Below are positions 1 to 64,000 of a stretch of 64,000 nucleotides of DNA, piece after piece. Source of the DNA: an uncultured Opitutaceae bacterium. GTDB taxonomy: Bacteria; Verrucomicrobiota; Verrucomicrobiia; Opitutales; Opitutaceae. Position numbers and translations under genes: made by a program. Under the pieces are notes generated by a model, which did no database searches, was not told where the DNA came from, and was given only the letters and a program-made list of their open reading frames with translations. Location: the NCBI GenBank assembly GCA_903891325.1, contig CAITEC010000029.1, positions 64,539-128,538 on the forward strand, written 5' to 3'. Position 1 is the first letter of the stretch, and the number at the start of each line of letters is the position of its first letter.

Positions 1-1796
1 CGCTCATGCCTGCGGGATGGGGCAAGGATGAGATCAACGAGATCCGGAACTTCATCTGGCTCACCAATGATCGACTCGCCTTCATGTATCGTCGCGCCGA
101 CGGACGGCAATTCGGCGTTTCCGCTGTGGGTTGCGACGGTTCCGGGTTTGTCGACTATCCCGAAATGGAGGACATTTTCTTCGCAGACCATCATTCGGAG
201 GAATTTCTGGCCCTCGATACCGGCTCGGACGGATACATGACTCATCCCGTGGTGAACCGGGTCAATGCGGCGCCTGCCCGAACCGGATACGCCGACATGG
301 GCCGTGCCGCGGCGGTCAGTTTGAACCAGCACCTTGTTGCTGACAACAACCTCGGGATAAACGAATGGGTGGCGGACCGGAAGGGTGCGGTCCGGATAGG
401 GGTCGCCTTCGACGGCGTGGCCACCTCGGTGATCTACCGCCAAAGTGACGATGCTCCCTGGGTTCGCCTGCACCAATTCGACTCGAACGGCATGGGGGGC
501 TATCCCTTCGCGATCGACTGGGACGGGCGCACCGCCTACGCGGGCACATTGACCTCGCATGGCACGTGGGGAATTTCCACCTTTGACTTGGACGGCATCA
601 AGCCGTCCCGCCTGATCGCTTCGGATCCGACCTACGACATCGCGCCGCCGAACAACGTCATTGAACTTGGAACCCGGCTGCGTTTTTCGCTGAAAAAGCA
701 GAGGCTGGTCGGCATCAGCTACCAGGGAGCCGTTCCGAAGGTGATGTGGCTCGATCCTGAATTTGCGCAGATCCAGGCGTCGATCGATCATTCGCTGCCC
801 GGCATGGTCAACACCCTCGCGGATTGGTCCGACGACGAGACGAAGTTCATCATCCGTTCGTGGTCCGACCGACACCCGGGCACCTATTACCTCCTCGACC
901 GGGCCGCCGGCAAGCTGAAGAAGCTTTTCGATGCCACACCGTGGCTGAACGCGTCGGATCTGGGCAGGCAGTTGCCGATTTCCTTCAAGGCGCGGGACGG
1001 TCTCCTCATTCACGGCTACATCACTGTTCCGGCGGGACGCGCCCCGAAAAACCTCCCGATCGTGGTCGTTCCCAATCCCGACCTCGTCTATGCGAGACGG
1101 ACGTGGGGGTACGATGGCCTGGCCCAGTATCTGGCCAGCCGGGGCTACGCCGTGCTTACGGTGAATCCGAGGGGATGCCCAGGCTACGGCAAGACTTTCT
1201 ATGAAGCGGGCACCCGGCAAGCCGGACGGGCGGTCGAAAACGACATTGCGGATGCGGTGCGCTGGGCTCTGGCACGCGGGCTGGCGGATCCCGGGCGAAT
1301 TGCCGTCGCAGGCGAGGGATACGGGGGATACTCGGCGGATTGCGCACTGGAAAACACCCCGGAGCTCTATCGCTGCGGGATCAGCATCGAGTGCATCTGT
1401 GACTGGATGGCCTATCTCAAGCTGGATGACAACGGGCCCTCCTTCTTCAAGAAGGGGGGATTTGAGGCCAACACCACCTTCTACGGTTATCTGAAGCGGG
1501 AAGTGGGTGATCCGGCGACGGAGGCCGCAACCCTGCGCGACATCTCGCCGGTCAACCACGCGGATCGCGTCAAGGCGCCGATCCTGCTGATCAGCGACAA
1601 GGTCTGGGGAACCAATCTCAACGACCAGACCGACCTGTTTGCCGATGCGCTGAAGCGGACGGGCGGGCAATTGCACCTCAAGATCTATCCGGAGATCCAT
1701 GGCCGCGACGAAATGAACAAGCGCACGGAGGACACCTTCGCGACGATCGCCGACTTCCTCGATGCGAACATGAAGCCGGCAACGGTCGCGCGATGA
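1..1796 (+). CDS. S9-type prolyl oligopeptidase homologue, 5' end outside window, nucleophile Ser missing
   Basis: An alpha/beta-hydrolase of the prolyl-oligopeptidase type: an N-terminal propeller-like region followed by a hydrolase domain (from about base 960). It aligns along its length with the full-length paralogue at 40259-42208. By that comparison the signal peptide and roughly 75 N-terminal residues lie upstream of base 1, so the ATG at 6 is probably internal. The nucleophile elbow reads GEGYGGYS (bases 1311-1334), where active S9 enzymes have GGSYGGY; the serine codon is replaced by GGA at 1317-1319. A C-terminal IHGR keeps the usual catalytic His, but no clear acidic partner is seen. 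It is therefore probably not a serine peptidase, although an altered activity cannot be excluded. Its stop overlaps the P450 start (ATGA), suggesting translational coupling. Confidence 0.85.
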   Translation, partial: LMPAGWGKDEINEIRNFIWLTNDRLAFMYRRADGRQFGVSAVGCDGSGFVDYPEMEDIFFADHHSEEFLALDTGSDGYMTHPVVNRVNAAPARTGYADMGRAAAVSLNQHLVADNNLGINEWVADRKGAVRIGVAFDGVATSVIYRQSDDAPWVRLHQFDSNGMGGYPFAIDWDGRTAYAGTLTSHGTWGISTFDLDGIKPSRLIASDPTYDIAPPNNVIELGTRLRFSLKKQRLVGISYQGAVPKVMWLDPEFAQIQASIDHSLPGMVNTLADWSDDETKFIIRSWSDRHPGTYYLLDRAAGKLKKLFDATPWLNASDLGRQLPISFKARDGLLIHGYITVPAGRAPKNLPIVVVPNPDLVYARRTWGYDGLAQYLASRGYAVLTVNPRGCPGYGKTFYEAGTRQAGRAVENDIADAVRWALARGLADPGRIAVAGEGYGGYSADCALENTPELYRCGISIECICDWMAYLKLDDNGPSFFKKGGFEANTTFYGYLKREVGDPATEAATLRDISPVNHADRVKAPILLISDKVWGTNLNDQTDLFADALKRTGGQLHLKIYPEIHGRDEMNKRTEDTFATIADFLDANMKPATVAR

Positions 1797-3034
1797 GCTT
1801 CCAACAACCCCACGCCCACCCCGGGTTGGACGATCTGCTGGTATCCCCGGCGATGATGGAGGATCCCTATCCGATCTACGCCCGGCTGCGCCGCGAGGCG
1901 CCCGTCCTCTGGAGCGAGCGCTGGCAGGCGTGGGTCGTCAGCCGCTACGACGACGTGGCGGCCTCGCTCAAGGACAAGGAGAACCTGTCCAACGAGAACC
2001 GGCAGGCGCTGCTCTTCAACCACCTGAGCGAGGGCGAGCGGACAAAGCTGGCGCCGCTCCGCCATTACTTCGCCCAGAAGGATGTGATCGGCTCGGATCC
2101 CCCCGACCACACCCGGCTGCGGGCCCTGGTCCAGAAGGCCTTCACCCCGAGGACCGTCGCCTCCCTGGGTCCGCGGATCCGCGCCCTGGCCTCGGACATG
2201 CTCGGGCAGGCGGTCAAGCAGGGCCGATTCGACTTCGTGGCCGACGTGGCCCATCCGCTTCCCGTCATCCTGATCGCCGAGATGCTCGGGGCCCCGATCC
2301 AGGACCGTCCGCTGTTCAAGCGCTGGTCGGCGGACATCCTCGGCTTCCAGGGTACCGGCAAGACGACCGTCGAGCTGGCGAGCGTCTCGCAGAAGAGCCT
2401 CCTGGAGATGTTCGACTACATGTCGCGGCTGATCGACGAGCGCCGGGCGAACCCACAGGACGACGTGATCACGGCCCTCGCCCTGGCGGAGGAGTCCGGC
2501 CAGCGCTTCACCCGCGACGAGCTCCTCGCCACCTGCAACACGCTCCTGACCGCCGGGCACGAGACGACGACCAACCTCATCGGCACCCTCGTCCGCCTGC
2601 TGCTGGCGACCGGCGACTCATGGTCGCAGTTGAAGGCCGAGCCCGCCCTGATCGATTCGGCAATCGAGGAGGCGCTCCGCTACGACGCGCCCAAGCAGCG
2701 GAATTTCCGCCGGATCAAGAAGACGCACGTCTTCGGCGGGGTGGAGCTGGGCGAGAACCAGATGATCTTCCAGCTCATCGGCTCGGCCAACCGCGACCCG
2801 GAGCGCTTCGACAATCCCGATTCCTTCGACATCCGCCGGATGGAGAACGACCACCTTTCCTTCGGGTCGGGAATCCACTTCTGCCTGGGTGCGCCGCTGG
2901 CCCGGATGGAGGCCCGGATCGTCCTGGAGACGCTCCTCTCCCTGATGCCCGGCTGCAGCCTCGTCGAGGGCGGGTTCAAGTGGCAGGAGCGGGTCCAGTT
3001 CCGCGGGCCGGGGGAACTGTGGATCAAGTCCTGA
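1793..3034 (+). CDS. Cytochrome P450
   Basis: A soluble bacterial P450 of 413 aa, the usual length. Visible landmarks are the I-helix oxygen-activation motif AGHETT (about residue 252), the K-helix ExxR in EEALRYDAP, and the heme loop FGSGIHFCLGAPLARME with Cys364 as the predicted thiolate ligand. P450s insert oxygen using electrons from a ferredoxin or reductase; no such partner is encoded nearby, so it must come from elsewhere. The ATG overlaps the stop of the preceding S9 homologue by four bases, so the two are probably cotranslated. The substrate cannot be deduced. The family call is secure; any pathway role is not. Confidence 0.95.
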   Translation: MSFQQPHAHPGLDDLLVSPAMMEDPYPIYARLRREAPVLWSERWQAWVVSRYDDVAASLKDKENLSNENRQALLFNHLSEGERTKLAPLRHYFAQKDVIGSDPPDHTRLRALVQKAFTPRTVASLGPRIRALASDMLGQAVKQGRFDFVADVAHPLPVILIAEMLGAPIQDRPLFKRWSADILGFQGTGKTTVELASVSQKSLLEMFDYMSRLIDERRANPQDDVITALALAEESGQRFTRDELLATCNTLLTAGHETTTNLIGTLVRLLLATGDSWSQLKAEPALIDSAIEEALRYDAPKQRNFRRIKKTHVFGGVELGENQMIFQLIGSANRDPERFDNPDSFDIRRMENDHLSFGSGIHFCLGAPLARMEARIVLETLLSLMPGCSLVEGGFKWQERVQFRGPGELWIKS

Positions 3035-3048
3035 GCCGCTGATCCGGC

Positions 3049-4473
3049 TCAGTAGCCGCTTCCCGCGATCGGGGGAACATCGGCCACCGCCTGACCGTGG
3101 TGGGGATCGCGGTCCTTCAGGTTCCGGGTGTAGAAGGCCGGCCACCAGTCGCGACCCGGCTTGGCCAGATCCTCCTCCTTCATCCGGTCGTATTCGCCCC
3201 GGACGCGGGTGTAGGCGTCGTTCATCCTCTCGCGATCCCCGTAGTGCGGCTCGAGCCAGCGACGGCCGATCTGGGCGTGGAGCACCTCGTCAGCCCAGTC
3301 AAAATCCTGGAACGTGGCCTTGACGCTGTCCCCGCCGGCCTTGGCCAGGGCGACCTCGGCCTGCTTTCCGGACTTGATCATCAGCCCCTGCTCGATGCCC
3401 CAGAGAAAGGCGTAGCGATCGGCCGGGTCCAGGCGGGTGTTGGGAAAGGCGGCAAAGCCGACATGGGTGGGAATCTGCGTGAAATCGATCCCCTGGCCGG
3501 CGAATGCGATCTCGCCGAGCATGGAGTGCCGCACTTCATCCCAGAGGTGCCGGGCCAGATCGTGATAAAACTCCCAGGGCTGGTCCTTCCAGTCGTAAAG
3601 GACGGTCGCGACCAGCTCGGGGACGTGCATCTCCTGGAGCCGCACGTTCATCATCCACCAGATGCGCTCGTGGACGGCCCCGCCTGGCTTGGGCAAGGCT
3701 CCGCGCGAATTCCACACGTGGGGAAAGCGGTCGTCGCGCCGGGGAACGCGCACCGGCTCGAAGGGCAGGGCGGCCCGCGGCGGGGGCAGCGCGGCCGTCG
3801 CCGCGGGCGTTTCCTCGCCGAACACCCCGCCGGCGGCCGAGAGGTAGGCCTCGAGGTGGCGCCGCCATGCGGCGAGCGGGCCCTCGGCCAGGCTCACGCC
3901 GGCCCTGGCCGCAAGCGCGTCGGCGGCCTCGCGTCCCCAGGCGATCTGCTCGCGTTCCTCCTGCATAATGAATCCAAAAAGCCGCCGCGTCGGCTGGTCG
4001 GCGACCGGATGCGACTGGGCGAGGTGGGCCTCCATCGCGGCGAGCATGGCCGGCTTGAGGACCCCGTGGATGCCGACGAGCAGTTCCAGCGTGCTGGCCG
4101 CGCGGAGCAGTTCCTCGGCAAAGACCCCGAGCTCCGCGGCGGGCACGCGGTCGAGGTGATGCGGGGGGGTGCGCATCTCGGTGACCCGGGTGCGCAGCCA
4201 GGTGCCGTGCTCGGCATCCTGCCAGAGGTGCAGGCCGAGCGCCCCCTTGACCTCCCACTCGGGCACGCCGCAAAAATGCGCGGCCATCATCTTGGTGAGG
4301 CAGGTCTTGAGAAAGACCAGCCGCCGCAGCCGCATGACAGTGGCATCGACATCCACGCCCGGGCGGTCGGCGGTCGCGTAGTCGCTGAGCCCGGCGAGCG
4401 GCCGGGGAAGGTGGGGACCGGAGGGTGAGACCATGCCCCACTGTACGCCCGCCGGCCGGTTATTCAAAATCAT
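3049..4473 (-). CDS. Ferritin-like protein, function unknown
   Basis: A 474-aa helical protein. It has several Glu/His pairs typical of ferritin-like diiron helices: DAEHGTW and EEREQIAWG in the N-terminal half, and WDEVRHSM and ADEVLHAQ in the C-terminal half. Two four-helix units may therefore be present. I do not recognise a characterised relative; DUF455-like ferritin-superfamily proteins are the nearest match I can suggest. The reading frame stays open to 4554, but a start that far upstream would run into the divergent lyase gene. The ATG at 4473 (GGGAC upstream) is preferred and the ATG at 4434 is also possible. It converges on the P450 gene with a 14-base gap. Confidence 0.6.
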   Translation of the reverse strand: MILNNRPAGVQWGMVSPSGPHLPRPLAGLSDYATADRPGVDVDATVMRLRRLVFLKTCLTKMMAAHFCGVPEWEVKGALGLHLWQDAEHGTWLRTRVTEMRTPPHHLDRVPAAELGVFAEELLRAASTLELLVGIHGVLKPAMLAAMEAHLAQSHPVADQPTRRLFGFIMQEEREQIAWGREAADALAARAGVSLAEGPLAAWRRHLEAYLSAAGGVFGEETPAATAALPPPRAALPFEPVRVPRRDDRFPHVWNSRGALPKPGGAVHERIWWMMNVRLQEMHVPELVATVLYDWKDQPWEFYHDLARHLWDEVRHSMLGEIAFAGQGIDFTQIPTHVGFAAFPNTRLDPADRYAFLWGIEQGLMIKSGKQAEVALAKAGGDSVKATFQDFDWADEVLHAQIGRRWLEPHYGDRERMNDAYTRVRGEYDRMKEEDLAKPGRDWWPAFYTRNLKDRDPHHGQAVADVPPIAGSGY

Positions 4474-4545
4474 TTCTGTCCCGGCGCCGTCCTTCGTTGA
4501 CGGCGGCCGGGGCGTCTCTATGACGGGCACTTGCCTCTGGCGCCC

Positions 4546-6627
4546 ATGAAGCAATCACGCCGCTCGTTTGTTCAGACTGCATCCCTCGCGGCGGCCGCAT
4601 TGCCGCTCGCCCGACTGCTCGGGGGGTGGGACGCGGCGCCGGCGGCAGGCGCCGTGCGCCACCGCGGCCTGCTCTTCGATCCGGAGGACCTGCCGCGGAT
4701 CCGCGCGAACGCGGCCCTCCCGCGCTTCGCCAAGTGCTGGGCCGCGATGGTCTCCGCCGATTTGGCCGACGACACCGACTTCCTCGAGCACCACGTCCGG
4801 CTCAACGACCACGCCGTGGACATGATGCGCGTGCGCCAGATCCTGGAGCGCAGCGCCTTTGTCTTCCTGGTCAACGGCGATCCCCGCCACCTGGCCGTCG
4901 CGCGGCTCGCGATCCGGAAACTCCTGGACTACCCGAAGTGGGACCTCTTCCTCGAGGGCGGCCGGAAGACCTTCGGCCTGCAGCGGGCGCCCGAGGCGAC
5001 GATCGCGCTCGCTTTCGCGCTGGACTGGCTCGGCGACAATCTCACCCCCGCGGAGCGGGCGGAGATCGAGCGCCAGATCGCCACGAAGGGCGCCCCGGCC
5101 TGCTACACGACCCTTTACGGCATGAAGTACCCGGACCGGGTCAAGGGGTGGAGCCTGGACCCGGACGACGACTACCCGTACCGGATCACCAATTTCGGCC
5201 GGTGGCCGCTGATCCTCAACTCGACCAACCTGAAGGTTATCCCGATCGCCGCCCTGGGGATCGCCGGCTGCCTCATGGCCGGGAAGCATCCCCAGGCGGC
5301 CTCCTGGCTCGACATGGCCCGATCCAGCGCGCTCGCGTTTTCGACCATGTACGGCGGCGACGGGAGTTACGGGGAGGGTGTCAGCTACTGGACCTACACG
5401 ACCCTGCACATGGCGCTTTTCGCCGAGGTTCTCTGGCGCACCCAGGGCATCGACGACCGGCGGCTGGTCAACTACCCGGGCACCGCCCGCTACGGGCTGG
5501 CGATGACGATGCCGCGCCTGGGGGAGATCCGCAACCCGAACGAGAAGCAGGAGAACATGGGGATTCCGCTCTCCCTCATCCCGCCGCGCTACGACATCGT
5601 CAACTTCGGGGACGCAAACGGCACGGTCGAGACCTCCTTTGCCGCCTGGGCGGGCCGCACCTTCAACGACCCGGTCGCCCGCTGGGCGGCGCGCGAAATG
5701 ACCGAGGCCAAGTACTCCTACGGGATGATCTGGTACGAGCCGGACGCGCCGGTCGCCGAGCCGGAGCCGGCGCTGCTGGACGACCGGATGGTCAACGACC
5801 TGGTTGTGTCCCGCGACGGCTGGACCCCGGGGGGCGGCGTCGTGGCCCTGCGCAGCGGCGGCCCCGGCAACCACGAGCATGCGGACCGCAACAGCGTGAT
5901 CTTCAAGGCCCACGGGGAGCGGCTTTTCAACGACCCGTTCCGCGCCGCCTATCCCTTCACGCTGGAGCGCTGGAAGCTCAGGCTCACGGAATCCCACACG
6001 GCGGTCCTCATCAACGGCAAGGGCCACATCTACAACGACGGGCACGAGGGGACCAACGCATCGGCGGCCTTCTCGCACGTGACCGCGTTCCGGACCGGCC
6101 CGGGCTGGATGACGGTTACCAGCGACGCGACCGACGCCTACCAGCTTGTGAACGACGACGTCGTCCTGGTTGAGCGGACGCTCGTCTTCATCAAGCCGGA
6201 CATTCTCCTTGTCTTCGACCGGGTCGAGATGCGCTCGACGCCGTCGACCGTCCAGGCCCGCTTCCAGGTGTACAACGACGACGGGCTGGGTTCCTGCGCG
6301 GCCGAGGCGGGCGGCTTCCGGATCGCGCGGCCCTTCGCCACGCTCCAGGCGGGCGTCCTGTCCGCCGGCGGGCACACGGTCGGCGCCGGGCGGCTCGAGC
6401 TTTCTCCGAAGGAGGGGCTGTTCCCCGTCGTCGAGGTCGCCACCCACCCGGCGCGCTCGCACGCGATCCTGACCGCCTGCACGGCTTCGCCGGCCGGCGA
6501 GGCCCACGGCGCGGTTGCCCTCTCGGCAAGGGACGGGATCTGGCGGGCGCGCGGCTTCCACCGGGGAATCGCGATCGACGTGACGATCACGCCCGCCGCA
6601 GGCGGGCCGCCCGCGGTCGCGCTCTGA
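4546..6627 (+). CDS. Heparinase II/III-family polysaccharide lyase, Tat-exported
   Basis: 693 aa. The N-terminus MKQSRRSFVQTASLAAAALP is a twin-arginine signal, so the protein is exported folded; this motif also fixes the start at 4546 rather than the TTG at 4531. The N-terminal half is an alpha-toroid typical of heparinase II/III and alginate-lyase enzymes. The C-terminal half contains GPGNHEHADRNS and the following NDPF block, characteristic of the heparinase II/III-like domain. Such enzymes cleave uronic-acid polysaccharides by beta-elimination. The sodium:solute symporter 31 bases downstream probably imports the products. The exact substrate cannot be read from sequence. Confidence 0.85.
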   Translation: MKQSRRSFVQTASLAAAALPLARLLGGWDAAPAAGAVRHRGLLFDPEDLPRIRANAALPRFAKCWAAMVSADLADDTDFLEHHVRLNDHAVDMMRVRQILERSAFVFLVNGDPRHLAVARLAIRKLLDYPKWDLFLEGGRKTFGLQRAPEATIALAFALDWLGDNLTPAERAEIERQIATKGAPACYTTLYGMKYPDRVKGWSLDPDDDYPYRITNFGRWPLILNSTNLKVIPIAALGIAGCLMAGKHPQAASWLDMARSSALAFSTMYGGDGSYGEGVSYWTYTTLHMALFAEVLWRTQGIDDRRLVNYPGTARYGLAMTMPRLGEIRNPNEKQENMGIPLSLIPPRYDIVNFGDANGTVETSFAAWAGRTFNDPVARWAAREMTEAKYSYGMIWYEPDAPVAEPEPALLDDRMVNDLVVSRDGWTPGGGVVALRSGGPGNHEHADRNSVIFKAHGERLFNDPFRAAYPFTLERWKLRLTESHTAVLINGKGHIYNDGHEGTNASAAFSHVTAFRTGPGWMTVTSDATDAYQLVNDDVVLVERTLVFIKPDILLVFDRVEMRSTPSTVQARFQVYNDDGLGSCAAEAGGFRIARPFATLQAGVLSAGGHTVGAGRLELSPKEGLFPVVEVATHPARSHAILTACTASPAGEAHGAVALSARDGIWRARGFHRGIAIDVTITPAAGGPPAVAL

Positions 6628-6658
6628 GGGGTTTCGACGCCAGCACGACGCGCCAATC

Positions 6659-8431
6659 ATGCCGCTGTTCAACACCGCCAACGCGATCGACTACTGGATG
6701 ATCGCGCTGTACTTCGCGGTCGTTGTCTGGGTGGGGGTGTACTCGGCGCGAAAGAGCCGGAACACCGCCGATTACTTCCGCGGCGGCGGCAAGATTCCCT
6801 GGGCCCTCGCCGGGCTCTCCAACTGGGTGGCCGGGTTCTCCGCCTTCATGTTCGTTGCGGCGGCCGGATTCACCTACAAGTACGGGCTGGTTTCTCTCAT
6901 CGTCTTCACGTCGGCGGCCTGGGCGTACATCCTGGGCTACTTCACCTTCGCGAAGATGTGGCGCCGGGCCCGGATCAACTCGCCCCTCGAGTTTCTCACC
7001 CGGCGCTTCTCGCCCTCGACCACCTATTTTTACTCCGTGACGGCGATCGTGCCCCAGATCGTGGCGATCGGGCAGGGCCTCTACATCGTCTGCCTGTTTG
7101 TCTCCTCGGTCCTCGGATTTGCCCAGCACCCGGTGGCCTTCGCCGGCGTCAGCCTCTCGGGCTTCCAGGTCGCGGTGATCCTTGTGGGGACGATCATGGT
7201 CTTCTACACGGCTATCGGCGGGCTGTGGGCGGCCGTCCTTTCCGACACGGTCCAGTGCATCATCCTGGCGGTGACCTCCCTGATCGTCTTCATCCTCTCC
7301 TACCGCTACCTCGGCCACGGGTCCGGCATCATCGGCGGATTCCACAACCTCTTCCGGCAGGTTCCCCCCGATTACTTCCGCCTGCACGGCCCGACCGCCC
7401 GTCCCCTCTATTTCCTGGCGGTCGCCGCCAGCGGGGTCGTCGGCTACAACCTGAATTGGGCGATGGTCCAGCGCTACCACAGCGTCGCCGACGAGCGGGG
7501 CGCCCAGAAGATGGCGTTGCTCTGCGCGGGGCTCTCGCTGGCCGGTCCCCTCCTGTGGATCCTGCCGGTCATGGCCGCGCGGGTGATCTTCCCGGACATG
7601 CACGCTCTCTGGCCCAACCTCAAGTCGCCCGAGGAGGCCTCCTTCGTCAGCCTTGCGCTCCTCCTGCTGCCGCACGGGATGCTGGGATTTGTCGTCTCCG
7701 CCATCCTTTCGGCCGCCCTGGGCCAGGCCAACGACATCTTCAACTGGCTCAGCGCCACGGTGACCCACGACCTCTACGTGCCCTGGTACCGCTGGCGAAA
7801 GGGCCGGGCCCCGACCGACCGCGGGCAGATGCGGATCGCGCACGGCTCGATGGTCGTCATGGGTGCGCTGGGGGTGGCGGTCGCCTTCTACATTCCGCAC
7901 TTCGGCGGCGCCTTCAATTTCTCGCTGATCTTCTACTCGCTGGTCATCACCCCGTCGATCCCGGTCGGCCTGGGGATGGTCTTTCGCCGCACCCCATGGT
8001 GGTCCGCGATCGCGGCCTATCTCGCGGGGGCGATCGCCGTCTTCACCGTCCTGGCCTTCCACATCTGGGAGGGCGAGCAGTTCCAGAACTACTCGCGCAA
8101 CATCCTGGTGGCAACCGGCGTCGCCACCGCGGTCTTCTTCCTATCGGCAATCTGGTACCGGGCGGACGACCCGAGGAGCGCGGGCGCGGTCAAGCTTGAG
8201 GCCGACCTGAAGATCCCGGTCATCGTCGACAACGAGGCGGCGCTGGTCGGCGGAAGCCTCAGGGTCTACGGGCTGGTCGGGGCGGTTAGCGCGCTGCTGG
8301 GCGCGGCGCTCTTCGTCTGCGCCTTCCTGCCGGCCGGCGGCCATACCTCGCCCCGGATCAACGCGATCGCCGGGGTCATTCTTATCGCCCTTGGGGCCGC
8401 GCTCTGGCGGTATTCACGGCGGACGGCCTGA
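6659..8431 (+). CDS. Sodium:solute symporter (SSS family)
   Basis: A 590-aa polytopic membrane protein with about 13-14 hydrophobic segments. The start resembles the SSS signature, with an early YFRGGGKIPW loop followed by GLSNWVAGFSAFMFV. SSS proteins take up sugars, uronates or organic acids with sodium. It lies 31 bases after the heparinase-type lyase on the same strand, so the likely job is importing lyase products. The last helices are followed by a short C-terminal extension that ends in two more hydrophobic stretches. Family confidence is high; the substrate is an inference from context. Confidence 0.9.
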   Translation: MPLFNTANAIDYWMIALYFAVVVWVGVYSARKSRNTADYFRGGGKIPWALAGLSNWVAGFSAFMFVAAAGFTYKYGLVSLIVFTSAAWAYILGYFTFAKMWRRARINSPLEFLTRRFSPSTTYFYSVTAIVPQIVAIGQGLYIVCLFVSSVLGFAQHPVAFAGVSLSGFQVAVILVGTIMVFYTAIGGLWAAVLSDTVQCIILAVTSLIVFILSYRYLGHGSGIIGGFHNLFRQVPPDYFRLHGPTARPLYFLAVAASGVVGYNLNWAMVQRYHSVADERGAQKMALLCAGLSLAGPLLWILPVMAARVIFPDMHALWPNLKSPEEASFVSLALLLLPHGMLGFVVSAILSAALGQANDIFNWLSATVTHDLYVPWYRWRKGRAPTDRGQMRIAHGSMVVMGALGVAVAFYIPHFGGAFNFSLIFYSLVITPSIPVGLGMVFRRTPWWSAIAAYLAGAIAVFTVLAFHIWEGEQFQNYSRNILVATGVATAVFFLSAIWYRADDPRSAGAVKLEADLKIPVIVDNEAALVGGSLRVYGLVGAVSALLGAALFVCAFLPAGGHTSPRINAIAGVILIALGAALWRYSRRTA

Positions 8432-8482
8432 TCGGCGCAGCATTTCCTTGGCGTGACGGGCGCCGCGGTTTAAGGTCGGGGC

Positions 8483-9727
8483 ATGGCATCAAACGCACTT
8501 CGGCCGCGACCGGTTCTGGGCCTGGGCATGGCCGCGATCGGCGCCGAGGAGGAGGCGCTGGTCCTCGACGTGCTCCGCCGCAAGGAGCCTTTCCGCTACT
8601 ATGGCTTCGACCCGGCGCGGCCGCCGCCGATGGCCGCGCAGCTTGAAAAGGAGTTCCGGGAGTATATCGGAGTTGATTTCGCGCTGGCGGTCTCCAGCGG
8701 GACGGCCGCCCTGGAGGTGGCCATGGCCGCGGCCGGAATCGGGCCGGGCGACGAGGTCATCATCACCGCCTGGAGTTGGGTGTCCTGCTTCACCTCGGTC
8801 GTGCGCGTGGGCGCGCGGCCCGTCCTGGCGGAAATCGACGACTCGATGAACATCGACCCCGCGGAGATCGGGCGAAAGGCGACACCGCGGACGCGCGCGG
8901 TCATGGTCGTCCACTACCAGGGTGCTGCGGCCGACATGCAGAAAATCCGGCACGAGGCGCACAGCCGCGGAATTTTTGTCATCGAGGACTGCGCGCAGTC
9001 GATGGGAACGCGGTACCGCGGCCGGCAGATCGGCTCCTGGGGCGACATCGCGACCTTCAGTTTCCAGGCAAACAAGGTGGCGACGGCCGGGGAGGGGGGG
9101 GTGGTCGTGACCCGGGACCCGAGGCTCTACGAGCGCGCCGTCCGATTCCACGACCTGGGCAATTACCGTCCGTACCACGCGGCCATCGTCCCATCCGCCG
9201 AGCCCGCGTTTTCGGGGGGCCAGTACCGGATGTCCGAGCTGACCGCCGCGGTCGCCCTCGCCCAGCTTCGCAAGGTGGACATGATCCGCGCCCACTGCCG
9301 CCGGCTCCAGGCCCGGATCGAGCCGAGACTTGCCGGACTTAAGGGATTATCGCTTAGGACGATACATGATAGCGATGGCCAGTTTGGGTTTGAGGTCTAT
9401 TTTTTCCTCCACGACGCGGCTCTTGTGGGTGCATTCCGATCGAAGCTCGATGCGCTCAACGTCAACTGCGTCCAGCGGACCGGGACCTACCCCCAGTACA
9501 ACCGGGACTATGTGAAGACCGGGCGGGCGCACACTCCGTCCGCCTCGCCGTTCCGGGACTTCAAGGAGTGGCCGGCCCCCGGCTACCGAGCGGAGGATTT
9601 CCCGCGGACCGAGGACCTTACGCACCGTTTTGTCGCGATCCCGATCGGCTGGCTCTACACCGAGGCAGACGCCGATTACATTGCCGAATCGATCCTCGCC
9701 GTCCACCGGGAGTGCCTGGGTGGGTGA
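8483..9727 (+). CDS. DegT/DnrJ/EryC1/StrS-family aminotransferase
   Basis: A 414-aa PLP enzyme of the sugar aminotransferase fold. VIEDCAQSMGTRY and the following block FSFQANKVATAGEGG are typical, with Lys198 the predicted Schiff-base lysine. SSGTAALEVAM near residue 73 is the usual phosphate-binding segment. The family transaminates keto-sugars, mostly in amino-sugar or surface-glycan synthesis, but a few members are dehydratases or regulators. No nucleotide-sugar gene is adjacent; the preceding genes are a lyase and a symporter. A second, diverged DegT protein is encoded at 21586-22800. Confidence 0.88.
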   Translation: MASNALRPRPVLGLGMAAIGAEEEALVLDVLRRKEPFRYYGFDPARPPPMAAQLEKEFREYIGVDFALAVSSGTAALEVAMAAAGIGPGDEVIITAWSWVSCFTSVVRVGARPVLAEIDDSMNIDPAEIGRKATPRTRAVMVVHYQGAAADMQKIRHEAHSRGIFVIEDCAQSMGTRYRGRQIGSWGDIATFSFQANKVATAGEGGVVVTRDPRLYERAVRFHDLGNYRPYHAAIVPSAEPAFSGGQYRMSELTAAVALAQLRKVDMIRAHCRRLQARIEPRLAGLKGLSLRTIHDSDGQFGFEVYFFLHDAALVGAFRSKLDALNVNCVQRTGTYPQYNRDYVKTGRAHTPSASPFRDFKEWPAPGYRAEDFPRTEDLTHRFVAIPIGWLYTEADADYIAESILAVHRECLGG

Positions 9728-9776
9728 ATCGGCCGCCGCCGTTTGTGTATTGGGGCACTTGGGCGCAGTTTGGACG

Positions 9777-10061
9777 ATGAAATCAACCCCCATCATTACG
9801 CATGAGATCGTTTCCCGGCGGGCCCATCAGATTTGGGAGAACGCGGGCCGGCCCGACGGCAGCCAGTTGGCGCATTGGCTCCAGGCGGAGCATGAGCTGA
9901 ATACGCAGCAAGCGGCGACCGGCGACGCAGATCGAAATCGCGGAAGGCGGGCCGACGGTTCCTCCACCTCGAACCACATCCCCGACCACGCGCCGCACAG
10001 CACCGATCCGATCCGCCCGGCCGTGACAACCGACTCCCTGCACCATCGCCGCGGCGGGTGA
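9777..10061 (+). CDS. DUF2934-type small protein
   Basis: 94 aa, starting at the ATG at 9777. Residues about 9-42 (ending HWLQAEHELN) match the short DUF2934 pattern (RRAxxIWExxGRPxGxxxxHWLxAExEL), a helical module of unknown function common in soil bacteria. The rest is polar and probably disordered. It lies alone between the DegT gene and the convergent MazF-type toxin. No function can be assigned. Confidence 0.65.
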   Translation: MKSTPIITHEIVSRRAHQIWENAGRPDGSQLAHWLQAEHELNTQQAATGDADRNRGRRADGSSTSNHIPDHAPHSTDPIRPAVTTDSLHHRRGG

Positions 10062-10077
10062 TTCCTGGAGGATCCTG

Positions 10078-10395
10078 CTAAGGGAGCCCGAGCCAGCTTC
10101 GGACCGCGCTTTCCACGTTTGAGAGCGTGACTCGGTCGAGGGTGGCCAGTCGGCGGATCAGCCGGATGGGAGGGACCCCACCCAAGCCTTGGGCGTCAAA
10201 GGCGCCTGCTTCGAAGCCCCTCGCATTGTGGGGAACTTCAAACGTCGTGCCTCTCGCGCTCAGTGTGCGCGGCACATAGGTTACGATGGCACGTTCGTTG
10301 TCGCGATAGGCTATACTAAGCAACAAGGCCGGCCGCGGCTTGGCGGCCATACCCAAGTCGATCATCCAGACTTCCCCTCGCCGCGCGAACGACAT
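10078..10395 (-). CDS. Type II toxin, PemK/MazF family
   Basis: 105 aa. The N-terminus RRGEVWMIDLG followed by KPRPALLLS matches the MazF/PemK/CcdB-like fold, whose members are mostly sequence-specific mRNA interferases. The length is normal for the family. The start lies inside the 3' end of the small upstream gene (10362-10541), a 34-base overlap typical of toxin-antitoxin operons in which the antitoxin is translated first. Target sequence and activity are unknown. Confidence 0.85.
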   Translation of the reverse strand: MSFARRGEVWMIDLGMAAKPRPALLLSIAYRDNERAIVTYVPRTLSARGTTFEVPHNARGFEAGAFDAQGLGGVPPIRLIRRLATLDRVTLSNVESAVRSWLGLP

Positions 10396-10541
10396 GCCCG
10401 TTCCTCACTGTCGTACATCTGGAACAGCGCTTCCGACGAATTGAGCATTCGCTGGCGTTCTTCCAGCCAGACAGCGACTTCGCGCACCTGCGAGGGAGGC
10501 AAACTCTCGATGGCGGCCTCGATTTCGGCGACTGTGGACAT
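10362..10541 (-). CDS. Putative antitoxin of the MazF-type pair
   Basis: 59 aa starting MSTVAEIEAAIESLPPSQVR; the frame is open further upstream but this ATG matches the usual beginning of short antitoxins with an 'IxxLPxxQ' segment. It precedes and overlaps the MazF-type toxin by 34 bases. The C-terminus is charged and probably unstructured, as expected for a toxin-wrapping tail. No DNA-binding domain is obvious, so it may not autoregulate. Its identity rests on size, position and the N-terminal pattern. Confidence 0.7.
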   Translation of the reverse strand: MSTVAEIEAAIESLPPSQVREVAVWLEERQRMLNSSEALFQMYDSEERACRSRGEGKSG

Positions 10542-10666
10542 GGGTGATAGGATGGCTTGGCCCGTGATCGTTGCAATTTGGATTTTCCATGCGACCTCAT
10601 AATAGCAAGTGCCTGACGGATGGATGCGCACTAGACGTTCTCCGGGGCCTATCCTATCGTAGTCCA

Positions 10667-11350
10667 ATGCTGCGCACTTCCAAAGGCACTTCACTGTCCA
10701 TCCGAAAGAGGGCTGCGATCTTCGACCTGGACGGGACCCTGGTCGACAGCATGCCCTTCGTGATCGAGAGCTTCATCCACGCGGTGGAGCCCTACCGGGC
10801 GCGGCCGAGCGTGCCGGAGGTCCTGGCCCACCTGGGCGGCCCCCTGGAAACCTGCATTCGGAACCTCCTGGGCCCGGAGGGAACCGACTCGGTCCCCGCG
10901 GCCAAGGCCCGGCTGCTCGAGTACGAGCACCACAAGGAGGAGAGACTCATCCCCTTTCCCGGTTCCCGGGAGATGCTGGCGGAACTTCGCTCGCGGGGCG
11001 TGAAGCTCGGCATCTGGACGGGCCGCGACCGCTGGTCGGCGGAACGCATCCTGGATGTTCACGACCTCGCCGGATTCTTTCCGGCGATCGTCTGCGGCGA
11101 CGACCTGCCCTCGCATAAGCCCGATCCGGCCGGGCTCCTCCGCGCGATCGAGCTGGCGGGCGCTGGCGTGGGGGACACGGTCTTCATGGGCGACGCCGAC
11201 GCGGACGTCCTGGGCGGCCACGCGGCGGGCGTGCACACGATCTTCGTCCATCACGGCCGGCTTGCCCCGGCCTCGGTCCACAACCGCGCGGCCGAGATCT
11301 TTGCCGAGCCGGGCCCGGCCTACGCGGCGATGCTCCGGCACTTCGCGTGA
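10667..11350 (+). CDS. HAD-superfamily hydrolase, phosphoglycolate-phosphatase-like
   Basis: 227 aa with all HAD motifs: motif I FDLDGTLVD near the N-terminus, motif II in IWTGRDRW, the Lys in SHKPDP, and motif IV GDADADVLGG. A helical cap domain lies between motifs I and II, as in phosphoglycolate phosphatase and beta-phosphoglucomutase. The ATG at 10667 is chosen because it leaves a normal-length N-terminus; the open frame upstream runs into the divergent antitoxin promoter region. The substrate is unknown. It ends four bases before the convergent osmC-like gene. Confidence 0.85.
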   Translation: MLRTSKGTSLSIRKRAAIFDLDGTLVDSMPFVIESFIHAVEPYRARPSVPEVLAHLGGPLETCIRNLLGPEGTDSVPAAKARLLEYEHHKEERLIPFPGSREMLAELRSRGVKLGIWTGRDRWSAERILDVHDLAGFFPAIVCGDDLPSHKPDPAGLLRAIELAGAGVGDTVFMGDADADVLGGHAAGVHTIFVHHGRLAPASVHNRAAEIFAEPGPAYAAMLRHFA

Positions 11351-11354
11351 CCCG

Positions 11355-11819
11355 CTAGGTCGCGGTTTCGACGACGATCTCCGTCTTGACCGAATTGGCG
11401 ATGAAGCACTGCTCGTGGGCGAGGTGGTGAAGCCGGTCAAGGGCGGCCGCATCGGGAATCACGCTCCCGCCAAAGGCGATGGCCGGCCTCAGGTTGATCC
11501 TGCTTACCCAGGGGACTCCGTTGGCCCCCTTGGTCATGATCCCGACCGCCTCGTCCCGGTAGCTGTCGACCTGGAACCCCTGCCGGGAGGCGAGAAAGAC
11601 GAAGGTCAGCATGTGGCAGCTTGAAACGGAGGCGACCAGGGCCTCCTCGGGATCGATGCCAGCCGCGTTGGAATAGGGAGCCGGCACCACGGAGGGCGAG
11701 GCGGAGGCGGGCACGGTGACACCCCCGTCGAAGCTCCACGTGTGCTCGCGGGAGAATTTCCCCTTGAGAAAATCCGGGCCTGATCGCTCCCAGGTGATGG
11801 TGGCCTTGTGTTCGGACAT
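11355..11819 (-). CDS. OsmC-family peroxiredoxin
   Basis: 154 aa. The two conserved cysteines of OsmC/Ohr proteins are present in VSSCHML and HEQCFIANSVK. These thiols reduce organic hydroperoxides, usually with lipoyl or thioredoxin partners. The N-terminal FSREHTWSFDGG segment resembles the OsmC branch rather than Ohr. The gene stands alone and converges on the HAD hydrolase. The family call is firm; the physiological peroxide is not known. Confidence 0.88.
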   Translation of the reverse strand: MSEHKATITWERSGPDFLKGKFSREHTWSFDGGVTVPASASPSVVPAPYSNAAGIDPEEALVASVSSCHMLTFVFLASRQGFQVDSYRDEAVGIMTKGANGVPWVSRINLRPAIAFGGSVIPDAAALDRLHHLAHEQCFIANSVKTEIVVETAT

Positions 11820-11920
11820 GTCGCGTGCGGCGGGCGGGCGTAAAAAGGCCCGAATTGGGCCGGGGAGTCAAATTCCCGGTTGTCGAGCGGCGAAGCCCCG
11901 ATAGTCTGGCGCCACCTGAA

Positions 11921-12175
11921 ATGTTCGGCCTCGAAAAAAGAAACGCCAATGTCCCGCCGATCCAGCGCTGGCGCGCGGCCCGCTTCTCGCTCATTTGCTG
12001 CTCGGTCCTTTTCCTCCTGGACGCCTACGGGTTCCGCGTGGCGACCCTGCGGGGGGACAGGGTCGGGCGCCAGACCTGGGCCGTGCTGGCGGGATTCATG
12101 GTCGCCATGGGCCTGGTCGCCTGGCTGAGGATGAGGAGATTTTCGGCGCCGGGCCGGAATAATACGTCGGATTGA
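11921..12175 (+). CDS. Small membrane protein, unknown
   Basis: 84 aa from the ATG at 11921 (MFGLEKRNANVPPIQRW). It has two hydrophobic segments, around FSLICCSVLFLLDAYGF and TWAVLAGFMVAMGLVAW, separated by a short basic loop, and a basic C-terminus. It is therefore probably a two-helix inner-membrane protein. I recognise no family. The stop is immediately followed by a palindromic repeat element. Reality of the gene is supported by the two clean membrane helices only. Confidence 0.5.
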   Translation: MFGLEKRNANVPPIQRWRAARFSLICCSVLFLLDAYGFRVATLRGDRVGRQTWAVLAGFMVAMGLVAWLRMRRFSAPGRNNTSD

Positions 12176-12176
12176 A

Positions 12177-12284
12177 TGTAGCCGGCCTCCCAGAGGCCGG
12201 GCCGGGGTCTTCCGTCTCCGCCAGGTTCTCCGTCTTCACTTCGTTCCGCCAGGCAAGCTGCCGGACAAGCCTCCCCCGGCTACA
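12177..12284. repeat. TAGCCGG-type palindromic intergenic repeat
   Basis: Begins TGTAGCCGG (12177-12185) and ends with its reverse complement CCGGCTACA (12276-12284). Just inside the left end is the hairpin CCGGCCTC-CCA-GAGGCCGG. The element at 27630-27737 has the same TGTAGCCGG ends and the same CCCAGA hairpin centre but a different stem sequence. The TAG in the right end supplies the stop codon of the gene at 12280-14208. It probably acts as a REP-like or terminator structure between convergent genes. Confidence 0.6.
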
Positions 12285-14208
12285 ATTGGGGCGCGACCGC
12301 GTCCTCGACGGTGAGGGTTTTGAAATCCAGCCGGTAGCGCTCCCGGCCGTACTTGATCTCGAGCTTCCCGCTCTCCCGGGCCGCGTCGCCGAAGGGGTTG
12401 TCGAAAAGCGGCCAGTTGCGGGTGTCCTCCGGCACCCCGTTGATCCGGAAGGGCATTCCGTAGCGGGCGTGGAGCGCCGATCCGTCGAGGGTCGTGTAGG
12501 TTGCCTCGGGAAGCGGATCGAGCGAGAAGTGCAGGGGCAGCGCCCGGACCGCCGCCTTGAATGCCTCGAAGGAGCGGTAGTTGCGCGCCGGTGCCGCCTG
12601 GACGATGTAGCCGTTCCTGAGCGACGAGCTGACGAGGCAGTGGTTGCCCATCCCGTAGGAGTTGAATCCCGCGCTGAACCAGTCGTCCTGCGGCTTGGCC
12701 TTCAGCAGCCCGGTCCATCCCATGTCCCTCCAGGTGCCGGGGGCGAAGGGACGGTAGCCAAAGTAGAGCGGTCCGCCCTGGCAGAAGATCCAGCCGGAAG
12801 GGTCCGCGTCGCGCCGCGCCAGGTCCCGCGAGAAAAACGTGTCGATGAGCGGGAAGCGGTTTCCCGGGGGCATGTTGTACAGGGCGATCAGCGCGGGCCC
12901 GCACTGGTGGATCTGCTCGTAGGGCGAGCCGCCGGCGAGCTTGTCCGGCGAATCGTAGTCGGCCTTGGCGGTCGGGCCGTTGTGGGCGATGAAGTGGACC
13001 GAGAGATCGGGCTTGGCCCAGGGGAAGTACATCGAGGCCTCGTAGTGCGAGACGTAGGGCTGGAGGGCGAAGAAGGTGTTCTCGCGCGACAGGGTCTTCG
13101 CCTCCCGCCACATGAGGCTCCAGCTCTGCTGCTGGATCGGCTGGAGCAGCCCTCCCTGGCTGGATCCGATCACGAAGTCCGGATCCATGTAGGTGTAGTT
13201 GCGGACGGGCGCGGAGACCTTGCCCTCGACCGGGAATGCGTTCGGGCCGGCGTGGCGCACCCTCCAGCGGGTCCGTTTCAGCTCGCGGTTCACGTAGGGG
13301 GCGCGCCGGTCGTGGGCGACCCGGTGCAGGATCGGCGGCGGTTCATAGCCGCTGATGGCCAGGAGCACCGCGTTGGCGTTGTACTGGTACTCGCCGAGCC
13401 CGAAGAGCAGCCAGCCCAGCGCGGCCGCCGGCGTCTGTCCGGGCGACACGGCCTGCTTCGGGTAGACGCGGCTGTGGGCCCCGCCGTACTCGCCATTGAG
13501 CTGCTCGACGGCGTAGTCGTAAAAGATGTAGTCGAGCATCATCCGCGCCTCCTGGCGGAACCTCGGGTCGCGCTCCCATCCGGCCAGGAGAGCGAGGGGG
13601 GCCGTGTATTCCTCGATGTAGTTGGGCGAGTTGAATTCGCCCTGGCCATAGGAGGTCGTGATCCGGATCCAGTCCTCGATGTAGCTGCGCGCCTCGGCGA
13701 TGTTCTCAGCCGAGGACTTGCCGTTGAACCAGGCCTCCGGGCCGGCGTCCGGGTTCGCCTCCGAGGCGAGGCAGAGGCTGGTGTAGTAGAGGAGCCAGTG
13801 GTTCTCCGTGTCCCCGCGGATGGGATAGCACGTGCGCCACTGCTCGCGGATGTGGGCGATCGCTTCCGGCGTAATCTGGCCGCGGCCCGCCTCCATGATG
13901 ACGGCGAGGGGATACATCCAGAACATGTCCACGGCGTCGCCGGGCTTCGCGGAGTAGGCCTTGACCAGCGCCGCGTTTGCCCAGGCGATCTCGGTGCGCC
14001 GATAGAAGTCCGCGGCCGCGGCGAACCGGCCGTCGATCTTCGGGGAGGTGGGGCGGCCGACGGCGTGGTCGATCAGGAACTCCCGGCGCTGCTGGAATTG
14101 CCGGACGATATCCGCGTCGCTGGCCGGCCCGGGTCCGGAGGCCTGCGCCCGGAGGCTGCAGGCGGCTGCGGCGATCGCCAGTGCGGCGAGGAGGGGGCGT
14201 GGGGACAT
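12280..14208 (-). CDS. Secreted protein, tandem paralogue 1 of 3, unknown family
   Basis: 642 aa with a Sec signal peptide (MSPRPLLAALAIAAAACSLRA). The N-terminal half is helical and contains RGDTENHWLLYYTSLCLA, then NGKSSAENI, YGQGEFNSPNYIEEY and GAHSRVYP. The C-terminal half is beta-rich and contains YMDPDFVIGS and GGSPYEQIH. Helical-toroid plus beta-sandwich order resembles polysaccharide lyases or glycosidases, but I do not recognise the family, so this is only an inference. It is the last gene of an operon (mannosidase, paralogues 3, 2, 1), two bases after paralogue 2. The stop codon lies in a palindromic repeat. Confidence 0.8.
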   Translation of the reverse strand: MSPRPLLAALAIAAAACSLRAQASGPGPASDADIVRQFQQRREFLIDHAVGRPTSPKIDGRFAAAADFYRRTEIAWANAALVKAYSAKPGDAVDMFWMYPLAVIMEAGRGQITPEAIAHIREQWRTCYPIRGDTENHWLLYYTSLCLASEANPDAGPEAWFNGKSSAENIAEARSYIEDWIRITTSYGQGEFNSPNYIEEYTAPLALLAGWERDPRFRQEARMMLDYIFYDYAVEQLNGEYGGAHSRVYPKQAVSPGQTPAAALGWLLFGLGEYQYNANAVLLAISGYEPPPILHRVAHDRRAPYVNRELKRTRWRVRHAGPNAFPVEGKVSAPVRNYTYMDPDFVIGSSQGGLLQPIQQQSWSLMWREAKTLSRENTFFALQPYVSHYEASMYFPWAKPDLSVHFIAHNGPTAKADYDSPDKLAGGSPYEQIHQCGPALIALYNMPPGNRFPLIDTFFSRDLARRDADPSGWIFCQGGPLYFGYRPFAPGTWRDMGWTGLLKAKPQDDWFSAGFNSYGMGNHCLVSSSLRNGYIVQAAPARNYRSFEAFKAAVRALPLHFSLDPLPEATYTTLDGSALHARYGMPFRINGVPEDTRNWPLFDNPFGDAARESGKLEIKYGRERYRLDFKTLTVEDAVAPQL

Positions 14209-14210
14209 TT

Positions 14211-16139
14211 TCAGCGGTGGGGGGAGTCGGTTGGCGAACGGGGATCGTCGCCCAGGATGGCCGCAAAGTCCAGTACCGCGCGCTCGGGGCCGTACCGGAT
14301 CCCGATCCTGCCCTCTCCCCGCTCCGCCCTGCCGTAGGGACTTTCAAAGAGGGGCCAATGGGCGCGGTCCGACGGGACGCCATTGACTTCCGGGATCCTC
14401 CCGACCCGGACGTGAAGGATCGAGCCGTCCAGGGACGTGAATGTGGCCTCCGGCACCGGCTCCAGCGCGAAGCGCAGCGGCAGCCGCCGGACGGCCGCCT
14501 CGAAGTCGGCGAACGAGCCGTAGTCGCGGGCGGGCGCGACCTGGACGACATAGCCGTTCCTGGGCAAGGCGCTCACGAGGCAATGGTTTCCCCGCGAATA
14601 GTCCCGGTACCCGGCCGCGAACCAGCCTCCCTCGAGCCGGGCCATGGTTCCGGTCCATCCCATCGGCTTCCATTGGCCCGGCGCGAACGGCCGGTAGGCG
14701 ACATAGGCGGGACCTCCCTGGCAGAAAATCCAACCCGAGGCGTCCGTCTCCGTGCGGGCCAGGTCGCGGGAGAAGAAGGTGTCGACCAGCGGAAAGCGCG
14801 CGCCCGGGGGGATGTCGTAGAGCGCGATCAGGGCGGGCCCGTGCTGGAAGACGTGCTCGTAGGGCGATCCGCCCTCCAGCTTGTCGGGCAGGTCGTAGTC
14901 AAGCTTGCCGGCGGCGCCCGTGCTCATTGACCGGATCTCGGTGTCCCACCGTCCCGCGTAGTACATCGTCCCAACGGAGGGTGACGAATAGGGCTGGAGC
15001 CCGAAGAAGGTGTTCTCGGCGGTTGGCGAGCCGTCCGGGCGCCAGATGAGGCTCCAGGTCTCCTGCTGCATCGACTGAAGCGGGCCGCCCTGGCAGGAGC
15101 CCAGCACGAAGTCCCCGTCCATGTAGGTGTACTTGTAGACCGGCGCGGTGAGCTTTCCGGCGATGGGAATCGCCTCGGGCCCGGCCGAGCGCATGCGCCA
15201 CCGCGTGCGCTTCAGCTGCCGGTCCACGTAGGGCGTCCCGCGGTCGCAGGCGATCCGGCAGAGGATCGGCGGGGGTTCGTAGCCGCTCAGCGCGAGGATC
15301 AGCGCGGTGTCCCGCTGCTGGCGCGTCCCCAGCCCGAACAGGAGCCAGCCGAATGCCGCGGCGGGCGTCTGCGCCGGCTGGACGATCTGCCTGGGATAGA
15401 TCCGACTGTGGGCCCCGCCGTATTCCCCGCCGAGCTGCTCGACCGCGTAGTCGAAGAAGACCAGGTCGAGCATCATCCGCGCGGCCTCCCGGAACCGCGG
15501 GTCGCGCTCCCAGCCGGCGAGCAGCGCGAGCGGCGCGGCGTATTCCTCGATGTAGTTGGGCGAGTTGAACTCCCCCTGGCCGTAGGAGGCCGTGATCCGC
15601 ATCCACTCCTCGATGTAGCCGCGCGCCTCCCGGATGTTCTCGGCCGAGGACTTCCCGTTGCACCATGCCCCCGCCGGCGCCCCGGGGTCGGCCTCGGCCG
15701 CCAGGCAGAGGCTGGCGTAGTACATGAGCCAGTGGTTCTCCGTGTCGCCCCGGTAGGGAAAGTAGGTCCGCCAAAGCTCCCGGATTCGCGCGCGGTTTTC
15801 CGGCGTCATGGTGGCGCGCCCCGCCTCCATCGCCGCGACCATCGGGTACATCCAGAACATGTCGCCGGTCGGGCGGCCCGCGTTGATCCTTGCCAGGCGG
15901 GCGTTCGCCCACCCGAGGTTCTCGCCGCGCCGGAGGCAGACGGCGACTGTCACCGGGCTTCCGCTCGAGAGGTCCCGCGGGTCGACCGCGGCGGCGGAGC
16001 GGAGCAGTTCCTCGCGACGCGCTCGGAATTGCCGGGCGATTTCCGCGTCCCCGGCCGGCCCGGCGGCAAACACCTGGGCCCCCAACCCGGAGGCGGGCGC
16101 CAGGGCGAGCGCCAGCGCGAGGAGGGTCCTGCTCTTCAC
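14211..16139 (-). CDS. Secreted protein, tandem paralogue 2 of 3, unknown family
   Basis: 642 aa, exactly the length of paralogue 1, starting at a GTG at 16139 (VKSRTLLALALALAPASG, a signal peptide). It shares the blocks RGDTENHWLMYYASLCLA, NGKSSAENI, YGQGEFNSPNYIEEY, GAHSRIYP and SCQGGPLQSMQQETWSL with the other two. It is the most divergent copy near the N-terminus, where the segment after the first helix is rewritten, and in the middle of the beta-rich half. It begins four bases after the stop of paralogue 3 and ends two bases before paralogue 1. The function is unknown; a role in glycan processing with the GH38 enzyme is inferred from context only. Confidence 0.8.
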   Translation of the reverse strand: MKSRTLLALALALAPASGLGAQVFAAGPAGDAEIARQFRARREELLRSAAAVDPRDLSSGSPVTVAVCLRRGENLGWANARLARINAGRPTGDMFWMYPMVAAMEAGRATMTPENRARIRELWRTYFPYRGDTENHWLMYYASLCLAAEADPGAPAGAWCNGKSSAENIREARGYIEEWMRITASYGQGEFNSPNYIEEYAAPLALLAGWERDPRFREAARMMLDLVFFDYAVEQLGGEYGGAHSRIYPRQIVQPAQTPAAAFGWLLFGLGTRQQRDTALILALSGYEPPPILCRIACDRGTPYVDRQLKRTRWRMRSAGPEAIPIAGKLTAPVYKYTYMDGDFVLGSCQGGPLQSMQQETWSLIWRPDGSPTAENTFFGLQPYSSPSVGTMYYAGRWDTEIRSMSTGAAGKLDYDLPDKLEGGSPYEHVFQHGPALIALYDIPPGARFPLVDTFFSRDLARTETDASGWIFCQGGPAYVAYRPFAPGQWKPMGWTGTMARLEGGWFAAGYRDYSRGNHCLVSALPRNGYVVQVAPARDYGSFADFEAAVRRLPLRFALEPVPEATFTSLDGSILHVRVGRIPEVNGVPSDRAHWPLFESPYGRAERGEGRIGIRYGPERAVLDFAAILGDDPRSPTDSPHR

Positions 16140-16143
16140 GGGG

Positions 16144-18078
16144 CTAGAATATGTCCGGAAGCAATGCGTCCTGCACTTCCGTCTTCCTGAAATCGAGCAG
16201 GTAGCGCTCCTGGCCGTAGTCGATCTCCAGCTTTCCCCCGCCGGCGGCGGCGTGCCCGAAGGGGCTGTCGTACAGGGGCCAGTGCGCGGTGTCCACCGGC
16301 GCGCCGTCGACCTGGAAAATGCCGCCGTAGCGGGCGTGGAGCGTTTTGCCGTCGAGTGCCGTGAACGTGACCTCGGGCTGCGGCTCCAGGGTGAAGCGCA
16401 GCGGCAGGGCGCGGACCGCCGCCTTGAACGCATCGAGGGACTTGAACGACCGGGCGGGGGCCACCTGGACGACATAGCCGTTTTTCAGCGAATCACTGAC
16501 CAGGCAGGCGTTGCCGTGCCCGTAGCTGAGGAATCCCGCGCTGAACCAGCTGTCGTTGTGGGACTGGAGGAGCCCCGTCCATCCCATCGCCTTCCATTTG
16601 CCCGGCGCCAGCGGACGGTAGCCGAAATAGGTCGCCCCGCCCTGGCAGAAGATCCAGCCGGACTTGTCGCTGTCGCGGTGGGCCAGGTCGCGGGAGAAGA
16701 AGGTATCGACCAGGGGGAAGCGCGTGCCCGCCGGGATGCTGTACAGGGCGATCAGCGCGGGGCCCTCCTGGAACACGTTCTCGTAGGGGGAGCCTCCCTC
16801 CAGCTTGTCCTCCGAGTCGTAGTCCGCCTTGGCGGTCGGGCCGGAGTGGGCGATCATGTGGGTGGAGATGTCCGGGTTCACCGTGAAGTACATCGAGCCC
16901 TCATAGCCGGACGAGTAGGGCTGGAGCCCGAAGAAGGTGTTCTCGCGGCTGAACGCCTTCTTTTCCCCCCAGATGAGGCTCCAGCTCTGCTGCTGGATCG
17001 GCTGGAGAAGCCCTCCCTGGCAGGAGCCGATCACGAAGTCCGGGTCCATGTAGGTGTATTTGTAGACCGGCACGGTGCTCTTGCCCCCGATGCCGAAGGC
17101 GTGGGGTCCGGCGTGGCGGATCCGCCCGCGCGTGCGCTTGAGCTCGCGGTCCACGTAGGCCTGGCGCCGGTCCCGGGCGACCCGCCAGAGAATCGGGGGC
17201 GGCGTGTAGCCGCTCATCGCGACAACCAGGTTCGCGGTCTTGCGCTGGTAGTCGCCCATCCCGAAGAGCAGCCAGCCCAGCGCGGCGGAGGGCGTCTTTC
17301 CCGGCTGGACCACCTGCTCCGGGTAGACGCGGCTGTGGGCCCCGCCGAGCTCGCCGTTCAGCTGCTCGACCGCGTAGTCGAAGAAGATGTAGTCGAGCAT
17401 CATGTGCGCCTCCTGGCGCAGCTGCGCGTCCTGCTCCCAGCCGGCGAGGAGGGCGAGGGCCTCGGTGTAGTCCTCAAGGTAGTTCGGGGAGTCGAACTCC
17501 CCCTGGCCGTGGGAGGTGGTGATGTCCATCCAGTCACGGATGTAGCTGTGCGCCTCGGCGATGTTCTCGGCCGAGGACTTGCCGTTGTACCAGGCCTCCG
17601 GGCCCGCGTCGGGATCCTGCTCCGCGGCGATGCACAGGCTCGTGTAGTAGAGCAGCCAGTGGTTTTCCGTATCCATTCGGAAGGGAAAACACTGGCGCCA
17701 CAGTTCGCGGATGTGCGCGCGGCTCGCCGGTCCCAGGTCGTTCGCGCCCGCCGCCATAATCGTCGCCAGGGGAAACATCCAGAACACGTTCGTGTCGTCC
17801 CGGGGCTTGATGGGGTAGGCCTTTGGAAGCTCCCGGTTTGCCCAGTCCAGGTCGGACCGCTCGTACAGGTCCGCTGCGATCGTGTACTTCGTGTCCACGT
17901 GGGCCTCCTCGGCGTGGCCCACCGCCTGCCGCAGCGTGTATTCCCTGCGCTCCCCGTACTGCCGGAGAATCTCCGCGTCGGTGACCGAATCGGGCTGCGC
18001 GGCCTGCCCCCACAGCGCGGAGTGCAGGCCCAGCGCCGCCGCCAGCGCGAGGAGGGATCGGGCTGTCGGGAAGCTCAA
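16144..18078 (-). CDS. Secreted protein, tandem paralogue 3 of 3, unknown family
   Basis: 644 aa. The best start is a TTG at 18078 (LSFPTARSLLALAAALG, signal peptide) whose TTGA overlaps the TGA stop of the upstream mannosidase, implying coupled translation. The blocks NGKSSAENI, HGQGEFDSPNYLEDY, GAHSRVYP, YMDPDFVIGSCQGG and IQQQSWSLIW are shared with paralogues 1 and 2. The frame is open far upstream, but that stretch is antisense-like and overlaps the mannosidase. It shares RVYP and IQQQSWSL with paralogue 1 and looks closer to it than to paralogue 2. No characterised relative is recognised. Confidence 0.8.
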   Translation of the reverse strand: MSFPTARSLLALAAALGLHSALWGQAAQPDSVTDAEILRQYGERREYTLRQAVGHAEEAHVDTKYTIAADLYERSDLDWANRELPKAYPIKPRDDTNVFWMFPLATIMAAGANDLGPASRAHIRELWRQCFPFRMDTENHWLLYYTSLCIAAEQDPDAGPEAWYNGKSSAENIAEAHSYIRDWMDITTSHGQGEFDSPNYLEDYTEALALLAGWEQDAQLRQEAHMMLDYIFFDYAVEQLNGELGGAHSRVYPEQVVQPGKTPSAALGWLLFGMGDYQRKTANLVVAMSGYTPPPILWRVARDRRQAYVDRELKRTRGRIRHAGPHAFGIGGKSTVPVYKYTYMDPDFVIGSCQGGLLQPIQQQSWSLIWGEKKAFSRENTFFGLQPYSSGYEGSMYFTVNPDISTHMIAHSGPTAKADYDSEDKLEGGSPYENVFQEGPALIALYSIPAGTRFPLVDTFFSRDLAHRDSDKSGWIFCQGGATYFGYRPLAPGKWKAMGWTGLLQSHNDSWFSAGFLSYGHGNACLVSDSLKNGYVVQVAPARSFKSLDAFKAAVRALPLRFTLEPQPEVTFTALDGKTLHARYGGIFQVDGAPVDTAHWPLYDSPFGHAAAGGGKLEIDYGQERYLLDFRKTEVQDALLPDIF

Positions 18079-20228
18079 AGGGGCCTGTCCAGCTGGTTCA
18101 TGTACGGGCGGAAGGGCATGCCCCGGGTAAGGTCGGCGGCCAGGGGCCGCTGCTGAAGGAGCCGGGCGTGGTTTTCGAGGCGGGCGGCCGAGACCTTCCC
18201 CGCCGGGTAGAAGCGCATCGTGAAGAGGTGGGCGCCCCGGTCCGCCCAGTTCACGTGGTTGAGCCGGGGAGGCAGGACCTTCGGGATGTGGTGCGCGAGG
18301 GGGCAGGAGCGCAGCAGGGTGAGCCGGAGGGCCTCCCGGTCGCAGCTCAGCGAGAACACCTCGGGGAACACCGCGCCGGCCGTCTTTCCGCCGGCCAGCC
18401 GGAGGAGCGATCGGTCGCGCACCGGGCGCTCCTTGGCGTCGCTCTCCCGCTCCAGGCCGCGGCCCGGTATCCCGTCCTCGCGGCTCTTGATGGCGGCGCC
18501 GGGATTCCAGGAGAGGCGGAGCAACCGGTGCCGCTCGACCCATTCCACCCGCAGGCGCAATTCCCAGAAGTCGGTCCCGGCGTACCGGCTCCAGTCCGCG
18601 CAGATCCTGCTCGATCCGATGCGGCCGGGGATCCGCCAGGTGCAGCGCAGGGGGCCGTTCTCGACCCGCTCGGGCCGACCCCAGGCGGCCTGGCCCACCA
18701 GCGGCTCGCAAAAGCGGTCGATGTAGTGCGACCAGGTGTCCGAGGTGTCCGTGATCAGATCGAGCTCGGGAGCCGTCCACGACGCGCCGCCCTTCGGCTG
18801 AAGCACGGGATGGCCGCGCGACAGGCGCAGCGCGAAGGCCGGGTTGTCCTTGCCGACAGCGGCCTTTTTTGCGGCGGGTCGCCGCGCGATTCTCAGCACG
18901 CGGGTCTCGCCTGCGGGGATGGCGACCGGGAAGAGGAGCCGCACGGAATCGGGCATGAGCGGCTCCGGCTCGATCACCTGGTGGGGCACGATCCGGTTGC
19001 GCTCGTCGAGCAGGCACCAGTCGGGCTGCCAGTGGGTCCACTCAAGCCAGGGCTCGTGCTCGATAAAGTCGTCGAAGGGCGCCCCCGAGTAGTTGGTGAA
19101 TGCGAAGCGCTGCCGCCGGTCGGGCGGCAGGGCGTGGACCCGGGTGCGGAAGGTCTCGCTGAGGACGGTCTCGGCGATCGTGCTCGCGTACGCGAGCTGC
19201 TCCTCGGCCGGGCGGTTCGCCGTGGCGATGCTGCTCCCGCCGAGCGTGTCGTGAAATTCGTTGAAGCAGACCTGCTCCCACGCGTCCTTGAGCCGGGGCG
19301 CCGCGGCCTTGCGGGCGGCCGGCGGCGCGACCTCGAGCGCCCGGCGCGCCTGCGCGAGCAGGTTCTCGGCCCGCCGCGTCCCGAGCTTCACGGGCCGGTG
19401 GACGCTGTAGCAGCCGATCGCGTGCATCTGGAGTTCGCCGGTGACCAGCGGGAGCCGGCTCACCTGCGGGGCGATCGCCCGGAAGTATTTTTCGGGGGAG
19501 GAATAGACCAGCCTGACGCCGGGGATCGCGGTCCAGTTCTCGCGGCACCATTCGAGGATCTGCTCGGTCGGGCCGCCCCCATGGTCGCCGACGCCGATGA
19601 AGCACATCGTGTCGTTCACACCCGGCGGAAGATCCTCGAGCGAGGCCTCGACGTGCTCGCGGGAGATGGGCCAGACGGTGGCGTAGCCGCGGGCGATGCG
19701 GAAGGTGGTGATCTCGGCCCCGCCCGGGCGGCCCCGCCAGCGGAAGACGCGGGAGGGCAGGGTGCGCTCCTCCTTCATCGGGCGCATGAAGACGTACGAG
19801 TCCTGGCCGTGCGCCTTCATGATGTCGGGGAGCGCCGCGGTGTGCCCAAACGAGTCCACATTGTACCCGATCTTCGGGAACTTCCCGATGTGCTTCCTGA
19901 ACCAGTCCCGGCCCAGCTCGATCTGCCGGTGCATCGCCTCCTCGCCGGGAAGGTTGCAGTCCGGCTGGATGTACCAGCCGCCCACCGGCGACCAGCGCCC
20001 GCCGCGGATATGGCCGAGGATCCGGCGGAAGGTCGCCGGGTCGTGCCGCCGCACCTGCTCGTAGACCCATGCCTCGCCGCGGGTGAAGATGATCTCCGGG
20101 TGTCGGTCCAGCAGGTCGCACATGCTCACGCAGGTGTTGAGGGACTCGTCGACTCCGGCGGTCCAGGGCCAGAGCCAGACCGGGTCGAGGTGCGCGTTGA
20201 GGATCAGGTGGATCGTGCGGGTGGCCAT
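18075..20228 (-). CDS. Glycoside hydrolase family 38 alpha-mannosidase-like protein
   Basis: 717 aa without a signal peptide, so probably cytoplasmic. It starts MATRTIHLILNAHLDPVWLW; the HLD pair is the first part of the GH38 zinc site. NVDSFGHTAALP (about residue 124) carries the predicted nucleophile Asp and GVGDHGGGPTEQ carries a further metal ligand His. GH38 enzymes are retaining alpha-mannosidases that remove mannose from glycans. It heads an operon with three secreted paralogues of unknown function and overlaps the first of them. The linkage specificity cannot be deduced. A 23-bp inverted repeat separates it from the upstream gene. Confidence 0.88.
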   Translation of the reverse strand: MATRTIHLILNAHLDPVWLWPWTAGVDESLNTCVSMCDLLDRHPEIIFTRGEAWVYEQVRRHDPATFRRILGHIRGGRWSPVGGWYIQPDCNLPGEEAMHRQIELGRDWFRKHIGKFPKIGYNVDSFGHTAALPDIMKAHGQDSYVFMRPMKEERTLPSRVFRWRGRPGGAEITTFRIARGYATVWPISREHVEASLEDLPPGVNDTMCFIGVGDHGGGPTEQILEWCRENWTAIPGVRLVYSSPEKYFRAIAPQVSRLPLVTGELQMHAIGCYSVHRPVKLGTRRAENLLAQARRALEVAPPAARKAAAPRLKDAWEQVCFNEFHDTLGGSSIATANRPAEEQLAYASTIAETVLSETFRTRVHALPPDRRQRFAFTNYSGAPFDDFIEHEPWLEWTHWQPDWCLLDERNRIVPHQVIEPEPLMPDSVRLLFPVAIPAGETRVLRIARRPAAKKAAVGKDNPAFALRLSRGHPVLQPKGGASWTAPELDLITDTSDTWSHYIDRFCEPLVGQAAWGRPERVENGPLRCTWRIPGRIGSSRICADWSRYAGTDFWELRLRVEWVERHRLLRLSWNPGAAIKSREDGIPGRGLERESDAKERPVRDRSLLRLAGGKTAGAVFPEVFSLSCDREALRLTLLRSCPLAHHIPKVLPPRLNHVNWADRGAHLFTMRFYPAGKVSAARLENHARLLQQRPLAADLTRGMPFRPYMNQLDRPL

Positions 20229-20315
20229 TGGAGTAAAAGCCCAGTCTTGGCCGGGGAGGCCCCGGCGCGAAGCTTTTTTTAAGCCCTGCTGCCTGCAAGT
20301 CGGCATTTGCCGAGA

Positions 20316-20382
20316 TGGAGCGCGATCTCCGAGCGCGCTTGCCTGGCCATAGTCGCTCAGCGCGCTCGGAGATCGCGCTCCA
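20316..20382. repeat. Perfect 23-bp inverted repeat (possible terminator)
   Basis: The left arm 20316-20338 begins TGGAGCGCGATCTCC and the right arm 20360-20382 is its exact reverse complement, with a 21-base loop. It lies 3 bases beyond the stop of the MtaA/URO-D-type gene and 88 bases before the mannosidase start, both on the minus strand. A long hairpin here could end transcription or protect the mRNA. There is no T-run, so factor-independent termination is not certain. The sequence differs from the TAGCCGG repeats elsewhere in the window. Confidence 0.75.
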
Positions 20383-20384
20383 CC

Positions 20385-21434
20385 TCAGGAGGCTCCCGCG
20401 GCGTGGCAGGAGCAGTGCAGGAAGGCGTCGACCTTGCCCATGATGTCGGCCTCGCTTCCGGGAACGCTCAGGACGTCGCACTCGCTGCCCAGGATGAAGG
20501 GATGCCCCACCGCGCGCATCTTCTCGATCAGCTCGCGGGAGAGCTCCTCGACGGCCGCCGGGGTCAGCTGCCGCGCGGAAAAGCGCTTGGTCGGCAGGTT
20601 GCCGTAAAGGACGGTGTCATTCGGCACCAGGGCGGCGTCCTCCCACAGCCTGCGGGAGCTGCCGAAGCTGATCATGGCCGCGCCGAGCGTCCCGAACCGC
20701 CGCACCATGTCCTCGGTCAGTTCGCCGCAGTCGTGGAACACCAGGTCGACGCCGCGGTCGGCGAGCAGCGCGGCGAGGCGGCGCATCGGCTCCATGACAT
20801 AGTGCTCAAAGGGTGCCACGTTCTTCTCGAGCTGCGCCGGGGAGAAGTAGACGAGGTTCGCTGCCGGCTCGCAGATGATGATCGCGCGCGCTCCCGCGTC
20901 GACCTGGGCGATGAGGTACTCGCCGATCACGCGCTCTCCCAGGGCGAGGAGGCTTTCAATAAGCGCGATCTCCGGCTCCTCGGCCGCGGTGAGTCCCTCG
21001 CCGGCGAGGTAGACCGGCGTGATGGGATCGAGCACCAGCTTTGTCATCAGCGAGAACGGGCCGATCGACATTCCCATGGGGACCAGCGACCCCTCGGCGG
21101 CGACGCGGGTGATCGCCCGGCAGCTTGCGCGCATGCGGGGAGTCCGCGGGATCGCCGCGGGCGCCTCCGGCGGGGAGGTGAAGTGGTATCCCTCGGCCTC
21201 GTCGGCGGGTACGCCGCAGGCCCGGACAAGCGCGTCCTTCTCGAGTGTGAGGTCCATCAGCGGGACCGCGAGCGGGGTGCCGAAGCGCCGCGCGGTCTCA
21301 ATGAGCACCCCGCCGAGCCGTTCGCCGTCCAGGACGATCGCCCCGGGATCGGACTGCTGGTGGAGCACGAGATGGGTGCCGATGGGCATCCGCAGGCCGT
21401 TCGCGGCCAAGTCGAGGTAGAATTTCCGATTCAT
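20385..21434 (-). CDS. Uroporphyrinogen-decarboxylase-family protein, MtaA/CmuA methyltransferase type
   Basis: 349 aa, starting at the ATG at 21434 (MNRKFYLDLAANGLR). The barrel fold of the URO-D family is recognisable. FHDCGELTEDM (about residue 233) and GSECDVLS (about residue 320) supply an H-x-C ... C pattern, which binds zinc in the corrinoid-methyltransferase branch (MtaA, CmuA). A methyl-transfer role is therefore more likely than heme synthesis. No corrinoid protein is encoded nearby. It is probably the last gene of an operon with a DegT protein and two amidohydrolases, 151 bases after the DegT stop. Confidence 0.75.
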   Translation of the reverse strand: MNRKFYLDLAANGLRMPIGTHLVLHQQSDPGAIVLDGERLGGVLIETARRFGTPLAVPLMDLTLEKDALVRACGVPADEAEGYHFTSPPEAPAAIPRTPRMRASCRAITRVAAEGSLVPMGMSIGPFSLMTKLVLDPITPVYLAGEGLTAAEEPEIALIESLLALGERVIGEYLIAQVDAGARAIIICEPAANLVYFSPAQLEKNVAPFEHYVMEPMRRLAALLADRGVDLVFHDCGELTEDMVRRFGTLGAAMISFGSSRRLWEDAALVPNDTVLYGNLPTKRFSARQLTPAAVEELSRELIEKMRAVGHPFILGSECDVLSVPGSEADIMGKVDAFLHCSCHAAGAS

Positions 21435-21585
21435 TGTTGGGAATCGGGAGTGGGCCGTGTTGACTCCCCCCGTGCCGGCAGCGTATCCCCCGGCGGCGCT
21501 TTTCGCAAGAGGGGCGGGAAAACAGTATCGTATCCGCTTGGTGGCGAAACGACTTCTAATAGGGGGTTGAAATGTCCCGAGTCGC

Positions 21586-22800
21586 CTAGCGGGCGAGGCG
21601 TCCGGCAACCGTCCGGATGGCCCGGGCGACCTTCTCAATGTAGGAATCGCCCATTGCCTCGTTGAGCCGGAAAAACGCGCAGTCGCCGACCATCGCCTCG
21701 GCGACGGGGCAGGACACGGCCCGGTAGTCCATGGCGGTCATGCCGGCGTCGCGGATCGGCCACGAGCCGCCGAAGAAGCCGTGCCTTTGGAAGACCGGGT
21801 ATTGATAGAGAGTGTGCGGAATATAGCCGGCGATGACCGACGCGCCCTCCGCAACCATGGCCGCGGCGATTTCCGCGCGCGGGGCGCGGAAGCGCTCCAG
21901 CTCCAGTCGCATCATGTAAAACCAGTAGCTGTGGGTGTCGCCCGGGGCCGACGCGGGAAGCCGGATCCCGGGGACGTCCTGGAGCAGCGAGGTCAGGAGT
22001 TCGCCGGCCCGGTGTCGCAGCTCGACGATCCCGGGGAGCCGGGTCATCTGCGCCGCGGCGACCGCCGCCTGCGGCTCGCTCATCCGGTAGTTCGGGGCGA
22101 ATTCCTCGATGTTCCGGTTCCCGCTCACCCGGTCGTAGTACTTGTCGCCCCATCTCTGCAGCGTCGGGCCCAGGGTGGCGTCATTGCTCGCGACCATCCC
22201 CCCGTCCCCGCAGCTCAGGTGCTTGAAGTCGTTGAACGAGTAGCAGGCGGTGTCGCCGATCGTTCCCACGGGTTTACCCTGCCAGCGGGCGCCCCAGGCC
22301 TGTGCGCAGTCCTCGATGACCGAGAGCTTGTGCTCGCGGGCGATCGCACCCAGCGCGCCCAGGTCGCAGGGATTGCCGGCGAAGTGGACAGGCATGATCG
22401 CGCGCGTCTTTGCGGTCACCTTCCGGCGGACGTCCGCGGGGTCCAGGTTGTAGGTCTGCGGATCGAGGTCGGCGAAGACCGGCACGAGCTGCTGGTAGAG
22501 GATCCCGATCACCGAGCCCATGTCGGTGATCGGCGGGACAATGATCTCCTCACCGGGCTTGAGCCGCAGCGCGGCGACGGCGACGTGGAGCGCCGCCGAG
22601 CCCGAGGAGCAGGGGAAGCAGTGCTGGAGCGGATAGTGCCGGCGAAACTCCCCGATCAGGGCGGTCGTCTGCGGGCCCTTCCAGTAAAAAAGCGATTCCT
22701 GCCCGAGCATCGCCGTCAGCCTCCGAAGTTCCTCCTCGCCCCAGCGCCGCGGCTGGGGATGGGGCTCGTCGACGATCGGCCGTGCCGGGGGCGCGCTCAC
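21586..22800 (-). CDS. DegT/DnrJ/EryC1/StrS-family protein
   Basis: 404 aa, starting at a GTG at 22800 that overlaps the TGA of the upstream amidohydrolase (GTGA). VIEDCAQAWGARWQGK and CYSFNDFKHLSCGDGG are the family blocks; the Lys in FKHL (about residue 192) is the predicted PLP lysine. SSGSAALHVAVAAL is the phosphate-binding region. It is only distantly similar to the DegT protein at 8483. The neighbours are amidohydrolases and a methyltransferase-like gene rather than nucleotide-sugar genes, so the substrate may not be a nucleotide sugar. Confidence 0.85.
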   Translation of the reverse strand: MSAPPARPIVDEPHPQPRRWGEEELRRLTAMLGQESLFYWKGPQTTALIGEFRRHYPLQHCFPCSSGSAALHVAVAALRLKPGEEIIVPPITDMGSVIGILYQQLVPVFADLDPQTYNLDPADVRRKVTAKTRAIMPVHFAGNPCDLGALGAIAREHKLSVIEDCAQAWGARWQGKPVGTIGDTACYSFNDFKHLSCGDGGMVASNDATLGPTLQRWGDKYYDRVSGNRNIEEFAPNYRMSEPQAAVAAAQMTRLPGIVELRHRAGELLTSLLQDVPGIRLPASAPGDTHSYWFYMMRLELERFRAPRAEIAAAMVAEGASVIAGYIPHTLYQYPVFQRHGFFGGSWPIRDAGMTAMDYRAVSCPVAEAMVGDCAFFRLNEAMGDSYIEKVARAIRTVAGRLAR

Positions 22801-23558
22801 AGCTCGAAGAAACGGGCGGCATTGCCGCCGCCGATGGCCGCCGCCGCCGCCGCGGTGAGCCGCGACGCGGCGAGCTGGGCGACACCCGACTGCGTGACAA
22901 AGAAGGGCGTGTGGGAGCCAAAAAGGATGCGGCGGGCGGGGATTTCCCGGACGAGGTCGGCCAGGGCGTTCCGCCACTCGATGAAGGAGGTGTCCGTGGA
23001 GAAGTTTGCATGGCCGGGGGCGATCGCCCGGATATCCGGGAGCCCGAGCCCGAGGATGAGCGGGTGCAGCCGGGGATGCCGCCCGAGGAAGGCCCCGACC
23101 GACTTGGCGGGGACCATCGTGACCTTGAGCCCGAAGTAGCGGTGCCGGTCGTCCTCGACCCGGGCGCTGACCACCAGGCGGACCCGGCCGGACAGGGCCG
23201 CCGCGAAGAAGGCGTCGAGCCGCGGCGACTCCAGCCGATAGTTGTGATAGTTCGGGTAAAGCTTGGCGGCCCGCAGCGGACTGGATGCGGCCGCCTCGAG
23301 CTGCTCGCTCCAGTTCCGCAGCGCGGGATTGACCACGGGGAGCGGGAGGAGGGCGGGGACGCTGGCTACGGCTGCAAACAGGGCGCGGTTGGCCGGCCCC
23401 GGGTCCGGGGCGAGGATCGCGGCGGTCGGGGCGACGATCGCGCGCCCGATCCCGTTTTCTCGAAGCCGGGCGGCCAGGGCGCGCGCGGTGAACGCGGGAA
23501 CGAGGTTGAAGGGCCAGGGCCCGAGGTGGACGTTCGAGTCGATGAGCATGGCCGTCAA
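22797..23558 (-). CDS. Amidohydrolase-family protein with altered metal ligands
   Basis: About 250 aa. The start is either a TTG at 23558, overlapping the upstream stop, or the ATG at 23549 (MLIDSNVHLGPWPF). The TIM-barrel amidohydrolase pattern is visible, but the first metal motif is NVH instead of HxH, and the C-terminal loop reads FGSHTPFF where GSDxP is usual. Similar 'NVHLGxWPF' proteins occur in Verrucomicrobiota and Planctomycetota as I recall, so this may be a family trait. It overlaps both neighbours by four bases. Its activity is unknown; it may pair with the intact amidohydrolase upstream. Confidence 0.75.
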   Translation of the reverse strand: MTAMLIDSNVHLGPWPFNLVPAFTARALAARLRENGIGRAIVAPTAAILAPDPGPANRALFAAVASVPALLPLPVVNPALRNWSEQLEAAASSPLRAAKLYPNYHNYRLESPRLDAFFAAALSGRVRLVVSARVEDDRHRYFGLKVTMVPAKSVGAFLGRHPRLHPLILGLGLPDIRAIAPGHANFSTDTSFIEWRNALADLVREIPARRILFGSHTPFFVTQSGVAQLAASRLTAAAAAAIGGGNAARFFEL

Positions 23559-24322
23559 AGCTTGAGGATACGGCGGGCGTTGCCGTAAAGGATCTTCGCG
23601 CGCTCATCGGCGCTCATCGCCGTGCCGGTGATCCGCGCGAGGGTGATCGCCGTCTCGCGGATCGGCAGGTCCGAGCCGTAGACGACGTGGTCGGCGCCCA
23701 GGTGCTCCAGGGCGAAGTCGAGGATCGCCGCCTCCGGGTATCCCCCCGAGGTGTCGACGACCAGGTTGTCCACCCCCTTGGCCTCGAGGACCCCGCGGTA
23801 CCCGCAGCCGGTCAGGTGGGCCATGATCACCTGGACATTCGGGTGCCTGCGGGCGAGGGCGGCGGTGTCCTCCGGGTCGGAGTGGAGGTTCCGCTTCCTG
23901 ATGTTGGTCATGCTCCAGGTGTGCTGGAGGACCGGCACTCCCCACTTCTCGGCGGCCCGCATGACCGGCTTCATGCAGGGCTCGCGCGCGTTGTTCGAAA
24001 TCTCCAGCTTGATGCCGCGGAACCCCAGTCCCCCGACGCAGCGCTCGACTTCGCGCATCACGGCGCGCTCTCCCAGCCGGGGATTGAGCGCGCAGAAGCC
24101 GATGAAGGTGTCCGGCAGCCAGCGCCCGATCCGGGCGGTCTCGTCATTGATCACCCGGACCTGGGGCTCCGTCGGCTGGGCCCCGAAGGCGAGGACGTCG
24201 CCCAGGCAGACCATCCGGACGACCCCCCGGGACCGCGCCTCGCCCGCGAAGCGGGCGGCGGCGGCCTTTGTGCAGCCGCCGCGCATGAAAACAGGGTGGG
24301 TATGGATGTCTATGGCTCGCAT
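23555..24322 (-). CDS. Amidohydrolase-family metal-dependent hydrolase
   Basis: 255 aa from the ATG at 24322 (MRAIDIHTHPVFMRGG). The full metal set of the amidohydrolase-2 type is visible: HTH near the N-terminus, VLQHTWS, VIMAHLTG, and the Asp in VYGSDLPI. Relatives hydrolyse lactones or decarboxylate small carboxylic acids. It is the first gene of the minus-strand operon and lies back to back with the epimerase operon, 67 bases apart. A role in breaking down a sugar acid or lactone is plausible but inferred. Confidence 0.82.
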   Translation of the reverse strand: MRAIDIHTHPVFMRGGCTKAAAARFAGEARSRGVVRMVCLGDVLAFGAQPTEPQVRVINDETARIGRWLPDTFIGFCALNPRLGERAVMREVERCVGGLGFRGIKLEISNNAREPCMKPVMRAAEKWGVPVLQHTWSMTNIRKRNLHSDPEDTAALARRHPNVQVIMAHLTGCGYRGVLEAKGVDNLVVDTSGGYPEAAILDFALEHLGADHVVYGSDLPIRETAITLARITGTAMSADERAKILYGNARRILKL

Positions 24323-24389
24323 CGAAATTCCGTCGGTTTGCGCTTGGATTTTTCCAAAGGTGCGCGAGGAATGGCGGGGTGACAAGCCT

Positions 24390-25418
24390 ATGAAAAAGCC
24401 GCTCTCAGACCGGGACATCGAACTGCTCCTTTCCGAGCCCACGCCGGGGGCCGTCGCCGCCGTGCGCGACCTGCCCGGGGACTTCATGGTCCTGGGGGTC
24501 GGCGGGAAGATGGGGACGACGACCGCCGTCATGCTCCGCCGCGCGCTCGACGCCGCCGGGAGGAAGTCGGCGCGCGTCCTCGGTGTTTCCCGTTTCAGCC
24601 GGCCCGAGGCGAAGGCCGCCCTGGCGGAGTTTGGCGTCGAGCCGATTTCCTGCGACCTGGCCGACTACGACGCGGTGATGCGGCTGCCGGACGCCGCGAA
24701 CGTCGAGTACCTCGCCGGCCAGAAGTTCGGCACGGAGGGCGCGCCGGACGAGACCTGGCTGCAGAACACGATCGTCCCGTCGCATGTGGCGCGGCGCTTC
24801 CGGGATTCCCGCATCGTCGTCTTCTCGACGGGTTGCGTGTACCCTTTCTCCCCGGTGGAAGGGCGCGGGGCGACCGAGGCGACGCCCCTGGCGTTCCTCG
24901 GCGAATACGCGAGCACCTGCGTCGGGCGGGAGCGGGTCTTCACCCACTACTCCCGGAAATACGGGACCAAGGCCCTCCTCTTCCGGCTCAACTATTCGGT
25001 CGAGTTCCGGTACGGCGTCCTCGTGGACATTGGCCAGCGGGTCCTGGCCGGGGAGCCGGTGGACATCACGATGAACCTCTTCAACCTGATCTGGCAGCGC
25101 GAGGCCTGCGCGCGGGCCATCCAGTGCCTGGAGCAGGTCGCCTCGCCGCCGCGGCCGCTGAACGTGACCGGGGCGGAGAAGTACACGATCCGCGACGTGG
25201 CCGAGCGCTTCGGCAGGATCTTCGGCCGGCCGCCGGTCATCACGGGCACGCCGGGCGCCGTCTGCTGGCACAGCGACGCAAGCGAATCGATCCGACTCTT
25301 CGGGCCCACCGAGATGCCGCTGGACACCATGATCGGGCTTGTGGCCGACCACCTCAGCGGCGGCGGCCGGCTCCTGGGCAAGCCGACCCACTTTGAGGCC
25401 ACCGACGGAAAGTTCTAA
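24390..25418 (+). CDS. NAD-dependent epimerase/dehydratase-family protein
   Basis: 342 aa from the ATG at 24390 (MKKPLSDRDIELLLSEPTPG). A Rossmann-type glycine motif, GVGGKMGTTTA, is near residue 33, and VFSTGCVYPF provides the usual active-site Ser/Thr strand. The YxxxK catalytic pair is not standard: the equivalent segment reads EYASTCVGRER, with Tyr but no Lys four residues later. Either the general acid-base residue is shifted or the reaction differs. It is the first gene of a three-gene operon; the next starts five bases on. An NAD-linked sugar reaction is likely. Confidence 0.8.
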   Translation: MKKPLSDRDIELLLSEPTPGAVAAVRDLPGDFMVLGVGGKMGTTTAVMLRRALDAAGRKSARVLGVSRFSRPEAKAALAEFGVEPISCDLADYDAVMRLPDAANVEYLAGQKFGTEGAPDETWLQNTIVPSHVARRFRDSRIVVFSTGCVYPFSPVEGRGATEATPLAFLGEYASTCVGRERVFTHYSRKYGTKALLFRLNYSVEFRYGVLVDIGQRVLAGEPVDITMNLFNLIWQREACARAIQCLEQVASPPRPLNVTGAEKYTIRDVAERFGRIFGRPPVITGTPGAVCWHSDASESIRLFGPTEMPLDTMIGLVADHLSGGGRLLGKPTHFEATDGKF

Positions 25419-25422
25419 GAAG

Positions 25423-26469
25423 ATGAACCTGCGCAAACACCTGCTTGAGGGACACGTCATTCCCGCCCAGCCGCTGGCGCTTGACGAGAACCGCCGGTTC
25501 TCCGAGCGCCACCAGCGGGCGATCACGCGGTACTACGTGGCCGCAGGCGTCGGAGGGCTAGCCGTCGGCGTCCACTCCACGCAGTTCGAGATCCGGGAGC
25601 CGCGGCACGGGCTCTTCCGGCCCGTCCTTGAGCTCGCCTCGCGGACGATCGACGAGGAGCTCGCCCGCTCGCCGCGGCCCTTCATCAAGATTTCAGGCAT
25701 CTGCGGGCGGACCGACCAGGCGCTCCGCGAGGCGGAATTGGCGCTCTCGCTCGGCTACCACGCCGGGCTCGTGAGCCTCGCGGCCTTCAAGGAGGACTCC
25801 GAGGACGCGCTGGTCGCCCATTGCGCCCGCGTTGCCGAGGCGATTCCCATCGTTGGATTCTACCTGCAACCGGCCGCCGGCGGCCGGCTCGCCGGGCACG
25901 GGTTCTGGCGCCGCTTTGCGGAGATTCCCAACGCGCTCGCGATCAAGATCGCCCCCTTCAACCGCTACCAGACGATCGACGTCGTGCGCGCGGTTGTGGA
26001 AGCCGGGCGCGACGACCTCGCGCTCTACACCGGCAACGATGACACCATCGTCGTCGACCTGCTCACCCGTTACACATTCCAGGCCGGGGGCCGGCCGGTG
26101 AGCCGCCGGATCGTCGGCGGCCTTCTCGGGCACTGGGGGGTTTGGACGCAGGGCGCGGTCCGGCTGCTGGACGAGATCAAGTCGGTCCGTGACGGGGCGA
26201 CCCTCGACGCGCGCTGGCTTGAGCGGGGAATCGCGGTCACCGACATGAACGCGGCCCTCTTCGACGCAGCGAACGGATTCCGGGGCTGCATCCCGGGGAT
26301 ACTCGAGGTCCTGCGGCGCCAGGGCCTGGTCCCGACCGTCCACTGCCTGAACCCCCACGAGAAACTTTCGCCCGGGCAGGCGGAGGAGCTCACCCGCGCC
26401 GCCACCGCCCATCCGGAGCTCACGGACGATGCGTTCATCGCCGCGAACCGGGACCGCTGGCTTTCGTAA
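25423..26469 (+). CDS. Dihydrodipicolinate synthase-family (DapA-like) protein
   Basis: 348 aa from the ATG at 25423, four bases after the epimerase stop. A TIM-barrel aldolase-type protein of the DapA/NanA family: GVGGLAVGVHST resembles the N-terminal strand-loop, and the Lys in NALAIKIAPFNRY (about residue 175) is the predicted Schiff-base lysine. Family members cleave or form keto-acids such as sialic acid, KDG or dihydrodipicolinate. Its position between an epimerase and an M20 peptidase argues against a role in lysine synthesis and for catabolism of an acidic or acylated sugar, but this is inference. Confidence 0.8.
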   Translation: MNLRKHLLEGHVIPAQPLALDENRRFSERHQRAITRYYVAAGVGGLAVGVHSTQFEIREPRHGLFRPVLELASRTIDEELARSPRPFIKISGICGRTDQALREAELALSLGYHAGLVSLAAFKEDSEDALVAHCARVAEAIPIVGFYLQPAAGGRLAGHGFWRRFAEIPNALAIKIAPFNRYQTIDVVRAVVEAGRDDLALYTGNDDTIVVDLLTRYTFQAGGRPVSRRIVGGLLGHWGVWTQGAVRLLDEIKSVRDGATLDARWLERGIAVTDMNAALFDAANGFRGCIPGILEVLRRQGLVPTVHCLNPHEKLSPGQAEELTRAATAHPELTDDAFIAANRDRWLS

Positions 26470-26476
26470 TTCCGCC

Positions 26477-27616
26477 ATGGCCACGCCTGAAAGCCCGGAG
26501 GAACTGCTTTCCCAAATGGTGTCGTTCGACACCGTCAACCCGCTCTTTGGCGGGACGCCGGGTGGTGAGGCTCTCCTTGCCGAATACCTCGAGAAACTTG
26601 CCGGGGCCTGGGGCCTGAAGGCGACCCGGCTCCCGTCGGGCCCCGACTTCAGCCTCCTGGTGACCTGCGAGGTGGATCCGGCCGCGGAGTGGCTCCTCTT
26701 CGAGAGCCACCTCGACACGGTCGGCGTCGAGGGCATGACGATCCCGCCCTTTGCGGCGGGGATCGGGGGCGGACGGATCAGCGGGCGGGGGACTTGCGAC
26801 ACGAAGGGATCGGGCGCGGCCGCGCTCTGGGCCCTGCACAATTATGCCCGCTCGGCGGACCGGCCGCGCAATGTCGGCGTCCTCTTCCCCTTTGACGAGG
26901 AGGCGCGGATGGGCGGCGCCCGCGCCTTTGCGGGTGATGGCCTGGCGCGCCTGCTCCCGCGGCTGCGCGGGATCGTCGTGGGCGAGCCGACGCTCCTGCG
27001 GCCGATCGTTGCCCACAACGGGGTGATCCGCTGGAGGACGATCACCCGGGGAGTTGCCGCGCACTCCGCAGATCCGTCGCGCGGCCGCTCGGCGATCGCC
27101 TCGATGATCAAGGTGATCGGGGCCCTTGAGAGCGGCTTCGTGCCCCTGGCGACCCGGTCCCATCCGCTGACCGGCCGCGCCGCGGCGAGCATCAACGTAA
27201 TCCGCGGGGGAACCGCGGTGAACATCATTCCGCCGAGCTGTGAGATCCACTGCGACCGCCGGACGGCGCCCGGTGAGGACGCCGCGCAGATCCTCCGGGA
27301 CCGCGACGCCGCCCTGGCCGGTCTGGAGGTCGAGCACGACCAGCTTTATATCGTCCCTGCCTTCGGCGAGGAGCGCGGCCGCGCGTTCCACGCGTGGATG
27401 TCCCCGGTCCTGGCCCGGCACGGGGTCGACCCGGCCCCCTGCGGCGCCCCCTACGTCACCGACGCGAGCCACTACGCGGCCGCCGGCGCGCCCACAGTTG
27501 TCCTCGGCCCCGGAAATTTCGCGCAGGCCCACACGAAGGACGAGTGGCTCTCCCTCGAACAGTTGGCCAAGGCGGTGAGTATCTATGGGGACCTGATGGC
27601 CGCGCCCGTTAGCTAG
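26477..27616 (+). CDS. M20-family metallopeptidase/deacylase (ArgE/DapE type)
   Basis: 379 aa from the ATG at 26477. The dizinc site is complete: HLDTVG (about residue 77), GRGTCDTKGSG with the bridging Asp, and FDEEARMGGA with the catalytic Glu pair. A dimerisation domain follows. Family members remove acyl groups or amino acids from small amides. With the upstream epimerase and DapA-like enzyme it may deacylate an amino-sugar or amino-acid derivative. It ends just before a 28-bp inverted repeat shared with a convergent gene. Confidence 0.85.
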   Translation: MATPESPEELLSQMVSFDTVNPLFGGTPGGEALLAEYLEKLAGAWGLKATRLPSGPDFSLLVTCEVDPAAEWLLFESHLDTVGVEGMTIPPFAAGIGGGRISGRGTCDTKGSGAAALWALHNYARSADRPRNVGVLFPFDEEARMGGARAFAGDGLARLLPRLRGIVVGEPTLLRPIVAHNGVIRWRTITRGVAAHSADPSRGRSAIASMIKVIGALESGFVPLATRSHPLTGRAAASINVIRGGTAVNIIPPSCEIHCDRRTAPGEDAAQILRDRDAALAGLEVEHDQLYIVPAFGEERGRAFHAWMSPVLARHGVDPAPCGAPYVTDASHYAAAGAPTVVLGPGNFAQAHTKDEWLSLEQLAKAVSIYGDLMAAPVS

Positions 27617-27629
27617 CCCGAATTGAATT

Positions 27630-27737
27630 CCGATGTAGCCGGGGTCCCAGACCCCGGACCGGCCGCAAGGCGGCCGGCGATTGGAAATCATAGGATAGGA
27701 CCCCAAGCACCGGGGTCTGGGACCCCGGCTACATCGG
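27630..27737. repeat. Perfect 28-bp inverted repeat, TAGCCGG type
   Basis: The left arm 27630-27657 begins CCGATGTAGCCGGGGTCCCA and the right arm 27710-27737 is its exact reverse complement. Each arm also holds its own hairpin (CCGGGGTC-CCA-GACCCCGG). A further hairpin, CCGGCCGC-AAG-GCGGCCGG, lies between the arms. The element sits between two convergent genes and shares TGTAGCCGG ends and the CCCAGA hairpin centre with 12177-12284. It could be a bidirectional terminator or a mobile REP-like unit. Confidence 0.8.
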
Positions 27738-27762
27738 ACCAGACCCTGGCTATATCAACCCC

Positions 27763-29382
27763 TCAATCCCCCGCTTCCTCGTTGTACCGATAGACAAAGA
27801 AGGTCTCGTCGAAGGCCAGGAAGCCCCAGCCGGGGAGGCCGCGGAGGGCGTTCACCTTGTCGCGGCAGTCGAAGACGGCGGCCAGGTTGTAGTGCCCGTG
27901 GAACCAGTCGTTGTACTTGAGCCGGTTGCCGGCGTATTCGCTGGGCCGGAGGATGAGCCACTTCGGCCGCAGGGCGCCGATCAGGACAACCCAGTTCTCG
28001 CCGTATTTCTTCCGCGCGGCGACAACCTCCGGCGAGGACATCCCGGGATAGTCGTACATCTTCAGCTGCGAGTAGTAGCCGATGTAGCCGAGGGACTCGA
28101 GGAAGACCGTGTCGGTCGGCGAGGGGCTGTTCGCGCGCAGCCACAGCCCGATGTCCTTCCTCTGCCCCTCGATGATCCGCTGCTGCCACTTGAGCTGCCA
28201 GGAGCTCTCGGCGAGGAGGGTCGCGGAGAGCAGCACGACCGCCGCCCAGGGCAGAAGCAGCGCGGGCCGCGCGGGCCCGGAGGCGGGCAGAAGCCGCTGG
28301 ACCGATTCGCAGAGGCCGCCCAGGGCAACGATGGTCAGGAACGTCGCCGCGGGGATGTACCACGGGTACATGTCGGTGTTCGTGACGTAGAAGAGCCCGG
28401 CCAGGGCGGCGAGGGAAAGCACGCGGGCCTCCGGCCTCATCCGCGGGAGAATCACGGTTATAAGCGCAACAACCGCAATCGAGTCGCAGGCGACCAGGTT
28501 CCAGGCCGGCCACCCGCCGCTCGCAAAATACGCGGGCATGAACAGGAGGCTTCCCAGGTGCTCGTGCCAGGCACGGAAGGGCAGGGCGGCGAACCGTCCG
28601 AGGAGGACGGGCAGGGGCGGGAAGGGGTGCCCCGTCGTCTTGGCGACGACGGTGTTTGGAATCGGGGAACCGTAATAACGCCAGGCCCACGCAACCCAGG
28701 GGCCGTAGAGGAGCGCGCACACCAGCCCGGACTTCAGATAGGTGGCCAGGAGCCGCCCGCGGCTCCCAGCCAGCCGCTGGGCCGAGGGGAAGAACCAGAA
28801 GCCGGCCGCGGTGGCGCCGATGTAGATGAAGCCGTCGGGTCGGGACCACATCAGTCCCGCCCACGCGACACCCAGAGCCCACGCCGGCCTCCGCGCGCCG
28901 GCGGCGTGGACGTGCAGGCAGAGCGCGAGGAAGAAGAGCAGGATTCCCGTCTCCATGCCGTTTATCGTGAAACTGACCGATTTTGCGTCGGTCAGGAGCA
29001 GCCCGGCCGTCAGCGCGCAGACCGCGGGCCGCCAGCCCCAGGCCCGGCCCAGCCGCCAAACCAGCGCGACCGACCCGGCAAAAAAGGCGATCGAGATCGC
29101 CCGGAATATCCAGAGCGCAGCCTCGTCGGAATTCCCGCCGCTGATCCAGCTCGTGAACGCTGGCAGCAGGGTTCCCAGGGGCGAGGTGTAGGTGTGGACG
29201 CGCTGGCCGACCTGGAAGACCAGGCCGTTCCCGGTCGCCAGGTTCTTGCTCGCCCGGAAGGTGATGTAGTAATCCTCCCAGCGCAGGTCGGTCTGGAATG
29301 CAAACGCCAGCGAGACAAGCGCAGCAAGGCAGAACACAATCCAGGCTCCGCGGCCGGGTCGGGGGGGTTCGGGGTGCGACAT
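27763..29382 (-). CDS. GT-C-type membrane glycosyltransferase candidate
   Basis: 539 aa with about ten hydrophobic segments. The first extracytoplasmic loop has LRWEDYYITFRASKNLATG, the acidic motif typical of GT-C transferases that use lipid-linked sugars (arabinosyl- and mannosyltransferase relatives), followed by a TYTSPLGT segment. The C-terminal domain is soluble and probably periplasmic. The start at 29382 (MSHPEPPRPGR) puts a basic stretch before the first helix. It is divergent from the RND adaptor gene, 52 bases apart. Donor and acceptor are unknown. Confidence 0.72.
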   Translation of the reverse strand: MSHPEPPRPGRGAWIVFCLAALVSLAFAFQTDLRWEDYYITFRASKNLATGNGLVFQVGQRVHTYTSPLGTLLPAFTSWISGGNSDEAALWIFRAISIAFFAGSVALVWRLGRAWGWRPAVCALTAGLLLTDAKSVSFTINGMETGILLFFLALCLHVHAAGARRPAWALGVAWAGLMWSRPDGFIYIGATAAGFWFFPSAQRLAGSRGRLLATYLKSGLVCALLYGPWVAWAWRYYGSPIPNTVVAKTTGHPFPPLPVLLGRFAALPFRAWHEHLGSLLFMPAYFASGGWPAWNLVACDSIAVVALITVILPRMRPEARVLSLAALAGLFYVTNTDMYPWYIPAATFLTIVALGGLCESVQRLLPASGPARPALLLPWAAVVLLSATLLAESSWQLKWQQRIIEGQRKDIGLWLRANSPSPTDTVFLESLGYIGYYSQLKMYDYPGMSSPEVVAARKKYGENWVVLIGALRPKWLILRPSEYAGNRLKYNDWFHGHYNLAAVFDCRDKVNALRGLPGWGFLAFDETFFVYRYNEEAGD

Positions 29383-29434
29383 CTTTTGCAATGTTGCCAA
29401 TGCTGGCTTTAGTCCGTCAAGTTTGCCGAATTCC

Positions 29435-30547
29435 ATGGATGCCCAACGGAACCTGATCGAATCCAAAATCCAACACGGTCCCGGCCTGCTTTTGATGGCC
29501 GGAATCCTCCTTGCGCTCGCCGGATGCAAGCCGTCCCAGGCCCCCGCATCGGCCGCCCCCGCGCCGGACGTCGCCGTCATTGACGTCGCCCAGGCCGATG
29601 AGCAGATCCGGGCCGAGTGGATCGGCACCCTCGACGGTTTCGTGAACGCCGAGATCCGCGCGCAGGTCGGCGGCTACCTCCTCCGGCAGGCCTACCGGGA
29701 GGGCGCCCCCGTGAAAAAGGGCGACCTGCTCTTCGAGATCGACCCGCGGACCTTCCAGGCGGCCTATGACCAGGTGAAGGCCAATTTCGACAAGGAGACC
29801 CTCGACCTGGCGCGCGAGACCGAGCTCTACGGCAAGGACGTCGCCTCCCGGCAGGATTACGACAACGCCGTCCAGGCGCGGCTGGCCGGCCAGGCCGCGC
29901 TCGATCAGGCGCGGCTCAACCTGGATTTCACGCGGATCACCTCGCCGATCGACGGGATCGCGGGGATCGCGACCTCCCAGATCGGCGACCTGGTGGGGCC
30001 GTCCTCCGGGGTGCTGGCCACCGTATCAACGGTCGACCCGATCAAGGTTTATTTCCCGATCAGCGAGCGCAACTATCTGGACTTCATGCAGCCCAGGCCC
30101 GGCCAGCCGCGCTTTCCGGGCGGGATATCGCTCGAGCTGATCCTCACGGACGGGAGCGCCTATCCGCTGAAGGGAAGCATCTTCGCGATCGACCGGGAGG
30201 TTGACCCCGGAACGGGCACCCTGCGGGTGGCCGGTGTGTTTCCCAACCCCGACTTCCTGCTTCGGCCCGGCCAGTTCGCGCGGGTGAGCGCGGTCATCCG
30301 GGTGGAGAAGGGGGCCCTCCTTGTTCCCCAGCGCGCCGTGAACGAGCTCCAGGGATCCTACCAGGTGGTGACAGTGGACGAGGCGGACCATGCGCACATT
30401 CGCACAGTGAAGGTCGGCGAGCGGGTCGGCGACCAGTGGATCGTCGCGTCGGGGCTCAAGCCGGGCGACCGGGTTGTCGCCGATGGCATCCAGAAGGTCC
30501 GCGAGGGGCTCCTCGTGGTTCCCCATCCCTTCGCCCCGGCCCGCTGA
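29435..30547 (+). CDS. RND efflux periplasmic adaptor lipoprotein
   Basis: 370 aa from the ATG at 29435. The signal peptide ends in a lipobox, LALAGC, so the protein is probably anchored by a lipidated Cys. The order is biotinyl-lipoyl-like (AQVGGYLLRQAYREGAPVKK), alpha-hairpin, second lipoyl half (ITSPIDGIAG), then beta-barrel, as in AcrA/MexA. Adaptors bridge the inner-membrane pump and an outer-membrane channel. The pump follows 33 bases downstream; no TolC-like channel gene is present in the window. Confidence 0.92.
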   Translation: MDAQRNLIESKIQHGPGLLLMAGILLALAGCKPSQAPASAAPAPDVAVIDVAQADEQIRAEWIGTLDGFVNAEIRAQVGGYLLRQAYREGAPVKKGDLLFEIDPRTFQAAYDQVKANFDKETLDLARETELYGKDVASRQDYDNAVQARLAGQAALDQARLNLDFTRITSPIDGIAGIATSQIGDLVGPSSGVLATVSTVDPIKVYFPISERNYLDFMQPRPGQPRFPGGISLELILTDGSAYPLKGSIFAIDREVDPGTGTLRVAGVFPNPDFLLRPGQFARVSAVIRVEKGALLVPQRAVNELQGSYQVVTVDEADHAHIRTVKVGERVGDQWIVASGLKPGDRVVADGIQKVREGLLVVPHPFAPAR

Positions 30548-30580
30548 GGGCGACCGGCTAAAAAGCAACCTGCCGCCACC

Positions 30581-33500
30581 ATGTCCAAATTTTTCATAAA
30601 CCGGCCCATTGTCGCGATGGTGATCGCGATCATCACCGTTATCGTCGGGCTTGTCAGCATCCTCGGGCTCCCGATCGCCCAGTTCCCGAAGATCGTTCCC
30701 CCTGAGCTGCGGATCACCTCGACCTTCGTCGGGGCCGACAGCCAGACGGTGGAACAGTCGGTGGCAACGCCCATCGAGCAGCAGCTCAACGGGGTCGACA
30801 ACATGAACTACATGTACTCGATCAACGCGAGCGACGGGTCGTTCCGGCTGGTGCCCAATTTCGACATCAACACCGACCCGAACACCGACCTGATCCTCTC
30901 CCAGGCGCGCGTGACCCAGGCCGGTCCCCAGCTCCCAACCGACGTCACGAACTATGGGGTGACCGTCCAGAAGGCGCTCACCGCCCCGCTGATGCTCCTG
31001 GCGCTCTATTCGCCGCACGGGACCTTCGACAGCACCTTCCTGGCGAACTACGCCTACATCAACATCAACGACCAGCTCACCCGCGTGCCCGGGATCGCCA
31101 GCGCCACCGTCTTCGGCGCCGGCCAGTATGCGATGCGCTACTGGGTCAAGCCCGACCAGCTCGCGAAGCTTGGCCTGACGGTGGCCGACGTGGTCTCGGC
31201 GATCCAGCACCAGAACACGGTCAATCCCGCCGGGCAGATCGGCGCCGAGCCGGCGCCGGCCGGCCAGGAATTCACCTACTCGGTCAGGGCGCAGGGCCGG
31301 CTGTCGACGCCGGAGGAGTTTGGCGCGATCGTCATCCGCGAGAATCCGGACGGCTCGGTTGTCCGGCTGCATGACGTGGCCCGGGTGGAGCTCGGGGCGC
31401 AGATCTACAACGTGATCGGCCGGCTCAACGGCGGAGCCGCTGCGCTTGTGCCCGTCTACCAGCTTCCCGGCTCCAACGCCCTGGACGCGGCCAAGGGCGT
31501 GAAGGAGGCCATGGCGCGCCTGAGCAAGCGCTTCCCCCAGGACCTCGAGTACACGGTCGCCCTGGACACGACCCGCGCGGTTTCCGAGGGCATGGTCGAG
31601 ATCAGCCACACGCTTTGGCAGGCGCTGATCCTGGTCATCCTCGTCGTGTTCATCTTCCTGCAGGGATGGAGGGCGACCCTGATCCCCATGCTCGCGGTCC
31701 CCGTCTCCCTCATCGGCACCTTCGCGTTCTTCCCGCTTTTCGGCTTTTCGATCAACACCCTCTCGCTTTTCGGGCTGGTCCTGGCGATCGGGCTGGTCGT
31801 TGACGATGCGATCATCGTTGTCGAGGCCGTCGAGCACCATATCGACGAGGGGATGAGCCCGCGTGACGCGACGCTCAAGGCGATGCACGAGGTCTCCGGC
31901 CCGGTCATGGCGATCGCCATCATCCTCGCGGCGGTCTTCATCCCGACCGCGTTCATCCCCGGGATCACCGGCCGGCTCTACCAGCAGTTTGCGCTGACGA
32001 TCGCGATCTCGGTGATCATATCGGCCTTCAACGCCCTCTCGCTGAGCCCGGCCCTTTGCGCCCTGATCCTCAGGCCCCGCCGGGAAACCCGGGGACCGCT
32101 CGGCATCTTCTTCCTCTGGTTCAACCGGATGTTCAAGCGGGTCAATGTCGGCTACGTCGGGACATCGCGCTTCCTGATTCGAAAGGGCGTTCTTGGAATC
32201 CTGGCCCTGGCCGCGTTCGCGCTGGGCGCCGGCCTCCTTGGAAAGGACCTGCACACCGGTTTCCTTCCCGACGAGGACCAGGGCTACGTGTACGTCGGGC
32301 TTCAGCTTCCGAACGCCTCCTCGCTGCAACGAACCGCCGTGGCCTCCCGCGAGGTCGAGGAGGTGATCCGGAACACGCCGGGCGTCCAGACCTACACCTC
32401 GGTCATCGGGTTCAGCCTCCTGAGCACCGTCTACAACACCTACAGCGCGTTTTATTTCGTCACCTTCAAGCCCTGGTCCGAGCGGGAGACCCCGCAGGAG
32501 AAGTACGCGGCGATCATCGCCCACCTGAACCGCGAGCTGGGAAAAATCCCCGACGGGCGGGCCTTCTCGTTTTCCCCGCCGGCCATCCCCGGGGTGGGGA
32601 CCGCGGGCGGTGTCACCTTCGTCCTGGAGGACCGGGCCGGGAAAGATATCCCCTTCCTGGCGGCGAACGTGAACAAGTTCGTGGACGCGGCCAGGAAGCG
32701 CCCCGAGCTGAACCCCCAGCAGGTTTCCACCAGCTTCCTGCCCTCGGTTCCCCAGGTCTTCATCAACGTGGATCGGGACAAGGTGCTCAAGCAGGGGGTC
32801 GCAATCCAGGACGTCTACCAGGCGCTCCAGTGCTACATGGGCGGGATCCTGGTGAATTACTTCAACCGCTTCGGCCGCCAGTGGCAGGTCTACGTGGAGG
32901 CCGACTCCCAGTACCGGAAGGACACCCAGTCGCTCGGGGAATTCTACGTCCGCAACAAGGCCGGCGCGATGGTGCCGCTGACCGCCTTCACGACTGTCGA
33001 GCACCGGCTGGGGCCGGAATTCACCATGCGCTACAACCTGTACCGCAGCGCGCAGATCAACGCCGCGGCCGCGCCCGGATACAGCTCCGACCAGGCGCGG
33101 GAGGCCCTCGAGGAGGTTTTCCGGGAGACCATGCCGCCGGAGATGGGCTACGACTACAAGGACATGTCCTACCAGGAGAAGAAGGCCGAGGAGGGCGTGC
33201 CCCCGCTGGCGATCTTCAGCCTCTCGCTTCTCTTCGTCTTCCTGATCCTGGCCGCCCTCTACGAGAGCTGGTCGCTGCCCTTCAGCGTCCTGCTCAGCGT
33301 GCCGATCGCCGTCTTCGGGGCCTATCTCGCGCTGTCGTTGCGGGGCCTGGAGAATAACGTCTTCGCCCAGATCGGCCTGGTGATGCTGATCGGGCTGGCG
33401 GCGAAGAATGCCGTGCTGATCGTCGAGTTCGCGCGGACCCGCTTTGAGCACGGCGTGCCGCTGGTCGAGGCGGCCCTCGAGGGCGCCCGGCTGCGGCTGC

Positions 33501-33730
33501 GCCCCATCCTGATGACCTCCTTTGCCTTCATCGTCGGCTGCGTTCCCCTCTGGGTTGCGAGCGGTTCCGGTGCGGTCGCGCGGCGCGTGATGGGCACCGC
33601 GGTGATCGGGGGCATGGTCGCGGCCAGCGTCGTGGCGATTTTCTTCATCCCCCTGATCTTCTGCGTGGTCGAGCGGGTCTCCGGGAAGGGGAACCTGCCG
33701 CCCCCGGCGCCGCCGTCCGGGACGCCCTAG
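30581..33730 (+). CDS. RND multidrug efflux permease (HAE1/AcrB type)
   Basis: 1049 aa, the usual length, with 12 predicted helices in two repeats and two large periplasmic loops. The N-terminus MSKFFINRPIVAMVIAIITV is typical. The proton-relay segment GLVVDDAIIVVE is near residue 405, and the matching helix in the second half carries LAAKNAVLIVEFA. The protein exports hydrophobic compounds using the proton gradient. It forms an operon with the preceding lipoprotein adaptor. No regulator gene is adjacent, so control and substrates are unknown. Confidence 0.95.
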   Translation: MSKFFINRPIVAMVIAIITVIVGLVSILGLPIAQFPKIVPPELRITSTFVGADSQTVEQSVATPIEQQLNGVDNMNYMYSINASDGSFRLVPNFDINTDPNTDLILSQARVTQAGPQLPTDVTNYGVTVQKALTAPLMLLALYSPHGTFDSTFLANYAYININDQLTRVPGIASATVFGAGQYAMRYWVKPDQLAKLGLTVADVVSAIQHQNTVNPAGQIGAEPAPAGQEFTYSVRAQGRLSTPEEFGAIVIRENPDGSVVRLHDVARVELGAQIYNVIGRLNGGAAALVPVYQLPGSNALDAAKGVKEAMARLSKRFPQDLEYTVALDTTRAVSEGMVEISHTLWQALILVILVVFIFLQGWRATLIPMLAVPVSLIGTFAFFPLFGFSINTLSLFGLVLAIGLVVDDAIIVVEAVEHHIDEGMSPRDATLKAMHEVSGPVMAIAIILAAVFIPTAFIPGITGRLYQQFALTIAISVIISAFNALSLSPALCALILRPRRETRGPLGIFFLWFNRMFKRVNVGYVGTSRFLIRKGVLGILALAAFALGAGLLGKDLHTGFLPDEDQGYVYVGLQLPNASSLQRTAVASREVEEVIRNTPGVQTYTSVIGFSLLSTVYNTYSAFYFVTFKPWSERETPQEKYAAIIAHLNRELGKIPDGRAFSFSPPAIPGVGTAGGVTFVLEDRAGKDIPFLAANVNKFVDAARKRPELNPQQVSTSFLPSVPQVFINVDRDKVLKQGVAIQDVYQALQCYMGGILVNYFNRFGRQWQVYVEADSQYRKDTQSLGEFYVRNKAGAMVPLTAFTTVEHRLGPEFTMRYNLYRSAQINAAAAPGYSSDQAREALEEVFRETMPPEMGYDYKDMSYQEKKAEEGVPPLAIFSLSLLFVFLILAALYESWSLPFSVLLSVPIAVFGAYLALSLRGLENNVFAQIGLVMLIGLAAKNAVLIVEFARTRFEHGVPLVEAALEGARLRLRPILMTSFAFIVGCVPLWVASGSGAVARRVMGTAVIGGMVAASVVAIFFIPLIFCVVERVSGKGNLPPPAPPSGTP

Positions 33731-33783
33731 GGGCCGGATGCGCAATTGACCTTCGGCGAAATCCATTCCCTCTTCGTCGATTG

Positions 33784-34884
33784 GTGAAAAAACGCGTGGG
33801 AATACTCTTCGGCGGCAAATCGGTGGAGCATGAGGTCTCCATCCAGTCCGCGCGCAACGTCTTTGAGGCGATCGACAAGTCGAAGTACGAGGTCGTGCTG
33901 ATCGGGATAGACAAGGCCGGCCGCTGGATTGTCGGCGACCCCGCGCGGCTCCGGGCCGCGACTTCCCCGACCGCGGAGCTGCCGGCGGGAGGGGGCGGAG
34001 CCGCGCTCGCCTTTGCGCCGGGCGAGTCCGGGGGAGCGGTCACCGAGTCGGGCACGTCCCGGCGGCTGCCCCCGATCGACGTTGCCATCCCGCTCCTGCA
34101 CGGCACCTACGGCGAGGATGGCACTGTCCAGGGCTTCCTGAAGCTTGCGGGGATCCCCTTTGTCGGGCCCGGCGTCCTGGGTTCGGCGGTCGGGATGGAC
34201 AAGGATGTCGCCAAGCGCCTCCTCAGGGACTCGGGCATACCGGTCGCCCGCTTTGTGACCCTCAACCGCCGCACGGCGGCGGAGTCGGGCTTTGCCGCCC
34301 TCGCCGCGGAGCTCGGCGAACCCTTCTTTGTGAAGCCGGCCAATTCCGGCTCCTCGGTGGGCGTCAGCAAGGTGCGCAACGCGGCCGAGTGGGAGCGCGC
34401 CCGCGACGAGGCCCTCCGCTACGATTCGAAGCTGATCGCCGAGGAGTTTGTCCGCGGGCGCGAGATCGAGGTCGCCGTCCTGGGCAACGAGGATCCCATC
34501 GCGTCGGTCCCGGGGGAGATCGTTCCCAGCCACGATTTCTATTCCTACGAGGCGAAGTACCTCGACGAGAACGGGGCGGCCCTGCGCATCCCGGCCCCGC
34601 TCCCGCCCGCCGTCGCCGAGGAGGTCCGCAGGCTCGCCGTGAGGACCTTCCTGGCCCTGGAGTGCGCCGGGCTGGCCCGCGTCGACTTCTTTGTCACTGC
34701 GGAAGGCCGGATCCTGGTGAATGAGATCAACACGATACCCGGCTTCACGAAGGTCAGCATGTACCCGAAGCTCTGGGAGGCGACCGGCATTCCCTACGGC
34801 GAGCTGATCGAGCGCCTGATCGGGCTTGCGATCGAGCGGCATGCGGCCGAGCAGCTCATCGAAACCTCCTTTCGGCCCGCCTGA
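33784..34884 (+). CDS. ddl: D-alanine--D-alanine ligase
   Basis: 366 aa. The start is taken as the GTG at 33784 (VKKRVGILFGGKSVEHEVS); the TTG directly before it would add one residue. The N-terminal FGGKSVEHEVS and the ATP-grasp blocks KPANSGSSVGVSKV and EINTIPGF are diagnostic. The enzyme joins two D-alanines for peptidoglycan precursors in the cytoplasm. It is slightly longer than many Ddl proteins because of an inserted loop near residue 65. The ferrochelatase gene follows 14 bases on, so the two may be cotranscribed. Confidence 0.95.
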   Translation: MKKRVGILFGGKSVEHEVSIQSARNVFEAIDKSKYEVVLIGIDKAGRWIVGDPARLRAATSPTAELPAGGGGAALAFAPGESGGAVTESGTSRRLPPIDVAIPLLHGTYGEDGTVQGFLKLAGIPFVGPGVLGSAVGMDKDVAKRLLRDSGIPVARFVTLNRRTAAESGFAALAAELGEPFFVKPANSGSSVGVSKVRNAAEWERARDEALRYDSKLIAEEFVRGREIEVAVLGNEDPIASVPGEIVPSHDFYSYEAKYLDENGAALRIPAPLPPAVAEEVRRLAVRTFLALECAGLARVDFFVTAEGRILVNEINTIPGFTKVSMYPKLWEATGIPYGELIERLIGLAIERHAAEQLIETSFRPA

Positions 34885-34898
34885 CGTCCCCACCCACC

Positions 34899-35942
34899 AT
34901 GCCCAAGCGCGCCGTCCTCCTCTGCAACCTGGGATCCCCCGACTCGCCCTCGGTCCCCGATGTCCGGCGCTACCTGCGCGAATTCCTGGGTGACGAGCGC
35001 GTGCTGGACATGGCCGCCCCCCTGCGCTGGCTGCTTCTGGAAGGGGTCATCCTCAGGACGCGGCCGAAACGCTCGGCCCGGGCCTACGCCACCATCTGGA
35101 CGAAGGAGGGTTCGCCGATGGTCCGGATTTCGCGCAGCGTGCGCGACCGGCTTGCGGCGATGATCGGCCCGGAGGTTCCCATCTACCTGGCCATGCGCTA
35201 CGGCAGCCCGTCGATCGCCGGCGAGGTCGCCCGGCTCGCGGCCGACGGCATCGAGGAGGTTCTCCTTTTTCCCCAGTACCCCCATTACGCGATGTCCTCA
35301 TGGGAGACGGTCGTGGCCCGCGCCTACGAGGAGATCGCCCGGCAGGCGCCCGGGATGCGCGTGACCTGCGTCCAGCCCTTCCACTCGGACCCCGACTACA
35401 TCGAGGCGCTCTACGCCGTTTCAGCGGCCGACTTCGCGAAACCGCACGACCACGTGCTCTTCAGCTTCCACGGGCTTCCGGTCAGCCACATGCGGAAGGC
35501 GGACAGCTCGGGCATCCACTGCACCCGCTTCGAGGACTGCTGCACCCGCAGTTCCCCGGCCCATGCCACCTGCTACCGGGCGCAGGTTTACGCGACCGCG
35601 CGGGCCCTGGCCCGCCGCGCGGCGCTGCCGGCGGGAAAGTGGTCCGTCTCCTTCCAGTCCCGGCTCCGCGGGGAGCCCTGGCTTGAGCCCTTCACCGACC
35701 ACGAGTTCCAGCGCCTCCCGGCGGCCGGCGTGAAAAAGCTCCTGGTGATCTGCCCTTCCTTTGTCACCGACTGCCTGGAAACCCTGGAGGAGATCGCCAT
35801 CGCCGGGCGCGAGACCTTCCTGAAGGCCGGCGGCGAGTCGTTCCACCAGATTCCCTGCCTGAACGATCAGGTCCCGGCGCTGGAATTCCTGGCCCGCCGG
35901 GTTCTCGCCTGGCACGACTCGGCCGACTCCGCCTCCCTGTAG
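34899..35942 (+). CDS. hemH: Ferrochelatase
   Basis: 347 aa, a normal length. LLCNLGSPDSP opens the protein; FSFHGLPVSHMRKAD (about residue 190) carries the catalytic His, and CPSFVTDCLETLEEI carries the conserved acidic metal-path residues. It inserts iron into protoporphyrin IX, the last step of heme synthesis, and would serve the P450. Several cysteines cluster in HCTRFEDCCTRSSPAHATCY. It ends inside the convergent pabC-like gene: 76 bases are shared on opposite strands. Confidence 0.95.
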   Translation: MPKRAVLLCNLGSPDSPSVPDVRRYLREFLGDERVLDMAAPLRWLLLEGVILRTRPKRSARAYATIWTKEGSPMVRISRSVRDRLAAMIGPEVPIYLAMRYGSPSIAGEVARLAADGIEEVLLFPQYPHYAMSSWETVVARAYEEIARQAPGMRVTCVQPFHSDPDYIEALYAVSAADFAKPHDHVLFSFHGLPVSHMRKADSSGIHCTRFEDCCTRSSPAHATCYRAQVYATARALARRAALPAGKWSVSFQSRLRGEPWLEPFTDHEFQRLPAAGVKKLLVICPSFVTDCLETLEEIAIAGRETFLKAGGESFHQIPCLNDQVPALEFLARRVLAWHDSADSASL

Positions 35943-36730
35943 GCCGCCTGGAGGGAGCGGGTCACCGGGTTGCGCCGCAGGTTGTAGCGGCGGCCGTCCA
36001 CGCGGGAAACCGGCATCACGCCGAGCAGGGCGTTGGTGACGAACACCTCGTCGGCGCCCAGCAGCCGGTCGAGGGTAAGGGCGGTTGCCCGGGACCTTCC
36101 GCTCCCCAGGAGCCCGAGCGCCCGGGCGCGCGCCACCCCGGGAAGAATGCCCCGCCCGAGCGGCGGCGTGAGGACGCGCCCCGCCTCGACGGCGAATACA
36201 CTGCTGCCGGAGCCCTCGAGGACCCGGCCGCCCGCCCCGACGAAGAGCGCCTCGTCGAAGCCGGCCGCGTGCGCGCGGCGGCGGGCCAGGCTGTTCGCCA
36301 GGTAGTTCAGGGTCTTGAACTGCGCCACGGAGCCCGCCGCGCGCTCGTCGGCAATCGTCATGAGCCGGAAGCCCCGGGCGTAGCGCGCCTCCGGGTAGTG
36401 GCCCTTCCTGGCGATGATCAGCTCGCCGGTCCCCCGGGTGTCCTGGAAGAGCACGATCTTGAGGTTTCCGCCGCGCAGCCGGTTGGCCGAGATCACGCGC
36501 CGGCAGCGGGCCTCGATTTTTCCCGGGTCGGCCGCCAGGCCCAGGGGCCCGGCGCTGCGCCCGAGCCGCCCGAGGTGGTCGCCGAGGAAAAGGGGCCGGC
36601 CCGCGAGCACCTTGACCGTCTCAAAGAGCCCGCGGCCGAACATGAAGCCCTCGCCGAGCGGGGAAATCCTTGCCCGGTCGCGGTGGACGAGGCGGCCGTT
36701 CAGGCAGACGTGTTCCTGGATCTCGTTCAT
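35867..36730 (-). CDS. pabC: Aminotransferase class IV, probable 4-amino-4-deoxychorismate lyase
   Basis: 287 aa from the ATG at 36730 (MNEIQEHVCLNGRLV). A fold-type IV PLP protein: FGRGLFETVKV is the N-terminal signature, the Lys in QFKTLNYLANSLARR (about residue 138) binds PLP, and EGSGSSVFAV is the phosphate cup. Because it follows pabB by 17 bases, the lyase that releases p-aminobenzoate for folate is the best call; D-amino acid or branched-chain transaminases share the fold. Its last 25 codons overlap the 3' end of hemH on the other strand. Confidence 0.85.
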   Translation of the reverse strand: MNEIQEHVCLNGRLVHRDRARISPLGEGFMFGRGLFETVKVLAGRPLFLGDHLGRLGRSAGPLGLAADPGKIEARCRRVISANRLRGGNLKIVLFQDTRGTGELIIARKGHYPEARYARGFRLMTIADERAAGSVAQFKTLNYLANSLARRRAHAAGFDEALFVGAGGRVLEGSGSSVFAVEAGRVLTPPLGRGILPGVARARALGLLGSGRSRATALTLDRLLGADEVFVTNALLGVMPVSRVDGRRYNLRRNPVTRSLQAAYREAESAESCQARTRRARNSSAGT

Positions 36731-36747
36731 GCGTCGGTCGGGATTGC

Positions 36748-38133
36748 TCAGCAGGCTTCTGCCAGGGCCTGGCGCATGGCGCGAGCCTTGTCGAGGGTCT
36801 CCTGGTATTCGGCCTCCGGGTCGGAATCCCAGACGATGCCGCCACCGGCGTGGTAATAGGCGCGCCCGCCCGCGCAGGAGATCGTGCGTATGGCGATGTT
36901 CAGGTCGCAATTCCCGTCGAAGCCGAGGTAGCCGATCGCCCCGGTGTACAGGTCGCGGCGGCGGGTCTCGATCTCGTCGATGATCTGCATCGCCCGGATT
37001 TTCGGCGCTCCGGTGATTGATCCCCCGGGAAACAGCGCACGGATGCAATCGAGGACATCGAAGTTCGGCCGGATTTTTCCGGACACCGAGGCGACGAGGT
37101 GGTGGACGGTCGGGTGGGTCTCCAGCCGGAAAATCTCGTCGACTGCGACCGTGCCGTAATCGCAGACCCGGCCCAGGTCGTTTCGCTCAAGGTCGACGAT
37201 CATGAGCAGCTCGGCGCGGTCCTTCTCGCTGGCCATGAGCTCAGCTGCCAGGCGGGCGTCCTCGGCGGGCGTGGCCCCGCGCGGCCGGGTCCCCTTGATC
37301 GGCCGGGTCTCGATCCGGCGCTCCCGGATTCGCAGGAAGCGCTCGGGGGAACTCCCGGCTACCTGGAGGTCGCCGTGGTTGAGGTAGCAGGCGAAGGGCG
37401 CCGGGCTCAGCGAGCGCAGCCGGCGGTACAGGGCGTAGGGATGGCAGGCGAGGGGCGCCTCGAAACGCTGGCTGAGGTTCACCTGGTAGACGTCGCCGGA
37501 ACGGATGTAGTCCTTGATCCTCCCGATGCACTGAAGATATTCCGCCTTTGAGAAATTCGAGGTCGGCTCCGTCCCCGGCGCCGGGATCCGGCGGGGCAGG
37601 CCCGCGGGCGGCGGAGCGGCCCGGAATGCGGCGATGACCGCCCGCATCCGGCCCAGGATCTCGTCGGCGGAACGGCCGGCGACTGGATTGGCCACGATCG
37701 ACCAGCGCCCCGTCCGCAGGTCGTGGGCCAGCACGCCGTCGTGGAAATCGAGCGCAACGTCCGGAATGGAAAGCCCGCCGCTTCGCGCGCGCGGAATCCG
37801 GTCGAGAAGTGCGCAAAGCTCGTACGAGACATACCCCACGGCGCCCCCGGAGAAGGGCAGCGGGGAGCCCGGCGGACAGCGGTGGCGCGCGAGGAGCGGC
37901 CTCAGGGCGTCGAGAGGATCGCCGCTCAGGGTCTCCGTGGCGGAGCCCTGGGTTATCGTGATAGCCGTCCCCGACGCCCGAAACTCCAGGAAGGGGTCGA
38001 ACCCGATGTAGGAGTGGGTCCCGAGGCCCCCCGACGACTGCGCGCTGTCGAGGAGGAAGCTCCCGGGGCGGTCCCGCAGGAACGCAAAGAGTTCCTCGGG
38101 AGAGGCCCGCAGCTCGGTTTCCTCGATGATCAA
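36748..38133 (-). CDS. pabB: Aminodeoxychorismate synthase component I
   Basis: 461 aa of the chorismate-binding family. PIKGTRPRG (about residue 278) has the Lys typical of PabB; anthranilate synthase has Ala there. VNLSQRFEAPL and the C-terminal GAIGYLGFDGNCDLNIAIRT block are also present. It converts chorismate to aminodeoxychorismate in p-aminobenzoate synthesis. The apparent start is a TTG at 38133 (IIEETEL); no ATG lies close upstream. A glutaminase subunit (PabA) is not in the window. pabC follows directly. Confidence 0.93.
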   Translation of the reverse strand: MIIEETELRASPEELFAFLRDRPGSFLLDSAQSSGGLGTHSYIGFDPFLEFRASGTAITITQGSATETLSGDPLDALRPLLARHRCPPGSPLPFSGGAVGYVSYELCALLDRIPRARSGGLSIPDVALDFHDGVLAHDLRTGRWSIVANPVAGRSADEILGRMRAVIAAFRAAPPPAGLPRRIPAPGTEPTSNFSKAEYLQCIGRIKDYIRSGDVYQVNLSQRFEAPLACHPYALYRRLRSLSPAPFACYLNHGDLQVAGSSPERFLRIRERRIETRPIKGTRPRGATPAEDARLAAELMASEKDRAELLMIVDLERNDLGRVCDYGTVAVDEIFRLETHPTVHHLVASVSGKIRPNFDVLDCIRALFPGGSITGAPKIRAMQIIDEIETRRRDLYTGAIGYLGFDGNCDLNIAIRTISCAGGRAYYHAGGGIVWDSDPEAEYQETLDKARAMRQALAEAC

Positions 38134-38155
38134 TAGCGGTTGAGCCGCGATCGGG

Positions 38156-38968
38156 TCAGTTCTTCGGCGATGACGACTGGATCTTCTCCAGGCGGGACTG
38201 GATGTCGTTCATCTTGTTGACCAGGTCCTGCTCGATCCTCTTGCGGTCGCTGCTGTTCACGATGCTGAGGCTGGCCGCGTCCTTCACGACATTCGCCGGA
38301 AGGGCGAGCAGCCGGGTGATCAGGCCCTGATCCTTGAACGAGCTGAGATAAAGGGCGGTGACCTCGTGGGAGAGGGCGAGCGAGTCCTCGGCGACGCCCT
38401 GGGTGGCGCGCAGGTTGTTGTTGAGCACCTGGTTCTTTGCCAACTCCGAGGTCAGCACGACGCCGACCTGGTCGGTGATCTTCTGGCTGTAGGCCATGAT
38501 CGAGTCGCGGGTCAGGTGCTGGTCGCTGGCCATCTGGGTGAGGATCGGCTGGATCTTCTCGGCCATCCGCGAGGAGACCTTGTCGACCTGCTCGTTCTGC
38601 ATGCGGGCGGCCTCCTCGGGCGTCTTGGGCAGCGGGTTATAGGGCTGGACCTTCTTGGCGATCGCCTCGGCCAGGGCGTCCATCCGCTGGGTGTTGAGCT
38701 TGTCGACCTCCTCGTCGGTCCGGAACAGGTCGGCCTCGCGCTTGGAAATCGCGTCCTTGAGGAGTTGGGTCGTGGCTTCGATCTGGCGGCGATTCTCCTC
38801 GGCGGAGGCCTTGAGCGCCTCGTTTTGCTCGCGCAGGGGGGCGAGGGCGGCGTCCTGCTGGATGGTCATCTCCGCGATCGTCTGGCGGTGGATCCAAAAC
38901 CCAACGGCAAACAGGAGGACGACGGTGAGAATAATGGCCGGGAGCTGTTCTTTAAGTTTTTGCCACAT
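38156..38968 (-). CDS. Membrane-anchored coiled-coil protein, unknown
   Basis: 270 aa from the ATG at 38968. One N-terminal helix (LPAIILTVVLLFAVGFWIH) is followed by a long charged region rich in Glu, Gln, Lys and Ala, which is likely coiled coil from about residue 40 to 130, with another helical stretch near the C-terminus. It probably sits in the inner membrane with a large periplasmic or cytoplasmic rod. I recognise no family. It lies 22 bases upstream of pabB on the same strand, so it may share a transcript. Confidence 0.65.
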   Translation of the reverse strand: MWQKLKEQLPAIILTVVLLFAVGFWIHRQTIAEMTIQQDAALAPLREQNEALKASAEENRRQIEATTQLLKDAISKREADLFRTDEEVDKLNTQRMDALAEAIAKKVQPYNPLPKTPEEAARMQNEQVDKVSSRMAEKIQPILTQMASDQHLTRDSIMAYSQKITDQVGVVLTSELAKNQVLNNNLRATQGVAEDSLALSHEVTALYLSSFKDQGLITRLLALPANVVKDAASLSIVNSSDRKRIEQDLVNKMNDIQSRLEKIQSSSPKN

Positions 38969-39163
38969 GGTGTGTTGGGGGTTGCCTGGGATTCCGCTCG
39001 TTGCGTTCTCCGACAGGAAACTAGTCGGACTGTGCCAAAAAATGCAACGCTGTACTGGGCGGGCCGCTGGCAGGTCAGAATTGGTTGGCCGCGCGCCGGG
39101 CTGCCATTCAGGATTGCGGTGCGCACCGGGGCATCCCCCGTGTCACGTGGCGCAATCCCCCTG

Positions 39164-39895
39164 ATGACATCCGCACGCCTATTCACGGAATCCGCCCCGC
39201 GGCCCCGGCGCCTGGTCGCCGCGGCGGCGCTCGCGTTGTTTTTTGTCCCTGTGCTCCTCGCCGCCTCGGAGGTGCGGTTCCTGGTGAACACGGTCCCGGC
39301 GGAGGCAAAGTACGTGATCTACGCCCAGATGAACCTGAGCGGCCTGACCATTGCGGAAAGCGACGTTCCCCAGGTCAGCGCGAACCTCTCGACGACGCTT
39401 GATGGAATGCCCGACTTCGCACGGAAGCAGGGAGCCAACCTGATCGTGATCCTAACCCAGGCGCACGGAATCGCCGTGCCCGTGAGGCAGGTTCCCCAGC
39501 CCCTGGTGCTGCTGCGCCAAAACCCCGTCGTGACCCTGCTCCTTTTCGACTGGGATGGGACGAAGGGCCTTCGCGCGGGGGAAAAACGGATGCGTTTCTA
39601 CGCCAGGAAGGGACCGCAGCCGGCGCCCCCCACGGGCACCGTGCTGGTTCCGACCTCAATCAACATGTCGATAACCCTGAAGGTGGCCCCGGCGCAGGCG
39701 AACAAGGCGACCTGGGCCTATCTCAATTTTCCCCGCTTTGTAAGGGAGGCCGTTGCCCGGGGTTTCGACTCCGTTGTGATCAAGTCGTCGGCCGATCAGG
39801 TCGGCGACGACGTGTGGTTGCCGGGCTGCGACGAGCCGGTGAGGATCTCCAATGCGGTGCCGGAGCTGAACGTGATGGCCTACCGCAGGAATTAG
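39164..39895 (+). CDS. Secreted protein, unknown
   Basis: 243 aa from the ATG at 39164 (MTSARLFTESAPRPRR). A basic N-terminus and hydrophobic stretch ALALFFVPVLLAASEV indicate export. The mature part looks beta-rich and contains no motif I recognise. It is followed 21 bases later by a small dimeric-barrel-like gene, so the two may form an operon. The 195 bases before it hold no recognisable feature. Confidence 0.55.
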   Translation: MTSARLFTESAPRPRRLVAAAALALFFVPVLLAASEVRFLVNTVPAEAKYVIYAQMNLSGLTIAESDVPQVSANLSTTLDGMPDFARKQGANLIVILTQAHGIAVPVRQVPQPLVLLRQNPVVTLLLFDWDGTKGLRAGEKRMRFYARKGPQPAPPTGTVLVPTSINMSITLKVAPAQANKATWAYLNFPRFVREAVARGFDSVVIKSSADQVGDDVWLPGCDEPVRISNAVPELNVMAYRRN

Positions 39896-39916
39896 CCGCA
39901 AAGCACCCCGGCCGCC

Positions 39917-40231
39917 GTGATTGCCTACAACGTTTTCTTTTCGGCCCGCCCCGGCGCCGAGGAAGCGACCGTGGTCGCGGCAGTCAGGGGGTTCCTGGAC
40001 GAGATGAAGTCCGGGAGAAGGCTCCGGGGCTACCGGATCCTCCGGGTCACCGACGCCGCGAGTTTTCCCGCCCTCCCGCGCTTCCAGGCGATCATCGACT
40101 TCCAGTCCCAGCAGGAGCTCGACGACGCCATGGCCTTCATGCGCCAGCCCGGGAAGGTGCACGAGGGCGCCCACGGCCGCATGATGGGCCTGATCACCGA
40201 CTTCAAGGTCAGCTTCTCGGCCGACGCATAG
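39917..40231 (+). CDS. Small alpha/beta-barrel-like protein (DUF6614-like)
   Basis: 104 aa from a GTG at 39917 (VIAYNVFFSARPGAEEATV). The length and pattern (strand, helix FLDEMKS, strand GYRILRV, strand FQAIIDFQS, helix MAFMRQ) fit the dimeric ferredoxin-like barrel seen in DUF6614 and monooxygenase-like proteins. No catalytic residues can be named. It converges on the second S9 homologue, 27 bases away. The family call is tentative. Confidence 0.5.
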   Translation: MIAYNVFFSARPGAEEATVVAAVRGFLDEMKSGRRLRGYRILRVTDAASFPALPRFQAIIDFQSQQELDDAMAFMRQPGKVHEGAHGRMMGLITDFKVSFSADA

Positions 40232-40258
40232 GCCCCGGAAACTGCCGCTTCGCTGCCG

Positions 40259-42208
40259 TCATTTCATGTTGGCAGCGAGGAAGGACTCGAGTTCGGTGAA
40301 GAATTCGACGGTCTGGTTGAATTGATCGGCTCCGGACTTCGTACTTCGAAGGACCGTCACCTTGCAGGCCGCACCGCGGTCTTTCAGGGCCGCCGCAAAA
40401 TCCTTCGACTGATCGCGCATATATTCATCGTCCGACTCGCGGTAGGCCACAAGCACAGGAACCTTGATACGGTCCACATGGTTGATGGGGGAAATATCCC
40501 GCAGACGATTGCCCTCACTCAACGCATCACCCACCTCCAATCGCAGGAACCTGGTGTCGAGATTATCTATCTCAAGGTGCCTTAGCAGCGATTCCCAATT
40601 GCTGACCCCGGATACGCTTACTGCGCACCGGTAGGTGTCCGGTTCGCGGACAACCGCATCCAAGGCGGAGTACCCGCCGATACCGTATCCAAGAAACGCA
40701 ATTCGGCGGGGATCTGCGATTCCCGCCTTCTTGGCCCATGCCACTCCATCGGCTATATCAGCCTGGACTCCCGTCCCCATTTGGCCGCGCCCGGCATCAA
40801 GAAACGTCTTGCCGTAGCCCGGGGATCCGCGCGGGTTTACCTCTAGGACGGCATAGCCCCGGCTGGCGATGAACTGGACAAGGCCGTCATAGCCAAAGGT
40901 GGCCCGCGTAAAGCTGAAACCGGATCTCGATAGCACGATGAGGGGCAGACCCTTCTGGGGTAAACCGTGGGGAAGCGCGACATACCCGTGGGCTAATAAG
41001 CCGTCGCGGGTTCGGAATGAGAGCGGAAATGTCCGCGCCATGAGCGAGGCGTCAATCCACGGCGCGGAATTCATTATCTTGCGCAGCCTGTGGGTGGGCA
41101 GATCCAGGAGGTAAAAAATCGCCGGGTGCCGATCCGACCACGACTCGATAAGGCCCACATTGTCATCGGCCGAAAGACCGATCACTGCGTTATGGCCGTC
41201 GGGAAGCGCACGGTCCACATCCTCCTGAACCCTGATCATATTGGAATCAAACCATGCGGTCCGCCAATACTGAGTTGGATACACAATTCCGATCAGTTTC
41301 TCCTTTTTCCTCGAGTACACCAAATAACCCCGCCCGTTGAATGTATCGGTCGGCGAAAGGATGTCGTAGACGGGATCCGAGGCGATGACCGGCCCCCGTT
41401 TTTGCGTGGCGAGATCGTACGTGCCGACTCCCCAAGTCCCGTGGACTGTAAGGATTGGCGCATAGGCGGTCCGGTCATCCCAATCAACCACCATGGGGAC
41501 TGGTCCTATCCCGTGACAGGCAAAGTCGTGCAATCGGATCCATGGAGAATTTTCGTCGCGGCGATAGAACGCCCTGGTGTCCCAGCCATTGTCGATCAGG
41601 TAGCCGACGCGCACTTTTCCGTCCTGGCCCGCGATCCAGCCGCTCACAGCCTCACTGGTGTCGGTCAATGGAATGTAATCCCGGCCGTTCGCAGTCACCC
41701 GGCTCTCATCGAATTTACGGAGCCGGTTGGGCTCTGTATCGATTTCATACGCGGTTGAACCGATTTGGGTGGTGAATGAGTCGGATTCTCCGGAGCGGCC
41801 AATGACGTTCGTCAACTCGGGGAACGTCCACCAATGGGTGCCATCCCTGTCGACCGCAGCCAGGCCATCAGTCCCGCCATCCGGGTGCTCGCAGATGAGC
41901 ACGACGCGATTGCTGTTTAGCCAGACGAAGTCAGCGACCTCTGATTCGGTCTCAAATGGGGTCGCCTTGATAAGGGGAGCCTCAACGTATGAGGTCTTTC
42001 CCGTGCTGAGATTCAGGAAAATCAGGACGTGATGGGCCCCTTGCGGTCCAACCCCGCCGACAAAGCCGACGTACTTTCCGTCGGGCGAAATCCGCATTCC
42101 CGAGCACGCCGATTTGCGGGCAAAAAGGGATGCGGGCAGCGGTTCCGCCCGGACTCGCGGAGTCGCCGACAGAAGGACCGCCAGAAATGCGAGGGGTAAC
42201 CGCTTCAT
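40259..42208 (-). CDS. S9-type prolyl oligopeptidase homologue lacking catalytic Ser and His
   Basis: 649 aa, complete, with a signal peptide (MKRLPLAFLAVLLSATPRVRA), so exported. It is a paralogue of the protein at 1-1796. The nucleophile elbow reads GYGIGGYS, with Gly (codon at 40684-40682) where S9 enzymes have Ser. The Asp region YRESDDEYMRDQ is preserved, but the C-terminal segment LRSTKSGADQ has no His. With two triad members missing it is unlikely to be a serine peptidase. The full length and intact frame argue that it is a maintained protein, perhaps a binding pseudoenzyme. Confidence 0.88.
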   Translation of the reverse strand: MKRLPLAFLAVLLSATPRVRAEPLPASLFARKSACSGMRISPDGKYVGFVGGVGPQGAHHVLIFLNLSTGKTSYVEAPLIKATPFETESEVADFVWLNSNRVVLICEHPDGGTDGLAAVDRDGTHWWTFPELTNVIGRSGESDSFTTQIGSTAYEIDTEPNRLRKFDESRVTANGRDYIPLTDTSEAVSGWIAGQDGKVRVGYLIDNGWDTRAFYRRDENSPWIRLHDFACHGIGPVPMVVDWDDRTAYAPILTVHGTWGVGTYDLATQKRGPVIASDPVYDILSPTDTFNGRGYLVYSRKKEKLIGIVYPTQYWRTAWFDSNMIRVQEDVDRALPDGHNAVIGLSADDNVGLIESWSDRHPAIFYLLDLPTHRLRKIMNSAPWIDASLMARTFPLSFRTRDGLLAHGYVALPHGLPQKGLPLIVLSRSGFSFTRATFGYDGLVQFIASRGYAVLEVNPRGSPGYGKTFLDAGRGQMGTGVQADIADGVAWAKKAGIADPRRIAFLGYGIGGYSALDAVVREPDTYRCAVSVSGVSNWESLLRHLEIDNLDTRFLRLEVGDALSEGNRLRDISPINHVDRIKVPVLVAYRESDDEYMRDQSKDFAAALKDRGAACKVTVLRSTKSGADQFNQTVEFFTELESFLAANMK

Positions 42209-42328
42209 CTGCGTATTGTTGTGCCACCCGCTCGGCCTCGGTCAAAGGCAGATTTATGGTCGCCGAATGTATTTTCGGTGGGGCGGGGGTCAACCCCTTC
42301 AGGATCACAACCCGGAAAAATATTTTAC

Positions 42329-42357
42329 TTGACCCAAAAGACTACAACCATAGTCAT
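42329..42357 (+). promoter_or_regulatory. Putative blaI promoter with BlaI-type operator
   Basis: TTGACC (42329-42334) could be a -35 box and TAGTCA (42351-42356) a weak -10, with a 16-base spacer. The perfect inverted repeat GACTA-N6-TAGTC (42340-42355) lies inside this spacer and resembles BlaI/MecI/CopY operators (ACTACA half-sites). It is 21 bases before the blaI-like start, so repression of its own operon is likely. Confidence 0.55.
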
Positions 42358-42375
42358 AGGATTACAAATAAAGAA

Positions 42376-42777
42376 ATGAAAACAGCGCCGCGAGTCACGG
42401 ATACGGAGTGGGAACTGATGCAGGTCGTCTGGCAGGCGGCCGGTCCCATCAGCGCCTTCGAGGTGATCGAGCACTTGAACGCGACCGGGCAAAAGTGGCA
42501 CCCGAAGACGGTGCGGGCGCTGCTGGCCCGTCTGGTCGCCAAGAAGGCGCTGGGCTACCGCGCCCACGGCCGGGTTTATCTCTATTTCCCGCTGGCGACG
42601 GAGAGCGACTGCGTCGCGGCTGCAAGCGACTCGTTTCTCGACCGGGTCTTTGAAGGGGCGATCGAGCCGATGCTGGCCCACTTCGTCGGCCGGTACAAAT
42701 TGAGCAAGAAGGGCGCTGACGAACTGCGGCGCCTCCTGCACGAGGCCGAGTCGGCTGGAAAAGGGAGGAAGCCGTGA
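42376..42777 (+). CDS. BlaI/MecI/CopY-family transcriptional repressor
   Basis: 133 aa from the ATG at 42376. The winged-helix block TEWELMQVVWQAAGPISAFEV, the following HPKTVRALLARLV and the GRVYLYFPL wing are typical of BlaI. Such repressors are dimeric and are inactivated when the partner BlaR1 protease senses a signal. Its stop overlaps the GTG start of the BlaR1-like gene (GTGA), the usual arrangement. A matching palindrome lies just upstream. The regulated function here is unknown, since no beta-lactamase is adjacent. Confidence 0.92.
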   Translation: MKTAPRVTDTEWELMQVVWQAAGPISAFEVIEHLNATGQKWHPKTVRALLARLVAKKALGYRAHGRVYLYFPLATESDCVAAASDSFLDRVFEGAIEPMLAHFVGRYKLSKKGADELRRLLHEAESAGKGRKP

Positions 42778-44759
42778 ATCCGGGACTCCTGCTTCCGGTC
42801 CTGGCACGGCTCTCCGGGCAGGCTGCTGTCGTGGTGGTGGTGATAATGGCGGCGCAGGCTGTTTTCAGGAAGTGGCTTTCGCCCCGCTGGCGCTGCGCGC
42901 TCTGGGTGCTTCTTTTCGCCCGCATGGCGCTGCCCTTCTCGGCCGAGAGCCGGGTGAGCATCTTCAACCTGTTTTCCCTGCCCCGCGTCTCGGCGGAGGA
43001 TGCGGGCCCTGCGCTGGGCCGTCTCCCGGACGATGGTCCCCGGGCGGCGGCCCCTGCGCCGGTGGAAGCGTGGGAAGCCGACGGGGGTGCGTTGCCGGCG
43101 GTCGGGGCACGGGCCGCTCGCGCTGAAGCGCCGCTTTTCCCCGGCCTCTTCAGGTCCGCCTCCCTCTGGGGGACGATCTGGCTCGCGGGATTTGGCGTCT
43201 TCACCGTCCAGGTGATCATTCGGGCAATTCGCTGGCGGCGTCGCCTGGCGGGTGCGGCCCGGCTGACCGACCCCGCCGTCTGTGGTCTGCTCGACGAGTG
43301 CGCCCTCAGCCTCGGGCTTCGCGCCCGCCCCGCCGTCCTTGAGAGTGGCGCGGTCGGCAGCCCGGTGCTTTTCGGCGCGATCCGGCCCAGGCTCGTGCTC
43401 CCCCTGGGATTCATGGGTCGGTTCGGCCGGGAGGAGGTCCGCTTCGTCTTCCTGCATGAATTGGCCCATCTGAAGCGCGGCGACCTGCTCGTCAATTGGC
43501 TGACGACCGGTCTTCAGGCGATCCACTGGTTCAATCCCCTGGTCTGGGTCGGCTTTGCCCGCTGGCGCGCCGACCGCGAATGCGCCTGCGACGCCGCGGT
43601 GCTGGAGGCGGTCGGCGGCGGCCGCAGCCGGAGTTACGGCGAGACGATCATCCAGCTTCTCGAGGGCTGCGCGGACACCCCCGTCCTGCCCGGTGGCGTT
43701 GGCGTGCTGGATTCCCCGGCGGAACTGCGGGCGCGCCTCAGCATGATTATGGAGTTCAGGCCCGGGCGGCGCTGGTCGGCGCCCGCGCTGGTCCTTCTGC
43801 TGGCCCTCGCGGTCTGCTGCCTTTCGAATCCCCACTCCGCAGTGCTGGCGGCGGGCGAGCCGGCGATCGCCGCGGTCGCGGAGGCGATTCCGCAAACCGG
43901 CACCCAACCTCCCGCTGTTTCACGGGCGACCGTGCCCCCGGCCGCGCGCCCGATCGCGCAGCCCCTGTTGCCGAAGCCTGTCGCCGGCTCGGCCCGGGTT
44001 GAGGTCGTGCCATCGCGCCCGGCACCGTTTCCCATGCGTGCGGCTCCGTTGGCGTTGAATGGGGCGGCCAAGCCGGCCGTGGCTGCTGCAGGTTCAGGCG
44101 TGGGAATGAGGCCGGCACCGAACAACCCGATCACGCCTGTATTGACCACCCACAGGCTGGCCGTTCCCCTTCCGGTCCCCGCTCCCGAGTCGAGCGACGG
44201 GATTATTGTCGGTGGAATCGGGGCTGCGAGCAGGCCTTACGGACTTTCGCCCGCGGCCTACGGCAAGGTTCTCGAGCTGCGGGAGGATATTGGGATCTCC
44301 GAAAGCCAGATGGTCGCCATTGGGATCCTCTACATGCAGGAGGATCGGGACAGGGCGGCCCTGGGCCGGAGTCCTTCCCAGCGCGACCTGATCCGATTGC
44401 ACCGGGGCACCTTGAACCGGGTTCGAATCCTGCTCAGCCCCGGCCAGCGGGTGCAGTTCAACCTGATTCCCGCCAGCTTCGGCGGCGGGCTCATGGGGAT
44501 GAGTCCCTGGAGCCAGCTCGATCGCCTGGACCGGCTCGTCGGACTGGCCGAGTCGCAGCGGTGGCCGCTTCTCAAGGTCTACCTGTCGGGAACGGAGCAC
44601 CTGATGGAGTGCCAGATGCCCGCGCTGGTGTCCCAGGCAAAGTCCGTGCGTCTCGGGATGTTCCGGGACATTCGATCCCTTCTCACGCCCGCACAGCAAA
44701 GGATTTGGGATGCCACCCCCGCGAAGGACGGCGGAGGCGTGCTCCCAACCCCGAAGTAA
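42774..44759 (+). CDS. BlaR1-type M56 membrane metalloprotease with unusual C-terminal sensor region
   Basis: 661 aa from a GTG at 42774. Several N-terminal helices, then the zinc motif HELAH (residues 228-232) and WRADRECACDAAVLE with the third ligand: an M56 protease. A last helix (ALVLLLALAVCCL) is followed by an Ala/Pro-rich linker of about 130 residues. The C-terminal part (about residues 485-640) is not the penicillin-binding domain of BlaR1. It is helical and has ILLSPGQRVQF and LLTPAQQRIWD, similar to the LTxxQ motifs of Spy/CpxP-like periplasmic proteins. It probably cleaves BlaI upon an envelope or metal signal; the signal is inferred. Confidence 0.85.
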   Translation: MNPGLLLPVLARLSGQAAVVVVVIMAAQAVFRKWLSPRWRCALWVLLFARMALPFSAESRVSIFNLFSLPRVSAEDAGPALGRLPDDGPRAAAPAPVEAWEADGGALPAVGARAARAEAPLFPGLFRSASLWGTIWLAGFGVFTVQVIIRAIRWRRRLAGAARLTDPAVCGLLDECALSLGLRARPAVLESGAVGSPVLFGAIRPRLVLPLGFMGRFGREEVRFVFLHELAHLKRGDLLVNWLTTGLQAIHWFNPLVWVGFARWRADRECACDAAVLEAVGGGRSRSYGETIIQLLEGCADTPVLPGGVGVLDSPAELRARLSMIMEFRPGRRWSAPALVLLLALAVCCLSNPHSAVLAAGEPAIAAVAEAIPQTGTQPPAVSRATVPPAARPIAQPLLPKPVAGSARVEVVPSRPAPFPMRAAPLALNGAAKPAVAAAGSGVGMRPAPNNPITPVLTTHRLAVPLPVPAPESSDGIIVGGIGAASRPYGLSPAAYGKVLELREDIGISESQMVAIGILYMQEDRDRAALGRSPSQRDLIRLHRGTLNRVRILLSPGQRVQFNLIPASFGGGLMGMSPWSQLDRLDRLVGLAESQRWPLLKVYLSGTEHLMECQMPALVSQAKSVRLGMFRDIRSLLTPAQQRIWDATPAKDGGGVLPTPK

Positions 44760-44780
44760 GCCGATCGCCCTCGTTACCCC

Positions 44781-45533
44781 ATGAAATCAAAATCCACGCA
44801 AGCATCCGCCGCCGCGCTGTTTGGCGCCGGCCTCATCGGTCTCACCGCGCTGGTGGCGGCCACCCCCGCCGCCGCCATCGAGATCAGGGCTGACGTTGTG
44901 GTCGACATGACCCCGATGGGGGAAAACGTCCCGAAGCCGACCCGGGAGAAGCCCGCCTATTACCTCCCTGTGCCCGGGGGCTACCAGGAACTCGGAGGGA
45001 TCTTCCGGCGCAAGGTCCCGCCCCCGCCTCCGGAGGCGGAAATCGAGGAGATCTTTACCCGGGCGCTGGCGGAACAGGGCTATCTGCCGGCGACGGCGAA
45101 GACACCTCCCTCGCTGATCATCAGCTACACCTGGGGCCGCATCCTCCCGATCCTTGTGGGCCGGGGAAAGCTGGCGGTCGTGCAGAATGAGGCCGACATG
45201 CTTTCCATGGTGGCCGGGGACAAGCTGGATGCCCGCAGCACGAATCACCCCTCCGCCTGGATGTCGGAGATCCTCACGAATGAACGGCGCCCGCAGCGCT
45301 TCCTGAAGGTGATGGCCTTCGACTACAACGCGTGGAAAAACCACAGGACGGTCCTGCTGTGGCAGGCCCACGTCACCACCCCGGGCATCCTGGTGACCAA
45401 CATCATGCCAACCCTTATCGAGGCCGCCGCCCCCGCACTGGGCTCGGGCACGGCCCGCCCCATCATCGCAACGGTGCCCTTCATCCCCCCCGGAAGCGTC
45501 ATCGCCGGCACCCCCAGGTATAAGTCGCCCTAG
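44781..45533 (+). CDS. Secreted protein, unknown
   Basis: 250 aa with an N-terminal signal peptide (cleavage near AATPAAA). There is a short Pro-rich segment RRKVPPPPPEAEIEEIF, then mixed alpha/beta sequence. No domain is recognised. It starts 21 bases after the BlaR1-type gene, so it is probably the third gene of that operon and may be what BlaI controls. A strong terminator follows it. Confidence 0.6.
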   Translation: MKSKSTQASAAALFGAGLIGLTALVAATPAAAIEIRADVVVDMTPMGENVPKPTREKPAYYLPVPGGYQELGGIFRRKVPPPPPEAEIEEIFTRALAEQGYLPATAKTPPSLIISYTWGRILPILVGRGKLAVVQNEADMLSMVAGDKLDARSTNHPSAWMSEILTNERRPQRFLKVMAFDYNAWKNHRTVLLWQAHVTTPGILVTNIMPTLIEAAAPALGSGTARPIIATVPFIPPGSVIAGTPRYKSP

Positions 45534-45627
45534 TCGAAGGGAACCTTTTTGGAAATCCGGCGTCTATACCGTCAGCTTCTCTCACCCGCCTAGCGGGGGA
45601 GATTTTGGGGTAGAACAAGAAAGCTAA

Positions 45628-45667
45628 GGCGGGCCGCCTAGGGGTAGGCGGCCCGCCACATTTTTTT
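45628..45667 (+). terminator. Rho-independent terminator
   Basis: A perfect 13-bp stem (GGCGGGCCGCCTA at 45628-45640 and its complement at 45645-45657) with a GGGG loop, followed by ACA and seven T's (45661-45667). It ends the plus-strand BlaI/BlaR1/secreted-protein operon. The minus-strand cysI stop lies in the T run; the stem could also end that operon, but there is no good T run on that side. Confidence 0.9.
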
Positions 45668-47420
45668 AGATCTGGGTGCCGGCGACCTTGTCCGGCTCGT
45701 GGAAGTCGATCGGCGTCCCGGTCGGCTTCACGTAACCGGCCCGGATCACGAAGTCGCCGAAGCGCTCCCCGGCATTCCGCTCGACAGCGTAGCGCCGCAG
45801 GATCGGGCGAAGCAGGGGCGCCAGCTCCGCGGAGGGGACCGACGGGCGGTAGAGCGCGTTCATGCGGGAGCCGTTGAAAGCCGCGCCAAGGTAGACGTTG
45901 TACTTGCCGGGCGCCCGTCCCACGAAGGCAATCTCCGCCAGGTAGGGCCGGCCGCAGCCGTTCGGGCAGCCGGTCATCCGGATGATGATGCCGTCGTCCC
46001 GCAGGCCCGCCGCCTCGACCTCCGTGTCGAGCTCGGTGATCAGGTCGGGGAGGTAGCGCTCGCTTTCCGCGAGCGCCAGCCCGCAGGTCGGCAGCGCCAC
46101 GCAGGCCATCGAGCCCAGTCTAAGTCCGGTCGCGTTGTTCGCCCGGTCCAGCTTGTGGACGCGGAGGAGTTCCTCGATCCGCGGGCGCTCGGCCGGCGTC
46201 ACCCCGGCGATCATGAGGTGCTGGTTGGGCGTGAGCCGGAAATCTCCCCGGTGCACCTTGGCGATCTCGCGAAGCCCCGTCTTCATGGCGTACCCGGGCG
46301 TGTCCTTCACGCGGCCGTTCTCGATGAAGAGCGTGTAGTGGGAGGCCCCGCCGATCCCGTCCACCCAGCCGTAGCGATCCCCGGTGTGGGTGAACTCGAA
46401 GCGCCGCGGCGTGGCCAGTTCGTAACCAAGCCGGCTCTGCAGCTCGGTCCGGAACCAGGCGAGGCCGCGGTCGGCGATCGTGTACTTGAGCCGGGCGTGC
46501 TTGCGGTCGGTCCGGTCGCCGTAGTCGCGCTGGACCATGACGATCTTCTCGGCGATGTCCGCCAATTGGTCGGGTCGGCAGAATCCCAGGACGTCGGCGA
46601 CGCGGGGAAAGGTCTCGACCTGGTTGTGGCTCATCCCGAGGCCCCCGCCGACGGTTATGTTGAACCCGGCCAGCCTCGGCTCGCCGGGGCCCGCGTTCTC
46701 GTTGGGCACCGCGATGAACCCGAGGTCCTGGCCGAAGATGTCCACGTCGTTGCTCGGGGGGACCGCGACGACGATCTTGAACTTTCGCGGGAGGTAGGTC
46801 TTCCCGTAGATGGGCTCGACGTCCGGCTCGCCGCCGGCGGCCAGTTCCCCGTCGATCCATATCTCGTGGTAGGCCTTTGTCCGCGGGGTCAGGTGGTCGC
46901 TGAGCGCCCGGGCCGCGGCCAGGGTCTCGGCGTGCAGCTCGGACTGGTCGGGATTGGGATTGCACATGACGTTGCGCACGACGTCGCCGCAGGCGGCGAT
47001 TGTCGTCAGCAGCATCCGGTTGATCTCCTTCACCCCGGCCCGGAGCTTTCCCTTGATGACGCCGTGGAGCTGAAAAGCCTGCCGGTTTGTCAGCTTCAGG
47101 GTGCCGTTGGCGTGGGAGTCGGAGAGAGCGTCCAGGGCCAGCCACTGGGCGGGGGTGCAGACCCCTCCGGGGACGCGGATCCGCGCCATGAAGATGAACG
47201 CCTTCTCCTTGCCCTCCTTCCGGCGCTGGGCGCGCAGGTCGCGGTCGTCCTGGGGATAGACGCCGTGGAATTTCATGAGCTTGGCGCTGTCTTCGGTGAC
47301 GGTCCCGGAGACCGTGTCCCGCAGTTCCGCATCGATGTTTCCGCGAAGGAAATTGCTGCCGGCCTTCAGCTCCTCGGCCTTGTCCAGCGGCTTGGTTGTG
47401 TCCCCGGGATTTGTGCTCAT
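45666..47420 (-). CDS. cysI: Assimilatory sulfite reductase hemoprotein
   Basis: 584 aa. It holds both halves of the siroheme/Fe4S4-binding site: CVALPTCGLALAESE (about residue 440) and TGCPNGCGRPYLAE (about residue 483). The protein reduces sulfite to sulfide. The ATG at 47420 overlaps the TGA of the upstream cbiX-like gene (ATGA). It is the last gene of the sulfate-assimilation operon and its siroheme is probably supplied by the two genes before it. No flavoprotein subunit (CysJ) is in the window, so the electron donor may be ferredoxin or another reductase. Confidence 0.95.
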   Translation of the reverse strand: MSTNPGDTTKPLDKAEELKAGSNFLRGNIDAELRDTVSGTVTEDSAKLMKFHGVYPQDDRDLRAQRRKEGKEKAFIFMARIRVPGGVCTPAQWLALDALSDSHANGTLKLTNRQAFQLHGVIKGKLRAGVKEINRMLLTTIAACGDVVRNVMCNPNPDQSELHAETLAAARALSDHLTPRTKAYHEIWIDGELAAGGEPDVEPIYGKTYLPRKFKIVVAVPPSNDVDIFGQDLGFIAVPNENAGPGEPRLAGFNITVGGGLGMSHNQVETFPRVADVLGFCRPDQLADIAEKIVMVQRDYGDRTDRKHARLKYTIADRGLAWFRTELQSRLGYELATPRRFEFTHTGDRYGWVDGIGGASHYTLFIENGRVKDTPGYAMKTGLREIAKVHRGDFRLTPNQHLMIAGVTPAERPRIEELLRVHKLDRANNATGLRLGSMACVALPTCGLALAESERYLPDLITELDTEVEAAGLRDDGIIIRMTGCPNGCGRPYLAEIAFVGRAPGKYNVYLGAAFNGSRMNALYRPSVPSAELAPLLRPILRRYAVERNAGERFGDFVIRAGYVKPTGTPIDFHEPDKVAGTQI

Positions 47421-48259
47421 TTGAAGAAAAGGGTGGAGCCTTCCAGGGCGGTGCGCAACCTGCGGCTCAGGATTTCGACGGCGAGCGGGTGGGTGCCCAC
47501 CAGCTCCGCGAAGTGGCAGCGAAGGCCCGGCCGTCTCGCCGCCGCGGCGCGGGCGATCGTCGACAGGTCGCCGCCCAGGCCCGCGTGGCGGCCCGGTGAG
47601 AGAAAGAGGGGGGCGATCACGACGTCCCCGTCCGCGAAACCCGGGCTCTCGAGCAGCTCGGCGAAAAGCGGCCGGTTGAACGCGAATTCCGGGCCCTCCG
47701 GCGTTTCCATCGAGGCCGCGGCCAGCCGGCTGGCGGCAGCACCCAGGCGAAGGCGCACCCCGGCGGCGACCGCGTCCCGCAGTCCGGCGGAGGCGCGGGA
47801 GGGACCGCCGTGGTCGACCACGATGACTGCCGGCGAGCGAAGGCCCTCGGCCGCGATCACCTCCCGCACGCGGGCGGCGACAATTTCGGCGAGCGGCGCG
47901 GCGTTGTCCCCGGAGTCGTCGGCGATGCTTCCGGTGAATTGGACGGTGACGTCCGGCAGGTCGCCGGCCACTGCCTCGACCTCGGCGCGGAGCGCGGAGC
48001 CGACGGCGCCCTGCGAGCTGATGAAGAAGGGGATGAAGGTGAAGTGCCGCTCGCCGGCGGCGACCTGTGAGCGGATCCACGGGCCGGCGGTCCAGGCGGC
48101 AACGCCGTCCAGGTCGGCGGCCGGAATCCGGTCGCTGTGCTTCCAGGAGACGGCTTCCATCGGAATGCCCGCGGAACGGCCGATCGCCGCCGCCACCGCG
48201 CGAAGATTGCGCTGGGAGGCGGGCTCGAGCGAGCCGTTGTCGATCAGGGCTGCTTTCAC
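47417..48259 (-). CDS. cbiX: Sirohydrochlorin chelatase-like (CbiX) protein
   Basis: 280 aa from a GTG at 48259 (VKAALIDNGSLEPAS). Two related halves, as in long CbiX proteins. The second half keeps the chelatase His in VIVVDHGGPSR. In the first half the equivalent of GHGS reads DNGS, with Asn in place of His. The family inserts Fe or Co into sirohydrochlorin; next to SUMT and cysI, iron for siroheme is the likely metal. The start is four bases after the SUMT stop and the end overlaps cysI. Confidence 0.82.
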   Translation of the reverse strand: MKAALIDNGSLEPASQRNLRAVAAAIGRSAGIPMEAVSWKHSDRIPAADLDGVAAWTAGPWIRSQVAAGERHFTFIPFFISSQGAVGSALRAEVEAVAGDLPDVTVQFTGSIADDSGDNAAPLAEIVAARVREVIAAEGLRSPAVIVVDHGGPSRASAGLRDAVAAGVRLRLGAAASRLAAASMETPEGPEFAFNRPLFAELLESPGFADGDVVIAPLFLSPGRHAGLGGDLSTIARAAAARRPGLRCHFAELVGTHPLAVEILSRRLRTALEGSTLFFK

Positions 48260-48263
48260 GGGG

Positions 48264-49061
48264 TCAAATGGAGCAGGAGGCGGTGATGGAATTCTCGAAC
48301 CAGGAGAGGTCGCGCGAGAGCGCGGCGACCTCGCCGACAATAACCATCGCGGGCGCCTTGACACCCTCCTCGCGGGCCCGGGAGGCGAGCGTGCCCAGCG
48401 TGGCCAGGACGGTGCGGTGTTCACCTGTGGTCGCCGACTGGACGAGGGCCGCCGGGGTCTCCGCGGACATGCCCCCGGCCAGGAGCCGGTCGGCGATCGC
48501 CTCGAGGTTGCGCATGCCCATGTAGATGCAGAGAGTCGCGCCGATCCGGGCGAAATCCTCCCAGTGCACGGAGGCATCCGGCTTGGAGGGATCCTCGTGG
48601 CCTGTCAGGAGGACCACGGCGGAGCTGTGGGAACGGTGGGTCAGGGGAATTCCCGCATAGGCCGCCGCCGCGAGGGCCGACGTCACGCCGGGCACGACTT
48701 CAAAGGGCACGCCGGCGGCGACCAGGGCGGCGGCCTCCTCCCCGCCGCGTCCGAATATGAACGGGTCGCCCCCCTTGAGCCGGACAACCCGCTTACCCTG
48801 GCGGGCGAGGGCGATGAGCATCGCATCGATCTCCGGCTGGGTGCAGCCGGGCACGCCGGCTTTCTTTCCGGCGAATACCCGCTCGCAGTCCGGCCGTGTC
48901 TTCCCGAGCACGTCGGGCGACACGAGACTGTCGTAAACGACGGCGTCGGCCTCCGAGAGGAGGCGCAGGGCCTTCAGGGTGAGGAGTTCCGGATCACCCG
49001 GCCCGGCGCCAACGAGGAAGACGCGGCCTGCGGCCGGGCTGGGGGCGGGCGTGATGTCCAT
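48264..49061 (-). CDS. cobA: Uroporphyrinogen-III C-methyltransferase
   Basis: 265 aa from the ATG at 49061. VFLVGAGPGDPELLTLKA, VVRLKGGDPFIFGRGGEE and VVPGVTSALAAAAYAGIPLTH are the S-adenosylmethionine-dependent SUMT blocks. It makes precorrin-2, the first step towards siroheme. Only the methyltransferase domain is present; the CysG dehydrogenase domain needed to form sirohydrochlorin is absent here and must come from elsewhere or from the CbiX-like protein. Five bases separate it from cysNC. Confidence 0.93.
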   Translation of the reverse strand: MDITPAPSPAAGRVFLVGAGPGDPELLTLKALRLLSEADAVVYDSLVSPDVLGKTRPDCERVFAGKKAGVPGCTQPEIDAMLIALARQGKRVVRLKGGDPFIFGRGGEEAAALVAAGVPFEVVPGVTSALAAAAYAGIPLTHRSHSSAVVLLTGHEDPSKPDASVHWEDFARIGATLCIYMGMRNLEAIADRLLAGGMSAETPAALVQSATTGEHRTVLATLGTLASRAREEGVKAPAMVIVGEVAALSRDLSWFENSITASCSI

Positions 49062-49066
49062 GAGGG

Positions 49067-51013
49067 TCAGATGTCGGCGCCGGCGCCATTTTCCGGGATC
49101 GGGGGACGGGCCAGGGCCAGCGCGAGATCGGCGAGCTTCTCGACGGACTCGCCCACGGGAACCTCGTCGGTCCGCAGCTCGAGGTCGGGCGCCAGCGGGG
49201 CCTCGTAGGGCGAGTCAATCCCGGTGAAGAGCGGGATCTCTCCGGCGCGCGCGCGCTTGTAGAGCTGCTTGGGGTCCCGGCGCTCGCATTCGGCCAAGGG
49301 AGCGTTGACGAAGACCTCGGCGAAGGGAATGCCGCGGTCGGCCGCCCGCTTGGCGGCCATGGCCCGGTCGGCCCGGAATGGCGAGATGAGGGCCGCGATC
49401 ACGACGACACCCGCGTCGGCAAGGTGCAGGGCAAGCTCGATCGCCCTGCGAAGGTTTTCCCGGCGGTCCTCGGTGGTGAATCCGAGGTTCCGGCTGAGGC
49501 CGGTCCGCAGCACGTCGCCGTCGAGGACGGCGGCAAGCACCCCGGCCCGCAGGAGGCGTTTCTCAAGTTCCTGGGCGAGCGTGGACTTGCCCGAGCCGGA
49601 GAGCCCCGTCATCCAGATGACCGTGCCCCGGTGCCCGAGCAGGGCGACCCGGTTGGCCGACAGGCCCCCGCCGCCGACCGCGTCGTCGCGAAGCGCTGCG
49701 TCAATGACCCCGCCGCCGGCGATCCGACGCCCCCGCATGAGGACGAAGCGGCCGAGCGCCGGCAGCCGTCCGCCCGCGTCGAAGGCCAGGGGACGGCGCA
49801 TCCGTATCCGAACCTCCGCGACCTCGTGCCGCTTGACCTCGGTCGCCGGCCCGGTGGAGGCGTCGAGGGTGACCGCGTCGAGCGTGCGCTCGATGGAGGC
49901 GATCCTGCCCTCGCCCTGCTGGGCCCCGAGGCGCAGGGGGACAAGCTCCCCGACCTTCAGGGAATCGGCATGCAGCCAGAAGACCCGGGCCGTGAAGTAA
50001 TAGGAGACCGACGGGGGATCCTCGGGCGGTCCGCCGATCTGGCCGCGCTCGATGAACAGTTCGTCGGCGAGGGTGATTGCCGTGCTCCGGCCGGCGCCGA
50101 CCGGGCCCTTGGGCGTCGATCCGTCCGCCCGCGCGGGCCACTCCTCGATCGTCTTGATGACCGAGTGCTTTCCCCCGGGAAAGAACTCGATCCGGTCGCC
50201 CACGGAGAGGCTGCCGGCCTCGACCAGGCCGGCGACGATCCGGCGGGCGTCGAAGCGGTAGACGTCCTGCACCGTGAGGCGCAGCGGCGCCCCGGCGGCC
50301 GGCGGCGTGGAGCGGAACTGCTCGAGGGCCTCGAGGAGCACGGGGCCCTTGTACCAGGAGAAGTGCTCGCTGCGGCTGATCAGCCCGTAGCCAAGCTTGG
50401 CGGAAATCGGTACGATGTGGGTGGGCGGGACGCCCAGCCGGCCCAGGAACTCGCGCAATTCGGCGCTGATCGAGTCGAAGACCTTCTGGTCGTAGTTGAC
50501 CAGGTCCATCTTGTTGACCGCGACGACGATCTGCCTGAGGCCCAGCAGCGAGAGCAGGAAGCCGTGGCGGCGGGTCTGCTCGCGCAGGCCCTCCTTGGCG
50601 TCGACCAGCAGGACCGCGGCGTCGGCGCTGGCGGCGCCGGTGATCATGTTCTTGAGGAATTCCTTGTGCCCGGGGGCGTCAATGATCGTGTAGGCGCGGC
50701 GATCGGTCCGGAAGGGGACGCGCGTCGTGTCCATCGTGATGTTCTGGGCCTGCTCCTCGAGGAGGGCGTCCATCAGGAAGGCGTACTCAAACTCCATTCC
50801 CTCGGCCTTGCAGGCCGCCTGGATCCTCTCGGCCTTGCCCTCCTCGACGGAGTGGGTGTCGAAGAGGAGCCGGCCGATCAGGGTGGATTTCCCGTGGTCG
50901 ACATGCCCCACGACCACGAATGAGAGGTGGGGAAGGGCCGGCGCCGTGCCTGCGGAGGGGGCGGCGGCGGCGGGCGCGCCTGCGGGAAGGGTGGTGTCGG
51001 AAAGTTTGGTCAT
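49067..51013 (-). CDS. cysNC: Bifunctional ATP sulfurylase subunit 1 / APS kinase
   Basis: 648 aa fusion. The N-terminal part is the EF-Tu-like GTPase CysN, with [11 protein letters not shown] at residues 34-44. The C-terminal part is APS kinase, with P-loop [10 protein letters not shown] near residue 471 and the DGD and [10 protein letters not shown] blocks. It activates sulfate to APS with CysD and then phosphorylates it to PAPS. The fusion and the PAPS-type reductase upstream agree that PAPS is the intermediate. The ATG at 51013 is the start; an Ala/Pro-rich extension precedes the GTPase. cysD is 34 bases upstream. Confidence 0.96.
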
Positions 51014-51047
51014 GGAGATGGGTCTTGGATTGGGTTCCGGGCCGGGT

Positions 51048-51851
51048 TCACATGAACCCCTTGGCACGCAGCTTCTGCATCGCGTTGCGCTCATGGTGAT
51101 CCTGTGCGCGGCCCGCGCGCTCGGAAATGCGCGTCACCTTGAGCTCCTCGATGATGTCGTCGATCGTGGTTGCGTTGCTGTCCACCGGCTTGCTGATCGG
51201 CATGCAGCCGATCGAGCGGAAGCGCTTGCCGTTGCGCGAAAAGTACATGCCGGGAAGCGGGACCTTCTCCTGGTCGAGGTAGCGCCAGATATCCATCTCC
51301 GTCCAGTCGAGCAGCGGCTGGACGCGGACGTGCTCGCCGGGCCCGACCTCGGTCGTGAAGTGGTTCCAGAACTCCGGGGGCTGGTCCTTGTAGTCCCACT
51401 CGAAATCAGCGGTGCGCGGCGAGAAGGCGCGCTCCTTGGCGCGCGTCGAGTCCTCGTCGCGCCGGATCCCGGTGATCAGGGCGTCATACTTGTGGTGGGC
51501 GAGGGTCTGCTGGAGCGCCACGGTCTTCAGTTCGTGGGTGACGGTGACCGGGTCGGTCGTCTCATAGCCGATTCCCCGGGCCCGCGCCTCCTCGTTGATC
51601 CAGACGACCAGGTCGAACCCGTAGTGGTCCCGCGCCCACGACCGGAACTCGAGCATCTCGGGAAACTCGTAGGTCGTGTCGATGTGCACGATCGGGAAGG
51701 GGATGTTTCCGCAGAAAGCCTTCTTCGCCAGCCAGAGCAGGGCGTTGGAGTCCTTGCCCATTGACCAGAGCATGGCCGGCCGCTCAAACGCGTGATAGGC
51801 CTCGCGGAGGAGATAGATGCTGTTGGATTCGAGTTCGTCGAGGTGAGACAT
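51048..51851 (-). CDS. cysD: ATP sulfurylase subunit 2 (PP-loop)
   Basis: 267 aa from the ATG at 51851. The PP-loop SMGKDSN is at residues 30-36, and [13 protein letters not shown] is a CysD signature. With CysN it adenylates sulfate to APS, driven by GTP hydrolysis. The start lies 20 bases after the cysH stop. The order cysH-cysD-cysNC is typical, and the spacing indicates one transcript. Confidence 0.96.
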
Positions 51852-51871
51852 GGTAAGGGATGATTGAAGGG

Positions 51872-52594
51872 TCAGGCGCCCGGGGAGCCCTCGTGGATGC
51901 CGCATTCGCGCTTCAGCCCGAAGAAACGGGTCTGCTCGGGGCTCAGGTCGGCGGTCAGGGGGCGGGAGGTGTGGGTGTCCCCGATCGAGACATATCCCTG
52001 GTCCCAGAGCGGGTGATAGGGCAGGTTGTTTCGCGTCAGGTACCCGTGCACGTCGCGGTCGCTCCAGTCGACGATGGGCAGGATCTTCGCCCGGCCGTCC
52101 TGGGTGCCGACCAATTCGAGGGCCTCCCGGCTGCCCGATTGCGCCCGGCGGAGCCCCGAGAGCCAGGCGGTGGCGCCCAACTCGGAGAGCGCCCGCTGCA
52201 TGGGCTCGACCTTCGCCAGGCGGTTGTACGCCTCGATGCCCTCCAGGCCCTTTTCCCAGAGCTTTCCGTGCCGCGCCTCGAGCCATGCCGGCGAAACCAG
52301 CGGGCGGTAGACCTTCAGGTTCAGCTTGAGCCGGCTCGTGAGCTCGTCGGCAAAGCGGTAGGTCTCCGGGAAGAGGTAGCCGGTGTCGATGAACACCACG
52401 GGAATTCCAGGTATGACCTGGGACACCAGCCCGAGCATGACCGCGGCCTGCGCCCCGAAGCTTGAGCTCAGGACCAGTCCGCCGCCGTACTCCCGGGCGG
52501 CCCAGGCGATCCGTTCCTCGGCGGGTTCGTGGGACAATTTCCCGTTCACCGCGGCGAGGTCGACCGCGGGTGAAACTTTGTCCGCAATCGCCAT
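51872..52594 (-). CDS. cysH: Phosphoadenylylsulfate (PAPS) reductase
   Basis: 240 aa from the ATG at 52594. [12 protein letters not shown] is the substrate loop, [13 protein letters not shown] the PAPS-binding segment, and Cys231 in ECGIHEG the catalytic cysteine. The paired cysteines of the iron-sulfur APS reductases are absent, so PAPS is the substrate. It reduces PAPS to sulfite with thioredoxin. There is no clear ribosome-binding site before the start; instead the stop of a cysteine-rich leader ORF lies three bases upstream, so translation may depend on that leader. Confidence 0.95.
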
Positions 52595-52597
52595 CGT

Positions 52598-52678
52598 TTA
52601 ATCTGAGCAGCAGCAGGCACACGCGGCGCAGCGCACTGCGGAGGATGCCTGGACGATGGACGCAGACGAAAGATTCAT
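52598..52678 (-). CDS. Cysteine-rich leader peptide upstream of cysH (putative attenuator)
   Basis: A 26-codon ORF, ATG at 52678 and TAA at 52600-52598, three bases before the cysH ATG. The N-terminal part (MNLSSASIVQ) is polar; the end reads CAACACCCSD, with Cys at 17, 20, 22, 23 and 24. An in-frame TAA lies nine bases before the ATG, so this is the only ATG start. It precedes a cysteine-biosynthesis operon, as expected for a sensor of Cys-tRNA supply. Known mycobacterial parallels are leaderless ORFs with runs of Cys codons before sulfur genes. A short CTG repeat in the DNA is an alternative explanation of the CCC run. Confidence 0.7.
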   Translation of the reverse strand: MNLSSASIVQASSAVRCAACACCCSD

Positions 52679-52688
52679 GCGAGTGGTT

Positions 52689-52717
52689 TAAATTGGGCGA
52701 CTCCCGGCGAATGTCAA
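52689..52717 (-). promoter_or_regulatory. Promoter of the sulfate-assimilation operon
   Basis: On the minus strand a consensus -35 TTGACA (52717-52712) is followed by a 17-base spacer and a -10-like AATTTA (52694-52689; ATTTAA with an 18-base spacer is also possible). Transcription would start near 52681, only a few bases from the leader ATG at 52678. No Shine-Dalgarno sequence precedes that ATG, so a leaderless mRNA is likely. Confidence 0.6.
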
Positions 52718-52838
52718 TACGCTACGTTTCCCCCCGCCGGGGCGGCGCCGGCAGAGTGCGGATAATGCGTATTTGAAAATTCATTTCTAGACATTTGGCC
52801 CGGATGCTGCTCAGTTATTAACAAGATATCCACAACTG

Positions 52839-54383
52839 ATGGAAAACCCCCGAGGGGCGACCGCCCCAAATCCGCGGATTAGGGTTTCGGCAAAAGTGAA
52901 GACCTTCGTGCTGGACACGAACGTCCTCCTCCACGACCCGCAGGCGATCTTCAACTTTCAGGAGAACAACCTGGTCATTCCCGTCGAGATCCTCGAGGAG
53001 CTCGACACGATCAAGAGCGAGCAGTCCACGGAGCGGGGCCGCAACGCCCGCCGGGTCCACCGGATACTCCAGGAGCTGCTGCCCGACACCCGCTCGATGC
53101 ACGAGGGCGTGGAGCTGCCCAACGGCGGCGCCCTCTCGATTGTCATCAATCCCTACCTGGCCGACCCCTCCCGCCGCTCGCCGGCGATGGATCGGCTGCG
53201 CGCCATCCTTCCCGACCTCACGAAGAAGGACAACCGGATCATCGCCGCCGCCCTCTTTGTCCAGGAGCAGTTCCCCCCGCCGACGATCCTGGTCACCAAG
53301 GACGTCAACATGCAGCTGAAGGCCCGCGCGGTCGGGCTGGAGTCTGAGGACTACCTCACCGACAAGGTCCCGGAGAACGTCGAGGAGGCCAGCTACCGTG
53401 AGATCCCGCTCACGATCTACGACATCCAGCGATTCTGCTCGGAGGGGAACTTCACGCTCGGGCGCGAGGCCGCCCGGGGACTTTACCTCAACGAGTACGT
53501 CCTCCTCCGTTCCGACGAGGGGAAGACGATGCCCGCCCGCTACCACGGGGACAACATCGTCCGCCGGCTGAAGTTGCCCGAGTACGTGAAGGCGCCCGGG
53601 GGCATTCCGATCCGCGCGCGCAACCTCGAGCAGCAGTTTTTCATGGACGCGCTCCTGGACGACTCCGTCCAGATGCTCACCTGCTTCGGCAAGGCGGGCA
53701 CCGGCAAGACGCTCCTTTCCGCCGCCTGCGCGCTCCACCAGACCCAGGAGGAGCACTCGCGCTACGACGGCGTGTCGATTTCCCGGCCGGTGATCGCGCT
53801 GGGGCGGGACATCGGGTTCCTCCCCGGCACGCTCGACGAGAAGATGCGGCCGTGGCTGCAGCCCTATTACGACGCCTTGGAGGTTCTCATTCCCTCGAAG
53901 CCGCCAAAGGATCCCCAGTTTGCCTCGAAGAAGGTCTCGAAGAAGAAGTTCAAGAAGCACGAGGACCATTCCCATTCCATGTCCGGGGGCGGATCGGGCT
54001 ACGGGAGCCAGGGGTCGGGCGGCGGCCACGGCCACCTTCCCCTTGCCAAGCCCTACGAGCGGCTGCTCAAGTCCGGGCTGGTGGAGATCGAGGCCCTCTG
54101 CTTCATCCGCGGGCGCTCGATCGCGCGCCGGTTCTTCATTTTGGACGAGGCCCAGCAGTTGACGCCGCACGAGGTGAAGACGGTGATCACCCGGATATCG
54201 GAGGGCTCGAAGATCGTCCTGATCGGCGACCCGACGCAGATCGACAACCCCTACGTGGACGCCCGAAGCAACGGCCTGGTCTACTGCCACAACCGGATGA
54301 AGGGCCAGGCGATCGCTGCCCACGTGAAGCTGATGAAGGGCGAGCGCTCCCGCCTCGCCGAGCTCGCCGCCGACCTGCTCTAG
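52839..54383 (+). CDS. PhoH2-type protein: PIN domain plus PhoH ATPase
   Basis: 514 aa. The N-terminal PIN nuclease domain begins VKTFVLDTNVLLHDP (Asp near residue 26), with further acidic residues in KKDNRIIAAAL and LVTKDVNM. The C-terminal PhoH domain has the Walker A GKAGTGKT (about residue 287) and a Walker-B-like FILDEAQQLTPHEVKT. PhoH2 proteins unwind and cut RNA. Between Walker A and B there is a low-complexity insert with KKVSKKKFKKHEDHSHS and a run of Gly, Ser and His. The gene is divergent from the cys operon and the only one in its direction until the tRNA. Confidence 0.92.
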   Translation: MENPRGATAPNPRIRVSAKVKTFVLDTNVLLHDPQAIFNFQENNLVIPVEILEELDTIKSEQSTERGRNARRVHRILQELLPDTRSMHEGVELPNGGALSIVINPYLADPSRRSPAMDRLRAILPDLTKKDNRIIAAALFVQEQFPPPTILVTKDVNMQLKARAVGLESEDYLTDKVPENVEEASYREIPLTIYDIQRFCSEGNFTLGREAARGLYLNEYVLLRSDEGKTMPARYHGDNIVRRLKLPEYVKAPGGIPIRARNLEQQFFMDALLDDSVQMLTCFGKAGTGKTLLSAACALHQTQEEHSRYDGVSISRPVIALGRDIGFLPGTLDEKMRPWLQPYYDALEVLIPSKPPKDPQFASKKVSKKKFKKHEDHSHSMSGGGSGYGSQGSGGGHGHLPLAKPYERLLKSGLVEIEALCFIRGRSIARRFFILDEAQQLTPHEVKTVITRISEGSKIVLIGDPTQIDNPYVDARSNGLVYCHNRMKGQAIAAHVKLMKGERSRLAELAADLL

Positions 54384-54407
54384 GGAGACACCGCCGACCT
54401 GCCAAGG

Positions 54408-54704
54408 TCAGGCCGCAACAATCTCCAGACTTACCCTGCAGCCCAGCGCTGCCGCCGTCCGCGAAATTGTGGCCAGAGTGATCGAGGTATTCCGGCCGTC
54501 GAGGACCCGGTTGACCGCCGCGCGGCTCGTCCCCAGCACCGTGGCAAGGCGGGACACGCTGATGCGCCGGCGTTTCATCTGCCGCGCCAAAGCGCTGGCG
54601 ATCACCTTTTTGATGGCCGCGGCCTCCACCTCGGCGTAGATCCCTTCCTCGCGGAGAAAGTCGTCAAAGCGGCTTCCAATGTGCGGGTTGTTTTTCGACG
54701 TCAT
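54408..54704 (-). CDS. HTH antitoxin, HigA/XRE type
   Basis: 98 aa from the ATG at 54704. A helix-turn-helix is clear in RRRISVSRLATVLGTSRAAV and the following NRVLDG. The start overlaps the stop of the upstream RelE/HigB-like toxin by four bases, the reversed (toxin-first) order typical of HigBA systems. It probably neutralises the toxin and represses the operon. It converges on the PhoH2 gene, 24 bases apart. Confidence 0.85.
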   Translation of the reverse strand: MTSKNNPHIGSRFDDFLREEGIYAEVEAAAIKKVIASALARQMKRRRISVSRLATVLGTSRAAVNRVLDGRNTSITLATISRTAAALGCRVSLEIVAA

Positions 54705-55051
54705 GTTTTCTTCTTTTGGCCAGGGTAAGCTCGTGATGGGGGGGTGGTGCGGGTCTTCTTTTTGAAGCTGTGAAGAAGGATGATCGTGTTGTCGTGGACA
54801 AGGAATAGGGTGCGGGCGATGCCGGACTTCAGTCGCGAGCGGACCTCCCAGAGACCGTCTCCAAGCGAATCCACAAGGGGCAGTCCCAATGGCCAGCCAA
54901 ACTGAACGGCGCAAATGTCGCGGCCGACCTGCTTCCGTTCGTCCTCAGGCAGCTCCTTCAACCAATCGCGAACGGGTTCATTGCCCGTCGCTGTCCGGTA
55001 GAAGGCGCACGATAGCGGGCGCAGCTTTGACGTTCTGAGTAGATGTATCAA
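54701..55051 (-). CDS. RelE/HigB-type toxin (Gp49-like)
   Basis: 116 aa. RPLSCAFYRTATGNEPVRDW and the later GLWEVRSRLKSGIARTLF and HSFKKKT segments match the phage-Gp49/HigB toxin family, ribosome-dependent mRNA nucleases. The start is uncertain: the open frame begins at a TTG at 55051 and there is no better ATG. The antitoxin gene follows with a four-base overlap. The C-terminal tail is basic. Confidence 0.82.
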   Translation of the reverse strand: MIHLLRTSKLRPLSCAFYRTATGNEPVRDWLKELPEDERKQVGRDICAVQFGWPLGLPLVDSLGDGLWEVRSRLKSGIARTLFLVHDNTIILLHSFKKKTRTTPPSRAYPGQKKKT

Positions 55052-55258
55052 AAAAGAATCAGGGTCAAGTGGAAGTTCTGAAGAGGCCGAAATTCAGCGC
55101 TCTGGAGCCGACCGCCGCCGGGAGAGACGTCAGATTATGGCAAGTGCAACCAGTGACGCTGGCGCACCCCACTCCGCGGTTCGCCTGTAGCCCCGGTGCT
55201 GGCCTCAGCGAGGCTTGACCCGCGCGCCAATCCGGCCCGATGATCTATGCCTGATTCC

Positions 55259-55329
55259 GCGGCTGTAGTTTAGCGGTAAAACTCCTGCCTTCCAAGCAGG
55301 TATCCGGGGTTCGATTCCCCGCAGCCGCA
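55259..55329 (+). tRNA. tRNA-Gly (anticodon TCC)
   Basis: A 71-base cloverleaf. The acceptor stem GCGGCTG (55259-55265) pairs with CAGCCGC (55322-55328), followed by discriminator A. The anticodon stem CCTGC/GCAGG encloses the loop CTTCCAA, anticodon TCC, reading GGA. The T arm is GGGG-TTCGATT-CCCC. The CCA end is not encoded. It lies between two toxin-antitoxin systems. Confidence 0.97.
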
Positions 55330-55409
55330 ATCTGGAACTCCGTGCGATTCCATGTGAGCACCAAATGGCGCAGTTGCTATTATCGGAAGACCTGCTCACG
55401 GAGTCTCCA

Positions 55410-55670
55410 ATGCTTGACATAAATAAAAGCGTCATACACCTGGATTGTGTGACGACAAATGTCCGCACCTTCCTGCGCAACTTCGCGAGCTTCAAGACCA
55501 AGGCTCGCCGGGGTGAAGCCGTCCGCATCAAGGACGGGGATGGCGAGTACCTGTTCACGGCGGTCGCAGGCCGAAAGTCGCTTCTCGGCGCTGCCAAGGG
55601 AAAGATTGATATCCATGGCGATATAACCGGCCCAACCCTTAAGAACGACGCCTGGAAGCCCTCGGTCTGA
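55410..55670 (+). CDS. Phd/YefM-type antitoxin of the VapC-like toxin
   Basis: 86 aa from the ATG at 55410 (MLDINKSVIHLDCVTTNVR). The segment NVRTFLRNFASFKTKARRGE is the usual strand-helix opening of Phd/YefM proteins, and IKDGDGEYLFTAV is the following strand pair. The C-terminus is the probable toxin-binding tail. Its stop codon shares a base with the start of the PIN toxin gene (TGATG), showing a single operon. Confidence 0.8.
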   Translation: MLDINKSVIHLDCVTTNVRTFLRNFASFKTKARRGEAVRIKDGDGEYLFTAVAGRKSLLGAAKGKIDIHGDITGPTLKNDAWKPSV

Positions 55671-56065
55671 TGGCCCGACTGAAGTATCTTCTCGATACCC
55701 ACGCCTTTCTCTGGGCGGCGATGGACGACGATCGGCTCAGCATCAAGGCGGCGCGGGCCATCTCGACCACGCCCTATGAGCAGCTTGGCATAGCCGACAT
55801 CACATTGCAGGGGGTGGGCCTCCTGCTGCACTCGGGGCGCATCTCGTTCCGGGGGTCCGGCGCAAGTGTGCTGAGCTCGCTCTTAAACTATGTTACCGTG
55901 CTTCCGATTACCTTGGAGATTGCCATTCTTTCCCCGGAGCTTGGGCTTCCCCACGGGGACCAGTTCGACCGCATCATCACTGCCACGGCCAAGGTCCACC
56001 GGCTTCCGCTCATTACCCGGGATGCGGCCATCACCGACTCCGGGTTGGTCGCGACGATCTGGTAG
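55670..56065 (+). CDS. VapC-type PIN-domain toxin
   Basis: 131 aa. LLDTHAFLWA carries the first catalytic Asp, HGDQFDRIITATA the central acidic residues and LITRDAAITD the last, as in PIN ribonucleases. VapC toxins cut tRNA or rRNA. The start overlaps the stop of the Phd-like antitoxin. The length is normal. The target cannot be predicted. Confidence 0.88.
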   Translation: MARLKYLLDTHAFLWAAMDDDRLSIKAARAISTTPYEQLGIADITLQGVGLLLHSGRISFRGSGASVLSSLLNYVTVLPITLEIAILSPELGLPHGDQFDRIITATAKVHRLPLITRDAAITDSGLVATIW

Positions 56066-56226
56066 GCGTTGGCGAATCCCCGGGAGAGATTTGGAAGGAG
56101 ATTTGGAAGGGGTCATGACGCCTAAATTGATAAGGCGCGGTTAAAAGGCAGATCGGGGCCGTGCCTTCATGTGGTTGGAACCGGAAATGTCCTTGCCGGT
56201 CAACGTTAGTAGTATCATGGTACCAC

Positions 56227-56430
56227 ATGCCCCGGAAGGTCCGCCAACTGATCGCTGAGTTGGAGGCTGCCGGGTTCGTCCACACATCCACCAATGGCAG
56301 TCATCGCAAGTTTCGGAACGCTTCCGGAGTGACAATCATCCTTTCCGGCCAATCGGGCTCCGACGCCCTTCACTACCAGGAGAGGGATGTTCGCCGGGCG
56401 ATTTCAGCAAGCAGGGAAGATAAAACATGA
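56227..56430 (+). CDS. hicA: HicA-type mRNA interferase toxin
   Basis: 67 aa from the ATG at 56227 (MPRKVRQLIAELEAAGFV). The conserved His lies in NGSHRKFRN, and the double-stranded-RNA-binding-like fold is evident. The palindrome TGGTACCA (56218-56225) sits directly before the start and may be an operator. The stop overlaps hicB by four bases. Confidence 0.9.
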   Translation: MPRKVRQLIAELEAAGFVHTSTNGSHRKFRNASGVTIILSGQSGSDALHYQERDVRRAISASREDKT

Positions 56431-56795
56431 AAACTACCGGCACCCAAACCCCTGTGAAGGCCGCTGCGGCCCGCTATCTGAAGATCGTCGAATGGTCCGA
56501 TGAGGATGGTTGCTTCGTGGGTCGCGCACCTGGCCTTTTCTACGGCGGATGCCATGGCGCCGATGAGACGAGGGTATTTCGCCAGCTTCGAAAGCTTGTC
56601 GAGCAGCACGTCGCAGAACTGCTTTCAAGGAAGGGGCGCCTCCCGCCCGCGACGGCGGGCAAGACCTACAGCGGCAAGTTCATCGTCCGGGTCGGTCCAG
56701 CCCTCCACCAGAAGGCGGCGGTGAAAGCTTTGAACCGGGGCGAGAGCTTGAACCAATTTGTCGCGGAGGCGATCGCGAGTTACGGCAGCGAATGA
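56427..56795 (+). CDS. hicB: HicB-type antitoxin
   Basis: 122 aa. The N-terminal partial-RNase-H-like domain contains VEWSDEDGCFVGRAPGLFYG; the C-terminal part (HQKAAVKALNRGESLNQFVA) is a ribbon-helix-helix-like DNA-binding segment. It should bind and block HicA and repress the operon. A decayed copy of bases 56487-56549 is found at 58126-58188. Confidence 0.9.
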   Translation: MKTTGTQTPVKAAAARYLKIVEWSDEDGCFVGRAPGLFYGGCHGADETRVFRQLRKLVEQHVAELLSRKGRLPPATAGKTYSGKFIVRVGPALHQKAAVKALNRGESLNQFVAEAIASYGSE

Positions 56796-56937
56796 CTTCA
56801 GTGGTGCGCATCAAAAAGTCTTGAATTGAACGCCTGTTGCTTAGGTCCACTTTGTCGGAAGTCCGAATGAAAGTTATCTCAATCCATCCGGTGCACCGCG
56901 GCAGGGCGTTTCCGACGAAAGGGGCGGCGGTGAGGCG

Positions 56938-57045
56938 ATGATACCCGGCGGCCGAGATTTTGACCAATTGAACCTCGACGTGGCCTTCGGCAACGCCGGA
57001 GGGAATGTGATTTCGCAGCCGCGCATCCCAATGGGGCCTCTATGA
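56938..57045 (+). pseudogene. 35-codon ORF, possible gene remnant
   Basis: An ORF from the ATG at 56938 ending FGNAGGNVISQPRIPMGPL, whose stop overlaps the start of the URO-D-type gene (ATGA). It is too short for a known domain and may be the tail of a lost upstream gene or a coupling ORF. The rest of the region 56796-57041 holds nothing recognisable. Confidence 0.25.
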
Positions 57046-58130
57046 CATCGCGCGAACGGGTTCTGGCGGCATTGGCCCACAGGCCGACGGACCGGGTGCC
57101 CCGGCTGCTCTACGAGGAGGCGATAGGCTACACCCCGCCCATCGAACGGCTGCTGGGTGAGAAATGCGCGCCAAGGACGCCGTGCGCGTATTTCGACATG
57201 GACATCACGAGCGTGGGAGTGGCGCCCACCGTGCTGCCGCGAAGCCGGTTCGCCGAATGGTTGGGTGGTTCCGCCGCTAAGGCCCTCGCGAGCGGCCAGG
57301 TGGATGAATGGGGTGTTTGGTGGCGGGCCGGCGCCTCTCATCATTTTGCGCACGTCGAGTCCCCGTTGCGCGGCATTCAGGACTTCGAGCGGCTCAAGGA
57401 ATACCCGTGGCCCGATGTTGACCATGATTACCGCTTTCTGGACGCGCGAAGGCAGGTCGAGGAACATCACGCCCGAGGACTCGCTGTGGCTGCTTCCGTG
57501 GGATCGGTGTTTGAGCAGTCGTGGTATATCCGGGGCTTTGAGGACATGCTGACGGACCTGCTCGCGGCGCCGGAGGTCGCGCACTATTTCTTCGAGCGCA
57601 CGGCTGCGTTCCAGAAAGTCGTCGCCGAGCAGTTCGCGCGGGCCGGCGCCGACATCATCATCGCCGGCGACGACGTGGCCGGGCAGTCGGGGTTGCTGAT
57701 GAACATCGAAACCTGGCGGGAGTTTCTCAAGCCGCGGCTGGCCGCCACGGTGCGCGCGGTCAAGGCGGCCAATCCGCGTGCATTCGTTTTTTATCATTCC
57801 GACGGCAACGTGGAGCCGCTCATCCCGGATCTGATCGAGATTGGCATAGACATCCTCAATCCCGTTCAGCCGGAGTGCATGGATCCGGCGGCGATCAAGC
57901 GGCGATACGGCAAGCAGCTCTCGTTCTGGGGCACGGTCAGCGTGCAGAAGACGATGCCGTTCGGCACGCCGGAGGACGTCCGGCGGGAAGTGCGCGCCCG
58001 CATTCGCGACGTGGCGCGCGGCGGCGGCTTGATCCTGGCTCCGGCGCATGTCCTCAATCCGGAAGTGCCCTGGGAAAACATCGTCGCCTTTTTTGAGGCG
58101 GCCGACACGACGCCCGTTCCGGAGGGTTGA
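57042..58130 (+). CDS. Uroporphyrinogen-decarboxylase-family protein
   Basis: 362 aa from the ATG at 57042 (MTSRERVLAALAHRPTDRVP), the standard opening of this family. FYHSDGNVEPLIPDLIEIG is the usual strand near the active site; unlike the protein at 20385 it has no Cys there, so the zinc-dependent methyltransferase role is less likely. It is not a heme-pathway HemE by its N-terminus. It lies within a toxin-antitoxin region and is flanked by fragments, suggesting a recently rearranged site. Confidence 0.8.
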   Translation: MTSRERVLAALAHRPTDRVPRLLYEEAIGYTPPIERLLGEKCAPRTPCAYFDMDITSVGVAPTVLPRSRFAEWLGGSAAKALASGQVDEWGVWWRAGASHHFAHVESPLRGIQDFERLKEYPWPDVDHDYRFLDARRQVEEHHARGLAVAASVGSVFEQSWYIRGFEDMLTDLLAAPEVAHYFFERTAAFQKVVAEQFARAGADIIIAGDDVAGQSGLLMNIETWREFLKPRLAATVRAVKAANPRAFVFYHSDGNVEPLIPDLIEIGIDILNPVQPECMDPAAIKRRYGKQLSFWGTVSVQKTMPFGTPEDVRREVRARIRDVARGGGLILAPAHVLNPEVPWENIVAFFEAADTTPVPEG

Positions 58131-58188
58131 ATGGTCCGATGAGACTGGATGCTTAGTGGGCCGGGCACCTGGCCTCTTCTACGGCGGG
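58126..58188 (+). pseudogene. Relic of hicB
   Basis: 63 bases match the intact hicB at 56487-56549 with nine differences (54 of 63 identical) and no gaps. Translated it reads VEWSDETGCLVGRAPGLFYG. There is no hicA-like gene beside it and the homology stops after GGCGGG. It overlaps the last codons of the URO-D-type gene. Confidence 0.7.
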
Positions 58189-58226
58189 AAGGATTCGCCG
58201 GACAAGTCTCCCCCGACTGCACCAAA

Positions 58227-60164
58227 TCACTCGGAGTTGGGCCGGAGCTGGTAGATCGCCATCGTGTTCGACGGGTCGCGGGCGTTGAGGGGGATCGTCT
58301 CGACCCGCTGGTAGCGCGTGGGCAGCAGTTTGGCCTCCAGGCGGCGCATGAGGCGGGAGGCCCCGCGGCTGTCGTGGGTCGGGCCGAACATAAAAAGCCC
58401 CCATCCCAGGTTGCCGCTCGGGCCGAGGACGATCACCTGCGGAGGATGGGCCTCCAGCTTCGCGATGTCGGCGTCCACGAAGGCGTCCCGGTACATGTCG
58501 AAGAAGATGATGCCCCCGCTGACGTCGGGCCGCGGGCGCTCGAAGAGCGCAACCGTCTCGGGATCCTCCGGAAGCATCAGCACCCGGTCCGCCTTGCCGG
58601 GAGCGAGCTTCCGCACCTCGCGGATGACGTCGCGCATCCCGTTGCCGGGTTGCATGCGGACTCCGCGGAGGAATGCGACCTCCGGCCACGCCTGCGTGCA
58701 ATCCCGGGCGACCCCGGCGCGCTCCTCCAGCCGCGACCAGGCCGCGAATCCGCTGGCCGCCGCCAGGCCGATCACGATCCACCGCGCCCAGTAGGGGGAG
58801 GAGCGGCGGGCCGCGGCGGCGGTGACCGACGAGAAGAGCACCGTGAAGCCGAAGATCCACATCAGGTCGAGCGGGTCCGACGCCGGCAGGATCCTGAAGA
58901 GCCAGGAGATCGGCTCCGGCTCGGAGAGGATCCATCGGCCTCCCGAAAGGCAGAACATCAGGAAAGTTGGCGCCAGCAGCAGGGGAAACCATCCGGTCAG
59001 GGCCGGGCCTCCGTCCGGAGACTCGCCGCCGCGCAGGCGAAGCCACCACGCCTTCGCCGAGTACACAAGGCTCGCCAGGGCCGTGAAGAAGGCCCCGACC
59101 ACGAGCACGTCCATGAACCGCCGGCCGCTCGCCAGGCAGGACACGAGGGTGTCCCCGCCGGAAATGGAGCGCAGCTCCGGCTGGAAGCAGGCGATGAGGA
59201 ACGCGAGCACCCCTCCGGCCACCGCCGCGCCGAGCACCGGCCACTGCACTGCGGCCGGCTCGGGGAGCGGCCCGGAGGCCGGCGGTGCCTGCTCCGTCCC
59301 CGCGGCCGGGGACTTCTCGAAGAGCCCGGCGGAGGCAAGGGCGAGGAGCCCGACGATCGCTAGGCCGTACAGGGAATTGCGCGCGATGCAGCCGACGAGC
59401 GCGACCATGAGCGAGGCTCCTCCCTTCGTTTCCGAACCGGTTGCGACCACGTCGGAGAGGAAGCCGCCCACCGACATCCACGGTGAGAAAAGGGCGCAGG
59501 CCAGGGCCAGAAACGCCGGCAGCGCGCACGCGTAGGCCAGCAGATTCCTCCAGCGATCCCGTCCGGGGGATGCGAGGGCCAGGAAGAAGCCTGTTCCCGC
59601 GAACAGCCCCAGCCCGATGCTGTACTTGGACAGGATCCCGAGCGCCGTTAAGCCTGCCATCGCGACCGGGTACACGGCCGAGGCCGTCCTGTTCGCCGAC
59701 CAGCGTCGATGCGCTGACGTTGCAACCAGGAAGCTGCACGCGGTGAAGAAAATGGCCATCTCGTCGTAGAGCGCGATCTTCATCCACGCCGCCCGCACCG
59801 GGACGGCCAGGAAGGCCGCTAGTGCCGCCGAGGTCGGGCAGAGCCGAAGCCGTCGGAGGCCCGCGTAGACCAGCAGGACCGAGGCGCAGTCGGTGAGGAA
59901 GTTGGCGACGCTCTCCGTCAGCCAGCGCGACGGGCCGCCGAGCCAGGTCATCTCCATGATCGCCAGGGGATCGAGCGGGACCCGGAGCCCGTCCGTGTAA
60001 AGCGGCGTTCCCGCGAGGATCCGGTTCGCGATCGCCGAATCCCAGGCGGTCCAGGATTTCCCGGACCAGATCGTCGAGTGGCAGCAGGGCGCCAGGAAAA
60101 ATCCCAGGATGGCCATCGCCACCAGGACCACCCAGGCCTCGGCGGGCGGCAGGAACTTCCTCAC
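58227..60164 (-). CDS. Polytopic membrane protein, GT-C glycosyltransferase-like
   Basis: 645 aa with about 11-12 hydrophobic segments and a soluble C-terminal domain. The first loop contains SGKSWTAWDSAIANRILAG with an acidic residue in the place typical of GT-C enzymes, followed by TPLYTD. The start is the GTG at 60164, preceded by AAAGG nine bases away; a second GTG at 60188 would overlap the TPR gene. The family call is tentative; it could be another kind of multi-pass protein. It is the last gene of an operon with a TPR and a secreted protein. Confidence 0.6.
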   Translation of the reverse strand: MRKFLPPAEAWVVLVAMAILGFFLAPCCHSTIWSGKSWTAWDSAIANRILAGTPLYTDGLRVPLDPLAIMEMTWLGGPSRWLTESVANFLTDCASVLLVYAGLRRLRLCPTSAALAAFLAVPVRAAWMKIALYDEMAIFFTACSFLVATSAHRRWSANRTASAVYPVAMAGLTALGILSKYSIGLGLFAGTGFFLALASPGRDRWRNLLAYACALPAFLALACALFSPWMSVGGFLSDVVATGSETKGGASLMVALVGCIARNSLYGLAIVGLLALASAGLFEKSPAAGTEQAPPASGPLPEPAAVQWPVLGAAVAGGVLAFLIACFQPELRSISGGDTLVSCLASGRRFMDVLVVGAFFTALASLVYSAKAWWLRLRGGESPDGGPALTGWFPLLLAPTFLMFCLSGGRWILSEPEPISWLFRILPASDPLDLMWIFGFTVLFSSVTAAAARRSSPYWARWIVIGLAAASGFAAWSRLEERAGVARDCTQAWPEVAFLRGVRMQPGNGMRDVIREVRKLAPGKADRVLMLPEDPETVALFERPRPDVSGGIIFFDMYRDAFVDADIAKLEAHPPQVIVLGPSGNLGWGLFMFGPTHDSRGASRLMRRLEAKLLPTRYQRVETIPLNARDPSNTMAIYQLRPNSE

Positions 60165-60180
60165 GGTGAATTGCCTTTGG

Positions 60181-60978
60181 TTACTCACGGCAGGGGGTGT
60201 GCTGCTGGTAGAGGCCCAGCCGCTGGCGCGCGTCGGCCGCGTCCTCCTCGGAAAGCCCGGACTCAAGCTGCCGGGATTGCCACTTCACGGCCGCGTCGAA
60301 GTCTCCCGCCTCGGCATAGGCCGCCGCCAGGGTGCCGAGGTACCGGGCCTCCCGCCACTGCGACAGCTCGCAGGCCCTGGTGGCCAATTCCACGGCCCTC
60401 GTCCCGTTGCGCAGGCGGCCGAACGGGCAGGTGGCGAGGATCCAGGCCAGCCCATCGTAGCTTTTCTGGTGACCGGGATCGAGCCGGATGGCCTCGCTGA
60501 AATCCGCGACGGCCCCATCGTAGTCGCGCTTCAGCTGGCGGGCTCCGCCGCGATTATTCCGGGCGCCCGCATCGGCGGGATTGAGCCGAATCGCCTCGCC
60601 ATAGTCGGCGATTGCCCCGTCCAGGTCCCCCTTTGCTTTCCTCGCGTTTCCCCGGTTGAAATACGCCTTGCCAAACCCCGGATCGAGCCGGATGGCCGCG
60701 GAAAGGTCGGCGATGGCCCCGTCGATGTCCCCGGTGCGCTCGCGGGCCAGGCCCCGGTTGGAATAGGCCTCCCCCCAGTCGGGCCTGAGCCGGACGGCCT
60801 CGGTGAAGTGGGCGACCGCCAACTCAAAGTTCCGGCCCTTCGCGGCCTCGATTCCCTGGGCGTTGGCCTCCCCGGCGGGGTCCACGCGGTTGCGCGCCGG
60901 CGCGAACAGGACGACCAGGAGCAGCGCAAGCAGCCCGGGCGCGGCAAGGCGTCGAAGGGGGATGTTCAGCGCCGGCAT
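60181..60978 (-). CDS. TPR-repeat protein with N-terminal membrane anchor
   Basis: 265 aa from the ATG at 60978 (MPALNIPLRRLAAPGLLAL), six bases after the upstream stop. One N-terminal helix is followed by four tetratricopeptide repeats; AYSNRGLARERTGDIDGAIA, AYFNRGNARKAKGDLDGAIA and similar stretches show the 34-residue period. A fifth, partial repeat is near the end. Such proteins are scaffolds for protein complexes. The C-terminal part is helical without a known domain. Its partner is probably encoded in the same operon. Confidence 0.88.
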   Translation of the reverse strand: MPALNIPLRRLAAPGLLALLLVVLFAPARNRVDPAGEANAQGIEAAKGRNFELAVAHFTEAVRLRPDWGEAYSNRGLARERTGDIDGAIADLSAAIRLDPGFGKAYFNRGNARKAKGDLDGAIADYGEAIRLNPADAGARNNRGGARQLKRDYDGAVADFSEAIRLDPGHQKSYDGLAWILATCPFGRLRNGTRAVELATRACELSQWREARYLGTLAAAYAEAGDFDAAVKWQSRQLESGLSEEDAADARQRLGLYQQHTPCRE

Positions 60979-60983
60979 TCGTG

Positions 60984-63479
60984 CTAGGGCGTCGGGGCGG
61001 AGGCGGGCGGCTCCACTGCGGCCGGCAGCCAATCCGCATGCCCAACCCGGTCCAGGTGCGCGCGGAGAACCGAGAGCGTCTGCTCCGACCGGTCCTTGCC
61101 GAGGATGTCGTCGACGACCTGGCGGGCGTCCTTGAGGTTGCCGGCGCCGGCGAGCGCCTCGGCCTCGCCCCCCCCGAGCTTGGCCAGGTTGAGTGTCTGG
61201 ACCGACACCATGCCGGACCGGGTCTCCGGATCCTGGATAATCTCCTCAATTCGCCCGGCCATGCCGCGGTAGGTGTCGTAGGACCTTGCATTCAGGGCAT
61301 CGTGATAGCGTTTCGCCCCGACCAAGAGGTCGAAGACCTGGGGTGCAAGCCCGGCTCGCGTCAGGCTGTCGGCCGGGAGCTGGTCGTAAAACGCCAGGGT
61401 CGCCGCGGTGTTGTTCTGCGCGCGATCGATCGCCAGGAGTTCACCCAGGCTGAAGCTGTCGCCGTCGCGAATGGCGAGGCGCGCCGCCGCCTGCGCCCGC
61501 CAGTCGGCCAGCGCCTTGACCGCCGGCGGAAAATTCCTTCCCAGGCGGACGACGCTTCCGACCAGGATGCTCAGCCGCAGGTTGTTCCTGCCGTAAATCT
61601 GCCTTGTGCCCATCCGGTAGCACCAGGCGTACTCGGCGAGCGCCTCGGCGTTTTTTGCCTGCGAGGCCAGGAGCCTTGCGTTGGCAAGGTGGCGGTTCCA
61701 TTCGGCGATCGGCGACCGGGGACCGGAGGAGGGGCCCCCGAGCCCCGGGGCACCCGCGCCGGGGGCCGGGCTGGGCAGGAGGAGTTGCTGAAGATTAAAG
61801 CCCTGCGACGCCATGTAGGCGGAAAGATGGATCGTCGCGGAAACAAACTTGTAGGGCACCGCCAGGCGAATCTCGGCCCGTGCGTGGCCAGTTGCGACGG
61901 TGGCGTGCACCGGCCCTCCCGCCGCATATTCGGCGCTGAGGTTCGCCATCTGGGAGGCCACGTCCGGGTCCCGGGTGTTGAGACCGGCCTCGGCGGCCGC
62001 CAGCTCCACGAGCTTTCCACCGTTGACGTCCGCCCCAAGGATTTCATCGCCGGCCAGGGGGACCTGGATCCGGTTTGGCAGCACCGTCCTCGCGCGGAGC
62101 GCGGGCAACTGCGCCCGCAGCGTCGTTTCGCCGTCGGCAACGACCAGGTTCCCGTCCACCGCGCCGAAGTACTCCGTGATCCCGGTTGCCTTGCGGCCAT
62201 TGATGGTGGTGGTGATCCGCATCGAGTCGAAGGCGGTCCCGTCGAGCTTGAGGGCGTCCTTCGTGAACGTGTTGTGTTGCTCGACCGCAATGGCGGATTT
62301 GGCGGGCTTCAGGAGTCCGTCTGCCGGTAGGTTGAAGACCTGGGCGTCCTCAAAGTACTTGCGGGCCGCATCGCTGCCAACGTGTCCGGAGATGGCGTAG
62401 AAATACCGGGGGCTCGCCGTGCGTGTCCGGCCATCCCGGGTGACCGAGACGTCGATATTGCCCGCTGCTCCGCCGTCGACCGAATCGCCTATCGCCAGGT
62501 AGTCTGTCCTGAACGATTTCAGCTTCTCGGCAAAGGGCGGGTAATCGACGGCAATCAGCAAATCGAGCACGTGGTCCATGAGGTCCCGCTGGGCCGCCGG
62601 GTTGTAGCGCGCGGCAAATGCAACCAGTGCGTCGCCCCGCACGAAGTCGGCCACCGCAGGCAGGGGACCGGGCGGGTAGCTGAGGGAATTGCCGATCGGC
62701 GACCCGGGATTGAACTGGTACGACCCGGTGAGGGATATCCCCTTGTCGCCCAGGGTGAGCCCCGCGTCGATTGAGTGCAGTTGCGAGACGAGCGCGCAGA
62801 CCACATCCAGATAGGCGAGCGCGGCCTTTCGCTTTGGCTCGGGCAGCGTCTCCAGCTTGGGCCTCAAAGCCTCCCGGACCTTCGCCTTGACCCGCTCGAC
62901 GAGGCCGGGGGTCGCGCGAAACCACGCCCGGATGTCCTCTTCCTGCGGCTTTTCGAGCAGGGCGATGACGGCGTCCGGCGAGGCCAGCCTGGAAAAGTCC
63001 CCCTCGTGCTTTGCAAAAAGCGTCCAGTCCCCGTGCCGCGTGTGGGCAAGGTGCTGGGCGTTCGTGAGCAAATTCCACAGCTTTCCCTCCGTGTTCAGCT
63101 TGACGAAAAGGATGAATTTCGGGTCGGTGCGCGCGACGCCTGCGGGCCCGTCGAACAGGGGGGTGAAGGCCAGCCCCACGTTTGATCCGGTCGCGATCTC
63201 CGAGAATTCCGGGTAGCCGAAGGCCGTTGCCTGCATGAGAACGGCGCGCAGCATCGCGGCCTCCGGCACGCCGGCCATCAGCTTTTCCAGGTCCTGGTTG
63301 AGGAGCTTGGGATGGCGGATGCTGACAACCGCCTGGACGCCGGGAACCTCCGTCAGTTGCCCGGTGAACGGCTCGGGGCCGCCCGTCGCCGCGGAGAGCG
63401 TGGGAAGGCAGGCGAGCAGGAGGAGAACGGCGATTGAGGCTGAGCGGGCGGCCGGGGAGTGGCGTCGGGGGTGATTCAT
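60984..63479 (-). CDS. Large secreted protein, unknown family
   Basis: 831 aa from the ATG at 63479, with a signal peptide (ASIAVLLLLACLPTLSAA). The N-terminal 550 residues are alternating strands and helices; after a Pro/Gly/Ala linker (PSPAPGAGAPGLGGPSSG) the last 230 residues are all-helical and may hold degenerate TPR-like repeats. No known domain is recognised. It is the first gene of the three-gene operon and is divergent from carB, 167 bases away. The TPR downstream suggests a complex at the envelope. Confidence 0.6.
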   Translation of the reverse strand: MNHPRRHSPAARSASIAVLLLLACLPTLSAATGGPEPFTGQLTEVPGVQAVVSIRHPKLLNQDLEKLMAGVPEAAMLRAVLMQATAFGYPEFSEIATGSNVGLAFTPLFDGPAGVARTDPKFILFVKLNTEGKLWNLLTNAQHLAHTRHGDWTLFAKHEGDFSRLASPDAVIALLEKPQEEDIRAWFRATPGLVERVKAKVREALRPKLETLPEPKRKAALAYLDVVCALVSQLHSIDAGLTLGDKGISLTGSYQFNPGSPIGNSLSYPPGPLPAVADFVRGDALVAFAARYNPAAQRDLMDHVLDLLIAVDYPPFAEKLKSFRTDYLAIGDSVDGGAAGNIDVSVTRDGRTRTASPRYFYAISGHVGSDAARKYFEDAQVFNLPADGLLKPAKSAIAVEQHNTFTKDALKLDGTAFDSMRITTTINGRKATGITEYFGAVDGNLVVADGETTLRAQLPALRARTVLPNRIQVPLAGDEILGADVNGGKLVELAAAEAGLNTRDPDVASQMANLSAEYAAGGPVHATVATGHARAEIRLAVPYKFVSATIHLSAYMASQGFNLQQLLLPSPAPGAGAPGLGGPSSGPRSPIAEWNRHLANARLLASQAKNAEALAEYAWCYRMGTRQIYGRNNLRLSILVGSVVRLGRNFPPAVKALADWRAQAAARLAIRDGDSFSLGELLAIDRAQNNTAATLAFYDQLPADSLTRAGLAPQVFDLLVGAKRYHDALNARSYDTYRGMAGRIEEIIQDPETRSGMVSVQTLNLAKLGGGEAEALAGAGNLKDARQVVDDILGKDRSEQTLSVLRAHLDRVGHADWLPAAVEPPASAPTP

Positions 63480-63646
63480 ATTTGGGGAGCGAACCGCCCC
63501 TTTGATGGCAAACCAGCCCCCGGGGGTCGATTTTAATTGAAGTCCGCCCTGGACGGCATTTTGGGCGTAAATGCAAATTTCCGGCGTCCACTTTTCCCGC
63601 TTGCGACTCGTTTGGTCGGCGGCAACCCTCGGCGGGGTCCACGCCC

Positions 63647-64000
63647 ATGCCCAAACGCACCGATCTTAAGTCCATTCTCATCATCGGTGCCGGTCCCATC
63701 GTGATCGGCCAGGCGTGCGAATTTGACTACTCCGGCACCCAGGCCTGCAAGGCGCTGCGCGAGGAGGGATACAAGGTCATCCTGGTAAACTCCAACCCGG
63801 CCACCATCATGACCGATCCGGAGTTCGCCGATGTCACTTACATCGAGCCTCTTACGGTTGAATTCGTCGAGAAGATCATCGCTGCGGAGCGCCCCTCCGC
63901 CCTGCTCCCGACGCTGGGTGGGCAGACCGCCCTGAACCTGGCGATGGAGCTCCATCGGCTGGGCATCCTCGCCAAGTACGGGGTGGAGATGATTGGCGCC
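63647..64000 (+). CDS. carB: Carbamoyl-phosphate synthase large subunit, 5' part
   Basis: 118 codons run to the window end. [20 protein letters not shown] and the next residues [17 protein letters not shown] are diagnostic of CarB, followed by [18 protein letters not shown] and [14 protein letters not shown]. The enzyme makes carbamoyl phosphate for pyrimidines and arginine. The start is the ATG at 63647. The full protein would be over 1000 aa, so about 90 percent lies outside. The 167 bases upstream contain no attenuator that I can see. Confidence 0.95.

Follow-up and report, generated by a model that had tools for sequence, protein, structure and literature searches.

A short cysteine-rich leader open reading frame (ORF) precedes the cys operon of an uncultured Opitutaceae bacterium. 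Judged from its sequence and from that of its relatives, this leader ORF is real, and it probably acts in cis as a Cys-tRNA-responsive attenuator of the operon. As all 14 species with this version of cysH have retained the leader, whereas the remainder of its sequence has drifted, we regard it as very probably a cysteine sensor controlling cysteine synthesis. Our proposal for how it would do so is more tentative: attenuation at almost zero distance, by means of three interchangeable GCGG repeats within the first 16 cysH codons, which would replace the operator-like site of related loci.

Results

A cysteine-rich leader ORF adjoins cysH

Within the window, that is, the whole stretch of 64,000 nucleotides analysed here, the leader ORF occupies positions 52598–52678 on the minus strand and consists of 26 codons and a stop (MNLSSASIVQASSAVRCAACACCCSD*), with counterparts in 13 other species. 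Direct reading bears out the position and length given in the preliminary description, as well as the five Cys among the last ten residues, and supplies the strand that was missing there, which is minus (52678→52598). Codons 22–24 (TGCTGCTGC; 52607–52615, minus strand) are the presumed sensing codons, and further Cys codons are found at 17 and 20. Counted back from the stop, codon 23 is position −4, which is Cys in all 14 species. The element formed by the leader stop and the spacer (52595–52600, minus strand) comprises the TAA (52600–52598) and three nucleotides, ACG (52597–52595), after which cysH starts with ATG at 52594; the previously reported gap of three bases is thus correct.

The gene that is presumed to be regulated, cysH (51872–52594, minus strand), encodes a phosphoadenylyl-sulfate reductase (NF002537, E 1.3e-85). 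It is followed on the same strand by the remainder of the presumed operon (45666–51851), with cysD (51851–51048, named from its translation), cysNC, a uroporphyrinogen-III methyltransferase gene, an ORF region and the sulfite reductase gene (47420–45666); the cysNC, methyltransferase and sulfite reductase genes were confirmed. Given that these downstream genes make sulfide for cysteine, the amino acid that would be sensed fits the pathway. A PhoH2-like gene (52839–54383, plus strand; NF053827, score below its cut-off) is divergent from the cys operon. Over the whole window, the only match to Rfam at the gathering score was a tRNA at 55259–55329, and no family covered the leader region.

The preliminary description had also noted that cysH has no visible Shine-Dalgarno (SD) sequence, and indeed a search of the region before cysH detected none in the 11 genus species tested, the best duplex energy being −1.7 kcal/mol. 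SD-less starts are nevertheless common among related cysH genes, and the missing SD is therefore weak evidence for a coupling between leader and cysH. Moreover, the Cys content of the window leader taken alone is only mildly unusual when compared to dinucleotide shuffles (P 0.046). The case for the leader thus rests on the comparison across species.

The Cys tail and its distance to cysH are conserved

Our sample of the genus, to which MAGs such as Opitutaceae bacterium palsa_1447 and palsa_1380 belong, comprised 13 species, and 11 of them have this cysH. A leader ORF of 20–26 codons was present in 11/11, with 3 or 4 nt between its stop and the cysH ATG. The leader tails in the genus include CACCCSD, GFCCCPN, RACCRLP, RCCCPLH, CACCCPN, ARCCLY, CACCPLP, DCCCPF, VCCLLQ, ARCRLN and VCCCPQ. 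A comparison of the window species with L003, for instance, shows a peptide that differs nearly throughout, with CCCxx* and the spacer length unchanged. A sequence model of the leader and the cysH start, run on 120 family genomes, revealed a second genus with the element, and a search for cysH over 252 family genomes revealed a third. These two additional Opitutaceae genera contribute 3 species with the leader, with tails CVCCCFD* (L176), ACCCCFD* (L178) and VCCCVF* (L177) and stops 3, 3 and 2 nt before cysH, respectively.

The preliminary description had proposed a comparison with related genomes, looking at the start, the frame and the terminal Cys codons. In the 14 species, the start codon, frame, terminal Cys codons and distance to cysH are kept, and the surrounding DNA changes. 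The start is ATG, or probably GTG in two species that both lie outside the genus of the window, and the distance from the stop to the cysH ATG is 2–4 nt in 14/14. Cys is found at position −4 from the leader stop in 14/14 species, at −5 in 12/14 and at −3 in 9/14. The last 11 residues hold 50 of the 53 leader Cys of the 14 species; CysH itself contains 15 Cys in 3304 residues. When the three frames were compared in 11 species, 38 Cys codons were counted in the last 11 codons of the leader frame vs 2 and 4 in the other two. Pairwise pN/pS among the genus species was 0.69 in the leader frame, whereas the other frames gave 0.96 and 0.88; in the middle of the peptide it reached 0.97. These values indicate a leader whose body drifts but whose Cys tail is retained, and in the same place.

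The mild excess of Cys over shuffles in the window could be taken to favour a chance ORF or a CTG microsatellite, the latter of which had been predicted to vary in frame at random. This explanation is refuted by the comparison and retains a negligible probability: frame, terminal Cys codons and stop distance are kept in 14 species, with Cys restricted to one frame, and the microsatellite is thereby ruled out. A functional small Cys-rich protein (a metal, redox or thiol carrier) would agree with a Cys-rich C-terminus kept in 14 species, yet it is very improbable given the variable length (20–26 residues), the freely variable body, a number of Cys that ranges from 2 to 6 per species, and Cys residues that keep a set distance from the stop and from cysH instead of a set place in a fold.

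The leaders of three species contain no more than two Cys each, and for two of these, L004 and L010, Cys content by itself does not exceed that of shuffles. In the leaders of L003, L007, L010, L011 and similar ones, Arg codons (CGC/CGT) occupy places that are Cys codons (TGC/TGT) in other species, so that a single T/C substitution is enough to alter the Cys codon count.

Cys keeps its place with respect to the stop, as does the stop with respect to cysH, which suggests that selection acts on where a slowed ribosome is positioned. The very short spacing and the missing SD would also suit a leader that merely recruits ribosomes for the SD-less cysH, as an 'antenna' for reinitiation without cysteine sensing, a role proposed for close leader genes (PMC4833913). 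We consider such a role improbable, for it leaves unexplained the Cys at −4 in every species, and the concentration of Cys in the last 11 residues, in a set of genes that makes cysteine.

The leader is confined to one CysH clade

The upstream regions of 117 cysH loci were scanned, and removal of duplicates left 14 loci with the leader and 92 without it. A tree of 47 CysH sequences groups the 14 leader-bearing genes in a single clade (support 100/100); the leader is present in 14/14 members of this clade and in 0/92 other cysH loci. A scan of 112 cysH loci, including those of Gammaproteobacteria and other Verrucomicrobiota, yielded no comparable leader outside the genus before the second and third genera were added. 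Similarly, no convincing Cys leader was found near the cysK or sulfate-permease genes of the genus. L177 (G190:C106, genus g7) has a leader-type cysH that is 77% identical to the cysH of genus g46, and the other g7 species searched have a distant cysH (E about 1e-30). The leader and cysH of L177 are likely to result from horizontal transfer, or else from a binning error.

Loci of the family that lack the leader often show another kind of sequence. An operator-like sequence of the TTACTTAG/GTCCTAA type was found near the cysH start in 40/92 non-leader loci vs 0/14 leader loci (Fisher p 8.5e-4, uncorrected for relatedness). Palindromes of the type TTACTTAGGACATGTCCTAAGTAA were observed about 15–50 nt upstream of the homologous cysH start in many other Opitutaceae, among them L019, L020, L026, L192 and L201. 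Many family genomes encode short Rrf2 proteins (about 140–175 aa), which in several cases lie about 3–5 kb from a cysH of the distant type; leader-bearing members of the genus have only an Rrf2 of roughly 205–225 aa over the cut-off, or none. To link the operator-like site to Rrf2 is a guess. A swap of regulators at cysH, with the leader in place of the operator-like site, is possible.

Candidate promoter and conserved blocks upstream of the leader

By eye, a possible promoter was recognised on the minus strand at 52689–52717, with TTGACA (52717–52712) and AATTTA (52694–52689) separated by 17 nt; a consensus promoter scan called no promoter at the leader. A hexamer resembling TTGACA/TTGTMA lies about 39–44 nt before the leader start in 11/11 genus members, again as judged by eye. 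This candidate promoter would set the transcript start within a few nucleotides of the leader ATG, and it is possible that the leader is nearly leaderless.

A conserved TATGACA block lies further upstream than the hexamer in most members, and its extended form occurs only at cysH in the genus. L004–L012 have a CTATGACACGAATC block that precedes the leader start at a fixed distance of about 70 nt and that, within the genus, is restricted to cysH. CTATGACAC was considered as a regulon motif and rejected, as it occurs only at cysH within the genus. In L178 (genus g46), the perfect palindrome GCAAACGCGTTTGC adjoins the TATGACA block, with weaker forms in L176 and L177. A longer leader starting from the conserved ATGACA block was likewise rejected: the extension is without coding signal (pN/pS 0.86), and the window lacks the block, which in L003 and L178 does not share the frame of the leader. 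We read the ATGACA block as a DNA element.

No intrinsic terminator was found near the leader or the cysH start, and the only terminator-like site in 52400–53000 (52870–52849) lies upstream of the leader and is at the level of shuffles. Since there is no intrinsic terminator and only 3 nt separate the ORFs in the window, the leader is not a transcription attenuator of the trp type. This result would be compatible with a cysteine response through Rho, which would end untranslated cysH RNA, with translation of the leader and cysH deciding; Rho-dependent control has been suggested for mycobacterial cys leaders, also without terminators (PMC1262725). Alternatively, a slowed ribosome may cover the cysH start and lower cysH: when waiting at the Cys codons, it would be no more than about 18 nt away from the cysH AUG and could block it instead. 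A response of either kind appears somewhat unlikely, and steric blocking would give the physiologically wrong direction, with less CysH when cysteine is short.

Three GCGG repeats are conserved inside the start of cysH

The preliminary description had placed the whole device upstream of cysH. This is upheld for the leader, but a conserved nucleotide element was also found inside cysH. It consists of three GCGG repeats on the minus strand. Segment 2 (52582–52587, at +7, codons 3–5) reads TTGCGG in the window and CTGCGG in the 13 other species. Segment 3 (52564–52569, at +25, codons 9–11) is CCGCGG, or CTGCGG in two species, and segment 4 (52549–52554, at +40, codons 14–16) is CCGCGG. Identity at four-fold sites is 0.79 in cysH codons 2–21 compared to 0.48 elsewhere in cysH for the 14 species (0.81 vs 0.50 for 11 species). 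We then considered the 47 codon columns that are testable, i.e., those belonging to a four-fold box with the first two bases invariant. The third base is invariant in only three of them, namely cysH codons 4, 10 and 15, which are all GCG and fall one in each repeat (Fisher p 6e-5). Relatedness is controlled for here, because other invariant Ala codons in these cysH genes vary freely.

Motifs that are short, repeated and nearly invariant might form a protein-binding operator, in DNA or RNA, that is unrelated to the leader, and other Opitutaceae do have operator-like sites near the cysH start. We regard this as unlikely, as the repeats lie downstream of the start codon, are mutually complementary and occur in the same 14 loci as the leader.

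The three C[C/U]GCGG repeats are able to pair as 2:3, 3:4 or 2:4. In folding models with the RNA extending to +33 and a ribosome at the Cys codons, hairpin 2:3 is dominant in 13/14 species (P 0.83–1.0). When the RNA extends to +52, hairpin 3:4 reaches at least 0.5 in 12/14 species with the ribosome at the Cys codons, and exceeds 0.8 in 14/14 with the ribosome at the leader stop. Hairpin 2:3 begins at about +6 and would have to be opened by an initiating ribosome, while 3:4 begins at +25, outside such a ribosome. Compared to synonymous recodings, hairpin 3:4 shows a mild excess of strength (mean z −1.26) and 2:3 a weaker one (−0.78). Covariation is uninformative for these hairpins because the pairs hardly vary.

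Pairings between leader and cysH were at chance level relative to synonymous recodings. Three such long-range pairings, first spotted by eye or by RNAalifold, were dropped as no stronger than in the recodings: leader TCCGCA with cysH TGCGGA, leader AGCCTCCG with cysH CGGAGGCT, and the Cys codons with GCGGYGG.

A model for the control of cysH by cysteine

We infer stalling during leader translation, reinitiation and the direction of control, and propose the following sequence of events. Ribosomes would translate the 20–26 codon leader and terminate 2–4 nt before the SD-less cysH AUG. Judging by this spacing, cysH would be read mainly by ribosomes that reinitiate after the leader. Reinitiation is likely because cysH has no SD and a ribosome finishing the leader sits almost on the cysH AUG. 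The termination-reinitiation that had been suggested earlier is thus supported indirectly, by the 2–4 nt spacing and the missing SD, although the latter loses weight given how common SD-less starts are in related cysH genes.

The supply of charged Cys-tRNA would then set the waiting time of the ribosome at the invariant Cys codons. In silico, hairpin 2:3 is predicted to abut the AUG and to be the sole option until RNA polymerase passes about +45, after which hairpin 3:4 is predicted to replace it and free the cysH start. When cysteine is plentiful, a quick ribosome would meet 2:3 and be released, resulting in little cysH translation, perhaps with Rho-dependent polarity. When cysteine is short, a delayed ribosome would find 3:4 complete, and cysH translation would start. 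Equilibrium folding models would thus have low cysteine lead to more CysH, which is the direction expected physiologically. Such a hairpin switch inside cysH, whose timing would depend on the progress of RNA polymerase while the ribosome waits at the Cys codons, is one possible mechanism, which we put forward with clear reservation. The Cys-tRNA attenuator of the preliminary description is thereby supported in part, namely by the comparison of start, frame, Cys tail and spacing in 14 species.

Discussion

The leader described here would extend cysteine-codon leader control to Verrucomicrobiota, where it is confined to one CysH clade, with likely transfer into another genus; in the literature searched, we found no report of a cysteine-codon leader switch in this phylum. 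Moreover, the family offers a natural comparison between leader control and seemingly operator-based control of the same operon.

In attenuators of the trp/his type, regulatory codons in the leader are followed by mutually exclusive 2:3 and 3:4 hairpins. The arrangement proposed here is similar, with regulatory codons in the leader and then alternative hairpins. It differs in that the hairpins lie within the structural gene and that 3:4, which has no U-tract, is read as the ON state of translation and not as a terminator.

Polycysteine leader ORFs of cys operons were predicted in Actinobacteria (PMC1262725), and Canestrari et al. 2020 (doi 10.1111/mmi.14498) demonstrated such a leader in M. 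smegmatis, as related in PMC9031893, PMC9094748 and PMC13236596. As in the mycobacterial leaders, a short ORF with Cys codons near its stop precedes a sulfur/cysteine operon, there is no conserved terminator and translational attenuation is proposed. A leaderless start, which is a feature of the mycobacterial leaders, is here only a candidate, based on the upstream hexamer. In contrast to those leaders, the present one belongs to another phylum and is unrelated in sequence, its stop lies 2–4 nt from the gene in all species, and a conserved GCGG element is found inside the structural gene.

The uORFC-8-2 motif, which precedes cysS in Rhodobacterales, combines a uORF with tandem Cys codons and an intrinsic terminator (PMC8632094). 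Like the present leader, it is a short ORF in which a tandem pair of Cys codons, mostly UGC, is conserved (PMC8632094). However, the target of uORFC-8-2 is Cys-tRNA synthetase, its Cys codons lie in a stem and transcription is attenuated at an intrinsic terminator (PMC8632094), whereas in our case the gene is cysH and there is no terminator.

Finally, a survey of leader genes concluded that attenuation needs a long distance between leader and gene and held it to be impossible at short distance (PMC4833913). Our leader resembles the closely spaced reinitiation leader genes of that survey, since its stop lies a few nucleotides before the structural gene, but differs from them in that amino-acid-specific codons are conserved at a distance of 2–4 nt. 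If a regulatory RNA element inside the coding sequence does take part, as tentatively proposed here, the published argument against attenuation at a leader-gene distance of a few bases would be challenged.
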